NCBI GenBank assembly: GCA_018882975.1
Contig: VEQZ01000005.1
Location: forward strand, 1 to 45,975
Reading direction: 5' to 3'
Length of the DNA stretch: 45,975 nt
Source: Rhodocyclaceae bacterium
Lineage (GTDB): Bacteria; Pseudomonadota; Gammaproteobacteria; Burkholderiales; UBA3065
Part shown: piece by piece, positions 1-45,975 of the stretch
How the letters are laid out: the number at the start of each line of letters is the position of its first letter
How positions within the stretch are numbered: the first letter of the stretch is position 1
Notes under the pieces: generated by a model
What the model was told of the DNA's origin: nothing
The model's database searches: none
What the model saw: the letters and a program-made list of their open reading frames with translations, nothing else
Translations under genes and position numbers: made by a program

Positions 1-1701
<1,701 letters not shown>

Positions 1702-1823
1702 GTGGTGTTGCATTGCAAGGTAAGCCAGCCCCCGCCAACTTGCAAGCCGGGGCCGGTGCGCGCCGCCGCGCCGCCGCGCATGCCCGAATCGCCGCTGTCA
1801 TCCAAGCCGGGCTGCGCCCGGTG

Positions 1824-1829
1824 TAGACT
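1824..1829 (+). promoter_or_regulatory. Candidate -10 element for the 1889-4041 gene group
   Basis: TAGACT lies in GGTGTAGACTCGC about 60 nt before the methyltransferase start. No convincing -35 is visible at the right distance. A very similar string (GGTTTAGACTCGC) precedes ctaA at 26080. This is a weak prediction from pattern alone. Confidence 0.3.
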
Positions 1830-1888
1830 CGCTCCACCCGTATTCAGCGTGCGGCAGCCTTCGCCGCACGGTACCGAGCAGGATGCCC

Positions 1889-3462
<1,574 letters not shown>

Positions 3463-3483
3463 GCGGGGTCGGGGAGAGCGGGC

Positions 3484-4041
3484 ATGGCACGACAAGCGGG
3501 GCAGCGCCGCGACGAGATCCTGCAGGCGCTGGCGGACATGCTTGAGTCGCCCGGGACCGTCCGCATCACCACCGCCGCGCTCGCCGCGCGGCTCGAGGTG
3601 TCCGAGGCCGCGCTCTATCGGCACTTCCCCAGCAAGGCGCGCATGTATGAGGGGTTGATCGAGTTCATCGAGGGCACGCTGTTTGGCTTGGTCAACAAGT
3701 TGCAGGCTGAGCACGCCGCCGACCGCCAAGTCGAACAGATCATGGCGCTGCTGCTCGGCTTTGCCAGCCGCAACCGCGGCATGGCGCGCATCCTCATCGG
3801 CGACGCCATCCTGCACGAGGACCCGCGTCTGCAGGCGCGCGTCAACCAGCTGCTCGACCGCCTCGAGGCCAGCCTTCGGCAGTCGCTGCGCATGGCGCGG
3901 CCAGGGGCCAGCGACACCACTGAGCGCGCCAATGCGCTGGTCTGCTTCGTGCTCGGCCGCTGGCAGCAGCTGGTGCGCTCCGGCTTCAGCCGTGACCCGC
4001 TCGACGGCTGGGCGCGGCTCGCGCCGATGCTGCTGGGCTGA
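3484..4041 (+). CDS. slmA: Nucleoid occlusion factor SlmA (TetR family)
   Basis: SlmA is a TetR-like DNA-binding protein that blocks FtsZ ring assembly over the nucleoid. The 185-residue product has an N-terminal helix-turn-helix (RITTAALAARLEVSEAALYR with HFPSKARMYEGL, residues ~25-60) and an all-helical dimer and FtsZ-interaction domain. The string EAALYRHFPSKARMYEGLIEFIE is shared with enterobacterial SlmA (quoted here only as a match). The start has GGAG seven bases upstream. It follows argB, an arrangement I recall from other betaproteobacteria. It ends 41 bp from the convergent moeB. Confidence 0.93.
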   Translation: MARQAGQRRDEILQALADMLESPGTVRITTAALAARLEVSEAALYRHFPSKARMYEGLIEFIEGTLFGLVNKLQAEHAADRQVEQIMALLLGFASRNRGMARILIGDAILHEDPRLQARVNQLLDRLEASLRQSLRMARPGASDTTERANALVCFVLGRWQQLVRSGFSRDPLDGWARLAPMLLG

Positions 4042-4082
4042 TTCGCCCCCCGTCGGCGCTCGGGCTCAGGTTTCGGGCGGCG

Positions 4083-4847
4083 TCAGGCTGCCGCCGCGCC
4101 GCGGACGCGACACACCGGACACGCCGGGTCGCCCGGCAGGTCCAGCGTGCGGATCTCCATCGCCAGCGCATTGAACAGCAGCAGGCGGCCGTGCATCGGC
4201 CGGCCGGCGCCGGCCAGCAGCTTGAGCGCCTCGCCGGCCTGCAGCGTGCCCACCACCCCGACAAGCGGCGCGAACACGCCCATCACCGCGCAGCGCGTCT
4301 CTTCGGCCTGCAGGTCCTCGGGGAACAGGCAGCGGTAGCAGGGGCCGCTGGGCTGGCGGAAATCGAACACCGCCAGTTGCCCGTCAAAACCCACCCCGGC
4401 GCCGCTCACCAGCGGCGTGCCGGTCGCCGCGCAGGCGGCGTTAAGCGCGTAGCGCGTGGCGAAGTTGTCGCTGCAGTCGAGCACCACGTCGGCGCGGGTC
4501 ACGGTGGTGCGCAGCAGCTCGCCTTCGAGCCGCGCGCCGATGCACTCGATGGCGATGTCCGGGTTGATGGCCCGTAGCGTCTCCGCCGCCGAATCCACCT
4601 TGGCGCGGCCGATGCTTGCCTCGCGGTGCGCGACCTGCCTCTGCAGATTGGTGGCGTCGACCGTGTCGCCATCGGCCAAGATCAGCCGGCCGACGCCGGC
4701 GCTGGCCAGATACATGGCCGCCGGGCTGCCCAGACCGCCCAGCCCCACCACCAGCACCGTGGCCTGCAGCCACGCGTCCTGCGCCTCAACACCGAGTTCG
4801 TCGAGCAGGATGTGGCGGCTGTAGCGGGTGAGTTGGGAGTCGTCCAT
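4083..4847 (-). CDS. moeB: Molybdopterin-synthase adenylyltransferase MoeB (HesA/MoeB/ThiF family)
   Basis: MoeB adenylates the C-terminal glycine of MoaD so that it can be thiocarboxylated for molybdopterin synthesis. The 254-residue product has the nucleotide-binding loop VVGLGGLGSP (residues 33-42), the ATP-binding ADGD..D.TNLQRQ segment (58-71), the catalytic-type Asp in LDCSDNFATR (D125), and two zinc cysteine pairs, C170/C173 (CYRC) and C243/C246 (CPVC). An adenylyltransferase serving ThiS rather than MoaD cannot be excluded from sequence alone. The ATG at 4847 (MDDSQLTRYSRH) gives the family-standard N-terminus. The frame is open further upstream, but those residues do not look like MoeB. 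No clear Shine-Dalgarno is seen. Its partner moaD lies at the far end of the window. Confidence 0.93.
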   Translation of the reverse strand: MDDSQLTRYSRHILLDELGVEAQDAWLQATVLVVGLGGLGSPAAMYLASAGVGRLILADGDTVDATNLQRQVAHREASIGRAKVDSAAETLRAINPDIAIECIGARLEGELLRTTVTRADVVLDCSDNFATRYALNAACAATGTPLVSGAGVGFDGQLAVFDFRQPSGPCYRCLFPEDLQAEETRCAVMGVFAPLVGVVGTLQAGEALKLLAGAGRPMHGRLLLFNALAMEIRTLDLPGDPACPVCRVRGAAAA

Positions 4848-4992
4848 CAGACCCGCACGGTAGCCCCAGGAAACGTCGCGAGGATGGTCAGGTGCGAGAC
4901 ACGCGGCGCGCAGCGACCGAGACATACCTTGAGGGTAGGCGAGGAAGCGAGCACCGCGTGGCAAAGCAGATGACCACCGCAGCAGTTTCCCG

Positions 4993-6390
4993 TTAAGGCT
5001 TGATGATCGCGACGCCTTTCAGCAGATTGACCGCCTGCCCCATCAACGCATCCCCCGGCGCGCCGAACTCCACTGGCGTCTGCGCCGGCGGCTGGCCCAG
5101 CGGGTTGGCCGGCGCCGCTGGCTTGGCGGCATCGGCGGGCTTGGCCGGCTCTGCCTTCTTCTCCTCGCCACCGTTGGGATTGCCGAGGTGGCGCTGCAGG
5201 TCGGCCTCGCGCACGCGGCCGGCGCCGTCGCTGTTGGGGTCGTCCACCGCGATGTCCGGGGTGATGCCCTTGGCCTGGATCGAGCGGCCGTTCGGCGTGA
5301 AGTAACGTGCGGTCGTGAGCTTGATCGCGCTGTTGGCGCCGAGCGGCAGGATGGTCTGCACCGAGCCCTTGCCAAAGCTCTGCGTGCCCATCACCGCAGC
5401 GCGCTTGTGGTCCTGCAGGGCGCCAGCGACGATCTCCGAGGCCGAGGCTGAGCCACCGTTGATCAACACCACCATCGGCACGTTCTTGATGCCCGCCGGC
5501 AGGTCGGACAGGTAGTCCTCGCCGCCGCGCGCATAACTCTCCGGCACGCTGTAGAGCTTCATCTTGGAGTCGTCGGTGCGGCCATCGGTATAGACCACCA
5601 GCGCGTTCTTGGGCAGGAAGGCGCCCGACACGCCCACCGCGGCGTTGAGCAGGCCACCCGGGTCGTTGCGAAGGTCGAGCACCAGGCCCTTGAGGTCGGC
5701 TTGGTTCTCGGTGTACAGCCTGCGGATGGACTTGGCCAGGTCCTCGCCGGTGTGCTCCTGGAATTGCGTGATGCGGATGAAGCCGTAGCCCGGCTCGATC
5801 AGCTTGGCCTTGACACTCTGCGTCTTGATCACAGCGCGCGTCAGCTTGACCGGGAACGGCTTGGGCTCGCCCTTGCGCAGGATGGTCACGGTGATGTCGG
5901 TGTCGGGCTTGCCGCGCATGCGCTTGACCGCATCGTTGATGCTCATGCCCTTCACCGGCGTGTCGTCAAGCTTGATGATCAGGTCACCCGGCTTGAGGCC
6001 CGCGCGCGACGCCGGCGAGTCCTCGATCGGCGACACGACCTTGACGAAACCGTCTTCCATGCCGACTTCGATGCCGAGCCCGCCGAACTCGCCCTGCGTG
6101 CCGGCCTGTAGTTCCTTGAAGCTGTCCGGGTCGAGGTAGGCCGAGTGCGGGTCGAGACCCTGCAACATGCCGTTGATAGCCTCGTTGATCAACTTCTTGT
6201 CGTCCACCGGCTCGACGTAGTCGCTCTTGATGCGGCCGAACACCTCGGTGAACGCGCGCAACTCGTCGATCGGCAGCGGGGTGGCCGCCGTCTTGTTGGC
6301 TTCCGCCGAGAAATTGAGGCTGAGCATGACGCCGACCACGGCGCCGAGGGCCAGCAGCCCCAGTTGCGAGATGCGCTTGCGCATTGTCAT
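4993..6390 (-). CDS. ctpA: Carboxyl-terminal processing protease (S41 family, CtpA/Prc-like)
   Basis: This is a periplasmic serine protease that trims or degrades proteins from the C-terminus. The 465-residue product has an N-terminal membrane/signal segment (residues ~9-28), a PDZ domain (~100-185, with GLGIEV and SRAGLKPGDLIIKLD) and the S41 catalytic domain. The Ser-Lys dyad is visible: S316 in GGSASASEI and K341 in FGKGSVQT, exactly 25 residues apart as in the family. A Pro/Ala-rich tail begins near residue 410. The start is the ATG at 6390, with GGAG six bases upstream; a second ATG lies two codons later. It follows the envC-like gene by 154 bp. Many gammaproteobacterial and betaproteobacterial genomes share the gpmI-envC-ctpA order, which suggests a cell-envelope role. 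Confidence 0.95.
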   Translation of the reverse strand: MTMRKRISQLGLLALGAVVGVMLSLNFSAEANKTAATPLPIDELRAFTEVFGRIKSDYVEPVDDKKLINEAINGMLQGLDPHSAYLDPDSFKELQAGTQGEFGGLGIEVGMEDGFVKVVSPIEDSPASRAGLKPGDLIIKLDDTPVKGMSINDAVKRMRGKPDTDITVTILRKGEPKPFPVKLTRAVIKTQSVKAKLIEPGYGFIRITQFQEHTGEDLAKSIRRLYTENQADLKGLVLDLRNDPGGLLNAAVGVSGAFLPKNALVVYTDGRTDDSKMKLYSVPESYARGGEDYLSDLPAGIKNVPMVVLINGGSASASEIVAGALQDHKRAAVMGTQSFGKGSVQTILPLGANSAIKLTTARYFTPNGRSIQAKGITPDIAVDDPNSDGAGRVREADLQRHLGNPNGGEEKKAEPAKPADAAKPAAPANPLGQPPAQTPVEFGAPGDALMGQAVNLLKGVAIIKP

Positions 6391-6544
6391 GAGTCTCCGG
6401 GTAAGTGTCCGGCGGCGCCGTTGGCAGTGCCGGGATGAGCATTGTATTGCACGGCTTTGAGGGGCTTGCACCCGGAAGGTTGCAGCGCCAACCATCCCGG
6501 CGGCTTCGCGGGCCCAGCGGTGAGTCGCGGCAGCCGGTCCGCCA

Positions 6545-7825
6545 TCAACGGCCCACCCACGCCAGCGGGTCCAGCGGCGTGCCGGCCTGCCGCAGCTCGA
6601 AGTAGAGCGCGCTGCCTTCGCCGCCGCCCGAACTGCCGACCTTGGCGACCGCCTCGCCCGAGGCCACCGTCTCGCCCGGCTGCCGCAGCAGGCTTTCGTT
6701 GTAGCCGTAGAGGCTCATGTAGCCGTCGCCGTGGTCGATGATGAGCAGGTTGCCAAAGCCGCGCAGCCAGTCGGCATAGGCCACCCGGCCGGGTGCCACG
6801 GCCAGCACCGGCGCGCCGGCGTCGGCGCGGATCAGCAGGCCCTTCCAGGCCAGACCGGTGTCGGCGCGCGGGCTGCCGAAGCGGTTCACCACCTCGCCGC
6901 GCACCGGCAGCCGCAGGCGTCCGCGCAGCGCCGCGAAGTCGCCTTTGAAGCCGCGCTCCGGTAGCGCCTCGTTGGCGATCGGCGGGGGCGCGCCAGCGCC
7001 TCCGGTGGTGCCTGGCGCCCGCGGCTTGGCCGCTTTGGGTGCCGGTGGTTTGAGCGCCGCGAGGCGTTCGATGAGCTTTGTCAGCCGCGTCTCGTCGCGC
7101 TTCAAGGTCTCGATCTGCTTGCGCCGCGCCTCGATGTCCTTGCCCAGCCGGGCCAGCGTGGCCGCGTGTTGCGCCTTCTGCGTCTCGAGCTTGCGCGCCT
7201 CGGCCTGTTGCTCGCGCTGCACCCCTTGCAACTCCACCCGCCGCGCGTCGATGTCGGCACGCAGTTCCGCCAGCCGCTGGAGCTGGCCTTGCAGCCGCCC
7301 GATCTCCTGCTGGCGCGCGGCGAGGATGCGCCGATAGGCCACCAGATCCCGCTGCAGGTCGGCCGGATCATGGCCGCCGAGCAACAGCCGCAGCGCATCG
7401 TCGTCGCCGCGCAGATACTGCCGCTGCAGCAGGCCGGCGATGCGCTCGCGCTGGGCATCGATGCGCGACTGCGTGCCCTCGGCATCGCGGCCGAGTTCGT
7501 CAAGGCGCTGGTTGATGCGCCGGCGCTCGCCGTCCAGCTCGTGCAGCCGCCGTTGCGTGGCAGAGATGGCCTGCTCCGACTCGCGCAGCGCGTCGGTGGT
7601 CTCGGCACGGCTGCCCTCGGCCTCTTCGATCGACTTCTGCAGCGACTGGATCTGCTTGCGGACGGCGGCGAGGTCCTCTTTTGGCGCGGCGTCCTTGGCC
7701 ACGCCCGCCGACGAACGCGTCGCGTTGTCCGCCGCCGGCAGCGCCACGGAAAACATGCCTGCCATGACCGCAGCGGTCAGCGCGGCGGCGCGGACACCGG
7801 GTCGGAGGCGTGCCCGCTTGAGCAT
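6545..7825 (-). CDS. envC: EnvC-like murein hydrolase activator (coiled coil + degenerate LytM/M23 domain)
   Basis: The 426-residue product has an N-terminal signal peptide (~1-31), a long charged coiled coil (~45-255, rich in KQIQSLQKSIEEAE-type heptads) and a C-terminal LytM domain (~310-425). EnvC recruits and activates amidases AmiA/AmiB at the FtsEX divisome. The LytM domain looks catalytically dead: the zinc ligands expected as H...D, YxH and HxHFE appear as GLAWKG, LYGYN and LYFELR. This is the pattern of an activator and not of an endopeptidase. It is four bases downstream of gpmI and upstream of ctpA. The likely partners ftsE and ftsX are also in this window (28931-30528). Confidence 0.93.
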   Translation of the reverse strand: MLKRARLRPGVRAAALTAAVMAGMFSVALPAADNATRSSAGVAKDAAPKEDLAAVRKQIQSLQKSIEEAEGSRAETTDALRESEQAISATQRRLHELDGERRRINQRLDELGRDAEGTQSRIDAQRERIAGLLQRQYLRGDDDALRLLLGGHDPADLQRDLVAYRRILAARQQEIGRLQGQLQRLAELRADIDARRVELQGVQREQQAEARKLETQKAQHAATLARLGKDIEARRKQIETLKRDETRLTKLIERLAALKPPAPKAAKPRAPGTTGGAGAPPPIANEALPERGFKGDFAALRGRLRLPVRGEVVNRFGSPRADTGLAWKGLLIRADAGAPVLAVAPGRVAYADWLRGFGNLLIIDHGDGYMSLYGYNESLLRQPGETVASGEAVAKVGSSGGGEGSALYFELRQAGTPLDPLAWVGR

Positions 7826-7829
7826 CCGC

Positions 7830-9422
7830 TTACCGGCTGCTCCAGGGCAGCGCCGACTCGAAGTCCAGCAGTGGCCGACCGGTCATCTCCTTGGGTTGCG
7901 ACAGCCCCATCATCGCCAGTAGCGTCGGTGCGATGTCGGACAGCTTGCCGCCCTCGATCATGCGCGCCGGCCGCCCCATGTACACCAGCGGCACCGGGTT
8001 GAGCGTGTGCGCGGTGTGCGGCTGACCCGAGGCGTGGTCGAACATGTCCTCGGCATTGCCGTGGTCGGCGGTCAGCAGCACCTCGCCGCCGCACGCCAGC
8101 ATGGTCGGGATGACCCGCGCCAGACAGGCGTCGAGCGTCTCCACCGCGCGGATGGCCGCCTGCAGATTGCCGGTGTGGCCGACCATGTCGCCGTTGGCAT
8201 AGTTGCAGACCAGCAGCTGATAGCGCCGCGACTCGATGGCATCGATCAGCGCGTCGGTGACCGCCGGTGCGCTCATCTCCGGCTGCAGGTCATAGGTGTC
8301 GACCTGCGGACTTGGCACCAGTTGGCGGATCTCGTTGGCAAACGGCTGCTCGTTGCCGCCATTAAAGAAGTAGGTCACATGCGCGTACTTTTCGGTCTCG
8401 GCGATGCGGAACTGTGCCAGACCGAGGCTGGAGACGTACTCGCCGAGGCCGTTGCAGAGCGTCTGCGGCGGGTAGGCCACCGGCAGGTCGAGCGATTCGT
8501 CGTAGCGCGTCATGCAGACGAACTGGCCGAGCTTGGGCTGCCCCGGCCGCTCGAACTCTGCAAAGTCGGGCGTCGCCAGCACCCGAGTAAGTTCACGTGC
8601 GCGGTCTGAGCGGAAATTGAGGAACACCACCACGTCGCCGTCGCGCATGCTGACCGCTTGCTCACCGGGCGGCACGATCAGGGTGGGCTGCACGAACTCG
8701 TCCGTTTCTCCCCTGGCGTAGGCGGCCTCGAGCGCGGCCGACAGGCTCTCTGCGCTGAATTCGGCCTCGCCGCGCACCAATAGCCGCCACGCCCGCTCGA
8801 CCCGCTTCCAGCGCCGGTCGCGGTCCATGGCGAAGTAGCGCCCGGTGAGCGAGACCACGCGGCCGCGGCCGATCTGCCGGCAGAAGGCCTCGAGCCGGTC
8901 GAGGTAGAGGTGCGCGCTCTGCGGCGGCGTGTCGCGGCCATCGGCGATGGCGTGCACGTACAGCCATTCGACGCCGTGGTTCGCCGCGAGGCGCAGCATG
9001 GCCTGCAAGTGCTGCTCGCTGGCGTGCACGCCGCCGTCCGACACCAGCGCCACCAGATGCAGCGCCTTGCGCGTGGTCGCCGCCTGCTCCACGGCACGCA
9101 GCAGCACCGGATTGCGCTCGAACTCGCCGGTGGCGATCGCGTGGTCGATGCGCGTCACATCCTGATAGACGATGCGCCCCGAGCCGATGTTCATGTGGCC
9201 CACTTCGGAGTTGCCCATCTGCCCGGCCGGCAGGCCGACATGCCCTTCGGAGGCGTCGATGCGGGTGTGCGGCCAGGTCCCGAGCAGGCGGTCGAGGCAG
9301 GGCGTGCGCGCCATCGCCACGGCGTTGTGGTCGCGCGCCTCGCGGCAGCCAAAGCCGTCGAGAATGATGAGCAGCGCCGGAGTGACGCTGCTGCGGGGCG
9401 TGGCGGGCCTTTCCGGTATCAT
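7830..9422 (-). CDS. gpmI: 2,3-bisphosphoglycerate-independent phosphoglycerate mutase
   Basis: GpmI interconverts 3- and 2-phosphoglycerate in glycolysis and gluconeogenesis, using two manganese ions and a phosphoserine intermediate. The 530-residue product begins its catalytic core with LIILDGFGCRE (metal-ligand D22). It carries the nucleophile S72 in GQMGNSEVGHMNIGSGR, the lid-domain motifs HAIADGRDTPP and LTGRYFAMDRD, and the C-terminal metal motifs NYANGDMVGHTG and LTADHGNAEDMFDH. Length is slightly above the usual 510-515 because of an N-terminal Ser/Pro-rich lead. It is the first gene of the gpmI-envC-ctpA group. The 216 bp to the divergent rhodanese gene contain no further gene. Confidence 0.97.
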   Translation of the reverse strand: MIPERPATPRSSVTPALLIILDGFGCREARDHNAVAMARTPCLDRLLGTWPHTRIDASEGHVGLPAGQMGNSEVGHMNIGSGRIVYQDVTRIDHAIATGEFERNPVLLRAVEQAATTRKALHLVALVSDGGVHASEQHLQAMLRLAANHGVEWLYVHAIADGRDTPPQSAHLYLDRLEAFCRQIGRGRVVSLTGRYFAMDRDRRWKRVERAWRLLVRGEAEFSAESLSAALEAAYARGETDEFVQPTLIVPPGEQAVSMRDGDVVVFLNFRSDRARELTRVLATPDFAEFERPGQPKLGQFVCMTRYDESLDLPVAYPPQTLCNGLGEYVSSLGLAQFRIAETEKYAHVTYFFNGGNEQPFANEIRQLVPSPQVDTYDLQPEMSAPAVTDALIDAIESRRYQLLVCNYANGDMVGHTGNLQAAIRAVETLDACLARVIPTMLACGGEVLLTADHGNAEDMFDHASGQPHTAHTLNPVPLVYMGRPARMIEGGKLSDIAPTLLAMMGLSQPKEMTGRPLLDFESALPWSSR

Positions 9423-9638
9423 CGCTTTGCCTCAGGTTTCGCGGCCCGGCGAGCGACTGCTCATCGGCCTCGAGGCGGCTGCTGCCGCGGGTTCTTGCGG
9501 CGGGTTCTGGCGCGGTGATCCTTCACGGTCGAGCATTGGCAATCAATCGTCGGATGGTACCACCTGAGCCGCCGGCATCGCCCGGGCCGCCTGCGCTTCC
9601 TGCCCTTCTCACCGTTGTTCTTTGCCGCGTCTTTCACC

Positions 9639-10049
9639 ATGGATTTTCTGATCGAGAATTGGATGTTGGTCGGCATCGCCTTGCTGGCGGGTGGCGCCCT
9701 GCTGTGGGACATCCTCGGCGAGCGCCTCGCCGGTGTGCCGCGCCTGAGTCCCGCCGACGCCGTGCGCCTGATCAACCGCGACAACGCTGCCGTGGTCGAC
9801 CTGCGCAGCGCCGAGGTGTTCGCCCGCGGCCACATCGCCGGTGCCGTCAACCTGCCGCAGGCGCAACTCGGGGAGGCCGGCACGCGTCTGGGCAAGGTCA
9901 AGGGCCGGCCGCTGCTGCTGGTCTGCGAGGGTGCCACCGGCGCGCTGGGCGCCGCCCGTCGCTTGCGCGAGGCTGGCTGCGAAAGGCTGCACCTGCTGGC
10001 CGGCGGCATGGATGCCTGGCGCGCCGCCAACTTGCCGGTGCGTTCGTGA
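9639..10049 (+). CDS. Membrane-anchored rhodanese-like protein
   Basis: This 136-residue protein has one N-terminal transmembrane segment (~residues 6-24) followed by a single rhodanese domain (LSPADAVRLINRDNAAVVDLRS, then FARGHIAGAVNLP). The active-site loop is CEGATG with cysteine C96, so sulfurtransferase or related persulfide chemistry is possible. It resembles YibN of E. coli, which sits in the same context beside grxC and secB. An ATG eight codons upstream (9615) is also in frame, but the start at 9639 gives the compact family N-terminus MDFLIENWMLVG. The stop overlaps the grxC GTG start (GTGA), so the two genes are translationally coupled. Confidence 0.9.
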   Translation: MDFLIENWMLVGIALLAGGALLWDILGERLAGVPRLSPADAVRLINRDNAAVVDLRSAEVFARGHIAGAVNLPQAQLGEAGTRLGKVKGRPLLLVCEGATGALGAARRLREAGCERLHLLAGGMDAWRAANLPVRS

Positions 10050-10318
10050 GCGCACCCCGTGTGCTGATGTACACCACCGCGAACTGCCCCTACTGCGTCC
10101 GTGCCGAGCAGCTGCTGCACGCCCGCGGCGTGGCCCGCATCGACGCCGTGCGTGTCGACCTCGAGCCCGACCGCCGTGTCGAGATGCTGGCACGCAGCGG
10201 CCGCCGCACCGTGCCGCAGATCTGGATCGGCGAGACGCACGTGGGCGGCTACGACGACCTGCGCGCCCTCGATCTGGCCGGACGCCTGCTGCCCTTGCTC
10301 GCACCTGCGGCGCCGTAG
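10046..10318 (+). CDS. grxC: Glutaredoxin 3
   Basis: This is a glutathione-dependent dithiol oxidoreductase of the cytoplasm, 90 residues. It has the CPYC active site (C14/C17), the cis-proline TVP at 55-57 and the glutathione-binding GGYDDL at 67-72, all in family positions. The start is GTG at 10046, overlapping the rhodanese stop. The next in-frame ATG (10067) would remove the first beta strand, so GTG is preferred. It lies in the conserved block rhodanese-grxC-secB-gpsA. Confidence 0.95.
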   Translation: MSAPRVLMYTTANCPYCVRAEQLLHARGVARIDAVRVDLEPDRRVEMLARSGRRTVPQIWIGETHVGGYDDLRALDLAGRLLPLLAPAAP

Positions 10319-10372
10319 CCCCGGGATCGGGCGGCACGCCGTTTCGCGTATGGCGATTCTCCGGCCTTCGGC

Positions 10373-10378
10373 TACAAT
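10373..10378 (+). promoter_or_regulatory. Candidate -10 element upstream of secB
   Basis: TACAAT in the context GGCTACAATCACC is the best -10 match in the 255-bp gap between grxC and secB. The -35 region is weak. If used, it gives a leader of about 190 nt, unusually AT-richer than its surroundings, containing a short direct repeat (ATCGTCAA at 10483-10503). No gene is seen in the gap. Confidence 0.35.
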
Positions 10379-10573
10379 CACCTGTTTTGCAGCACGCTTG
10401 GGTGCGCGGGTGCGCTTGGGCCGACCATAGCCGCTCTCTCGCGCACCGTTTTCGTCCGTTTCATTGTTTTTCGCCCGATTTATCGTCAAACAGTTCATCG
10501 TCAACCAGACGCGGTCCAAGCAGACCCGCCTTCAACCAGAACAGTCGCCGCGGCGACGACCCGGAGCACCCCG

Positions 10574-11059
10574 ATGGCCGAACAGAACACCCCCGCACAA
10601 GACCAGAACAACGACGCCCAAGCCACCGGCCCGCAGTTCGCGATCGAGAAGCTCTACGTCAAGGACCTCTCGCTCGAAGTCCCTAATGCGCCGCAGATCT
10701 TTCTTGACCGCGAGCCGCCGCAGATCGCCATCGAACTGCAGACCAACGTCAACTCGCTCGGCGACAACATGTACGACGTGTCGCTCAAGGTCACTGTGAC
10801 CGCCAAGGCTGGCGAGAAGACCGTGTTCCTCGTCGAAGTGGCGCAGGCTGGGGTGTTCGGCGTGACCGGCGTGCCCGAGGATCAGCTGCAGCCGATCCTC
10901 ATGATCGCCTGCCCCAACATCCTCTTCCCCTATGCCCGCGAGACCATCTCGACCACGGTGACCCGCGCCGGCTTCCTGCCGGTGCTGCTCAACCCGGTCA
11001 ACTTCGAGGCGCTGTACGCCCAGCAGCAGGCTGCCCGGCAGCAACAGCAAGTCCAATAA
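10574..11059 (+). CDS. secB: Protein-export chaperone SecB
   Basis: SecB is a tetrameric cytosolic chaperone that keeps preproteins unfolded and hands them to SecA. The 161-residue product matches the family along its length: [19 protein letters not shown] near residue 22, the substrate and SecA-binding segments ([24 protein letters not shown]), and [18 protein letters not shown] near 110. The C-terminal tail is Gln/Ala-rich and disordered. GGAG lies seven bases before the ATG. It is followed by gpsA, as in E. coli (secB-gpsA). Confidence 0.98.
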
Positions 11060-11101
11060 GGGAATGAGGGGGCGGCGCCGCGTCGTCCCCGTCGCGCGGC
11101 C

Positions 11102-12202
11102 GTGAGCGCATCGGCGTCCCCGGCTCCCGCCGCGCCGGCGCACCCTGCGCGTGCCGCGACGGTCGGACTGGAGTCGGTCGTCCACCGGCCGGGATCCGCC
11201 GCCCCGTTTTTTGCCGTGCTCGGCGCCGGGGCGTGGGGTACCGCCATGGCCGTGGCCCTGTCGGCACATGGCGCGCTTCGCCTGTGGTGCCGCGACCCGG
11301 CGCAGGCTGCCGCCATGCAGTCCTGCCGCGAGAACGTCCGGTTGCTGCCCGGCGTGACCTTGCCCCCGGCGGTGAGCGTGTCGTCCGACATCGCCGCGAC
11401 GGTCGCCGGTGCGCCGCGCGTGGCACTGGCGGTGCCGGTCAATGCCGTGCGCGAGACCTGCCAGCGCTTGCGCGACTCAGGCGCGCTGGGTGCGGGCGCC
11501 GCTTTCTACCTGCTGTGCAAGGGCTTTGAACTCGCTACCGGCGAACTGCCGCACCGCGTGGTCGAAGCGGAATTGCCCGGGCACCCGGTGTTCGTGCTGT
11601 CCGGGCCGAGTTTTGCTGCCGAGGTCGGGCGTGGCCTGCCCACCGCCATCGCCTTGGCCGGGGTCGACATGGACAGCGCTCGCGCGCAGGTCGAGTCGGT
11701 GCACACCGCGCGTCTGCGCGTCTACGCCAGCAACGACCGGATCGGCGCCGAGGTCGGCGGCGCGGTCAAGAACGTCATCGCCATTGCAGCGGGCATCAGC
11801 GATGCCTTGGGTTTTGGCCACAACGCGCGCGCCGCGCTGGTGACGCGCGGTTTGGCCGAGATCGCCCGGCTTGGCGTGGCCCTCGGCGGGCAGGCGCAGA
11901 CCTTCTACGGGCTGGCCGGCTTGGGCGACCTGGTGCTCACCACCACCTCCGATCTCTCGCGCAACCGCCGTCTGGGCCTTGCGGTGGGCCGGGGCGAATC
12001 GCTGGAGGCGGCCGCTGCCGCGCTCGGCCAGGTCGCCGAGGGCGTCAAGACGGCGCAGGCGGTGGCGCGCCTCGGCCGGGAGATGGGCGTCGAGCTGCCG
12101 ATCACCGACGCGGTGTGCAGCGTGCTGTTCGACGGCGTGCCGGCCCAACAAGCAGTGGCGGCGCTGCTGGCGCGCGAGCCGCGCGCCGAGTTCGGCACCT
12201 GA
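11102..12202 (+). CDS. gpsA: Glycerol-3-phosphate dehydrogenase [NAD(P)+]
   Basis: GpsA reduces dihydroxyacetone phosphate to sn-glycerol-3-phosphate for phospholipid synthesis. The dinucleotide-binding motif FAVLGAGAWGTAM sits at residues 37-49. The later motifs LLCKGFE (K140), LSGPSFAAEV, the catalytic lysine in AVKNVIAIAAG (K223) and FYGLAGLGDLVLT are all present. The start is the GTG at 11102. It produces an Ala/Pro-rich N-terminal extension of ~35 residues before the Rossmann strand, which most GpsA proteins lack. No better in-frame ATG or GTG lies between, and no clear Shine-Dalgarno is visible, so the exact start is uncertain. Confidence 0.95.
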   Translation: MSASASPAPAAPAHPARAATVGLESVVHRPGSAAPFFAVLGAGAWGTAMAVALSAHGALRLWCRDPAQAAAMQSCRENVRLLPGVTLPPAVSVSSDIAATVAGAPRVALAVPVNAVRETCQRLRDSGALGAGAAFYLLCKGFELATGELPHRVVEAELPGHPVFVLSGPSFAAEVGRGLPTAIALAGVDMDSARAQVESVHTARLRVYASNDRIGAEVGGAVKNVIAIAAGISDALGFGHNARAALVTRGLAEIARLGVALGGQAQTFYGLAGLGDLVLTTTSDLSRNRRLGLAVGRGESLEAAAAALGQVAEGVKTAQAVARLGREMGVELPITDAVCSVLFDGVPAQQAVAALLAREPRAEFGT

Positions 12203-12223
12203 TCCCCGGCGGTCCCGGGCGCT

Positions 12224-12688
12224 TCAGGTGCCGCCGTCAAAGCCCAGCTGCCGCCAGGCCTCATAGACCAGCACCGCACCGGCATTGGCGAGATTCAGGC
12301 TGCGCTGCCCTGGACGCATCGGGATGCGCAGCCGCCGCTCCGGCGCGAAGCGCTCCAGCAACCAGTCCGGCAAACCCCGCGACTCCGGCCCGAGCAGGAA
12401 GGCGTCCCCCGCCGCGTAGGCCACCGCATCGTGGCGCAGCGCGTTGCGCGTGCTGCTGGCGAACACCCGCGCATCGCCCAGCGCCGCCTGGCACGCGTCC
12501 CAGTCGGCGTGCACCTTGAGCGTCGACCACTCGTGGTAGTCCAGACCCGCGCGTTTGAGGTCGCGGTCGTCCAGCCGGAAGCCCAGCGGCTCGATCAGGT
12601 GCAGTTGCGCGCCGGTGTTGGCGCACAGGCGGATCAGGTTGCCGGTGTTGGGCGGGATCTCCGGCTCGAACAGGATCAGGTGGAACAT
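12224..12688 (-). CDS. trmL: tRNA (cytidine/uridine-34-2'-O)-methyltransferase TrmL
   Basis: TrmL is a SPOUT-fold enzyme that 2'-O-methylates the wobble base of tRNA-Leu isoacceptors. The 154-residue product starts MFHLILFEPEIPPNTGN, the family N-terminus. It carries the C-terminal trefoil-knot SAM site: FLLGPESRGLP, then RIPMRPGQRSLNLANAGAV. Length is standard. It is convergent with gpsA (21 bp apart) and downstream of comF, so it may be co-transcribed with comF. Confidence 0.95.
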   Translation of the reverse strand: MFHLILFEPEIPPNTGNLIRLCANTGAQLHLIEPLGFRLDDRDLKRAGLDYHEWSTLKVHADWDACQAALGDARVFASSTRNALRHDAVAYAAGDAFLLGPESRGLPDWLLERFAPERRLRIPMRPGQRSLNLANAGAVLVYEAWRQLGFDGGT

Positions 12689-12759
12689 CGGCGCATGGTA
12701 CGTGCACGGTGCCGCCGGCGCCCGCGCGCCACGCCATCCCACACGGTCACGTGGCGTGC

Positions 12760-13518
12760 TCAGGGGGCCGCCCGCGCCATGGCCACCGCATGCACCGCGG
12801 CCGCACCCGCAGCCCGGGCGGCGGCTGCGAGCGCCAGCAACGACGCCCCGGTGGTCAGCACATCGTCCACCAGCAGCACGTGCCGCCCGCGCAGGTCCGC
12901 ATCCACCCGGTAAGCGCCGGCCACATTCGCCAGCCGCCCTTCGCGGTCGAGGCCCTGCTGGCGCGCAGTCAGGCGGGTCTTGGTCGCCGCCAGCAGCGGC
13001 GGTCGTCCCGGCAGCAGCGGCCGCAGCGCGCGTGCCATTACCGCCGCCGGGTTCTCGCCGCGCTCGGCCAGACGCGTGCGATGCATCGGCATGGCGATGA
13101 GCGCATCGACCGCCGGCAAGCGACCCGCCACGCGAGCCGCCCACAGCCGCGCCACCGTGGCATGGCCGCCATACTTGAAGGCGAGCACCACGCGGTCGGC
13201 CGGCTCGACGTAGCGCCAGAGGGTGAGTGCGGTAATTCCAGTGCCGCTCTCCGTCACGGCGGGCCTTTCTCGGGTCGCCTCTTCTCGCTCCCGCTCGCTT
13301 CGCTCGAAGGTCGCAGCGAAGAGCCTCCCCTGCAACGGCCCGCCCTCCGCGTCAGCGGCCAGGACCTCCGCCCCCGGCTGCTGCTCCGGCAACTCGGCCA
13401 GACACGCCGGGCAGAGTGCTTCGCGCGCACCGCCGGCGCACAGCAGGCACGCGCCCGGTAGCCAGAACTGTTCAATTAATGAGCAGATCGTATCGCGCAG
13501 CGCCGTCGATATTGACAT
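12760..13518 (-). CDS. comF: ComF family protein (phosphoribosyltransferase-like)
   Basis: ComF proteins support natural transformation. They pair an N-terminal zinc finger with a type-I phosphoribosyltransferase fold. Visible features are two CxxC-type pairs (CLLC near residue 24 and CPAC near 36), FKYGGH near 115, and the PRPP-binding motif [13 protein letters not shown] near 215. The start is the first in-frame ATG (13518, MSISTALRD). An upstream GTG at 13566 is possible. Between GRLFAATFE and the YGG motif there is an Arg/Glu-rich stretch ([17 protein letters not shown]) that is not part of the usual ComF core and looks inserted. The gene is divergent from bioB, with 62 bp between starts. 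Confidence 0.88.
13234..13308 (-). repeat. Possible in-frame insertion element inside comF
   Basis: The DNA encoding ~25 residues rich in Arg and Glu ([17 protein letters not shown]) has a purine-run, quasi-repetitive composition: GAGCGAAGCGAGCGGGAGCG and its neighbours on the minus strand. It splits the normal spacing between the ComF zinc finger and the phosphoribosyltransferase domain while keeping frame. It resembles small dispersed repeats that insert into coding regions. Only one copy is visible in this window, so its repeat nature is unproven. Confidence 0.3.
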
Positions 13519-13580
13519 TGCGCTCGCCGCCCCAGACACTCCGCCCCCAATTCCCGTTCCTTGCACCTGCGCGCTCCCCC

Positions 13581-14585
13581 ATGGACTCCGTCACCGCTCC
13601 GCCCGCGGCTTCTGCCGAGTCAGCCGCGGGAGCCGCCCAGCCCGCCGGCCGCTGGACCCGCGACGCCATCCTCGAACTGCTCGAGCTGCCCTTTGCTGAT
13701 CTGCTCTGGCGCGCGCAGACCGTGCACCGCCAGCATTTCGACGCCAACCGCGTGCAGCTGTCCCAGTTGCTTTCGATCAAGACCGGCGGCTGCCCCGAGG
13801 ACTGCGGCTACTGCCCGCAGGCGGCGCGTTACCACGCCGGTGTCGATGCCACGCCGCTGCTGCCGCTGGAGCAGGTTGTCGCCGCCGCCACCGCCGCGCG
13901 CGAGGCCGGCGCCACCCGCTTCTGCATGGGCGCAGCATGGCGCAGCCCGAAGGATCGCGATATCGAGCAAGTGACCGAGATGGTCCGTGCCGTCGCTGAC
14001 CTCGGTCTCGAGACCTGCGTCACCCTGGGCATGTTGCGTGACGGTCAGGCCGAGCGCCTCAAGGACGCCGGCCTCGACTACTACAACCACAACCTCGACA
14101 CCGCGCCCGAGTTCTACGGGCAGGTCACCTCCACCCGCGACTACCAGGACCGCCTCGACACCCTCGAGCGCGTGCGCGACGCCGGCATCCACGTCTGTTG
14201 CGGTGGCATCCTCGGCATGGGCGAGAGCCGTTCGCAGCGCGCCGGGCTCATCGCGCAACTGGCCGCGATGCACCCGCAGCCGGAGTCGGTGCCGATCAAC
14301 AATCTGGTGCGCGTCGAGGGCACGCCGTTGGCCAGTGCCGACCCGCTCGACCCGCTGGAGTTCGTGCGCACCATCGCCGCCGCGCGCATTGCCATGCCGC
14401 GCAGCCGCGTGCGCCTGTCGGCCGGCCGCGAAGAGATGAGCGACGAGATGCAGGCGCTGTGTTTCCTTGCCGGCGCCAACTCCGTGTTCTACGGTGAGCA
14501 GCTGCTGACCACCCCCAACCCGCGCGCGCAGCGCGACCGCGAGCTGTTCGCGCGCCTGGGCATGAGCACCGATGCAGGTCACTGA
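13581..14585 (+). CDS. bioB: Biotin synthase
   Basis: BioB is a radical-SAM enzyme inserting sulfur into dethiobiotin. The 334-residue product has the radical-SAM cluster motif C71-x3-C75-x2-C78 ([12 protein letters not shown]), then [34 protein letters not shown] and [12 protein letters not shown], and the conserved RLSAGREEM containing the [2Fe-2S] arginine ligand. An Ala/Ser-rich N-terminal extension of ~20 residues precedes the core. No Shine-Dalgarno is evident before the ATG at 13581. It heads an operon bioB-F-H-C-D in which every junction overlaps. I saw no BirA-type operator (TTGTAAACC dyad) in the 62 bp upstream. Confidence 0.98.
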
Positions 14586-15825
14586 CCTCCCGCGCAGCAG
14601 CCTGCCGGGCTGGCTGCAGGCGGCCCTCGCGCCGCCGCCGGAGGCGTCGCGCCGCTGTCGCACCACGGTGGACGCGCTGGCCGGTGCGCGCGTGACCGTG
14701 GCCGGCGAGACGCTGGTCAATTTTGCCGGCAACGACTACCTCGGCCTTGCTGGCGATGCGGCCTTGTGCGCGGCTGCCACCGCCGGGATCGCACGCTGGG
14801 GGGTGGGCGGCACCGCCTCGCACCTGCTCAGCGGCCACACCCGCGCCCACCAAACCGCCGAGGAGCACGCCGCCGCCTGGCTCGGCTTTGCGCGCGCCTT
14901 GCTCTTCTCCAGCGGCTATCTGGCCAACTTGGCGGTGGTCACGGCGCTGGCTGGACGCGGCGCCACGCTCTACGCCGACCGCCTCAACCACGCCTGCCTC
15001 AACGACGCCGCGCGGCTCTCCGGCGCGCGTCTGCGCCGCTACCGTCACGCCGACCTCGAAACGTTGGCGGCCTGGCTGGCGGCCGACCCGGCGCCGCAGA
15101 AGTGGGTGCTCACCGACGCCGTCTTCAGCATGGACGGCGACATCGCCCGCATCGACCGCCTGCTCGACCTGTGCCGCCGCTTCGATGCCATGCTGCTGAT
15201 CGACGACGCGCATGGCTTTGGCGTGCTCGGTGGCGGGCGGGGGACGCTGCATGAACCGGCTTTCGCGCCGGCGGTGTTCCGGCACGGCATGGCCGACCCG
15301 CGGGTGGTGCTCATGGTCACGCTCGGCAAGGCTGCCGGCGCCGCCGGCGCGCTGCTGCTGGGCGCCGCGCCGCTGATCGAGGCGGTGGTGCAGCGAGGCC
15401 GCAGCTACATCTACACCACCGCCTTGCCGCCTTCGCTGGCCGAGGCGGCGACGGCCTCGCTGCAGCGCCTTGCTGACGCCGACTGTGACTTTCGTCGCGC
15501 CCAGCTTCTGGCCATGGCGGCCGAACTGCGGCAATCTCTCGTCCGCGCCGGTATCCCGTGTGGGCCGCTGGCCGATGCCCCCGACCCGGGCGTGGCGCCG
15601 GCTTTGCCGCCGACGCCCATCGTGCCGGTGCTGCTCGGCAGCGATGCACGCGCGCTCGCAGCGGCCGCCGCGCTGCGTCGCTGTGGGGTCTGGGTGCCGG
15701 CCATTCGTCCGCCGACGGTGCCGGCCGGAACTGCGCGGCTGCGCGTGAGTCTCTCCGCAGGCCACGGCGAGGGCGACCTCGCCAAACTGATCAATGTATT
15801 GAAGGAGTTGTTCTGTAATGGCTAA
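14572..15825 (+). CDS. bioF: 8-amino-7-oxononanoate synthase
   Basis: BioF condenses pimeloyl-ACP with L-alanine using pyridoxal phosphate. The 417-residue product has [10 protein letters not shown] (51-60), [16 protein letters not shown] (79-94), the PLP-stacking histidine H140 in [10 protein letters not shown], the cofactor Asp/His motif [10 protein letters not shown] (208-217) and the Schiff-base lysine K253 in [11 protein letters not shown]. It is somewhat longer than the usual ~385 residues. Its start lies 14 bp inside bioB without a Shine-Dalgarno, pointing to coupled translation. Its end overlaps bioH by 8 bp. Confidence 0.97.
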
Positions 15826-16558
15826 TGCCCTGCCCACCTGGATCTTTCTGCACGGATGGGGGAGCAGCGCCGCGGTCTGGCGACCAGTGTGCGAGCGCCT
15901 CACGCGCACCCACCAGTTCGAGACTCCGGATCTCTTCGATCTGGCGCCGGATGCCGGGATCGACAGCATGGTCGCGGCCCTGCACGCGCGGTACCCGGGC
16001 CCGGTGGCGGTGTGCGGTTGGTCGCTCGGCGGCATTTACGCGCAAGCCTGGGCGCTGGCCCATCCGGAGCAGGTCCGCCGGTTGGTGCTCACCGCCACCA
16101 CGCCGAGTTTCCTGCGCCGTGACGATTGGCCCTACGGCATGTCGCGCCACGAGCTCGACACCTTCACCGCGTTCTTCGAGGCCGACCCGCGCGAGACGCT
16201 CAAGCGCTTCGCCGCGCTCGGCGTGATGGGCGGGCGCGAGACCTCGCCGGCGGCCGGCGAGGTGCTGCGCGAGGCCGGGCGTTTCGCCATCGAGCATCAG
16301 GGTTTCCTCCGCGCCGGCCTGCGCACCTTGGCCGAAGCCGACTTTCGCGGGCGCATTCCGACGCTCGATTGCCCGGTCGATGTGGTGCACGGCGGCCTCG
16401 ACCGCATCGTTCCAGTGGAGGTCGGCGAGTGGCTGGCCAACAGGCTGCCGCGCGGTTGCCTGACGCGCTGGGACGACGCTTCGCACGTGCCCTTCCTCGC
16501 CCGTCCGGACGCGTTCGCGCTGCTCATCGACGCCTACGGCGACGACCGCGATGTCTGA
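15818..16558 (+). CDS. bioH: Pimeloyl-ACP methyl ester carboxylesterase
   Basis: BioH hydrolyses the methyl ester of pimeloyl-ACP, ending the disguised fatty-acid route begun by BioC. The 246-residue alpha/beta hydrolase has the oxyanion motif FLHGWGSS (10-17), nucleophile S69 in CGWSLGG, the acid in GGLDRIVP and the histidine in DASHVPFLA. AAGGAG lies about ten bases before the ATG. It overlaps bioF by 8 bp and bioC by 8 bp. Having bioH inside the bio operon, rather than unlinked as in E. coli, makes the BioC-BioH pathway assignment firm. Confidence 0.95.
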   Translation: MANALPTWIFLHGWGSSAAVWRPVCERLTRTHQFETPDLFDLAPDAGIDSMVAALHARYPGPVAVCGWSLGGIYAQAWALAHPEQVRRLVLTATTPSFLRRDDWPYGMSRHELDTFTAFFEADPRETLKRFAALGVMGGRETSPAAGEVLREAGRFAIEHQGFLRAGLRTLAEADFRGRIPTLDCPVDVVHGGLDRIVPVEVGEWLANRLPRGCLTRWDDASHVPFLARPDAFALLIDAYGDDRDV

Positions 16559-17411
16559 TCTGGCGGGCGTGCAGCGTGCCTTCGGGCGCGCCGCACGCCG
16601 CTACGACGCAGCCGCCGTGCTGCAGCGTGAAGTCGGCAGCCGCATGCTCGAACGGCTCGATTACATCCGGCTGCAGCCGCAGCGCATCGTCGATCTGGGC
16701 TGCGGTACCGGCGCCTGGCTCGGCCCGCTGCGACAGCGTTTTCGTGGCGCCGACGTCACCGGCATCGACCTCGCCCTGCCGATGCTGCAGACCGCTGCCG
16801 CGCGCGACACGTTCTGGCGTCGGCTGCTCGCCCGCCCTTCGGCGACGCTGGTCTGCGCCGGCGCCGAGGCACTGCCCTTGCCGAACGGTAGCGCCGACCT
16901 GGTCTGGAGCAATTTGATGCTGCAGTGGCTGCCCGACCCGCAGCCGGCCTTGGCCGAGGCCTGGCGCGTGCTGCGCCCGGGCGGTCTGGTGATGTTCAGC
17001 ACCTTCGGCCCCGATACCCTGCGCGAACTGCGCGAGGCCTTTGCCGGAGGCGGCCATGCGGCGGTGAACCGCTTCGCCGACATGCACGATATCGGCGACG
17101 CGCTGGTGCAGCTGCGCTACGCCGACCCGGTGATGGACGCCGAGCGGCTTGAGCTCACCTATGCCGACTTTGACGGCGTGGTGCGCGACTTGCGAGTCAT
17201 CGGCGCCACCCATCTGCACGGCGGCCGCAGCCGCGGCCTCGGCGGCCGCGCGCGCTGGGCGCTGGCACGCCAACGCTACGAGGCGCATCGTCGCGCCGAT
17301 GGCCGCCTGCCGGCCACCTTCGAGGCGGTCTACGGCCACGCCTGGAAGCCGGCCCATGTGCGCGCTGACGGCGCCGCGGTGGTGACCTTCCGCCGCCGCG
17401 CCCCGGCATGA
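16551..17411 (+). CDS. bioC: Malonyl-ACP O-methyltransferase
   Basis: BioC methylates malonyl-ACP so that the fatty acid machinery can build a pimeloyl chain. The 286-residue product has the N-terminal motif VQRAFGRAARRYDAAAVLQ (conserved in BioC), the SAM site IVDLGCGTGAWLGPL near 45-60, and the motif SNLMLQWLPDP followed by WRVLRPGGLVMFSTFGPDTL. The long helical insertion after the core is typical. Start and stop overlap bioH (8 bp) and bioD (ATGA). Confidence 0.96.
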   Translation: MSDLAGVQRAFGRAARRYDAAAVLQREVGSRMLERLDYIRLQPQRIVDLGCGTGAWLGPLRQRFRGADVTGIDLALPMLQTAAARDTFWRRLLARPSATLVCAGAEALPLPNGSADLVWSNLMLQWLPDPQPALAEAWRVLRPGGLVMFSTFGPDTLRELREAFAGGGHAAVNRFADMHDIGDALVQLRYADPVMDAERLELTYADFDGVVRDLRVIGATHLHGGRSRGLGGRARWALARQRYEAHRRADGRLPATFEAVYGHAWKPAHVRADGAAVVTFRRRAPA

Positions 17412-18094
17412 TCCCCGCCCCGCATGGCGGCTGCTTTGTCGTCGGCACCGACACCGGTGTCGGCAAGACGCTGGTCGCCTGCGCGCTGCTGCACGCGCTG
17501 CGCGCTGCCGGCCTGGCGCCACTGCCGATGAAGCCGGTCGCCAGCGGCTCCGAGCCCTCACCCGAGGGGCCGCGCAACGACGACGTGACGCAACTCATCG
17601 CCGCCAGCGGCCGCGACCTGACGCAGGACGAGGTCGCGCCGTTCCGCTACTTGCCGCCGATCGCGCCGCACATCGCCGCTGCCGAGGCCGGCCAGCCGAT
17701 CGACCTTGAACATCTGGTGGCGCTCGCCGCGCAATTGGCGCAGCGAGGTCCGCTGGTGGTGGAGGGCGCCGGCGGTTTCCTGGTGCCCATCGACGCGCAG
17801 CGCACTCTGGCCGATCTGGCCGCCGCGCTCGGTCTGCCCATGGTGCTGGTGGTCGGCATGCGACTGGGCTGCCTCAATCATGCGCTGCTCACCGCCGAGG
17901 CCCTCGCCGCACGCGGCCTGCGCCTGGCCGGTTGGGTCGCCAACGGGATCGATCCGCAGTTCGAACGCGCCGAAGCGAACCTCGCCACGCTCGCCGCGCG
18001 CCTCCCGGCGCCTTTGCTGGCCGCCGCGCCATGGTCGGCCTCGCCCGACCCGGCAGCGCTCGCCGCTACCTTGCGCTTGCCGGCACTGGCCTGA
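17408..18094 (+). CDS. bioD: Dethiobiotin synthetase
   Basis: BioD closes the ureido ring of dethiobiotin from 7,8-diaminopelargonate, CO2 and ATP. The 228-residue product has the P-loop GTDTGVGKT (13-21), the substrate motif MKPVASGSE (~41) and the second magnesium/ATP motif VEGAGGFLVP (~119). It ends the bioBFHCD operon. bioA (diaminopelargonate aminotransferase) is not in the window and must be elsewhere for the pathway to be complete. Its ATG overlaps the bioC stop. Confidence 0.97.
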   Translation: MIPAPHGGCFVVGTDTGVGKTLVACALLHALRAAGLAPLPMKPVASGSEPSPEGPRNDDVTQLIAASGRDLTQDEVAPFRYLPPIAPHIAAAEAGQPIDLEHLVALAAQLAQRGPLVVEGAGGFLVPIDAQRTLADLAAALGLPMVLVVGMRLGCLNHALLTAEALAARGLRLAGWVANGIDPQFERAEANLATLAARLPAPLLAAAPWSASPDPAALAATLRLPALA

Positions 18095-18325
18095 GACCCC
18101 CAAGCCCCGCCGGCCGGCTTGCGGGTAGTCTCGCCACTGGGCTTGGCTCGTCGGCCCACCGGTAGCCTCGCTGGCCGCCTTGCCGGCCTCGCCCCCTCCC
18201 GGATCATCCCCTGTCCGCGCCGCGCCGTCCGTGTCCACGGACCGACTTTTGCCGGATGGCCACGGACTGTCCTCGCCAAGACGGCGACGCGAGATACCAA
18301 AGTCGACAGAAAAAGTTCCTCGCGC

Positions 18326-18355
18326 TTGACTGAATTAGACTAAAACTAAGACAAT
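18326..18355 (+). promoter_or_regulatory. Candidate promoter of the cox locus with an IscR-like box
   Basis: The 291 bp between bioD and the DUF2244 gene are GC-rich except for an AT-rich patch at 18305-18370. TTGACT (18326-18331) makes a good -35, and GACAAT (18350-18355) lies 18 bp later as a weak -10. The run TTGACTGAATTAGAC (18326-18340) matches 14 of 15 positions of the core of the type-1 IscR consensus as I remember it (YYGACTRWWWYAGTC), but the flanking bases do not match. A short dyad GTCCGTG/CACGGAC lies further upstream near 18226-18241. No gene is visible in the gap. Confidence 0.45.
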
Positions 18356-18385
18356 CGCACCGAGAAACATAAAGCCTCATCGGCC

Positions 18386-18868
18386 ATGCCCTGCTCGCTG
18401 GCAATCGAGAACGGAGTCCTGACAGCCATGGGGCGACCGAACGATGCACTCGGGCGACGGGGTCGCATGTGGGTCATGGTTTTTCTGTCGGTGTTTTGCA
18501 TGTTGGTGGGCACCGCTTGGACCGTGATCGGCGCATGGCCGGTGCTGCCCTTCGCCGGGCTGGAGGTGCTTTGTCTTGCCGGGGCATGGTTGTACATCTC
18601 CTGGCACGCCGACGACTACGAGTACGTGGTCATCGGCGAGGGCAGGGTGGCGGTGGACCTGCGGCGGGGCACGCGGGTTGAGCGGCACGCGTTCCAGATT
18701 CCGTGGACGCGGGTGGTGACGGAGCAGGAGGAGGCGGGACGGTGTCGCGTCAGGTTGCAGTCGTCGGGGCGCGATGTGGAGGTTGGGGTCTGGTTGCCGC
18801 CAGACCGCCGCGGCGATTTCGCCGAGGCGCTCCGCAGACACCTCCGCGCCTCCGGATCGTCGGCCTGA
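18386..18868 (+). CDS. DUF2244 family membrane protein
   Basis: A 160-residue protein with two predicted transmembrane helices (~residues 29-47 and 51-70, MVFLSVFCMLVGTAWTVIG and the stretch after PVLPFAG), followed by a soluble domain with YEYVVIGEGRVAVDLRRG. This architecture and its place directly before coxB fit DUF2244, a family of unknown function often found at the head of cytochrome c oxidase loci. The start may instead be the ATG at 18428, which has GGAG 11 bases upstream. The first ATG has no Shine-Dalgarno. A role in oxidase biogenesis is inferred from position only. Confidence 0.75.
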   Translation: MPCSLAIENGVLTAMGRPNDALGRRGRMWVMVFLSVFCMLVGTAWTVIGAWPVLPFAGLEVLCLAGAWLYISWHADDYEYVVIGEGRVAVDLRRGTRVERHAFQIPWTRVVTEQEEAGRCRVRLQSSGRDVEVGVWLPPDRRGDFAEALRRHLRASGSSA

Positions 18869-18911
18869 GGGCTGACTTGTCGGGCAGATTTGGTGTGCTA
18901 GGGAGAGTCAC

Positions 18912-20081
18912 ATGAGCAGCAAGTGGAAGTGTCTGGTCGCCGTGCTGGCGGCCATCGTCCCGGCGGTGGTCTTCGCCGACTACACATGGAACTTTCCGGA
19001 ACCGGCGACACCGCTCGCTTTGGACACCCTGAATGTCCACAATAAATTCATGATCATCACCATCGTGATCTTTACCGCGGTGCTGGCGATCATGTTGTAT
19101 TCGATGGCCGTGCACCGCAAAAGCGCGGGCCACAAGTCGGCCGATTTCACCGGTCCGAAGAACCGCAAGCAGCTGATCTGGACGCTGGTGCCGTTCGCCA
19201 TCCTGCTCTACATCGACTTCATCCTCATGGGCATCCCGGCAGCGCATTCCATTTTCATGATGGAAGACACCAAGACCAATGCGCAGATGGTGCTCAAGGT
19301 CACCGGTAGCCAGTGGAAGTGGCAATACGAGTTCATCGACGGCGATGCTCAGGGCATCAAGTTCGTCAGCAACCTGACCACGCCGCAGGACCAGCTCTAC
19401 AAGGGCGCACCCAAGGGCGAGCACTACCTGCTCGAGGTCGATAACGAATTGGTGCTGCCGACCAACAAGAAGATCCGCGTGCTGCTCACTGCCACCGACG
19501 TCATTCACAACTGGTGGGTGCCGCAGTTCGGCGTGGCGCGCGACGCCATCCCCGGTTTCCTGCGCGAGACCTGGCTCGAGATCGAGAAGCCCGGCATCTA
19601 CCGCGGTCAGTGCAAGGAGCTCTGCGGTCGCGGCCATGGCTACATGCCGGTGGTGGTCCGCGCCGTGCCTGAGGAAGAGTTCAAGACCTGGGTGGTGGCC
19701 AAGAAGGAAGAGGCCAGCAAGCTCGCCGCCGCCGCCGACAAGGAATGGTCGAAGGACGAGCTGATGGCCAAGGGTGGCGAGGTCTACAACAAGATCTGTG
19801 TGGTCTGCCACCAGGCCAATGGCCAGGGCCTGCCGCCCGCCTTCCCGGCCTTGGCCGGCAGCAAGGTGGTCAACGGTCCGGTGGTCGATGCCAGCGGTCA
19901 CCTCATCAAGGACAGCCACCTTGACCGCGTGCTCAACGGCAAGGCCGGTACTGCCATGCAGGCTTTCAAGAACACGCTCTCCGATGCGGAGATCGCCGCG
20001 GTCGTGACCTACGAGCGCAATTCCTTTGGCAACACCATCGGCGGGATCATTCAGCCGACCCAGGTGGCGGGTCTCCGCTGA
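18912..20081 (+). CDS. coxB: Cytochrome c oxidase subunit II with fused C-terminal cytochrome c (caa3 type)
   Basis: Subunit II takes electrons from cytochrome c through the CuA centre. The 389-residue product has a signal peptide, two transmembrane helices (~46-65 and ~90-110), and a cupredoxin domain with CuA ligands H199, C234, C238, H242 and M245 (GQCKELCGRGHGYM). The aromatic entry region is GSQWKWQYEF. A cytochrome c domain follows from ~284, with heme site C296-x2-C299-H300 and a likely distal Met near 349. Odd point: the conserved Glu before the second helix (K-pathway entrance, three residues before Trp in LEIAWT-type motifs) is Gln87 (RKQLIWT). GGGAGA precedes the start. It is the first structural gene of the oxidase. 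Confidence 0.97.
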   Translation: MSSKWKCLVAVLAAIVPAVVFADYTWNFPEPATPLALDTLNVHNKFMIITIVIFTAVLAIMLYSMAVHRKSAGHKSADFTGPKNRKQLIWTLVPFAILLYIDFILMGIPAAHSIFMMEDTKTNAQMVLKVTGSQWKWQYEFIDGDAQGIKFVSNLTTPQDQLYKGAPKGEHYLLEVDNELVLPTNKKIRVLLTATDVIHNWWVPQFGVARDAIPGFLRETWLEIEKPGIYRGQCKELCGRGHGYMPVVVRAVPEEEFKTWVVAKKEEASKLAAAADKEWSKDELMAKGGEVYNKICVVCHQANGQGLPPAFPALAGSKVVNGPVVDASGHLIKDSHLDRVLNGKAGTAMQAFKNTLSDAEIAAVVTYERNSFGNTIGGIIQPTQVAGLR

Positions 20082-20110
20082 CCTGACATCGCATCTACAA
20101 GGAGACCCAG

Positions 20111-21724
20111 ATGTCGACCGGATCCGCAGCGGCACACGACCACGCGCACCACGACCATGATGCCCATCACGGTCCCTCCGGGCTGGCGCGTTGGCTGTTC
20201 ACCACCAACCACAAGGACATCGGGACCATGTACCTGATGTTCTCGATGATCATGTTCCTGATCGGCGGCTCGCTGATCCTGAGCGTGCGCGCCGAGTTGT
20301 TCCAGCCCGGCATCCAGATCATCCAGCCCGAGCTGTTCAACCAGCTCATCGGCCTGCACGCGCTGGTGATGATCTTCGCCGCGCTGATGCCAGCCGCCAC
20401 CGGCTTTGCCAACTGGATGCTGCCACTGCAGATCGGCGCCCCCGACATGGCCCTGCCGCGGCTTAACAACTGGGGCTTCTGGCTGCTGCCGCCGGCCGGC
20501 ACCATCCTGCTCATGCCACTGGTGCTGTACTTTTTCGGCATCGGTACCGGCGGCGCGGATGCCGGCTGGACGCTCTATCCGCCGCTGTCGACGCAGAGCG
20601 GCTGGGGCATCGACTTCGCCATCCTGGCGCTGCACCTGATGGGTATCTCGTCGGTGATGGGCTCGATCAATGTGGTGGTGACCATCCTCAACATGCGTGC
20701 TCCCGGCATGACCATGATGAAACTGCCGATGTTCGCCTGGGGCTGGCTGATGACCGCCTTCCTGCTCATCGCCACCATCCCGGTGCTGGCCGGCGCCATC
20801 ACCATGCTGCTGACCGACCGTCACTTTGGCACGCATTTCTTCAGCGCCGCGGGCGGTGGTGACCCGATCCTGTTCCAGCACCTGTTCTGGTTCTTCGGCC
20901 ACCCCGAGGTCTATATTTTGCTGCTGCCGATCTGGGGCTTCATCCCGCACATCCTCGAAACCTTCGCGCGCAAGCCCATGTATGGCTACAAGGCGCAGGT
21001 GTGGTCGCTGGTGTGTATCGCCGCGCTGTCGGTGATCGTCTGGGCGCACCACTTCTTCACCGCCGGCATGCCGGTGCAGGCGCTGCTGTACTTCATGTAC
21101 AGCACCATGTCGATCTCGCTGCCCTTGGCGGTGCTGTTCTTCTGCTGGATCGCCACCATCTGGCGCGGCTCGATGACCTTCGAGACGCCGATGCTGTTTG
21201 CCCTCGGCTTCATCATCCTGTTCGGCATTGGCGGCCTGACCGGCCTGGTGCTGGCTGACGTGGCGGCGGACGCGCAGTACCACCACAGCTACTTCGTGGT
21301 GGCGCACTTCCACTACACCCTGTTCGCCGGCGGCATCATGGGCGTGATGGCGGGCGTCTACTACTGGCTGCCGAAGATGACCGGCCACATGTACAACGAG
21401 AAGCTCGGCAAGGCGCACTTCTGGCTCACCGCGATCTCGTTCAACCTGACCTTCATGCCGCAGTTCTTCGTCGGTCTGGCTGGCATGCCGCGCCGCATCC
21501 CGGACTACGCGCTGCAGTTCACCGAGTTCAACATGATTTCGACCATCGGCGCGTTCGCCCTCGGTCTGTCGCAACTGATCTTCGTCTACAACGTCGTGAC
21601 CACCTGGCGCGGCAAGGGCGAGAAGGCCAGCGACGGCGTTTGGGAAGGCACCAAGGGTCTGGAATGGCAGCTTTCCAGCCCGCCGCCGCACCACAGCTGG
21701 GATCCCCAGCCGGTGATCAAGTAA
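20111..21724 (+). CDS. coxA: Cytochrome c oxidase subunit I (aa3/caa3, K-pathway residues replaced)
   Basis: This is the catalytic, proton-pumping heme-copper subunit (537 residues, 12 helices; His-rich cytoplasmic N-terminus). Low-spin heme a ligands are H83 and H401, heme a3 H399, and CuB H264, H313 and H314, with the cross-linked Tyr268. D-pathway residues are intact: D112 in IGAPDMALPR, N101, N119/N120, and E266 in HPEVY. By contrast, the K-pathway is not: positions equivalent to R. sphaeroides S299, T359 and K362 are P279, L339 and L342 (SLPLAVLFFCW instead of the usual VPTGxKxFxW). The offset of 20 to that numbering is constant across the conserved ligands of this region, so the alignment is ungapped. 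AAGGAG precedes the ATG. Frame is intact throughout. Confidence 0.97.
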   Translation: MSTGSAAAHDHAHHDHDAHHGPSGLARWLFTTNHKDIGTMYLMFSMIMFLIGGSLILSVRAELFQPGIQIIQPELFNQLIGLHALVMIFAALMPAATGFANWMLPLQIGAPDMALPRLNNWGFWLLPPAGTILLMPLVLYFFGIGTGGADAGWTLYPPLSTQSGWGIDFAILALHLMGISSVMGSINVVVTILNMRAPGMTMMKLPMFAWGWLMTAFLLIATIPVLAGAITMLLTDRHFGTHFFSAAGGGDPILFQHLFWFFGHPEVYILLLPIWGFIPHILETFARKPMYGYKAQVWSLVCIAALSVIVWAHHFFTAGMPVQALLYFMYSTMSISLPLAVLFFCWIATIWRGSMTFETPMLFALGFIILFGIGGLTGLVLADVAADAQYHHSYFVVAHFHYTLFAGGIMGVMAGVYYWLPKMTGHMYNEKLGKAHFWLTAISFNLTFMPQFFVGLAGMPRRIPDYALQFTEFNMISTIGAFALGLSQLIFVYNVVTTWRGKGEKASDGVWEGTKGLEWQLSSPPPHHSWDPQPVIK

Positions 21725-21734
21725 GGGGCCGCGC

Positions 21735-21848
21735 GTGGACACGCACCTGCAAGACCCCGCGCGCAGCCGGCGCATCGCCATCGTCCTCGCGGTGGTGGCG
21801 GTGGCCTTCTACATCGGCACTTTCCTCTTCTGGGCGCCGCAGCCGTGA
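21735..21848 (+). CDS. Small membrane protein between coxA and ctaG (cytochrome oxidase small assembly protein-like)
   Basis: A 37-codon GTG-initiated frame encodes a basic N-terminus (DPARSRRIA) followed by one hydrophobic helix (IVLAVVAVAFYIGTFLFW). It starts 10 bp after the coxA stop, and its own stop overlaps the GTG of ctaG (GTGA). Many betaproteobacterial cox loci have such a tiny gene here, annotated as a small assembly protein. Its function is not established. The single membrane helix and tight coupling to ctaG favour a real gene. AAGGGG precedes the start. Confidence 0.7.
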   Translation: MDTHLQDPARSRRIAIVLAVVAVAFYIGTFLFWAPQP

Positions 21849-22402
21849 GTGACGCCGCCGTCCGCAGCCAGGCCAATCGCAGGCTCGCCCTGCGCTTGCT
21901 GGGTGGCGTGGCGGCAGCCTTTGCATTCGGCTTTCTGCTGGTGCCCCTGTATGACGTGATCTGCGATGTCACCGGCCTCAATGGCAAGACCCGCGGCACC
22001 GCCGTGGCGATGGCCGAGACGCAGGTCGACACCAGTCGCACGGTGCAGGTCGAGTTCATCAGCGCCACCATGCCGGGCATGCCCTGGGAGTTCAGCGCCG
22101 GCCAGCCGCGTGTCAGCGTGCACCCCGGCGAGATCACCACGGTGCACTTCCGCGTGCGCAACATGACCGCCTCGACCATCACCGGGCAGGCCGTCCCGAG
22201 CGTCAGCCCGGGCAAGGCCGCGTCCCACCTGCAAAAGCTCGACTGTTTCTGTTTCAAGCAGCAGACGCTGGCGCCCGGAGAAGTCCGTGACATGCCGGTG
22301 TCTTTCATCGTTGACCGTCGTCTGCCCGACGATGTCAGCGCCCTGACCCTGTCGTACTCGTTTTTTGCCGTGGACGCCGCCGCCGGCGGCAGCCGCAGCT
22401 GA
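21845..22402 (+). CDS. ctaG: Cytochrome c oxidase assembly protein CtaG (Cox11)
   Basis: Cox11/CtaG delivers copper to the CuB site of subunit I. The 185-residue product has a single N-terminal membrane anchor (~16-35), the conserved C40 after the helix (VPLYDVICDVTGLNG) and the copper-binding CFCF motif (C134/C136 in KLDCFCFKQQ). It ends with a periplasmic immunoglobulin-like fold. It is GTG-initiated, overlapping the stop of the preceding small gene. A gap of 83 bp separates it from coxC. Confidence 0.96.
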   Translation: MSDAAVRSQANRRLALRLLGGVAAAFAFGFLLVPLYDVICDVTGLNGKTRGTAVAMAETQVDTSRTVQVEFISATMPGMPWEFSAGQPRVSVHPGEITTVHFRVRNMTASTITGQAVPSVSPGKAASHLQKLDCFCFKQQTLAPGEVRDMPVSFIVDRRLPDDVSALTLSYSFFAVDAAAGGSRS

Positions 22403-22414
22403 ACGGAGCCGGCG

Positions 22415-22474
22415 ATGCGCCACAGTTCTTTCCGCACCGCCCACGCCCCGCAGTTCCAACCGCTCGCAGCATAA
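22415..22474 (+). CDS. Possible mini-ORF between ctaG and coxC (doubtful)
   Basis: A 19-residue frame (MRHSSFRTAHAPQFQPLAA) fills most of the 83-bp gap, starts 12 bases after the ctaG stop with GGAG nearby, and ends 11 bases before the coxC ATG. Related cox loci often encode a small DUF2970 membrane protein at this place. This frame has no membrane helix and does not resemble it. It may be chance or a leader whose translation feeds coxC. Confidence 0.15.
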   Translation: MRHSSFRTAHAPQFQPLAA

Positions 22475-22485
22475 AGGGGAGACCA

Positions 22486-23346
22486 ATGAGCGACTCACAC
22501 GCGCACAGCGCCGGCAGCTATTACGTTCCGTCGCACAGCCACTATCCGTTCACCCTGGCGCTCGGTCTGTTCGCCCTCGCGCTCGGCTTCATCTTCAACA
22601 TGAACGGCAAGGTCCCGGGCTGGGCCATGCTCCCCGGCACTGCGGTGATCCTCTACGTGGTCTGCGGCTGGTTCGGCGATGTCATCCGCGAGAACCGCTC
22701 CGGCACCTTCAAGGGCTGGGAAGACCGCGCCTTCCGGCTCGGCATGCTCTACTTCATCGGCTCCGAGGTGATGTTCTTCGCCGCGTTCTTCGGTGCGCTG
22801 TTCTACGTGCGCAACCTGGCGGTACCCGACCTGCTGAGTTTCGACTTGCTCTACCCGACCTTCGAGGGAAGTTGGCCGCTCGCCGGCAAGGGGCCGAGCA
22901 CCGACATCCCGGCCTTCACGCCGATGGGCGCTTGGGGTCTGCCGGCGCTTAATACCGCGCTTCTGCTCACCTCGGGTGTGACGGTGACCATCGCCCACTG
23001 GGCGCTGCTGCGCGACAACCGCACCTGGCTCATCCTCGGACTGGCGGCCACCGTGCTGCTCGGCGCAGCGTTCATGGTCTGCCAAGGCATCGAGTACCAC
23101 CACGCCTACACCGAACTGGGCCTGACGCTCGGCAGCGGCGTCTACGGCGCCTCGTTCTTCATGCTCACCGGCTTCCACGGCCTGCATGTAACCATCGGAG
23201 CGATCATCCTGGCGGTGGTGCTCGGCCGCGCGCTGCGCGGGCACTTCAGCAGCAAGGACCACTTCGCCTTCGAGGCCGCCGCTTGGTACTGGCACTTCGT
23301 CGACGTCGTCTGGCTGGGCTTGTTCGTGTTCGTCTATTGGCTGTGA
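22486..23346 (+). CDS. coxC: Cytochrome c oxidase subunit III
   Basis: Subunit III stabilises subunit I and supports proton uptake into the D pathway. The 286-residue product shows the seven-helix pattern, with the conserved signatures RLGMLYFIGSEVMFFAAFF, QGIEYHHA, GFHGLHVTIG and the C-terminal AAAWYWHFVDVVWLGLFVFVYW (cited as a match). The Glu of FIGSEVMFF corresponds to the family's buried carboxylate near the proposed O2 channel. GGGGAGA precedes the ATG. Confidence 0.97.
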   Translation: MSDSHAHSAGSYYVPSHSHYPFTLALGLFALALGFIFNMNGKVPGWAMLPGTAVILYVVCGWFGDVIRENRSGTFKGWEDRAFRLGMLYFIGSEVMFFAAFFGALFYVRNLAVPDLLSFDLLYPTFEGSWPLAGKGPSTDIPAFTPMGAWGLPALNTALLLTSGVTVTIAHWALLRDNRTWLILGLAATVLLGAAFMVCQGIEYHHAYTELGLTLGSGVYGASFFMLTGFHGLHVTIGAIILAVVLGRALRGHFSSKDHFAFEAAAWYWHFVDVVWLGLFVFVYWL

Positions 23347-23434
23347 TGATTGCTACGCCGGCCCGCACTGCGGGCGCGGACTTTTGCAGTGACAAGGGCG
23401 GCGCCGGCGGGCGCCGTCTTGCGCGTGGGGCGAC

Positions 23435-23635
23435 CTACATCGGCACGCGCGACTGCAGCAGACCCGATTGGAAGCCGACGATCAGCAGGACGAAGAGCAG
23501 CACGGAGAGCCCGATGCGCAGGGTGAGCGCGCGCACGGTCCTCTCTCCGCCGTTGCGGTCGCGGAACAGGAACAGCGCGGCGGACAACAGGCTGCCGATG
23601 ATCGCGGCCAGCATGAGCAGGATGATCACTTTCAC
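23435..23635 (-). CDS. Twin-transmembrane protein (DUF2909 family)
   Basis: A 66-residue protein with two hydrophobic helices (VIILLMLAAIIGSLLSAALF and LRIGLSVLLFVLLIVGF) joined by a short charged loop (RDRNGGERTVRALT). DUF2909 proteins of this kind are commonly embedded on the opposite strand within betaproteobacterial cox loci, between coxC and SURF1, as here. Start is GTG at 23635, with GAGG eight bases upstream. Function unknown. Orientation opposite to the surrounding operon suggests independent expression from the 63-bp divergent gap. Confidence 0.75.
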   Translation of the reverse strand: MKVIILLMLAAIIGSLLSAALFLFRDRNGGERTVRALTLRIGLSVLLFVLLIVGFQSGLLQSRVPM

Positions 23636-23698
23636 GGGTCCGTCCTCGAGGGTGGCGGCCGGGCGGCCGCGTCCGGAGCATTATCGGGTTGCCGCACC

Positions 23699-24553
23699 GT
23701 GACCGCAAACCTCGCGTTGCGCGCGCGCCCCCGCCTGTTCCGGCCGTCGATGCTGTCCACCTGCCTGATGGTGGCGCTGGTGCCGCTGTTCATCAGCCTT
23801 GGCGACTGGCAGTACGGCAAGGCGCAGGACAAGATCGCGCGGCAGGCGGCGCTGGAGCGACGCCTCGCCGGCCCGGTGCTGGACCTGGCAGACCTCGGCC
23901 CCGCACGAACCGGCCTTCGCCAACCGGCTGCCGGCGAATCCGCTCCGGGCGGACGCGACGCCGCTCTCCCCGACATCGAATACCGTCCGGTGCGCCTGCA
24001 TGGCAGGTGGGAGGCGGCAGAGGGCTTCCTGCTCGACAATCAAGTGTTCGATGGCCAGGCCGGCTACGCCGCCATCGCACCCCTCCGCCTCAACGGCGGC
24101 GGTGTGGTGCTGGTCAACCGCGGCTGGGTGGCGGCGCCCGCCGACCACCGCGAGGTGCCGGCGGTGGCGCCGCTGGCGAGCGCGACGTTGCCGTCCGCGG
24201 AGCGGTCGGGCGCCGGGCCAGCCGCCACCGCAGCGACGGTCAGCGTCAAGGGCCTTGCCGTGGCGCTGCCGCGCCCCGGCCTGCAACTGGCCGGGGCCAG
24301 CAACGCCGGTGCGGTGCACGCCTTTATCGATGCGTCGGCGCTCGCCGCGCGATTCGGTGCGCCGGTGGCAGGCTGGATGCTTATCCTCGACCCCGACGCG
24401 CCGGATGCGCTGCGCGTGCAGTGGCCGCAGCCGGCCGAACGGGTGCACACCAACCTGGGCTACGCCTGGCAATGGTTCGGCTTCGCCGTCGCCGCCATCG
24501 GCATCTGGCTGTGGCAGGGCTGGCGCCGCGCCCGCGAAGGGGGTGCGACATGA
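23699..24553 (+). CDS. SURF1 family oxidase assembly protein
   Basis: SURF1 proteins (Shy1 in yeast) help insert heme a into subunit I. The 284-residue product has two flanking membrane helices (~19-34 and ~255-273) and the family motifs LGDWQYGKAQDK after the first helix, FLLDNQVFDGQAGY with VLVNRGWV in the middle, and HTNLGYAWQWFGFA before the last helix. It starts at GTG 23699; an in-frame ATG within the first helix is too late. Its stop overlaps the next start (ATGA). Confidence 0.9.
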   Translation: MTANLALRARPRLFRPSMLSTCLMVALVPLFISLGDWQYGKAQDKIARQAALERRLAGPVLDLADLGPARTGLRQPAAGESAPGGRDAALPDIEYRPVRLHGRWEAAEGFLLDNQVFDGQAGYAAIAPLRLNGGGVVLVNRGWVAAPADHREVPAVAPLASATLPSAERSGAGPAATAATVSVKGLAVALPRPGLQLAGASNAGAVHAFIDASALAARFGAPVAGWMLILDPDAPDALRVQWPQPAERVHTNLGYAWQWFGFAVAAIGIWLWQGWRRAREGGAT

Positions 24554-25107
24554 CCCGCCAGCGTCTCATCCTGCTCGGGCTGTTCGCCGCCTTTGCCGCG
24601 CCCTTCCTTGTCGGCTTCGGCCTGTTCGCCGGCGGCTGGCGTCCGGATACGGTGCATCCGCACGGGGTGTTGGTGCAACCGGCGCCGGTGCTGCGCGCGC
24701 CGCAGTGGTCGGCGCTGCTCGGCAGCGACCCGGTGCCCGGCCAGTGGACCCTCGCCATGCTGGCGCCGGCCGAATGTGACGCGGCTTGCCGCAAGACCCT
24801 CTGGCTCATGCAGCAGATCGAATCGACCCAGGCGCGCGAAGCCAGCCGGGTGCAGCGCGCCGTGCTGGTGGCCGACGCGCCTTCGGCTTCGCTGCGCGAG
24901 GCGGTCGAGCAGATCGGCCAGACCGTGATCTGGCAAGGGCCGCTCGCTGACTTGCGCGCTGCGCTGCCAAGCGCCGGCGAGGGTGCCGTGCGCCTTGCCA
25001 TCATCGACCCGCAAGGCAGCCTGATGATGGTCTACCCGGATGCTTTCGACCCCAGCGGGGTTCGCCGCGACCTTGAGCGGCTTCTCAAATTCTCGTGGAT
25101 CGGCTGA
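24550..25107 (+). CDS. SCO/thioredoxin-like membrane-anchored protein of the cox locus
   Basis: This 185-residue protein has an N-terminal membrane anchor (~residues 5-28) and a soluble domain. Its WTLAMLAPAECDAACRKTLWLMQQ region carries a CxxxC pair (C76/C80) at the place where SCO proteins bind copper. A later strand segment, VRLAIIDPQGSLMMVY, fits a thioredoxin fold. I see no histidine equivalent to the SCO copper ligand. A full SCO gene lies 2 kb downstream, so this is a second, divergent member. It overlaps SURF1 (ATGA) and is 18 bp from cyoE/ctaB. A redox or copper-relay role in oxidase assembly is inferred; no function is established. Confidence 0.75.
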   Translation: MTRQRLILLGLFAAFAAPFLVGFGLFAGGWRPDTVHPHGVLVQPAPVLRAPQWSALLGSDPVPGQWTLAMLAPAECDAACRKTLWLMQQIESTQAREASRVQRAVLVADAPSASLREAVEQIGQTVIWQGPLADLRAALPSAGEGAVRLAIIDPQGSLMMVYPDAFDPSGVRRDLERLLKFSWIG

Positions 25108-25125
25108 GCCGAGATCGGAGTCGTC

Positions 25126-26025
25126 ATGACCAGCCTCACCCAGAGCCTCAACCTGCAGTTCGCCGCCGTCAGCGTCCGCAACTTCTACATCCTCTGCAAG
25201 CCAAGGGTGACCGGGCTCATCGTCTTCACCGCGGTGATCGGCATGCTGCTCGCCATGACACCGGAGACCTCGTGGGTCACGCTGCTGGCGGCCACGGTGG
25301 GCATCGGTTTGGCGTCGGGGGCTGCGGCCGCCTTCAACTGTATGGTCGAGCAACAGATCGACGCGCGCATGCAGCGCACCCGCCACCGCCCGACCGCTCG
25401 CGGCGACGTCACCACGCCGGCGACCCTGCTGTTCGCGATGCTCACTGGTGTCACCGGCTTGGCCGTTCTGCACACCTGGGTCAACGATCTGACCATGTGG
25501 CTGACCTTGGCCACCTTCGTGGGCTATGCGGTCGTCTACACCATCTTCCTCAAACCGGCCACGCCGCAGAACATCGTCATCGGTGGCGCGTCGGGCGCCA
25601 TGCCGCCGGTGCTCGGCTGGGCGGCGGTGACCGGCACCGTGACGCCCGAGGCGCTGGTGCTGTTCCTCATCATCTTTCTTTGGACGCCGCCGCACTTCTG
25701 GGCGCTGGCGCTCTACCGCCGCGACGACTACGCTAAGGTCGACATGCCGATGCTGCCGGTGACGCATGGCGAGAAGGTGACGCTGGTGCACATCGTCGGC
25801 TACACCGTGATGCTGGCGCTGGCTGCCTTCATGCCGGTGACCATGGGCATGGCCGGCTGGGTCTATCTGGCCGCCGCGGTGGTGCTCAACGGCCTGTTCC
25901 TCGGCTATGCCATCCGCCTCTACCAGCACTACACCGATGCGTTGTCGCGCGAGATGTTCCGCTACTCCATTGTTTACCTCGCGGCGACCTTTGCCGCGCT
26001 GCTGGTGGACCGCGCGCTTGCCTGA
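25126..26025 (+). CDS. ctaB: Protoheme IX farnesyltransferase (heme O synthase)
   Basis: CtaB/CyoE attaches a farnesyl chain to heme b, making heme O, the precursor of heme A. The 299-residue product is a polytopic UbiA-family prenyltransferase. It shows the first polyprenyl-binding motif [15 protein letters not shown] (71-85) with Asp79, the second [16 protein letters not shown] (~200), and the typical KPRVTGL start of the first helix. GGAG precedes the ATG. It is followed by ctaA, the next enzyme in the pathway. Confidence 0.96.
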
Positions 26026-26085
26026 CCGGGATGCGGTGCGTGCCCGCAGCATACGGTGCCATGCGTCGCACGCGATTGCGGTTTA

Positions 26086-26097
26086 GACTCGCGAGTC
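26086..26097. repeat. 12-bp perfect palindrome upstream of ctaA
   Basis: GACTCGCGAGTC is a perfect 12-bp palindrome within TTTAGACTCGCGAGTCGTC, 23 bp before the ctaA ATG and in the 94-bp gap after ctaB. It could be an operator or part of a local promoter (TAGACT overlaps its left arm as a -10). No matching second copy was noticed. Confidence 0.3.
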
Positions 26098-26119
26098 GTC
26101 ACCCGCCATTGCCTGGCCC

Positions 26120-27106
26120 ATGTTCAGCCTGACCAGTCGCGCCGCAGCCCTGCTCGCCTTGTGCGTGGTGGTGCTCGGCGCTTACGTTCGCATTCACGAC
26201 GCCGGCCTCGGCTGCCCCGACTGGCCGGGTTGTTACGGGCAACTGGTGGGCGTGCCGGAAGCCTCCCACGAGATCGCTGCCGCCGAAGCCGCCTACCCCG
26301 GCAGTCCGGTCGAGACCGGCAAGGCGTGGAAGGAGATGGCGCACCGCTACCTCGCCGGTGCGCTGGGACTTGTCATTCTCGGCTTGGCTGTGGTCGCCTT
26401 GCTGCAACAACGCCCCGCGCGTCGCCTGCTGGCGACGACCTGCGTGGTGGTGCTGGCCCAGGCGACCCTCGGCATGCTCACCGTCACCGAGTTGCTGCGG
26501 CCAGGTATCGTCACGCTGCACCTGATCGGCGGCATGACCACGCTCGCCCTGCTCACCGCCGCCGCGGCGGTGTCGATGCCCGCAGGTGCCAACTGGCGTC
26601 TGAGTCAACGCCCCGAGTTGCGTCCCTTCGTGTTGGCGGCCCTCGTCTTGTTGACCGTGCAGATCGTGCTCGGCGGCTGGGTGAGCACCAACTACGCCGG
26701 GCTTGCCTGTACCGACCTGCCGACCTGCCACGGGGCATGGTGGCCGGCCATGGATGCAACGGGCTTCGACCTGACGCGCGAACTGCACATGGACGGCGAT
26801 GGCCAACCCATCGGTGGCACCGCGCTGGTGGCGATCCACTGGGCACACCGCCTCGGCGCGGTGGCTGCCACGCTGGGGGTGCTGCTGTTGGCGCAGCGCT
26901 TGCTTCGCGCCGGCTTGGGCGCATGGGCCGCCTGGCTCTGCTTCCTGCTGCTGGCGCAACTCTCGCTCGGCATCGCCAACGTCCTGCTGCACCTGCCGGT
27001 GGTGCTGGCCGCGGCGCACAACGCCGGCGCCGCGTTGCTGCTCATGACGCTGGTCTGGTTGCTGGCGGCCGGTCAGCCAGCGCGCGAGCGGAGGGTGTTT
27101 CTGTGA
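26120..27106 (+). CDS. ctaA: Heme A synthase (COX15/CtaA)
   Basis: CtaA oxidises the C8 methyl of heme O to a formyl group, giving heme A. The 328-residue product has eight predicted helices in two similar halves and the four conserved heme-ligand histidines: AHRYLAG, TLHLIGG, IHWAHRLG and AAHNAGA. The N-terminal IHDAGLGCPDWPGCYGQ and the CTDLPTCHG loop supply the cysteine pairs. It has no Shine-Dalgarno. Its stop overlaps the GTG of the SCO gene. Confidence 0.95.
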   Translation: MFSLTSRAAALLALCVVVLGAYVRIHDAGLGCPDWPGCYGQLVGVPEASHEIAAAEAAYPGSPVETGKAWKEMAHRYLAGALGLVILGLAVVALLQQRPARRLLATTCVVVLAQATLGMLTVTELLRPGIVTLHLIGGMTTLALLTAAAAVSMPAGANWRLSQRPELRPFVLAALVLLTVQIVLGGWVSTNYAGLACTDLPTCHGAWWPAMDATGFDLTRELHMDGDGQPIGGTALVAIHWAHRLGAVAATLGVLLLAQRLLRAGLGAWAAWLCFLLLAQLSLGIANVLLHLPVVLAAAHNAGAALLLMTLVWLLAAGQPARERRVFL

Positions 27107-27759
27107 GGGACAGAGCCTTGGCTGAGGCGCGGATTCGGGCCCCCGTAGTGACCAAGTGCAGCCGGTCGTTGCGCTCGCGCGGTTCCTCTCTGGCGCTCGC
27201 TGCGGCGATGACGGTGCTGCTCGCGGCGTGCGGCGAGCCGACCAGCCACGTCTTCAACTCGACCAACCTTACTGGCGCCACTTTCGCGCGCGACTTCCAG
27301 CTCACCGACCACACCGGCCAACCGCGCACGCTGGCCAGTTACCACAGCAAAGTGGTGATGGTCTTCTTCGGCTACACCTTCTGCCCGGAAGCCTGCCCGA
27401 CCACACTCGGCGAGACCGCGGCCACCCTCAAACTGCTCGGCAAGGATGCCGAGCGGGTGCAGGTGCTGATGGTCACAATCGATCCCGAGCGCGATTCGCA
27501 GGACCTGCTTGCGAAATACGTCCCGGGCTTCGGGCCGCAGTTTGCCGGTCTGCGTGGTGACCGCGCCGCCACCGATGCGTTGGTCAAAGAGTTCCGACTG
27601 GTCGCTGACCGAGTCGGCGATGGTCCGAACTACACGTTTGATCACACCACCGGCATTTATGTCTACGACCCGGCGGGGCGGCTGCGACTGTTTGCCGCTT
27701 CGTCCAAAGGGCCCGCGCTGCTGGCGGCCGACCTCAAGGGTCTGCTCAGCGGCGGCTGA
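27103..27759 (+). CDS. SCO1/SenC copper-chaperone lipoprotein
   Basis: SCO proteins load copper into the CuA site of subunit II. The 218-residue product has a lipoprotein signal with lipobox LAAC (C43), the copper site C94-x3-C98 (GYTFCPEACPTTLG) and the third ligand H181 (YTFDHTTGIYVYD), all in a thioredoxin fold. The GTG at 27103 has a strong GGAGGG seven bases upstream and overlaps the ctaA stop. A GTG at 27148 would give a shorter, more typical signal peptide but lacks a ribosome site. It ends the cox locus and is convergent with rpoH (100 bp). Confidence 0.95.
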   Translation: MRDRALAEARIRAPVVTKCSRSLRSRGSSLALAAAMTVLLAACGEPTSHVFNSTNLTGATFARDFQLTDHTGQPRTLASYHSKVVMVFFGYTFCPEACPTTLGETAATLKLLGKDAERVQVLMVTIDPERDSQDLLAKYVPGFGPQFAGLRGDRAATDALVKEFRLVADRVGDGPNYTFDHTTGIYVYDPAGRLRLFAASSKGPALLAADLKGLLSGG

Positions 27760-27859
27760 CCGCCGCCTTCGCATCGCGCGGACGGTTCAGGCGCTGAACG
27801 CGCCGCACCAAACGACGCCGCCGCGCGCCGACGTAACCAGTTGACCCCCAGTCCGCCGC

Positions 27860-28732
27860 TCAGTCCGCGGTGACGCCCTGCGCCTCCAGCGCCGCGCGCA
27901 GTCGCTTCATGGCCTGCGCCTCGATCTGGCGGATGCGCTCCGCCGACACGCGGTATTCGGCGGCGAGTTGGTGCAGCGTCGGCCCGCCGTCGTCGCCCAG
28001 CCAGCGCGACTCGACGATGCGCCGACTGCGTGCGTCGAGCGTCGCCAGCGCGGCCTGCAGCCCCTCGCCGACGACGTGGTCGCGGCGTGCGCTGTCGAGC
28101 CGGGCCTCGGGCGTGCTGGCCTCGTCGGCGAGGTAGCGGATCGGCGCATTGACCGCCTCATCGTCACTGTCGCAGGGGTCGAGCTGCACGTCGCCACCGC
28201 TGAGCCGCAGGTCCATGTCAAGCACGTCCTCGGGGCGCACGTCAAGCTGGCGGGCGATGATCTCGGCGTCGGCGGCGCTCACCGCGCGGCTGTCGGCCTT
28301 GAGGCTGCGCAGATTGAAGAACAGCTTGCGCTGCGCCTTGGTGGTGGCAAGCTTGACCAGCCGCCAGTTGCGCAGGATGTACTCGTGGATCTCGGCGCGG
28401 ATCCAGTGCAGCGCGAACGAAACCAGACGTACACCGCGCTCAGGGTCGAAGCGGCGCACCGCCTTCATCAGCCCGATATTGCCTTCCTGCACCAAGTCGG
28501 GCTGGGGCAAGCCGTAGCCGATGTAGTTGCGCGCCACGCTGACCACCAACCGCAGGTGCGACATCACCAACTGGCGCGCGGCGTCGAGGTCGTTGTCGTC
28601 GCGCAGGGCGCGCGCCAGGCGAACCTCCTCGTCATGGCTGAGCATGGGCAGGCGGTTGACCGCTGCAACGTAGGCGTCAAAACTGCCCAGCGAATTGGGC
28701 AAGGGCATTGGCAGAGTGGCTTGCAATCGCAT
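27860..28732 (-). CDS. rpoH: RNA polymerase heat-shock sigma factor sigma-32
   Basis: RpoH directs transcription of heat-shock chaperone and protease genes. The 290-residue product has sigma-70 region 2 ([31 protein letters not shown] as a match), the RpoH-specific box [12 protein letters not shown] (~135) and a C-terminal region 4 HTH ([20 protein letters not shown]). AGGAG lies immediately against the ATG at 28732, too close for normal initiation. TTG two codons later (28726) or ATG at 28708 could be the true start. It is downstream of ftsX, the conserved ftsYEX-rpoH order, but has its own leader with a perfect CIRCE operator. Confidence 0.97.
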
Positions 28733-28788
28733 CTCCTATCGGCTCCGCAGCCGCGCGATGGCGCAGTGAGGAGGCACACCATACGAAT

Positions 28789-28815
28789 TTAGCACTCTCC
28801 GCTCGAGAGTGCTAA
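28789..28815 (-). promoter_or_regulatory. CIRCE operator (HrcA site) upstream of rpoH
   Basis: TTAGCACTC, nine bases, GAGTGCTAA: an exact match to the CIRCE consensus, with perfect 9-bp arms and 9-bp spacing, 57 bp before the rpoH ATG. HrcA is the repressor that binds CIRCE and classically controls groESL and dnaK. On the minus strand, TTAGCA and CTAAAT 17 bp apart could serve as -35 and -10 within the operator, so HrcA binding would block the promoter. The rest of the 198-bp ftsX-rpoH gap shows no gene. Confidence 0.93.
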
Positions 28816-28930
28816 GGCGGGCGATTCTTGGATGAGTCTGCCCGCGATCGGTTCCGCGCGGACTGACCGGCGTCAAGCGTCGGCGACCCGGCCGCCCCAG
28901 GGGCCCGGATGCAGGCGGCCGGCGGGCCCG

Positions 28931-29848
28931 CTAGCGGCGGTCGGTGGTGGCCAGATGCTGGCGCACGCCCAGCCACGCCGTGATCCAGCCCAGCAACAGT
29001 GCGATGCCGAGCACGGCGAGGCCGGTCTGCGGGGGCACTGAAGCCGGCGGTGTGTCGATGCCCCATACCGTGGCCAACGGTCCGACCCAGCCCGCCACGC
29101 GCTGCAGCAACAGCTCCGCCAAGCCCCAGCCGAGCCCGGCACCCAGCAGCGCCAGCAGCGTGCCGCGTGCCACGAAGGGTCGCCGCACGAAGGCTGCCGA
29201 GGCGCCGAGCAGGCGGATCAGTTCGATCTCTTGTTGGCGCCCGGCCAACTGCAGGCGAATGGTGTTGAACACCACCACCGCGCCACTGGTGAGCAGCAAC
29301 ACCACCACGCCCTGCGCCATCAGCCGAAGCGTGCCGCTGACGTGGCGCATGCGCTCGACCATCTCGCGGTCGGCCAGCACCTCATCGACGTCGCCGCGGG
29401 CCCGCCAGCGCTTGAGCAATTGGTCGGTGCGCGCCGCCGGCAGGTCGGCGGCCAGCGTCACCACCAGCGCGTCGGGCAGCGGGTTGCCGCCGAGCCCTTC
29501 GAGCAGATGCGGTTCGCCGAGGTCGCGCGACAGGCGTTCGAGCGCCGCCTCGCGACTGACGAAGCGCACGCGCTCTACACCCGCATCAGCCCGCACCGCG
29601 CGCTCGAGTGCGTTGCGGGCGGCCTCTCCGGTGCCCCCGCGCAACACCAGCGTGACCTCCGGCGCGAAGCGGCCGGCCCCCGGCACGCTGCGGCCGAGGC
29701 TCGCGTCGCCAAGCCAGACCACCGCGGCGAGGCCGAGCCCGAAAGCGCAGGCGAGCGCCAGCAGGTTGAACAGGCTGGCCAGCGGTTCGCGCCACAATTG
29801 GGCCAGCGCACCACCATAGGCGCGTATCCAGAACACCACCGCGTTCAT
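28931..29848 (-). CDS. ftsX: Cell division protein FtsX
   Basis: FtsX is the membrane half of the FtsEX complex that controls septal murein hydrolases through EnvC. The 305-residue product has an N-terminal helix (~18-40), a periplasmic domain (~50-165), and three C-terminal helices with the family segment LRLMAQGVVVLLLTSGAVVVFNTIRL and the motif RQQEIELIRLLGAS. The ATG overlaps the ftsE stop (ATGA). An envC-like gene is at 6545-7825. Confidence 0.95.
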   Translation of the reverse strand: MNAVVFWIRAYGGALAQLWREPLASLFNLLALACAFGLGLAAVVWLGDASLGRSVPGAGRFAPEVTLVLRGGTGEAARNALERAVRADAGVERVRFVSREAALERLSRDLGEPHLLEGLGGNPLPDALVVTLAADLPAARTDQLLKRWRARGDVDEVLADREMVERMRHVSGTLRLMAQGVVVLLLTSGAVVVFNTIRLQLAGRQQEIELIRLLGASAAFVRRPFVARGTLLALLGAGLGWGLAELLLQRVAGWVGPLATVWGIDTPPASVPPQTGLAVLGIALLLGWITAWLGVRQHLATTDRR

Positions 29849-30528
29849 GTGACCCACCCCTTGCCGCCACTGCCAACGGTGTACGCGCGGCCGGCCTCGA
29901 CTTTGACGGCGCGTCCGGCGAGGCGGTCGCGAAACAGCGGATCGTGGGTGGCCACCACCACCGTGGTGCCAATGGCATTGAAGGCCTTGAGCATGTCGGC
30001 GATGGCCGCCGCTTGAGCGGCGTCGAGATTGCCGGAAGGCTCGTCGGCAAGGATCAGCGCCGGTCGCGACACCACTGCGCGGGCGATGCACAGGCGCTGC
30101 TGCTCGCCGCCCGAGAGGTTGTCGGGGCGCGCGCTTTCGCGGTCGCCCAGGCCGACCTTCTCGAGCGCGGCGCGCGCCCGCTTGCGCGCCTCGGCCCCAC
30201 GGTAACCGGCGATCTCCAGCGGCACCAGCACGTTCTGCAGGGCGTTGCGGTCGTGCAGCAGCTTAAAGTCCTCGAAGATCAGGCCGATCTGCTGGCGCAC
30301 CAGCGCCAGCCGCCCCGCGTCGAGCTGCGCCGGGTTCTGGCCGAAGATCTCCACCGTACCGGACGAAGCCCGCTCGATGCCCCCCATCAGCCGCAGCAAG
30401 GTGCTCTTGCCGGCGCCCGAGGGTCCGAGCAGCACCACCATCTCGCCGCCAGCGATCTGCAAGTCGACCTCGCGCAGCGCTTCGCTGCCATCGGCGTAAC
30501 GCTTGCCCACCCGGCGCAGGCTGATCAC
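29845..30528 (-). CDS. ftsE: Cell division ATP-binding protein FtsE
   Basis: FtsE is the ABC ATPase of FtsEX. The 227-residue product has Walker [14 protein letters not shown] (~36-48), the Q-loop in LIFEDFKLL, signature [13 protein letters not shown] (~139) and Walker [13 protein letters not shown] (~160) followed by the H-loop VATHD. It lies between ftsY and ftsX with 4-bp overlaps on both sides. Confidence 0.97.
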
Positions 30529-31511
30529 GGCAGCAGCGCCTCGACGAATTCCTGCGCCGAGAACGGCTGCAGGTCGTCGAGCCCCTCGCCGACGCCGATG
30601 AAACGCACCGGGATTGGCCGCGCGCCGCAGGCCAGCGCAACCAGCACGCCGGCTTTGGCGGTGCCGTCGAGTTTGGTGACCACGAGCCCGGTGACGCCGA
30701 TCGCGCGGTCGAAGGCGGCGATCTGCGCCAGCGAGTTCTGGCCGATGTGCGCGTCGAGCACCAGCAGCACCTCGTGCGGGCCGCTGGCGTCGGCTTTGGC
30801 GATGACGCGTTTGACTTTGGCCAACTCGTCCATCAGGTGCAACTGGGTGGGCAGGCGGCCGGCGGTGTCGGCGATCACCACGTCGGCGCCACGCGCACGG
30901 CCGGCGTTGACGGCGTCGAACACCACCGCGGCCGGGTCGCCGCTGTCCTGGGCGATGACGTCGATGCCGTTGCGCTCGCCCCAGATGCGCAACTGCTCGC
31001 GCGCGGCGGCGCGGAAGGTGTCGCCGGCAGCCAGCAGGGGCTTCTGTCCGTGCGTCTGGAACCAGCGCGCCAGCTTGCCGATGGAGGTGGTCTTGCCACT
31101 GCCGTTGACACCGGCGACCATGATGATGAAGGGTCGCTGCGCCGACGTGTCGAGCGGCTGCTCGAGCACCTGCAGGCGCGCCAGCAAGGCCTTGCGTAAG
31201 GCGCCGCGCAGCGCATCGACGTCCGTGAGCGCGTCGCGCGCCACGCTGCGGCGCAGTTCCTCGAGCAGGTCCTGGGTGGCGGCGATGCCGACATCGGCTG
31301 CCAGCAGTGCCGCCTCGAGGTCATCGTAGACCCCGGCATCGATGGCGCGGCGGCCGTGCACCACGCTGCCCAGCGCTTCACCCAATGCGCCGCTGGCGCG
31401 GCCGAGCCCGGCCTTGAGGCGCTCGCGCCAGCCGGGCGCCGCCGCGACCGCCGCAGCGCTGGAATCCCCCGTGCCTGAGGGGGCGGAGGCCTTGCCGAAG
31501 AAACTAACCAT
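30525..31511 (-). CDS. ftsY: Signal recognition particle receptor FtsY
   Basis: FtsY is the SRP receptor GTPase that docks ribosome-nascent chain complexes at the membrane. The 328-residue product has a short Ala-rich A domain, the N domain (~45-120) and the G domain: P-loop GVNGSGKTTSIGKLA, DTFRAAAREQL, DTAGRLPTQ and TKLDGTAKAG. The acidic A domain found in E. coli is nearly absent, common in betaproteobacteria. The start at 31511 (MVSFFGKAS) is the standard N-terminus. The divergent M16 gene starts 53 bp away, leaving little room for two promoters. Confidence 0.96.
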   Translation of the reverse strand: MVSFFGKASAPSGTGDSSAAAVAAAPGWRERLKAGLGRASGALGEALGSVVHGRRAIDAGVYDDLEAALLAADVGIAATQDLLEELRRSVARDALTDVDALRGALRKALLARLQVLEQPLDTSAQRPFIIMVAGVNGSGKTTSIGKLARWFQTHGQKPLLAAGDTFRAAAREQLRIWGERNGIDVIAQDSGDPAAVVFDAVNAGRARGADVVIADTAGRLPTQLHLMDELAKVKRVIAKADASGPHEVLLVLDAHIGQNSLAQIAAFDRAIGVTGLVVTKLDGTAKAGVLVALACGARPIPVRFIGVGEGLDDLQPFSAQEFVEALLP

Positions 31512-31564
31512 GCGCAGGGGGGTCGGAGAGCCTTGACCAAACCACCGGATTGTAGCCTTCCACC

Positions 31565-32962
31565 ATGACACGCCGGATGCCACCCCTCCTGACACGCCTT
31601 TTCCGTCCACTTGCCCTGCTCGCCGCGCTTGCTGCCGCGTCGTTGGCGCAGGCCGCCCCCGAGACCTTTGAGACCACCCTGGGCAACGGCATGAAGGTCA
31701 TCGTCCGGCCCGACCACCGCGCGCCCGTGGTGATGAGCCAGGTCTGGTACCGCATCGGCAGTGTCGACGAATTCAACGGCACCACCGGCATCTCGCACGT
31801 GCTCGAACACATGATGTTCAAGGGCACCGCCAAGGTGCCCTCGGGCGAGTTCTCCCGCCGTGTCGCCGCGGCCGGCGGCAAGGAGAACGCCTTCACCAGC
31901 CGCGACCAGACCGTCTACCACCAGCAACTGGCTGCGCGCCATTTGCCGCTGGTGCTCGAACTGGAGGCCGATCGCATGCGCAACCTGCTGCTTGACGAGG
32001 CCGAGTTCAAGAAAGAGATTCAGGTGGTCATGGAAGAGCGCCGCTGGCGCATCGAGGACCAACCCGGCAGCCAGGTCTACGAGACCATGGTCGGCACCGC
32101 GCTGCAGGCGCACCCCTACCGCATCCCGGTGATCGGTTACATGGACGACCTGCGCAACCTGACCATCGACGATGTGCGCGCCTGGTACAAGCGTTGGTAT
32201 GCGCCCAACAACGCCACCTTGGTGGTGGTCGGCGACGTGCAGCCGGAGGCGGTGTTCGAACTCGCAGCACGCTTCTTCGGGCCGCTCGAGCCCTCGGTGC
32301 TGCCGGCGCGCAAACCGCAGACCGAGCCGGCGCAGACCGGCATCCGCCGCGTCCGCGTCAAGGCGGTGGCCGAGGAGCCGACGCTGACCATGGCTTGGCG
32401 CGCTCCGTCCCTGACCGATCCGGAGGGTGACTGGATGCCCTACGCGCTGGACGTGCTCGCCGGCGTGCTCGATGGCTATCCGGGTGCCCGCCTCAATACG
32501 CGACTGGTGCGCGAGCAGCGCATCGCGGTGGACGTCGACGCCGGTTACGACGCCATCGGCCGCGGTCCGAGCTTTTTCATGCTTGGCGGCGCGCCGGCAT
32601 CCGGCCACACCGTGGACGATCTGGAGAAGGCGCTGCGCGAGCAGATCCGCGACATCGCTGACAACGGCGTGCGGGCCGAGGAACTGGCGCGGGCGCGTTC
32701 GCAGGTGGTGGCCGGTCAGGTGTTCGCGCGCGACAGCATCAGCGCGCAGGCGCGCATGATCGGCGAACTCGAGCTGGCTGGTCTCGGTTACCGCACCGAG
32801 GACCGCCTGCTCGAAAAACTGCGCGAGGTGACGCCAGAGCAGGTGCAGCGCGTGGCGCGCGAACTGCTGGTCGATGACACGCTCACCGTGGCGGTGCTCG
32901 ACCCGCAGCCGATGCCGGAAGGCGGCAAGCCCAAAGGTCCGCCCAAGGGCGGCCGCCATTGA
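31565..32962 (+). CDS. M16 family zinc metallopeptidase, catalytic subunit
   Basis: A pitrilysin-family periplasmic peptidase, 465 residues. It has a signal peptide (~1-31), the inverted zinc motif HVLEH (H78, E81 and H82), the distal ligand glutamate around E157/E158 in VVMEERRWR, and a second M16 domain (~200-430). A short Pro/Gly/Lys tail follows. The companion gene 71 bp downstream encodes a degenerate subunit, so the two probably form a heterodimer in which this one cuts. Substrates are unknown; the family degrades peptides or quinohemoprotein and signal fragments. Confidence 0.93.
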   Translation: MTRRMPPLLTRLFRPLALLAALAAASLAQAAPETFETTLGNGMKVIVRPDHRAPVVMSQVWYRIGSVDEFNGTTGISHVLEHMMFKGTAKVPSGEFSRRVAAAGGKENAFTSRDQTVYHQQLAARHLPLVLELEADRMRNLLLDEAEFKKEIQVVMEERRWRIEDQPGSQVYETMVGTALQAHPYRIPVIGYMDDLRNLTIDDVRAWYKRWYAPNNATLVVVGDVQPEAVFELAARFFGPLEPSVLPARKPQTEPAQTGIRRVRVKAVAEEPTLTMAWRAPSLTDPEGDWMPYALDVLAGVLDGYPGARLNTRLVREQRIAVDVDAGYDAIGRGPSFFMLGGAPASGHTVDDLEKALREQIRDIADNGVRAEELARARSQVVAGQVFARDSISAQARMIGELELAGLGYRTEDRLLEKLREVTPEQVQRVARELLVDDTLTVAVLDPQPMPEGGKPKGPPKGGRH

Positions 32963-34318
32963 GCACCCTTTGCCGTTTTGTGGCACAGCCGCCGGCGCGC
33001 CATCCTGAACCCAACATTTTTCGGTGACACCCCATGCGCTTCCTGATCGCCCTCTGCGCTTTCCTGTTCGCCCCGCTCGCCGGCGCCGCGCTGCCGGTGC
33101 AGCACTGGCAGACCGCTGCCGGCGCGCGCGTCTATCTGGTCGAGAACCACGACCTGCCGATGCTGGACGTGAGCATCCAGTTCCCGGCTGGCAGCGCCTG
33201 GGAGGGTCAGCGCCCGGCCGGCACCGCCGCGCTGACCTCGCGCCTGTTCTCGGCCGGCACGGCCGGACTCTCCGAGCAGCAGGTTTCCGACCGCTTGGCC
33301 GACACCGGCTCGCAACTGGCACCGAGCGTCGATGATGACCTCGCCGGCTTCAGCCTGCGCACGCTCAGCAGTGCGGCCGAACTGGATTCGTCGATCGGGC
33401 TGTTGGCCACACTGCTGGCTGCGCCGCAGTTCCCCGAGGCGGTGCTCGAGCGCGAAAAGGCGCGCACCATCAGCGGGCTCAAGGAGGCCGAGACCAAGCC
33501 CGAGACGCAGGCCGACCGCGCCTTCAGCAAGGCGGTGTTCGGCGACCACCCCTACGGCCGCGACGCCGACCCGGCATCGGTGGCGCGCATCACCCGCGAC
33601 GACCTGACGGCCTTTTACGCCGAGCGCTACCGGGTGGGTGGCGCGGTGCTGGTGATGGTCGGCGACATCGACCGCGCCGGTGCAGAAGCGCTGGCGGAAC
33701 GTCTGACCGCCGGCCTGCCCGCCGGAGCGCCGCAGCCCGACGCGCTGCCGCCGGTCAAGCCCCTTGCAGCGGGGGCCGAGACGCGCGTGCCGCACCACGC
33801 CACGCAGGCACACATCGTCGTCGGCCAAACCGGTATGAAGCGTGGCGACCCCGACTATTTCCCGCTCTATGTCGGCAACTATGTGCTCGGCGGCGGTGGC
33901 TTCGTCTCGCGCCTGACCGACGAGGTCCGGCAGAAGCGCGGCCTCGCCTACAGTGTCTACAGCTACTTCATGCCGCGTCTGGTCGATGGGCCATTCCAGG
34001 TCGGCCTGCAGACCAAGCGCGAGAGCGCCAGCGAGGCACTCGCGGTGGTGCGCGACACGCTGGCGCGCTTCATGGCCGAGGGCCCGAGCGAAGACGAACT
34101 GCAGGCGGCCAAGTCCAACCTGATCGACGGCTTTCCGCTGCGCATCGAGAACAACCGCAAGATCCTCGATTATCTGGCCATGGTGGCGTTCTACAAGCTG
34201 CCGCCGAGTTACATCGACGACTTCACGCGCGAGATCGACGCGGTCACCGTGGCGCAGATCCGCGATGCCTTCAAACGCCGCATCGACCCGGCGAAGATGG
34301 TGACGGTGGTGGTGGCCG

Positions 34319-35472
<1,154 letters not shown>

Positions 35473-35504
35473 ACTGCTGCTATACCGTTTCCAAGCACCA
35501 CGCC

Positions 35505-35762
35505 ATGGCACTCCTGATCACTGAGGACTGCATCAACTGCGACGTCTGCGAGCCGGCTTGCCCCAACACCGCCATCTCGCAGGGCAAGGACATCTACCAG
35601 ATCGCGCCCCAGCGCTGCACCGAGTGCGTCGGCCACTTCGACGAGCCGCAGTGCATGGAGGTGTGCCCGGTGAGCTGCATCATCCTCGACCCCCTGAAGC
35701 GCGAGAGCCACGGCGAGCTAATGGACAAGTACCGGAAGCTGATGGCCGACGCCTCGAGCTAG
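35505..35762 (+). CDS. 2[4Fe-4S] ferredoxin, Alvin/YfhL type
   Basis: An 85-residue electron carrier with two cluster-binding motifs: C9-x2-C12-x2-C15-x3-C19-P and C38-x2-C41-x8-C50-x3-C54-P, plus C58. The eight-residue insertion between the second and third cysteines of the second motif and the helical C-terminal tail (ESHGELMDKYRKLM) mark the Allochromatium vinosum-type family, which has very low-potential clusters. YfhL of E. coli is a relative. The location after coaD is conserved in many proteobacteria. A possible -10 (TATACC at 35481) lies just upstream. Confidence 0.93.
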   Translation: MALLITEDCINCDVCEPACPNTAISQGKDIYQIAPQRCTECVGHFDEPQCMEVCPVSCIILDPLKRESHGELMDKYRKLMADASS

Positions 35763-35792
35763 CAGCACCGCGGACGGCCGCCGCAGGCGTTT

Positions 35793-36437
35793 CTAGCGCT
35801 GGCCGTCGGCGACGAAGGGGTTGTCGTCGCGTTCATCGCCAAAGGTCGACATCGGTCCGTGCCCCGGCACGAACGCGACCTCCCGCCCCAATGGCCACAA
35901 TTTCTCGCGGATCGACGCCAGCAACTGTGCGTGGTTGCCGCGCGGAAAGTCGGTGCGCCCGATCGAGCCCTGGAACAGTACGTCGCCGACCTGTGCCCAC
36001 TGCGCCGCGCGATTGAAGAAGATCACATGCCCGGGCGTGTGACCGGGCGTGTGGTAGACCTCGAACACCAGATCGCCGAGCGTCACCGTGTCGCCGTCGT
36101 CGAGCCAGCGGTCGGGCACGAAGGCGCGCGGGCTGCCAAAACCGAACCACTGCACCTGCTGCGCCATGGCGTCGATCCAGAACGCGTCCTCGCGCTGCGG
36201 GCCGACGATCGGCACGCCGGTCCGCTCGCGCAGTTCGAGCGAGCCGCCGCAGTGGTCGAGATGGCCGTGGGTCAGCCAGACCGCTTCCAGTTTGAGCCCG
36301 CGTTGCCGCACCTCGGCGAGCAGGCGATCGACTTCTCCGCCCGGGTCGATGAAGGCGGCGGCGCATGTCTCGCTGCACCAGACCAGCGTGGTGTTCTGCG
36401 CAAAGGGGGTGACCGGGATGACTGCGAACTCGAGCAT
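35793..36437 (-). CDS. MBL-fold metallo-hydrolase (glyoxalase II-like)
   Basis: This 214-residue protein has the metallo-beta-lactamase signature THGHLDHCGG (H57, H59, D61, H62), the further ligands in YHTPGHTPGHVIF and VGDVLFQGSIGRTDFPRG, and VPGHGP near the end. The SIGRTDFPRG string groups it with YcbL-like small glyoxalase II/hydrolase proteins. Substrate is not determined by sequence. It is convergent with the ferredoxin and divergent from amtB. Confidence 0.9.
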   Translation of the reverse strand: MLEFAVIPVTPFAQNTTLVWCSETCAAAFIDPGGEVDRLLAEVRQRGLKLEAVWLTHGHLDHCGGSLELRERTGVPIVGPQREDAFWIDAMAQQVQWFGFGSPRAFVPDRWLDDGDTVTLGDLVFEVYHTPGHTPGHVIFFNRAAQWAQVGDVLFQGSIGRTDFPRGNHAQLLASIREKLWPLGREVAFVPGHGPMSTFGDERDDNPFVADGQR

Positions 36438-36524
36438 GGCGGGATGCTATCAGCGACGGCGAGGCTGCTGTGACACGGATGCGGCCACGCCACGTCGGCA
36501 CCCGCCTGACGGTCTGGCATTAAC

Positions 36525-36570
36525 GCACCGATATGGTGCACATTCGGCACCGTGCGCACGAAGGCAGTGC
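36525..36570 (+). promoter_or_regulatory. Two NtrC-type enhancer sites upstream of amtB
   Basis: Two perfect GCAC-N7-GTGC dyads lie at 36525-36539 (GCACCGATATGGTGC) and 36556-36570 (GCACGAAGGCAGTGC). Their centres are 31 bp apart, about three helical turns, the spacing typical of paired NtrC sites. A weaker third half-match (GCACTACGGTGGTGA) is at 36639-36653. The pair lies ~115-150 bp upstream of a sigma-54 promoter, an ordinary enhancer distance. This 338-bp gap (36438-36775) contains no gene. Confidence 0.85.
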
Positions 36571-36669
36571 GTGACCTCGCCTGAATTCTGGCGCCAGCTT
36601 CGTTTTTGGGCTTCCAGGACATTGAATGCAATCGCTTTGCACTACGGTGGTGAGGCGTGTGCCCGCTTT

Positions 36670-36685
36670 TGGCGCGGTTTTTGCT
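36670..36685 (+). promoter_or_regulatory. Sigma-54 promoter of amtB
   Basis: TGGCGCG-GTTT-TTGCT matches the -24/-12 consensus (TGGCACG-N4-TTGCA), with the invariant GG (36671-36672) and GC (36683-36684) at the required 12-bp register. It lies 91 bp before the amtB ATG and downstream of two NtrC dyads, so amtB should be induced under nitrogen limitation. Confidence 0.88.
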
Positions 36686-36775
36686 GGAAGTGGCTGAAGA
36701 ACTCCCCGGACAGCTGTCCTGGGGAAACCATGCGGCCGCCAGAGCCGCGCCCCGCAACCCGCCCACACGCCCCCC

Positions 36776-37978
36776 ATGGATGCCTTCAAGACTTCTTCAG
36801 ACGTTCTCTTCATTCTGCTCGGCGCCATCATGGTGCTGGCCATGCATGCCGGCTTCGCCTTCCTCGAACTCGGCACCGTGCGCAAAAAGAACCAGGTCAA
36901 CGCCCTGGTCAAGATCCTCGTCGATTTCGCCGTCTCGACCGTCGCCTATTTCTTTGTCGGCTATGGGGTGGCCTATGGCGTGAGCTTTCTAAGTGGCGCC
37001 GGTACGCTGGCGGCCAACGGCGGCTATGACCTGGTCAAGTTTTTCTTTCTGCTCACTTTCGCGGCGGCGATCCCGGCCATCGTCTCGGGCGGTATCGCCG
37101 AGCGCGCGCGCTTCGGCCCGCAGCTCATCGCCACCGCGGTGATCGTCGGGTTGATCTACCCGTTCTTCGAAGGCATCGTCTGGAACAACAACTTCGGCCT
37201 GCAGGGGTTGGTTGAGGCGCAGTTCGGCAAACCTTTCCACGATTTTGCCGGGAGCGTGGTGGTGCATGCGGTGGGCGGCTGGATCGGGCTGGCGGCGGTG
37301 CTGCTGCTCGGCCCTCGGCGCGGCCGCTACCACCGTGATGGTGGCATGGCGGCGCACCCGCCGTCGTCGATCCCCTTTCTGGCGTTGGGGGCCTGGATCC
37401 TCTCGGTGGGCTGGTTTGGCTTCAACGTGATGAGTGCGCAGAAGCTGGATGTGGTCAACGGCCTCGTCGCACTCAACTCGCTCATGGCCATGGTGGGCGG
37501 CACCATCGCCGCGCTGGTCGCCGGTCGCAACGACCCGGGCTTCGTCCACAACGGTCCGCTGGCCGGTCTGGTGGCCGTCTGCGCCGGCTCCGACGTGATG
37601 CACCCGGTCGGCGCGTTGGCCACTGGCGCAATCGCTGGCGCGCTATTTGTCTACCTGTTCACGCTGACGCAGAACCGCTGGAAGATCGATGACGTGCTCG
37701 GCGTGTGGCCGCTGCACGGCCTGTGCGGGGCGTGGGGCGGCATCGCCGCGGGCATCTTCGGCAGCGCGGCGCTCGGCGGCCTTGGCAATGTTGCGCTGGG
37801 CGCGCAGGTGGCGGGTACGCTCGGCGGCGTGGTGGTCGCCCTGGTGGGCGGTGCGGCGGTCTATGCGCTGATCCGCGCGGTCACCCCGCTGCGCCTCGAC
37901 CCCGAAGAGGAATACGAGGGTGCCGACTTGACCATCCACCGCATCAGCAGCACGCCGGACCGCGAACCGAGCTGGTAA
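36776..37978 (+). CDS. amtB: Ammonium transporter (Amt family)
   Basis: An 11-helix ammonium channel of the inner membrane, 400 residues. The pore twin histidines are present: H164 in SVVVHAVGGW and H314 in WPLHGLCGAWGG, along with D156 of the DFAGS motif and SGGIAER after helix 3. It has no N-terminal signal peptide, and the region around GIVWNNNF departs from the MVWGGG motif of E. coli AmtB, so it belongs to a divergent Amt branch. The glnK (PII) gene that usually accompanies amtB is not adjacent. Expression is predicted to be NtrC/sigma-54 dependent. Confidence 0.94.
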   Translation: MDAFKTSSDVLFILLGAIMVLAMHAGFAFLELGTVRKKNQVNALVKILVDFAVSTVAYFFVGYGVAYGVSFLSGAGTLAANGGYDLVKFFFLLTFAAAIPAIVSGGIAERARFGPQLIATAVIVGLIYPFFEGIVWNNNFGLQGLVEAQFGKPFHDFAGSVVVHAVGGWIGLAAVLLLGPRRGRYHRDGGMAAHPPSSIPFLALGAWILSVGWFGFNVMSAQKLDVVNGLVALNSLMAMVGGTIAALVAGRNDPGFVHNGPLAGLVAVCAGSDVMHPVGALATGAIAGALFVYLFTLTQNRWKIDDVLGVWPLHGLCGAWGGIAAGIFGSAALGGLGNVALGAQVAGTLGGVVVALVGGAAVYALIRAVTPLRLDPEEEYEGADLTIHRISSTPDREPSW

Positions 37979-37989
37979 CTGTCGGCCGG

Positions 37990-38031
37990 GGCGCCGCGGT
38001 GCGACCCGGTGCTGCACCTCGTGGCGGCGCC
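37990..38031. terminator. Possible bidirectional terminator between amtB and the carbonic anhydrase gene
   Basis: A GC-rich inverted repeat: outer arms GGCGCCGC (37990-37997) and GCGGCGCC (38024-38031), inner arms GGTGC (37998) and GCACC (38014). It lies in the 70-bp convergent gap. There is no T-run, so termination would rely on the hairpin alone or on Rho. Confidence 0.4.
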
Positions 38032-38048
38032 GGCGTGCGTCGGGCGGT

Positions 38049-38612
38049 TCAAGCGCCGGATTGCGCGCAGCCTCGGGCATGGCGCTGCGCCAGCCGCACA
38101 TAATGCGCCGCCAGCTGCGGGAAATAGGCAATCTCCTCCGCAGTGAGCGCTCGCATCAGCTTGGCCGGGCGGCCCATGTAGAGATGCCCGGACACCAGTA
38201 CCTTGCCTTCGGGCACCAGACTGCCGGCGCCCACGATCACATGCGTCTGCACTTCGGCGTGGTCCATGATGACGCTGCCCATGCCCACCAGCACCTCGTC
38301 CTGCAGGGTGCAGCCGTGGAGGATGCACTGGTGGCCCACCGATACCCGTTCGCCGATGATCAGCTGCGCGCCGTCGGGCTTGCGCGGCGGGTTGGGCGTG
38401 CTCACATGGAGCATGCAGAGGTCCTGGACATTGCTGCCGGCGCCGATGCGGATGCGGTTGACATCGGCGCGGATCACCGTGTTGCACCAGATCGACACCT
38501 CGGCGCCGATCTCGACGTCGCCGATGACCACGGCGCTGGCATCGATCCAGGCGCTGGTGGCGATGCGCGGCGTGTGCTGCTCGAATGGCCGGACGCGTGA
38601 GGCCGAACTCAT
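38049..38612 (-). CDS. Gamma-class carbonic anhydrase family protein
   Basis: A left-handed beta-helix hexapeptide-repeat protein of 187 residues, similar to YrdA/PaaY-type gamma carbonic anhydrases. The zinc histidines appear in CMLHVSTPN and VGHQCILHGC, and hexapeptide turns run through IGDVEIGAEVSIW and VIVGAGSLVPEGKVLVSG. A C-terminal helix follows. Whether it hydrates CO2 or has another role is not settled for this subfamily. The start at 38612 has GAGG four to five bases upstream. Confidence 0.9.
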   Translation of the reverse strand: MSSASRVRPFEQHTPRIATSAWIDASAVVIGDVEIGAEVSIWCNTVIRADVNRIRIGAGSNVQDLCMLHVSTPNPPRKPDGAQLIIGERVSVGHQCILHGCTLQDEVLVGMGSVIMDHAEVQTHVIVGAGSLVPEGKVLVSGHLYMGRPAKLMRALTAEEIAYFPQLAAHYVRLAQRHARGCAQSGA

Positions 38613-38645
38613 GAATCCTCGCAGGGGCGGCTGAAAGCCGGCCAG

Positions 38646-38651
38646 TATAAT
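38646..38651 (+). promoter_or_regulatory. Candidate -10 element for prlC
   Basis: TATAAT, a perfect -10 match, sits in the 166-bp gap between the divergent carbonic anhydrase and prlC genes, 128 bp before the prlC start. No good -35 accompanies it. On the other strand the same spot reads TATACT, 32 bases before the carbonic anhydrase ATG, so it could serve that gene instead. Confidence 0.35.
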
Positions 38652-38778
38652 TGCGCAATGCAGCAAATCTGCCCCCGGAACATGTCGCGGCCGACTGGTT
38701 CCAAGAGGCAGACTTATCCACCGCCCGCGGCCTCCGCCGGCGTCAGGCATTGCCGGCACACACCTTGACGGAAAACCC

Positions 38779-40812
38779 ATGAGCCAGACCGACAGCAACC
38801 CACTCCGCCACCCCCGCGGCTTGCCCGCCTTTGACTGCATCAGCCATGAGCATGTGGTGCCGGCCATCGAGGCGCTGCTCGACGACGCGCGCGCCGCGGT
38901 GGAACGTGCAGCCAAGGTGGAGTCGCCGACCTGGCAGAACCTAGTCGAGCCGATGGAAGAGGCGCTCGAGCGGCTCGGCCGCAGCTGGGGCGTGGTCGCC
39001 CACCTCAACGCGGTGATGAACAGCCCCGAGCTGCGTGAGGCCTACAACGCCGTGCTGCCCAAGGTCAGCGCGTTCTACGCCAGCCTCGGTCAGGACGAGC
39101 GCTTGCACCAGCGCTACAAGGCCATGCGCGAGGGCCCCGAATGGACGCGCCTGACCGGCCCGCGCCGCAAGATCCTCGAGAACGAGTTGCGCGACTTCCG
39201 CTTGGGCGGCGCCGAGCTGCCGGCCGACCAGAAGGCGCGCTTTGCCGCCATTCAGGAAGAGTTGGCCAGTCTCTCGGCCAAGTTCGAGGAGAACTTGCTC
39301 GACGCCACCAACGACTATGGCTGGTTCACCGAGGATGCGGTGGCGCTGGCTGGTCTGCCGGACGATGTGGTCAGTACCGCGCGTGCCGCCGCCGAGCGCG
39401 ATGGCAAGCCGGGCTACAAGATCACGCTGCACGCGCCGTCCTACTTGCCCGTGATGCAGTACGCGGACAACCGTGAATTGCGTGCCGAGGTCTACCGCGC
39501 CTATGCCACCCGCGCCAGCGAGTTCGGCAAGCCGGAGTGGGACAACACCGACCTCATCCGCCGCATCGTCGAGTTGCGCCACGAAGAAGCGCAGTTGCTC
39601 GGCTTTTCCAACTACGCCGAGGTCTCGCTCGAGCCGAAGATGGCCGAGAGTCCGGCCCAGGTGGCCGGCTTCCTGCGCGACCTTGCCGCGCGTGCCAAGC
39701 CCTACGGCGAGCGCGACATGGTCGAGTTGCGCGAGTTTGCCGCCACGACGCTGGGAATCGACGTGCTCGAGGCCTGGGACGTGGCCTACGCCGCCGAGAA
39801 GTTGCGCGTCGCGCGCTACGCCTTCTCCGATCAGGAGGTGAAGCAGTACTTCCCCGAGCACAAGGTGCTCGAGGGGCTGTTCGGCGTCATCGAAGGGCTC
39901 TACGGCTTGTTCGTGATGCCCGACACCGCGCCGCTGTGGCACCCCGACGTGCGCTTCTACAAGCTCACCGACCGCGACGGCGCCTTGGTAGGCCAGTTCT
40001 ACCTCGACCTCTACGCGCGGCCGTCCAAGCGCGGTGGCGCCTGGATGGACGACGCCATCTCGCGGCGTCGCGCCGGCCCCGGCATCCAGACGCCGGTGAC
40101 CTACCTCACTTGCAACTTCTCCGGGCCGGTGGATGGCAAGCCGGCGCTGTTCACGCACGACGAAGTCACCACCCTGTTCCACGAGTTCGGACACGGCTTG
40201 CACCACTTGTTGACGCAGATCGAGGACCTCGGCGTGTCGGGCATCCACGGCGTCGAGTGGGACGCGGTCGAGCTGCCCAGCCAGTTCATGGAGAACTTCT
40301 GCTGGGAGTGGGGTGTGCTGCAGGGCATGACGGCCCATGTGGAGACCGGCGAGCCGCTGCCGCGCGCGCTCTACGACAAGATGGTCGCCGCCAAGAATTT
40401 CCAGAGCGGCATGATGACCTTGCGCCAGATCGAGTTCGCGCTGTTCGACATGCAGATCCATGGCGAGCCGCCGGGGCGCAGTGCCATGGACATCCTGCGC
40501 GAGGTGCGCGCCGAGGTGGCGGTGATGCATCCGCCCGAGTTCAACCGCTTCCCGAACAATTTCGGCCATGTCTTTGCCGGTGGCTATGCGGCGGGCTATT
40601 ACAGCTACAAGTGGGCGGAGGTGCTGTCGGCCGATGCCTACGCCGCCTTCGAGGAGGCTGGCGGTCTCAACGCCGAGGTCGGCCAGCGCTTCTGGCGCGA
40701 GATTCTGGCGGTGGGCGGCTCACGCCCGGCCATCGAGTCGTTCAAGGCTTTCCGTGGCCGTGAACCGAGCTTGGAGCCCTTGTTGCGCCACAGCGGGATG
40801 ACGGGTGCGTGA
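38779..40812 (+). CDS. prlC: Oligopeptidase A (M3 family)
   Basis: A cytoplasmic zinc endopeptidase that degrades signal peptides and other oligopeptides. The 677-residue product has the catalytic motif HEFGH (H468, E469, H472 in TLFHEFGHGLHH) with the third zinc ligand Glu in GVEWDAVELPSQF. It also has the M3 segments SRRRAGPGIQTPVTYL and FAGGYAAGYYSYKWAEVLSAD. Length matches E. coli PrlC (~680). xthA follows after 51 bp. Confidence 0.97.
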   Translation: MSQTDSNPLRHPRGLPAFDCISHEHVVPAIEALLDDARAAVERAAKVESPTWQNLVEPMEEALERLGRSWGVVAHLNAVMNSPELREAYNAVLPKVSAFYASLGQDERLHQRYKAMREGPEWTRLTGPRRKILENELRDFRLGGAELPADQKARFAAIQEELASLSAKFEENLLDATNDYGWFTEDAVALAGLPDDVVSTARAAAERDGKPGYKITLHAPSYLPVMQYADNRELRAEVYRAYATRASEFGKPEWDNTDLIRRIVELRHEEAQLLGFSNYAEVSLEPKMAESPAQVAGFLRDLAARAKPYGERDMVELREFAATTLGIDVLEAWDVAYAAEKLRVARYAFSDQEVKQYFPEHKVLEGLFGVIEGLYGLFVMPDTAPLWHPDVRFYKLTDRDGALVGQFYLDLYARPSKRGGAWMDDAISRRRAGPGIQTPVTYLTCNFSGPVDGKPALFTHDEVTTLFHEFGHGLHHLLTQIEDLGVSGIHGVEWDAVELPSQFMENFCWEWGVLQGMTAHVETGEPLPRALYDKMVAAKNFQSGMMTLRQIEFALFDMQIHGEPPGRSAMDILREVRAEVAVMHPPEFNRFPNNFGHVFAGGYAAGYYSYKWAEVLSADAYAAFEEAGGLNAEVGQRFWREILAVGGSRPAIESFKAFRGREPSLEPLLRHSGMTGA

Positions 40813-40863
40813 GGGCGTCGGCATGATGGGCCGGAATGAGGGTCGCCACGCCGACGTGAAACC

Positions 40864-41643
40864 GTGAAACTCGCCGCCTGGAACGTCAACTCGCTCAAGG
40901 TCCGTCTCGACCAGGTGCTCGAATGGTTGGCGCAGCATCGGCCCGACGCACTGTGCCTGCAGGAGACCAAGCTCGAGGACGCCAATTTCCCGGCGGAGGC
41001 CTTTCGCGAGGCCGGCTGGCAGGTGGCCTACAGCGGCCAGAAGACCTACAACGGTGTCGCCATCGTCAGCCCGCATGCCATAGAGCGGGTGCAGACGGGC
41101 ATTCCGGGGTTCGCCGACGAGCAGAAGCGGCTGATCGCCGGCACGGTGAACGGCGTGCGCGTGGTCTGCGCGTACTTTCCCAATGGTCAGGCGGTCGGCA
41201 GCGACAAGTACGCCTACAAGCTGGCGTGGCTAGAGGCTCTGCACGAATGGCTCGCCGACGAAGTGAGCGCACACGCTCAACTGGCCCTGCTCGGTGACTA
41301 CAACATCGCCCCCGACGACCGCGACGTGCACGATCCGGCGCTGTGGGCGGGGCAGGTTTTGTGCTCCGAGCCGGAGCGTGAGGTCTTCCGGCGCCTCATC
41401 GCGCTCGGCCTCACCGACAGCTACCGCCTATTCGAGCAGCCGCCGGCCAGTTTCTCTTGGTGGGACTACCGGCAGGGCGGTTTCCGCCGCAACCTCGGGC
41501 TGCGCATCGACCACGTGTTGCTGAGTGCGCCGCTGGCGGCCCGCTGCACCGCTGCCGGCATCGACGTTGCACCGCGCCGCCACGAGCGGCCATCGGACCA
41601 CGCACCGGTATGGGCGGAGGTCGCACCGGCCGCCGTTGCCTGA
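40864..41643 (+). CDS. xthA: Exodeoxyribonuclease III
   Basis: An AP endonuclease and 3'-5' exonuclease of base excision repair. The 259-residue product starts [15 protein letters not shown] from a GTG, with motifs [10 protein letters not shown] (metal Glu), [30 protein letters not shown] and [21 protein letters not shown], and the catalytic His in RPSDHAPVW near the C-terminus. Length is typical. It lies just downstream of prlC and is convergent with the next gene. Confidence 0.97.
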
Positions 41644-41649
41644 CGGCGC

Positions 41650-42414
41650 TTAGAAGAACGCGTACTCCAGTTGCGCCCGTAGGGTCTGCTCGGGTGCGCC
41701 CGGCGACACGCCGAACAGCCAGCCGGCGTTGTAGCGGAAGTAGCTTTGGCCGCTGAGCGGGATCTTGCCGAAGATCGCCGGGCCCACGCGGTGGCTCTGC
41801 TCCCGCCCCGGCGCCCAGTTGCCCCAGGTGCCACCCGAATCGCCCAGCGCCTGCACACCGAACTCGAACTCGCGCCGGTAGCGGTACTTCGCCTGCAACT
41901 GGTAGAGGAATTCGTTGACGCCGGTCTCGTCGGAGTCGAAGTGGCTCTTGACCAGCAGATTGGCGTTGAGCTGGATCTTGCTGCTGAGGTCGGTCTGGAA
42001 CAGCGGGCCCCATTTGACCTCCCAGCCGGATTTGGGGCCCTTGGGCTTCTCGATCTCAAGCAGAAAGCCGGCTTCGAACGGGTACTTGCCGCGCTCTGTG
42101 AACTGGAACTTGTTCTCCCACTCGACTGCGTCATAAAAAGTGCCATCCGGCGACTGGTTCTTGGCCACCACGTAGACTTCGGTGAACCACCAGCGGTTGA
42201 CGCCGATGCCGTAGCCCAGGGTGGTCACTGACTCTCGCGGCTCGCCATCCTTGCCGCGAGCGGTGCCGAGCTTCATGTCGATCTCGCGTTCGCCTTCTTC
42301 CACCAGCGGCGAGTAGATGTAGTCTGCCGGGCCGGCCAGGGCAGTGGCTGGCGCAAGGCCGAACAGCGGGCAAAGGAAGAGCTTCGCGGCCGTGAACCGC
42401 AATGGCGTTTTCAT
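41650..42414 (-). CDS. Predicted outer-membrane beta-barrel protein of the FTR1/cupredoxin operon
   Basis: A 254-residue protein with a signal peptide (~1-27, cleavage near ATALAG). Its body has alternating polar and aromatic strands (VNRWWFTEVYVVAK, EWENKFQFTE, QLQAKYRYRREFEFGVQAL). It ends in LRAQLEYAFF, a C-terminal aromatic residue typical of outer-membrane barrels. I do not recognise a named family. It lies 61 bp downstream of the FTR1 permease gene with its own GAGG ribosome site, so an outer-membrane role in the same metal uptake system is plausible but inferred. Confidence 0.7.
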   Translation of the reverse strand: MKTPLRFTAAKLFLCPLFGLAPATALAGPADYIYSPLVEEGEREIDMKLGTARGKDGEPRESVTTLGYGIGVNRWWFTEVYVVAKNQSPDGTFYDAVEWENKFQFTERGKYPFEAGFLLEIEKPKGPKSGWEVKWGPLFQTDLSSKIQLNANLLVKSHFDSDETGVNEFLYQLQAKYRYRREFEFGVQALGDSGGTWGNWAPGREQSHRVGPAIFGKIPLSGQSYFRYNAGWLFGVSPGAPEQTLRAQLEYAFF

Positions 42415-42475
42415 GTGGATCCTCGGTAAGGTATCTAAAAGATGCGCCGGACTTGCCCGGCGAGGCGCGCCGGGG

Positions 42476-43303
42476 TCAGCGCGCCGGCACTGCAGGTGGG
42501 GCCATGCGCCGCACGGCTTCCATCGCCAGCAGCACCGCCGCCAGCATCAGCGCATAGAACAGCACCTCGATGCCGGACGGCATGGCGCGGTAGCCGACCA
42601 CGGCGTTGAGCGTACGGCCGATCACTGAAGCGTCAGGCAGCAGTGCGGAGAGGTCCCACAGCGGATCGGCCAGGCTCGGCAGAAGGTCGGCCTGAGAGAG
42701 AAAGCGCGCGCCTTGGCTGGCCATCTGCGCCGCGAGCAGCGCGATCAGGCCGTTGGTGACGGCAAAAAAGGCCTTCATCGGCAGGCGCACCGCACCCGCG
42801 TAGAGGATGTAGCCGGCCAAGGCCCCGGCCGCAAGGCCCGCAATGCCGCCCGCCGCGACCTCGAGCGGGCTCTGCTCGCCACCGGCAAGCAGGCCGTAGA
42901 GGAAGAGCACGGTTTCCGCACCTTCGCGCAGTACCGCCAGGGCGATGACCGCACCCAGTGCCGAGAAAGCGGCCGCGCCGCTGGCGACGGCTTGGCCGAC
43001 GCTGCGTGCCGACTGCGCCAGTTCCCGGCCGTGGCGCGACATCCAGACGCAGTGCCAAGCGAGCATGCCGGCGGCGAGCAGCACTACACCGGCGTTGAAC
43101 AGTTCCTGGCCATAGCCCTCGGCGAGTCCGGCGATCCAGTCGGCGCCCGCCGCGACCACCAGCGAGCCGGCCAGCCCGGCCAGTACGCTGCCGGTGATCC
43201 AGCGACCGCGTCCGGCCAATCCTCGCGTCGCAGCGGCGATGATGCCGATGATGAGCGCCGCCTCGAGGCACTCCCGAAACACAATGATCGCCGAATTGAG
43301 CAT
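42476..43303 (-). CDS. FTR1 family iron permease
   Basis: A polytopic inner-membrane permease of the FTR1/EfeU family, 275 residues and about seven helices. It has both iron-binding RExxE motifs: R10-ECLE (in VFRECLEAALIIG) and R126-EGAE (in LREGAETVLFL). The first motif has Cys in place of the common Gly. The gene is two bases downstream of the cupredoxin gene and upstream of the barrel gene. In bacteria FTR1 works with periplasmic proteins to import iron. There is no EfeO or EfeB here. Confidence 0.93.
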   Translation of the reverse strand: MLNSAIIVFRECLEAALIIGIIAAATRGLAGRGRWITGSVLAGLAGSLVVAAGADWIAGLAEGYGQELFNAGVVLLAAGMLAWHCVWMSRHGRELAQSARSVGQAVASGAAAFSALGAVIALAVLREGAETVLFLYGLLAGGEQSPLEVAAGGIAGLAAGALAGYILYAGAVRLPMKAFFAVTNGLIALLAAQMASQGARFLSQADLLPSLADPLWDLSALLPDASVIGRTLNAVVGYRAMPSGIEVLFYALMLAAVLLAMEAVRRMAPPAVPAR

Positions 43304-43305
43304 AT

Positions 43306-43638
43306 CTACTCCGCAATGACCACGCCGCGTGCGGTCTTCTCGTTGAATTCGCCAAAGAACGGATAACGCCCCGGCTTGAGCGGGCCGATGAAGATGGTCA
43401 CGGTTTTGCCGGCCGGAATCAGCTTCTCGCGGTTCATCTCGTGGCTTTCGAACTCTTCTGGCGTGTTGTCGTGGTTGGTCACCACCAGTTTGACCTTCTG
43501 GCCGGCCGGGACTTTGACCTCGGCAGGCTCGAAACGGTGCTCGCGAATGGACAGCGCGACTTCCGGGTTGTTCGCAAATGCCGGTGTAGCAGCAAGGCTG
43601 GCGAGGACGCAGAGCAGGGCGGTGACGGGCAGCTTCAT
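43306..43638 (-). CDS. Periplasmic cupredoxin-domain protein
   Basis: A 110-residue protein with a signal peptide (~1-22, TPAFA) and a single cupredoxin-like fold. The segments FEPAEVKVPAGQKVKLVVTNHD, EEFESHEMNREK and PGRYPFFGEF resemble the EfeO N-terminal/cupredoxin_1 family found with FTR1 permeases. The cysteine ligand of blue copper proteins is absent; His and Met are present in FESHEM. It may oxidise or bind iron or copper for the adjacent permease. It is first in the operon, behind the promoter at 43674-43702. Confidence 0.9.
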   Translation of the reverse strand: MKLPVTALLCVLASLAATPAFANNPEVALSIREHRFEPAEVKVPAGQKVKLVVTNHDNTPEEFESHEMNREKLIPAGKTVTIFIGPLKPGRYPFFGEFNEKTARGVVIAE

Positions 43639-43673
43639 GGCAAGAAAGTTCGCAAGCGTGTTGTGATGACTAA

Positions 43674-43702
43674 ATAGTAGTCATTCTCATTTCGGAAGTC
43701 AA
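43674..43702 (-). promoter_or_regulatory. Sigma-70 promoter with Fur-like box for the cupredoxin-FTR1-barrel operon
   Basis: On the minus strand: TTGACT (43702-43697), exactly 17 bp, TACTAT (43679-43674). These are strong -35 and -10 matches, 35 bp before the cupredoxin ATG. The spacer contains AAATGAGAATGACT, close to half of a Fur box (AATGAGAATGATTCTC-type). The operon's predicted iron role supports Fur control. The rest of the 43639-43850 gap is GC-rich with a hairpin near 43770-43797 and no gene. Confidence 0.65.
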
Positions 43703-43850
43703 GTGGGTGTCGCTAGCGAGGCGCGCGGCCCGGGAACGGTGGACGAGGGTGGGTGTGCCCGAGGCAGCGCCGCCTGCCGTTCGGCGGCGCCGAGGCTCGT
43801 AGTTTGGCTTGGGGGGTGATCGGCCGATACCGCCGACCCGCGCACCAGGC

Positions 43851-44405
43851 TCAGCCGGCGCGGACGTTGGTCCAGGTCGGCAAGCCTCGTTGCAGGGCAC
43901 GGATCTGCCGGGCCTGTCGCGCCCAATCGGGCTGATGGCGCGTGACCTCGTCCCAGAAGGCGCGCGAATGGTTCATGTGCAAGGTATGGCAGAGCTCGTG
44001 GACCAGCACATAACGCACCGCGTCGGGCGGCAGCATGAGCAGCTTGGCATTGAGGCTGATGGTGCCGCGGCTGCTGCAGCTGCCCCAGCGGCTGCGCTGC
44101 AGGCGCACGCTCACGCGCTGGTAGCGATGGCCAGTGTCCTTGGCGACCAGCGCCAGCCAGTCGGGCAGGTGTCGCCGCGCCTCAAGCTTGAGCCAGTGCT
44201 GCAGCCCGCCGATGGCGTCGAGCGCGCGCGGGTGGCCCAGGGCGACACGGCTGCGCAGGCGCGAGATCTCGAGGCCGGGCGCGGCGCCCGGGCGCCAGTC
44301 GACCTCCCAGGCGCTGTCAATGGCCGGCAAGTCGATGCGCTGCGGCAGCAGACGCGCGCTTGCATCCTGCACGCCGGCGCGGACGATCCAGTCGAACATG
44401 CCCAT
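43851..44405 (-). CDS. YgjP-like metallopeptidase domain protein (M48/DUF45)
   Basis: A 184-residue protein with the zinc-peptidase motif HELCH (H136, E137 and H140 in LVHELCHTLHMNHS) and a third ligand H146 before the conserved RAFW. RWGSCSSRGTISLN is the DUF45 signature. Homologues (YgjP) are sometimes linked to restriction systems, but none is here. The ATG overlaps the moaE stop by one base, so it is the last gene of the molybdopterin group by position only. Confidence 0.9.
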   Translation of the reverse strand: MGMFDWIVRAGVQDASARLLPQRIDLPAIDSAWEVDWRPGAAPGLEISRLRSRVALGHPRALDAIGGLQHWLKLEARRHLPDWLALVAKDTGHRYQRVSVRLQRSRWGSCSSRGTISLNAKLLMLPPDAVRYVLVHELCHTLHMNHSRAFWDEVTRHQPDWARQARQIRALQRGLPTWTNVRAG

Positions 44406-44989
44406 CAGCGCTGGCCTCCGGAGCCGCTTGGCCGTGCGGGTGCCTGACCGGCAGCTACCCCTCCTGCCGAATCCGGTACGGCAGGCGCGGGGCCGTGGTC
44501 CGCCGCGCCGGCGTCACCGTTGGCGCGCCAGCGCGCTGCCGCTTCGTCGTCGCTGTCGCGCGCCTCGACCCAGCGGCTGCCGGCAGGCGTGTCTTCCTTC
44601 TTCCAGAAAGGCGCGCGCGTCTTCAGGAAATCCATGATGAATTCGCACGCGGCAAACGCCTCGCCACGGTGGGCGGAGGCGGTGAGCACCAGCACGATCG
44701 CATCTCCGGGGGTGAGCCTGCCGACACGATGGACCACGGTGACCGCCTGCAGTGCCCAACGCTCGCGCGCGTCCGTGACGATTTCCACAAGTGCCGACTC
44801 GGTCATGCCCGGGTAGTGCTCGAGCGTCATGGCGCGCACCGGGTCGCCCTCGTTGGTGGAGCGCATCAGCCCGGTGAAGCTGGCGATGGCGCCGGTGGCG
44901 TGGCCGAGCGCGGCGATGCGCGCGTGCTCGGCGCCGATGTCGAAGGCCTCGGTCTGGACGCGGATGTGGTCAGCGGGGTGCACAGCCAT
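44405..44989 (-). CDS. moaE: Molybdopterin synthase catalytic subunit MoaE
   Basis: MoaE uses the MoaD thiocarboxylate to convert precursor Z into molybdopterin. The 194-residue product has FTGLMRSTNEGDPV, LEHYPGMTE, VHRVGRLTPGDAIVLV, SAHRGEAFAACEFIMD and the active-site lysines K123 and K130/K131 in FLKTRAPFWKKE. Normal MoaE ends near residue 150; a Ala/Pro/Gly-rich tail of ~45 residues follows here. It starts 6 bp after moaD. Confidence 0.96.
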   Translation of the reverse strand: MAVHPADHIRVQTEAFDIGAEHARIAALGHATGAIASFTGLMRSTNEGDPVRAMTLEHYPGMTESALVEIVTDARERWALQAVTVVHRVGRLTPGDAIVLVLTASAHRGEAFAACEFIMDFLKTRAPFWKKEDTPAGSRWVEARDSDDEAAARWRANGDAGAADHGPAPAVPDSAGGVAAGQAPARPSGSGGQR

Positions 44990-44995
44990 GCCGGT

Positions 44996-45247
44996 TCAGC
45001 CGCCGGTGACCGGCGGGAAGATGGCGACCTCGTCGGCATCGGCGAGCGGCGTGTCGGCGCCGGCGATGCGCTGGTTCACGGCAACGCGGAAGGCCCGTCC
45101 GGGCGCGAGTTCGGCCGCCCACGTGTCGCCGCGCGCGCGCAGCGCGTCGAGCAGGCCGGCGACGCTAGCCGGGGCGGGCAGCGCGGCGTGTTCGCGCTCG
45201 ACGCCGAAGGTCTCGCGCAGGCGGGCGAAGTAGAGGATCGTGGGCAT
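44996..45247 (-). CDS. moaD: Molybdopterin synthase sulfur carrier subunit MoaD
   Basis: An 83-residue ubiquitin-like protein ending in the required Gly-Gly (FPPVTGG), whose C-terminus is adenylated by MoeB and thiocarboxylated. It starts MPTILYFARLRETFG; VAVNQRIAGADTPLADADEVAIFPP is the family core (cited as a match). It is immediately upstream of moaE. A 136-bp gap separates it from mobB. Confidence 0.95.
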   Translation of the reverse strand: MPTILYFARLRETFGVEREHAALPAPASVAGLLDALRARGDTWAAELAPGRAFRVAVNQRIAGADTPLADADEVAIFPPVTGG

Positions 45248-45383
45248 GGGCAGTGTGCTGGGCTCGGCGAATGGTCGGTTCAGATCGATTCGGTTCGGGC
45301 GGGTGCGAGGGGTTGTCTGGCCGTTGCGGGCGGAGGGGCTTGGGGCCGTTGCCGCGCGGCGAGCGGTGTCGCGCCGTTGGCTC

Positions 45384-45947
45384 TCATGGCCCAGACGCCG
45401 CATGCGCGCCCGCGGCGTGGCGGTCGGCGTGCGCCACCACGAAGTCTGCCACCGCGACCGGGTCGTTGAGGTCGATCTGCGGCAGCGGCGAGGCCACCGG
45501 CGCATCGCTGGCGATGCCGACGATATGCGCATCCTGCGTGCTGAGCAGCGGGTGGCCGAGCGCCGGCCGGTGCACCTCAAGTTTCGGGATGGCATCGTGC
45601 TTGAAACCTTCGACCAGCACCAGATCGCAAGGTGAGAGGTGCGCCAGCAATGCGGCGAGACCGGGTTCGGGTTCGCTCCGCAGTTCGTGCATCAGCGCCC
45701 AACGCTTGCCGCCGCTCACCAGCACCTCGCTTGCGCCGGCCTCGCGGTGGCGGTGACTGTCCTTGCCCGGCTTGTCGATGTCGAAGTCGTGGTGCGCGTG
45801 CTTGACCAGCGAGACACGCAGACCGCGCGCGGTCAGCAGCGGGATGACGCGCTCGATGAGCGTGGTCTTGCCACTACCGGAGAAACCGGCAAAGCCGAAC
45901 ACCTTGAATTGACAGGTGACAGGGAATCGTTGAGTGAGCGGAGGCAT
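45384..45947 (-). CDS. mobB: Molybdopterin-guanine dinucleotide biosynthesis protein MobB
   Basis: MobB is a GTP-binding accessory factor of molybdenum cofactor maturation. The 187-residue product has P-loop GFSGSGKTTL (21-30), VSLVKHAHHDFDIDKPGKDS and the conserved H-R-E-AGASEVLV segment, and LVLVEGFKHDAIPKLEVHR. It starts at 45947, 28 bp from the window edge. A moeA gene often lies between mobB and moaD. Here the 136-bp gap (45248-45383) is too short for any. Confidence 0.95.
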   Translation of the reverse strand: MPPLTQRFPVTCQFKVFGFAGFSGSGKTTLIERVIPLLTARGLRVSLVKHAHHDFDIDKPGKDSHRHREAGASEVLVSGGKRWALMHELRSEPEPGLAALLAHLSPCDLVLVEGFKHDAIPKLEVHRPALGHPLLSTQDAHIVGIASDAPVASPLPQIDLNDPVAVADFVVAHADRHAAGAHAASGP

Positions 45948-45975
45948 GGCCGGATTTTAGCAGCAGGGCCTATAC

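Follow-up and report, generated by a model that had tools for sequence, protein, structure and literature searches.

Sequence comparison places the caa3-type cytochrome oxidase encoded in a 45,975-nt stretch of DNA from a Rhodocyclaceae bacterium (contig VEQZ01000005.1; this whole analysed stretch is termed the window) in a betaproteobacterial clade that lacks the lysine of the K-pathway. The enzyme is probably a functional A-family oxidase that lost its K-pathway once, in the clade ancestor, and would take its protons through the D-pathway. Judged from the residues checked, the loss appears to span the whole K-pathway in both core subunits of the clade, except for the cross-link tyrosine and, in Glu-type members, the entrance glutamate of subunit II. 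The relevant features are given below, with residues of subunit I (CoxA) aligned to R. sphaeroides (Rs) CoxA, 1m56_A.

18912..20081, plus strand: coxB, subunit II with CuA domain and C-terminal cytochrome c (TIGR02866, Pfam domains, CuA and heme c motifs)
19170..19172, plus strand: Gln87, codon CAG, K-pathway entrance position (R. sphaeroides Glu101-II)
19206..19220, plus strand: five-residue insertion LYIDF in TM helix 2 of CoxB, residues 99-103, found in the K-less clade only as compared with K-retaining CoxB
19215..19217, plus strand: Asp102, acidic TM2 residue invariant across the clade, 15 positions past Gln87 (sequence comparison)
19611-19625, plus strand: CuA motif CKELC in CoxB
19797-19811, plus strand: heme c motif CVVCH in CoxB
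20111..21724, plus strand: coxA, subunit I of the A-family heme-copper oxidases (TIGR02891, 679.1 bits, cut-off 670.75)
20444..20446, plus strand: Asp112 (Rs D132), D-pathway entrance, kept (alignment)
20906..20908, plus strand: Glu266 (Rs E286), D-pathway top, kept (alignment)
20912..20914, plus strand: Tyr268 (Rs Y288), active-site cross-link tyrosine, kept (alignment)
20945..20947, plus strand: Pro279 (Rs S299), K-path residue lost (alignment to 1m56_A)
20996..20998, plus strand: Gln296 (Rs M316), near the start of helix VII, clade-diagnostic (sequence comparison)
21125..21127, plus strand: Leu339 (Rs T359), K-path residue lost (alignment to 1m56_A)
21134..21136, plus strand: Leu342 (Rs K362), K-path lysine lost (alignment to 1m56_A)
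21284..21286, plus strand: His392 (Rs D412, the Mg-site Asp), changed (alignment)
21845..22402, plus strand: ctaG/cox11 assembly protein, same operon (PRK05089, 225.6 bits)
22486..23346, plus strand: coxC, subunit III (PF00510)
23468..24553, plus strand: SURF1 assembly factor, a mechanical ORF whose true start is probably further in (PF02104, residues 103-341)
25126..26025, plus strand: ctaB, heme o synthase (TIGR01473, 316.6 bits)
26120..27106, plus strand: ctaA/cox15, heme a synthase (PF02628, 231.8 bits)

The A-type (A1) definition in PMC3084760 names, in P. denitrificans numbering, the D-channel residues D124, N199, N113, N131, S134, S193, E278 and Tyr35, the K-channel residues Lys354, Thr351, Ser291 and Tyr280, and the cross-link tyrosine of helix VI (Tyr-I). 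The window CoxA retains all the D-path residues compared (Rs N121, D132, N139, S200, S201, N207 and E286), the cross-link tyrosine within GHPEVY, and intact HPEVY and HH metal-site motifs. Of the K-channel, the tyrosine alone is left, and the other positions carry Leu, Leu and Pro; the changes in subunit I to which the earlier note had referred (S299P, T359L and K362L relative to 1m56_A) are thus all present. Neither does the protein follow the B-/C-type pattern of alternative Ser/Thr/Tyr at the K-channel positions and an absent D-channel, since its D-channel is present and its K positions hold Pro, Leu and Leu. Under the PMC3084760 definition, the window CoxA is best described as a K-less variant by descent and not as a full A1 member. 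A further change concerns His472 (Rs), which is invariant in K-type enzymes and is Phe in all K-less loci (window codon 21464-21466).

The CoxB reading frame scores 165 bits against TIGR02866 (cut-off 147.7) and contains the COX2_TM, COX2 and C-terminal cytochrome c Pfam domains; together with the CKELC and CVVCH motifs, these supply the CuA site and the C-terminal heme c expected of subunit II in a caa3-type oxidase. Gln87 stands three residues before Trp90 (codon 19179-19181), and in profile alignments it faces the K-path Glu of the P. denitrificans and bovine subunits II (RKQLIWT against PIEVIWT and EVETIWT), as the earlier note had proposed for the K-pathway entrance. The TM2 insertion with Asp102 marks the whole K-less clade and arose on its stem branch: the Asp is found in 96/96 K-less vs 0/115 K-retaining CoxB, and the 115 K-type proteins have no acidic residue at all across the 21 positions that follow the entrance Glu.

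Profile and Pfam searches of the region identified DUF2244, coxB, coxA, ctaG, coxC, SURF1, ctaB, ctaA and an SCO1 domain; the heme synthesis genes ctaA and ctaB are located in the oxidase operon. The DUF2244 gene lies at 18386-18868, and a run of biotin synthesis genes (bioB-, bioF-, bioH-, bioC- and bioD-like, judged by eye) adjoins the operon upstream at 13416-18094. The window belongs to a fragmented 1.95 Mb assembly (106 contigs, 91% complete), the closest named relatives of which are betaproteobacterial MAGs. The second COX1-family gene of this genome is a ccoN of the cbb3 type, and a bd oxidase was not detected at 91% completeness.

A scan of genome contigs combined with whole-genome searches collected 98 loci with Leu/Met at Rs 362, Leu at 359 and Pro at 299, some of them near duplicates fetched via two routes, so that the counts refer to loci and not to independent genomes. 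They include isolates of Methylobacillus, Methylovorus, Methylophilus, Methylotenera, Zoogloea and Sulfuricella, as well as many MAGs, and among the sampled genomes the clade is restricted to the order of the window (Methylophilaceae, Zoogloea, Sulfuricella and the window genus). An oxidase of close type (at least 70% identity, with the K362 state read separately) was detected in 18/399 genomes of this order and, among 398 genomes sampled across the phylum, in the window genome alone; no clade member was found on plasmids, where the best matches reach at most 63%. Position 299 is Pro in all K-less loci and Ser in 118/118 K-retaining ones, and position 316 is Gln in 100% of K-less and Met in 100% of K-type proteins. 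K-type enzymes conserve 145 CoxA positions at 98% or more; the K-less clade has a different residue at 14 of them, nine of which fall within Rs 291-366 around the former channel (Fisher p 8e-5, indicative only, as this boundary was picked after inspection of the position list). Estimates of dN/dS within the window genus, 0.06-0.07 for CoxA and 0.09-0.13 for CoxB, indicate strong purifying selection on both subunits. One CoxA of the same genus is split in two frames (L006, G001:C74:35768-37371), probably by a frameshift or an assembly error.

The K-less enzyme is the sole CoxA match in 14/14 listed K-less genomes outside the window genus, and most K-less genomes have no second close CoxA. Every K-less genome examined encodes at least one additional COX1-family gene, and in none of 36 genomes searched was the K-less enzyme the sole COX1-family oxidase. 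In Methylophilaceae bacterium MTYP, Methylobacillus sp. MM3 and Methylotenera versatilis 7 (L235, L236 and L237), it occurs beside a canonical K-type oxidase with Glu. Another member of the window genus (G003, 98% complete) has no K-less oxidase, which indicates that the enzyme can be lost; this genome encodes a bd oxidase and, besides it, a single COX1-family gene that scores as cbb3-like.

Analysis of CoxA/CoxB pairs relates the state of the entrance residue to that of the lysine. Wherever K362 is retained and subunit II is covered, the entrance residue is Glu (115/115 pairs) and never Gln (0/115), and Gln was likewise absent at this site among bo3-type and other K-bearing relatives; a wide occurrence of Gln beside a retained lysine, which would have spoken against the earlier note, is thus not observed. 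Glu loss therefore appears only where the lysine is lost. The clade predicted to combine loss of the CoxA lysine with Gln in CoxB does exist among the 98 K-less loci: the 96 pairs with the entrance site covered divide into 42 with Gln, spanning several families, and 54 with Glu, of the Methylotenera/Methylophilus type, and the non-Glu state of this clade is always Gln (42/42). The Mg-site position 412 is His in 41/42 Gln-type and Asn in 54/54 Glu-type loci, and a basal K-less member (L124) combines the entrance Gln with Asn at 412. The earlier view of coordinated remodelling rather than error is secure with respect to remodelling, given Gln in 42/96 K-less loci of several families, but a strict Lys/Glu coupling fails with Glu in the remaining 54/96.

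Trees were built from a reduced set of 27 K-less and 34 K-type members with the key columns removed. The K-less clade is monophyletic (SH-aLRT 99 for CoxA, 100 for CoxB, and 100/100 for the joint tree), the Glu-type is nested within the Gln-type, and a constraint of Gln-type monophyly is rejected (AU p 0.00012). Glu was thus regained without Lys, and the Lys/Glu coupling is not obligatory. The simplest history is a Glu-to-Gln change on the stem alongside the K loss, followed by one reversal to Glu in Methylophilaceae while the Lys position stayed Leu/Met. On this same stem branch subunit I acquired S299P, T359L and K362L and subunit II acquired E101Q, together with further changes around the former channel (F295W, F311Y, M316Q, A319S and the CoxB TM2 insertion with Asp102). 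The loss in the second subunit had been called independent; instead, the Lys and Glu losses share one stem branch and count as one event in the clade and two in all. The term 'coordinated' suits this branch but does not hold generally.

The other event is found in distant A-family relatives, here named the K362Q lineage (L219, L222, L229, L232, L233 and L239-L268), relatives of which are carried on plasmids of Roseomonas, Alteromonas, Shinella and Dinoroseobacter. This lineage is considered separate from the betaproteobacterial clade because it is ~40% identical to the window CoxA, as compared with at least 60% identity of the clade to K-type CoxA. Like the window enzyme, it is without Lys on the K-path and Glu in subunit II; unlike that enzyme, it has Gln at 362, mostly keeps S299 and T359, differs in the D-path, with V/I/M in place of N121 and E in place of N207, and shows no TM2 Asp insertion among the sequences seen. 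Its subunit II TM2 starts, for example, as WIIGGGLILP, and its entrance site, seven residues before the TM2 proline, holds Ile, Val, Leu, Ala or similar where scorable, at a position that is Glu in canonical, bo3-type and most other K-bearing relatives. L219, L267 and some other loci could not be aligned on this proline, and no Glu is found near it in the two named ones. In a combined tree with Glu states assigned by hand from sequence segments (0 for K362Q rows, 1 for K-bearing rows, including L230 and L234, which read LERW and LETW without an anchoring proline), two changes of Lys and three of Glu are reconstructed, and Lys without Glu occurs in 0/92 sequences. The exact placement of the K362Q and bo3-type groups in this tree is unsure, in view of a long-branch warning, but the separation of the K362Q lineage from the betaproteobacterial clade is independent of that placement. 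The two K losses are in line with the earlier note, but a sign test on independent K losses has only two pairs, with which significance is unreachable. The CoxA reading frame of the K362Q lineage is mostly long, which suggests a fusion with another subunit.

The window oxidase resembles the canonical proteobacterial caa3/aa3 CoxBA and the R. sphaeroides aa3 enzyme (1M56) in family and score (TIGR02891, TIGR02866), D-path, Glu286 and cross-link Tyr, and also shares with canonical A1 enzymes the metal-ligand motifs, CuA, the fused heme c and the operon. It differs from them in i) the absence of CoxA S299, T359 and K362 and of CoxB E101, and ii) the five-residue TM2 insertion with Asp102, the D412 to His and the H472 to Phe replacements. 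The same positions have been altered by mutagenesis in the R. sphaeroides K362M structure (3OM3) and in the E101-II mutants (PMC10095113), where Glu101-II is critical for the K channel. A single lesion impairs these mutants, whereas the window enzyme is natural, selected and carries all the changes at once. In model enzymes the K-path Lys is required for heme a3 reduction and one proton, and the D-path serves the rest (PMC12901375). Since K319M (bovine numbering) blocks heme a3 reduction in these enzymes (PMC12901375), a K-less oxidase would need compensation. Sequence comparison establishes that the losses occurred and arose once, that the D-path, Glu286, Tyr288 and the CuA motif are intact, that selection is purifying, that the set of assembly genes in the operon is complete and that Glu later returned without Lys. 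The enzyme would further be expected to reduce O2, with all protons, including the O-to-E proton delivered by the K-path in model oxidases, entering via the D-path, and Gln87 would mark an entrance that leads nowhere any more.

It is also possible, though less likely than not, that Gln87 reflects nothing coordinated but a relaxed constraint, with Glu drifting after the loss of Lys362, an explanation that is compatible with D-pathway supply. The one return of Glu without Lys and the variable site of the K362Q lineage agree with such drift, which, if free, would not preserve Gln in 42/42 non-Glu betaproteobacterial K-less loci across families and long branches. An unlikely alternative in our assessment is that the K-path was re-routed, with new proton input from clade-specific polar residues (CoxB Asp102; CoxA Gln316, Ser319, Tyr311, Ser351 and Cys365 in Rs numbering) and Gln87 in an altered wall. 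The distribution of Asp102 and its origin on the same branch speak for this route; however, the old channel core is now Leu, Leu, Phe and Pro, Asp102 lies 15 residues past the entrance along TM2, and no structure puts a new residue beside Tyr288. An AlphaFold2 model, built from a natural in-frame CoxB-CoxA read-through (L034 and 17 K-less relatives, with stop codons read as Gly), was unusable (pLDDT 45.5, pTM 0.36). It seems quite unlikely that the K-pathway was replaced by a new proton-handling element centred on the invariant TM2 Asp of subunit II, a route unseen in any studied oxidase.

Loss of a pathway deemed essential in model enzymes might suggest that the protein is not an oxygen reductase, but an NO reductase-like or decaying enzyme. 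This is highly improbable in view of the intact Tyr288, Glu286, HPEVY, HH, CuA and heme c motifs, the strong purifying selection and the complete assembly operon. The fragmented state of the assembly could raise the suspicion of a sequencing or assembly error or a pseudogene, to which we assign a practically negligible probability: the same residues are present in isolates of Methylobacillus, Methylovorus, Zoogloea and Sulfuricella and in many MAGs. Error or pseudogene status is refuted by these relatives with identical residues.

Losses of the K-path in family A have been published already in general terms; under one scenario, PMC8239418 counts seven of them. The open-access literature searched yielded no description of a K-less caa3 clade in betaproteobacteria that combines the subunit II loss with a newly gained Asp in TM2.

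The K-pathway has been treated as necessary in A-family oxidases, as heme a3 can no longer be reduced when the Lys is mutated (PMC12901375) and the Glu of subunit II has been called critical (PMC10095113). The K-less clade represents a selected and widespread enzyme in culturable methylotrophs, such as Methylophilus methylotrophus, which makes one-pathway proton supply and its compensation directly testable. Comparison of Gln-type with Glu-type K-less enzymes offers a natural experiment confined to the entrance residue, and the three genomes with both oxidases (L235, L236 and L237) provide a natural paired comparison of K-less and K-type enzymes within one genome. Finally, the clade may reveal how such an oxidase runs on the remaining channel.

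Follow-up and report, generated by a model that had tools for sequence, protein, structure and literature searches.

The amt gene of the window, by which is meant the whole stretch of 45,975 nucleotides that was analysed (Rhodocyclaceae bacterium, contig VEQZ01000005.1), encodes an ammonium transporter that stands alone, and it is very probably driven by an NtrC-activated, sigma-54-dependent promoter, which would place it under Ntr control together with the glnK-amtB genes of the same genome. Control by NtrC and sigma-54 had been proposed in a preliminary description of this DNA. As judged from the sequences, it is strongly supported by the recurrence of the same sites upstream of homologous genes and by the presence of rpoN and ntrC in the genome. 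The whole arrangement is ordinary nitrogen-starvation control of a second ammonium transporter. Its parts are listed in Table 1.

Table 1. Features of the amt control region and its flanks (positions of the window)
Feature	Position	Strand	Remarks
Open reading frame	35793-36437	-	metallo-beta-lactamase-fold, named by sight
Intergenic region	36438-36775		338 bp, between divergent genes
NtrC-type dyad 1, GCACCGATATGGTGC	36525-36539	.	perfect GCAC-N7-GTGC, centre ~-164 from predicted start
NtrC-type dyad 2, GCACGAAGGCAGTGC	36556-36570	.	perfect GCAC-N7-GTGC, centre ~-133
Possible third, weaker NtrC site, GCACTACGGTGGTGA	36639-36653	.	one mismatch, centre ~-50
Sigma-54 -24/-12 promoter element, TGGCGCGGTTTTTGCT	36670-36685	+	TGGCGCG-GTTT-TTGCT
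Predicted transcription start	~36696		12 bases counted on from the GC of the -12 element
Palindrome, GGACAGCTGTCC	36708-36719		perfect, 12 bases, in predicted amt leader
amt, ammonium transporter	36776-37978	+	400 aa, Pfam PF00909, E 2.5e-88

The two perfect dyads had been reported with a spacing of 31 bp, and their coordinates, sequences and spacing were right; measured from start to start the distance is 31 bp, and the four-base arms are perfect in both. We take these dyads to fit the NtrC consensus. The promoter that had been read as TGGCGCG-N4-TTGCT was also found, with one mismatch to TGGCACG-N4-TTGCW and with the 10 bases from GG to GC that characterize sigma-54 promoters. The dyads begin 145 and 114 bp before this element, at the distance of an enhancer. 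From the predicted start, arithmetic gives the amt transcript a leader of about 80 bases. In the upstream alignment, none of the other four genus members was seen to have the palindrome that lies in this predicted leader. No Shine-Dalgarno-like four-mer was found on reading the sequence directly before the amt start (36760-36775); one is present at this place in 83 of 110 homologue loci.

A match to the window Amt at E 1e-60 or better was present in 158 of the 300 genomes searched across the order. Of the 110 homologue loci, five belong to the genus and count the window's own among them, a further 25 came from the order-wide search, and 80 were taken from named genome contigs. They are the top-scoring matches and no random sample, and there may be overlap between the two sources. 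After removal of three loci with fewer than 300 bases upstream (L034, L077 and L125) and of one near-duplicate, 106 upstream regions remained, in which sites were scored within 300 bp upstream and compared with 200 shuffles and with a control stretch from -500 to -200. A perfect dyad was present in 63 of the 106 regions (shuffles: mean 0.96, maximum 4; control stretch, 6) and a sigma-54 site with two mismatches or fewer in 71 (mean 4.7, maximum 11; control, 3). In 42 regions the two were combined, the perfect dyad preceding the sigma-54 site by 50-180 bp (mean 0.01, maximum 1; control, 0). Pairs of dyads 28-34 bp apart, each with at most one mismatch, occurred in 33 (mean 0.1, maximum 2; control, 1), most commonly with spacings of 31 and 30 bp, and were joined by a sigma-54 site in 23 (mean 0.005, maximum 1; control, 0). 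These homologues are related, and the figures therefore count sequences, not independent events. A perfect dyad was not found in 43 of the 106 regions; 35 had no sigma-54 site with up to two mismatches, and 14 had none with up to three.

Within the genus, the sigma-54 site (at most two mismatches) is present in all five members and a perfect dyad in four, the fifth (L019) having one-mismatch dyads only, and the upstream regions align poorly overall (mean column identity 55%). The window dyads lie some 35 bp farther from the promoter than those of most homologues (145 and 114 bp, compared with clusters at about 69-80 and 98-111 bp). In three of the five genus members, namely the window, L017 and L019, the -24 element is preceded at 30-31 bp by a dyad with one mismatch, which in the window may be a third, weak NtrC site lying between enhancer and promoter. 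A different placement was observed in seven of the 106 regions (L074, L103, L107, L130, L131, L099 and L117), where, about 50 bp ahead of the amt start, the sigma-54 element shares bases with a perfect NtrC-type dyad. Such an overlap would allow NtrC to repress at the promoter.

The encoded protein contains a full-length ammonium transporter domain, matching positions 2-395 of 399 of the Pfam Ammonium_transp profile at 295.6 bits (cut-off 23.2). Its score against the NCBIfam amt subfamily model TIGR00836 is 301 bits, below the curated cut-off of 343.3, and the best sequence match among solved structures is the ammonium transporter 8qj3 (E 9.7e-56). All of 15 aligned homologues share D156, H164, S220 and H314. 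Matched by eye, these may correspond to D160, H168, S219 and H318 of E. coli, residues of the twin-His pore and the vestibule.

No PII gene lies beside this amt: none was seen next to it among the open reading frames, and none was found on the contig in a genome-wide PII search. The other amtB of the genome is directly adjoined by one. In tblastn searches with GlnB, a PII gene was found in 0 of the 110 homologue loci, the window's own included; 91 of these loci had at least 1400 bases on both sides and the other 19 less. The same search found PII at five of six distinct glnK-type amtB places of the genus, the one miss (L025) being a partial match near a contig end. Since no PII gene was found in any of the 110 loci, standing without glnK is usual for this Amt lineage in the loci examined.

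The preliminary description had called glnK absent, which holds locally and fails for the genome as a whole, where there are three PII-family genes, one of them paired with another amtB; the assembly is incomplete, and further copies are possible. Absence of PII from the genome is thus rejected. A genome search for glnK, glnB and other amt genes had been asked for, and it gave a glnB-like gene on contig C49, a glnK-like one on C16 and, on C101, a weaker match that comes after an ORF resembling an RND pump (named by sight). The glnK-like gene is directly upstream of the other amtB, in the order porin-like gene (named by sight), glnK, amtB, and this operon has a dyad and a sigma-54 element of its own. 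The third PII-family gene is divergent (L003 1468-1791, minus strand, after an RND metal-pump-like ORF). It had further been suggested that PII control, if not lacking, has to come from elsewhere. Because the genome carries three PII-family genes, an origin elsewhere is the right branch for the transcriptional signal. The missing neighbouring glnK does not imply a missing PII system. On reading their sequences, both GlnB and GlnK have a usual-looking T-loop with Arg47 and Tyr51.

In E. coli the T-loop of GlnK is described as fitting into the cytoplasmic vestibule of AmtB, with block as the result (PMC10433425). The promoter could be as set out above and the window Amt nevertheless not be gated by PII, so that NtrC would set its amount and nothing would plug the transporter after an ammonium shock. 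The lack of a PII gene in all the homologue loci agrees with this, as does the end of the C-terminal tail, which reads GADLTIHRISSTPDREPSW in the window Amt and GLDTVSHGETAYHV in the glnK-linked AmtB. We nevertheless consider it unlikely. The tail keeps R373, E377, E379, G382, D384 and H388, which are conserved at 99-100% in the 110 homologues and are common to the glnK-linked AmtB, as is the tail core G-x-D-x3-H; GlnB and GlnK with ordinary T-loops are available in trans; and no linkage does not show no binding. There is likewise a rather small chance that NtrC induces, and PII does not plug, an Amt lineage that is widespread in Betaproteobacteria. If so, one ammonium transporter of nitrogen-starved cells would stay at work after an ammonium shock, with the glnK-linked one shut.

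The regulators that the promoter would call for are encoded in the genome. It has one rpoN and one ntrC above the curated cut-off (693 bits, cut-off 558.6), the latter with an NtrB-like ORF, named by sight, directly upstream. Two further ORFs, one on C97 (379 bits) and one on C10 (285 bits), cover most or half of the ntrC model without reaching its cut-off, as sigma-54 activators would, and another enhancer-binding protein of the genome, alone or with NtrC, might activate a real sigma-54 promoter here. This we regard as quite improbable in view of where else the sites occur. The assembly (1,954,859 bases, 106 contigs, 91.4% complete) was searched for TGGCNCG-N5-TGC standing 75-105 bp after a perfect dyad. 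There are two such places, and none with the reversed pattern as a control; one is before the window amt and the other before the porin-like gene, glnK and amtB on C16, so that both precede amt genes. The dyads' only other place with a strict sigma-54 element is therefore a glnK-amtB operon, and the corresponding Herbaspirillum operon, nlmA-glnK-amtB, is reported to be NtrC-dependent (PMC3023670). A close pair of dyads, 23-53 bp from start to start, was found at one place in the assembly, with none for the reversed pattern. About 0.3 such pairs per genome would be expected by chance, by arithmetic from the density of dyads in the window, and this uniqueness is accordingly only suggestive. The footprint in relatives is the stronger evidence.

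In the window as a whole, perfect dyads are at the level of chance (4 observed, 3.39 expected from shuffles), and a single one is uninformative there; sigma-54-like sites with at most two mismatches are likewise no more frequent than expected (10 observed, 11.59 expected), and of these 10 the element before amt alone has as few as one mismatch. When the intergenic region was shuffled 5000 times, two perfect dyads never arose; 129 of the shuffles contained one or more, and 71 contained a sigma-54 site with no more than one mismatch. Chance assembly of the motifs in an intergenic region rich in GC is extremely improbable and is rejected: the window-wide counts of single dyads and loose sigma-54 matches, being no higher than chance, would agree with it, but the intergenic shuffles and the recurrence upstream of homologues speak against it.

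Under NtrC-activated, sigma-54-dependent control of the window amt, the course of events would follow the established Ntr system, by analogy with which NtrC would be expected to bind, to activate and to raise expression in nitrogen shortage. When nitrogen is short, PII proteins would stop restraining NtrB, which would phosphorylate NtrC. NtrC would then assemble on the two dyads and, through looping of the DNA, bring about formation of the open complex by sigma-54 RNA polymerase at the -24/-12 element, with transcription starting near 36696. With a control region of this kind also before the porin-glnK-amtB operon, GlnK and both transporters should rise together. The sites, their arrangement and their recurrence in relatives are there to be seen, as are the genes for RpoN, NtrC and the PII proteins. 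They suggest a common sensor for the second amt and the porin-glnK-amtB operon.

The unit before the window amt resembles NtrC/sigma-54 enhancer-promoter units such as glnAp2 of enteric bacteria: in both, a pair of strong NtrC dyads, spaced by about three turns of the helix, stands upstream of a -24/-12 promoter at a distance above 100 bp. The distances (here 145 and 114 bp) differ in detail. Among the matches listed, mainly from the open-access literature, there was no paper on an unlinked, NtrC-controlled second amt lineage in Betaproteobacteria, and we make no claim that such a lineage is unpublished. NtrC control of the window amt gains support by analogy, because amtB is placed in the core NtrC regulon across Proteobacteria (PMC5343134) and because the Herbaspirillum operon is reported as NtrC-dependent; in the portions of the regulon study drawn on here, unlinked amt genes are not treated apart (PMC5343134). 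In Paraburkholderia phymatum, amtB is reported to increase about 11- to 20-fold under nitrogen limitation (PMC5748707), a figure that is not counted as support here. Azoarcus olearius BH72 resembles the present genome in having several Amt genes, amtB, amtD, amtE and amtY, of which amtB is described as co-transcribed with glnK and raised under nitrogen fixation (PMC8467165). A homologue in Azoarcus sp. Aa7 is 78% identical to the window Amt. A close betaproteobacterial parallel is the nlmA-glnK-amtB operon of Herbaspirillum seropedicae, whose expression is given as about 21-fold higher under nitrogen limitation (PMC3023670) and whose order of a porin-like gene, glnK and amtB is that of the C16 operon. 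The window gene differs from it in being a second Amt, 35% identical to the glnK-linked AmtB of its own genome, and in standing without an adjoining PII gene.
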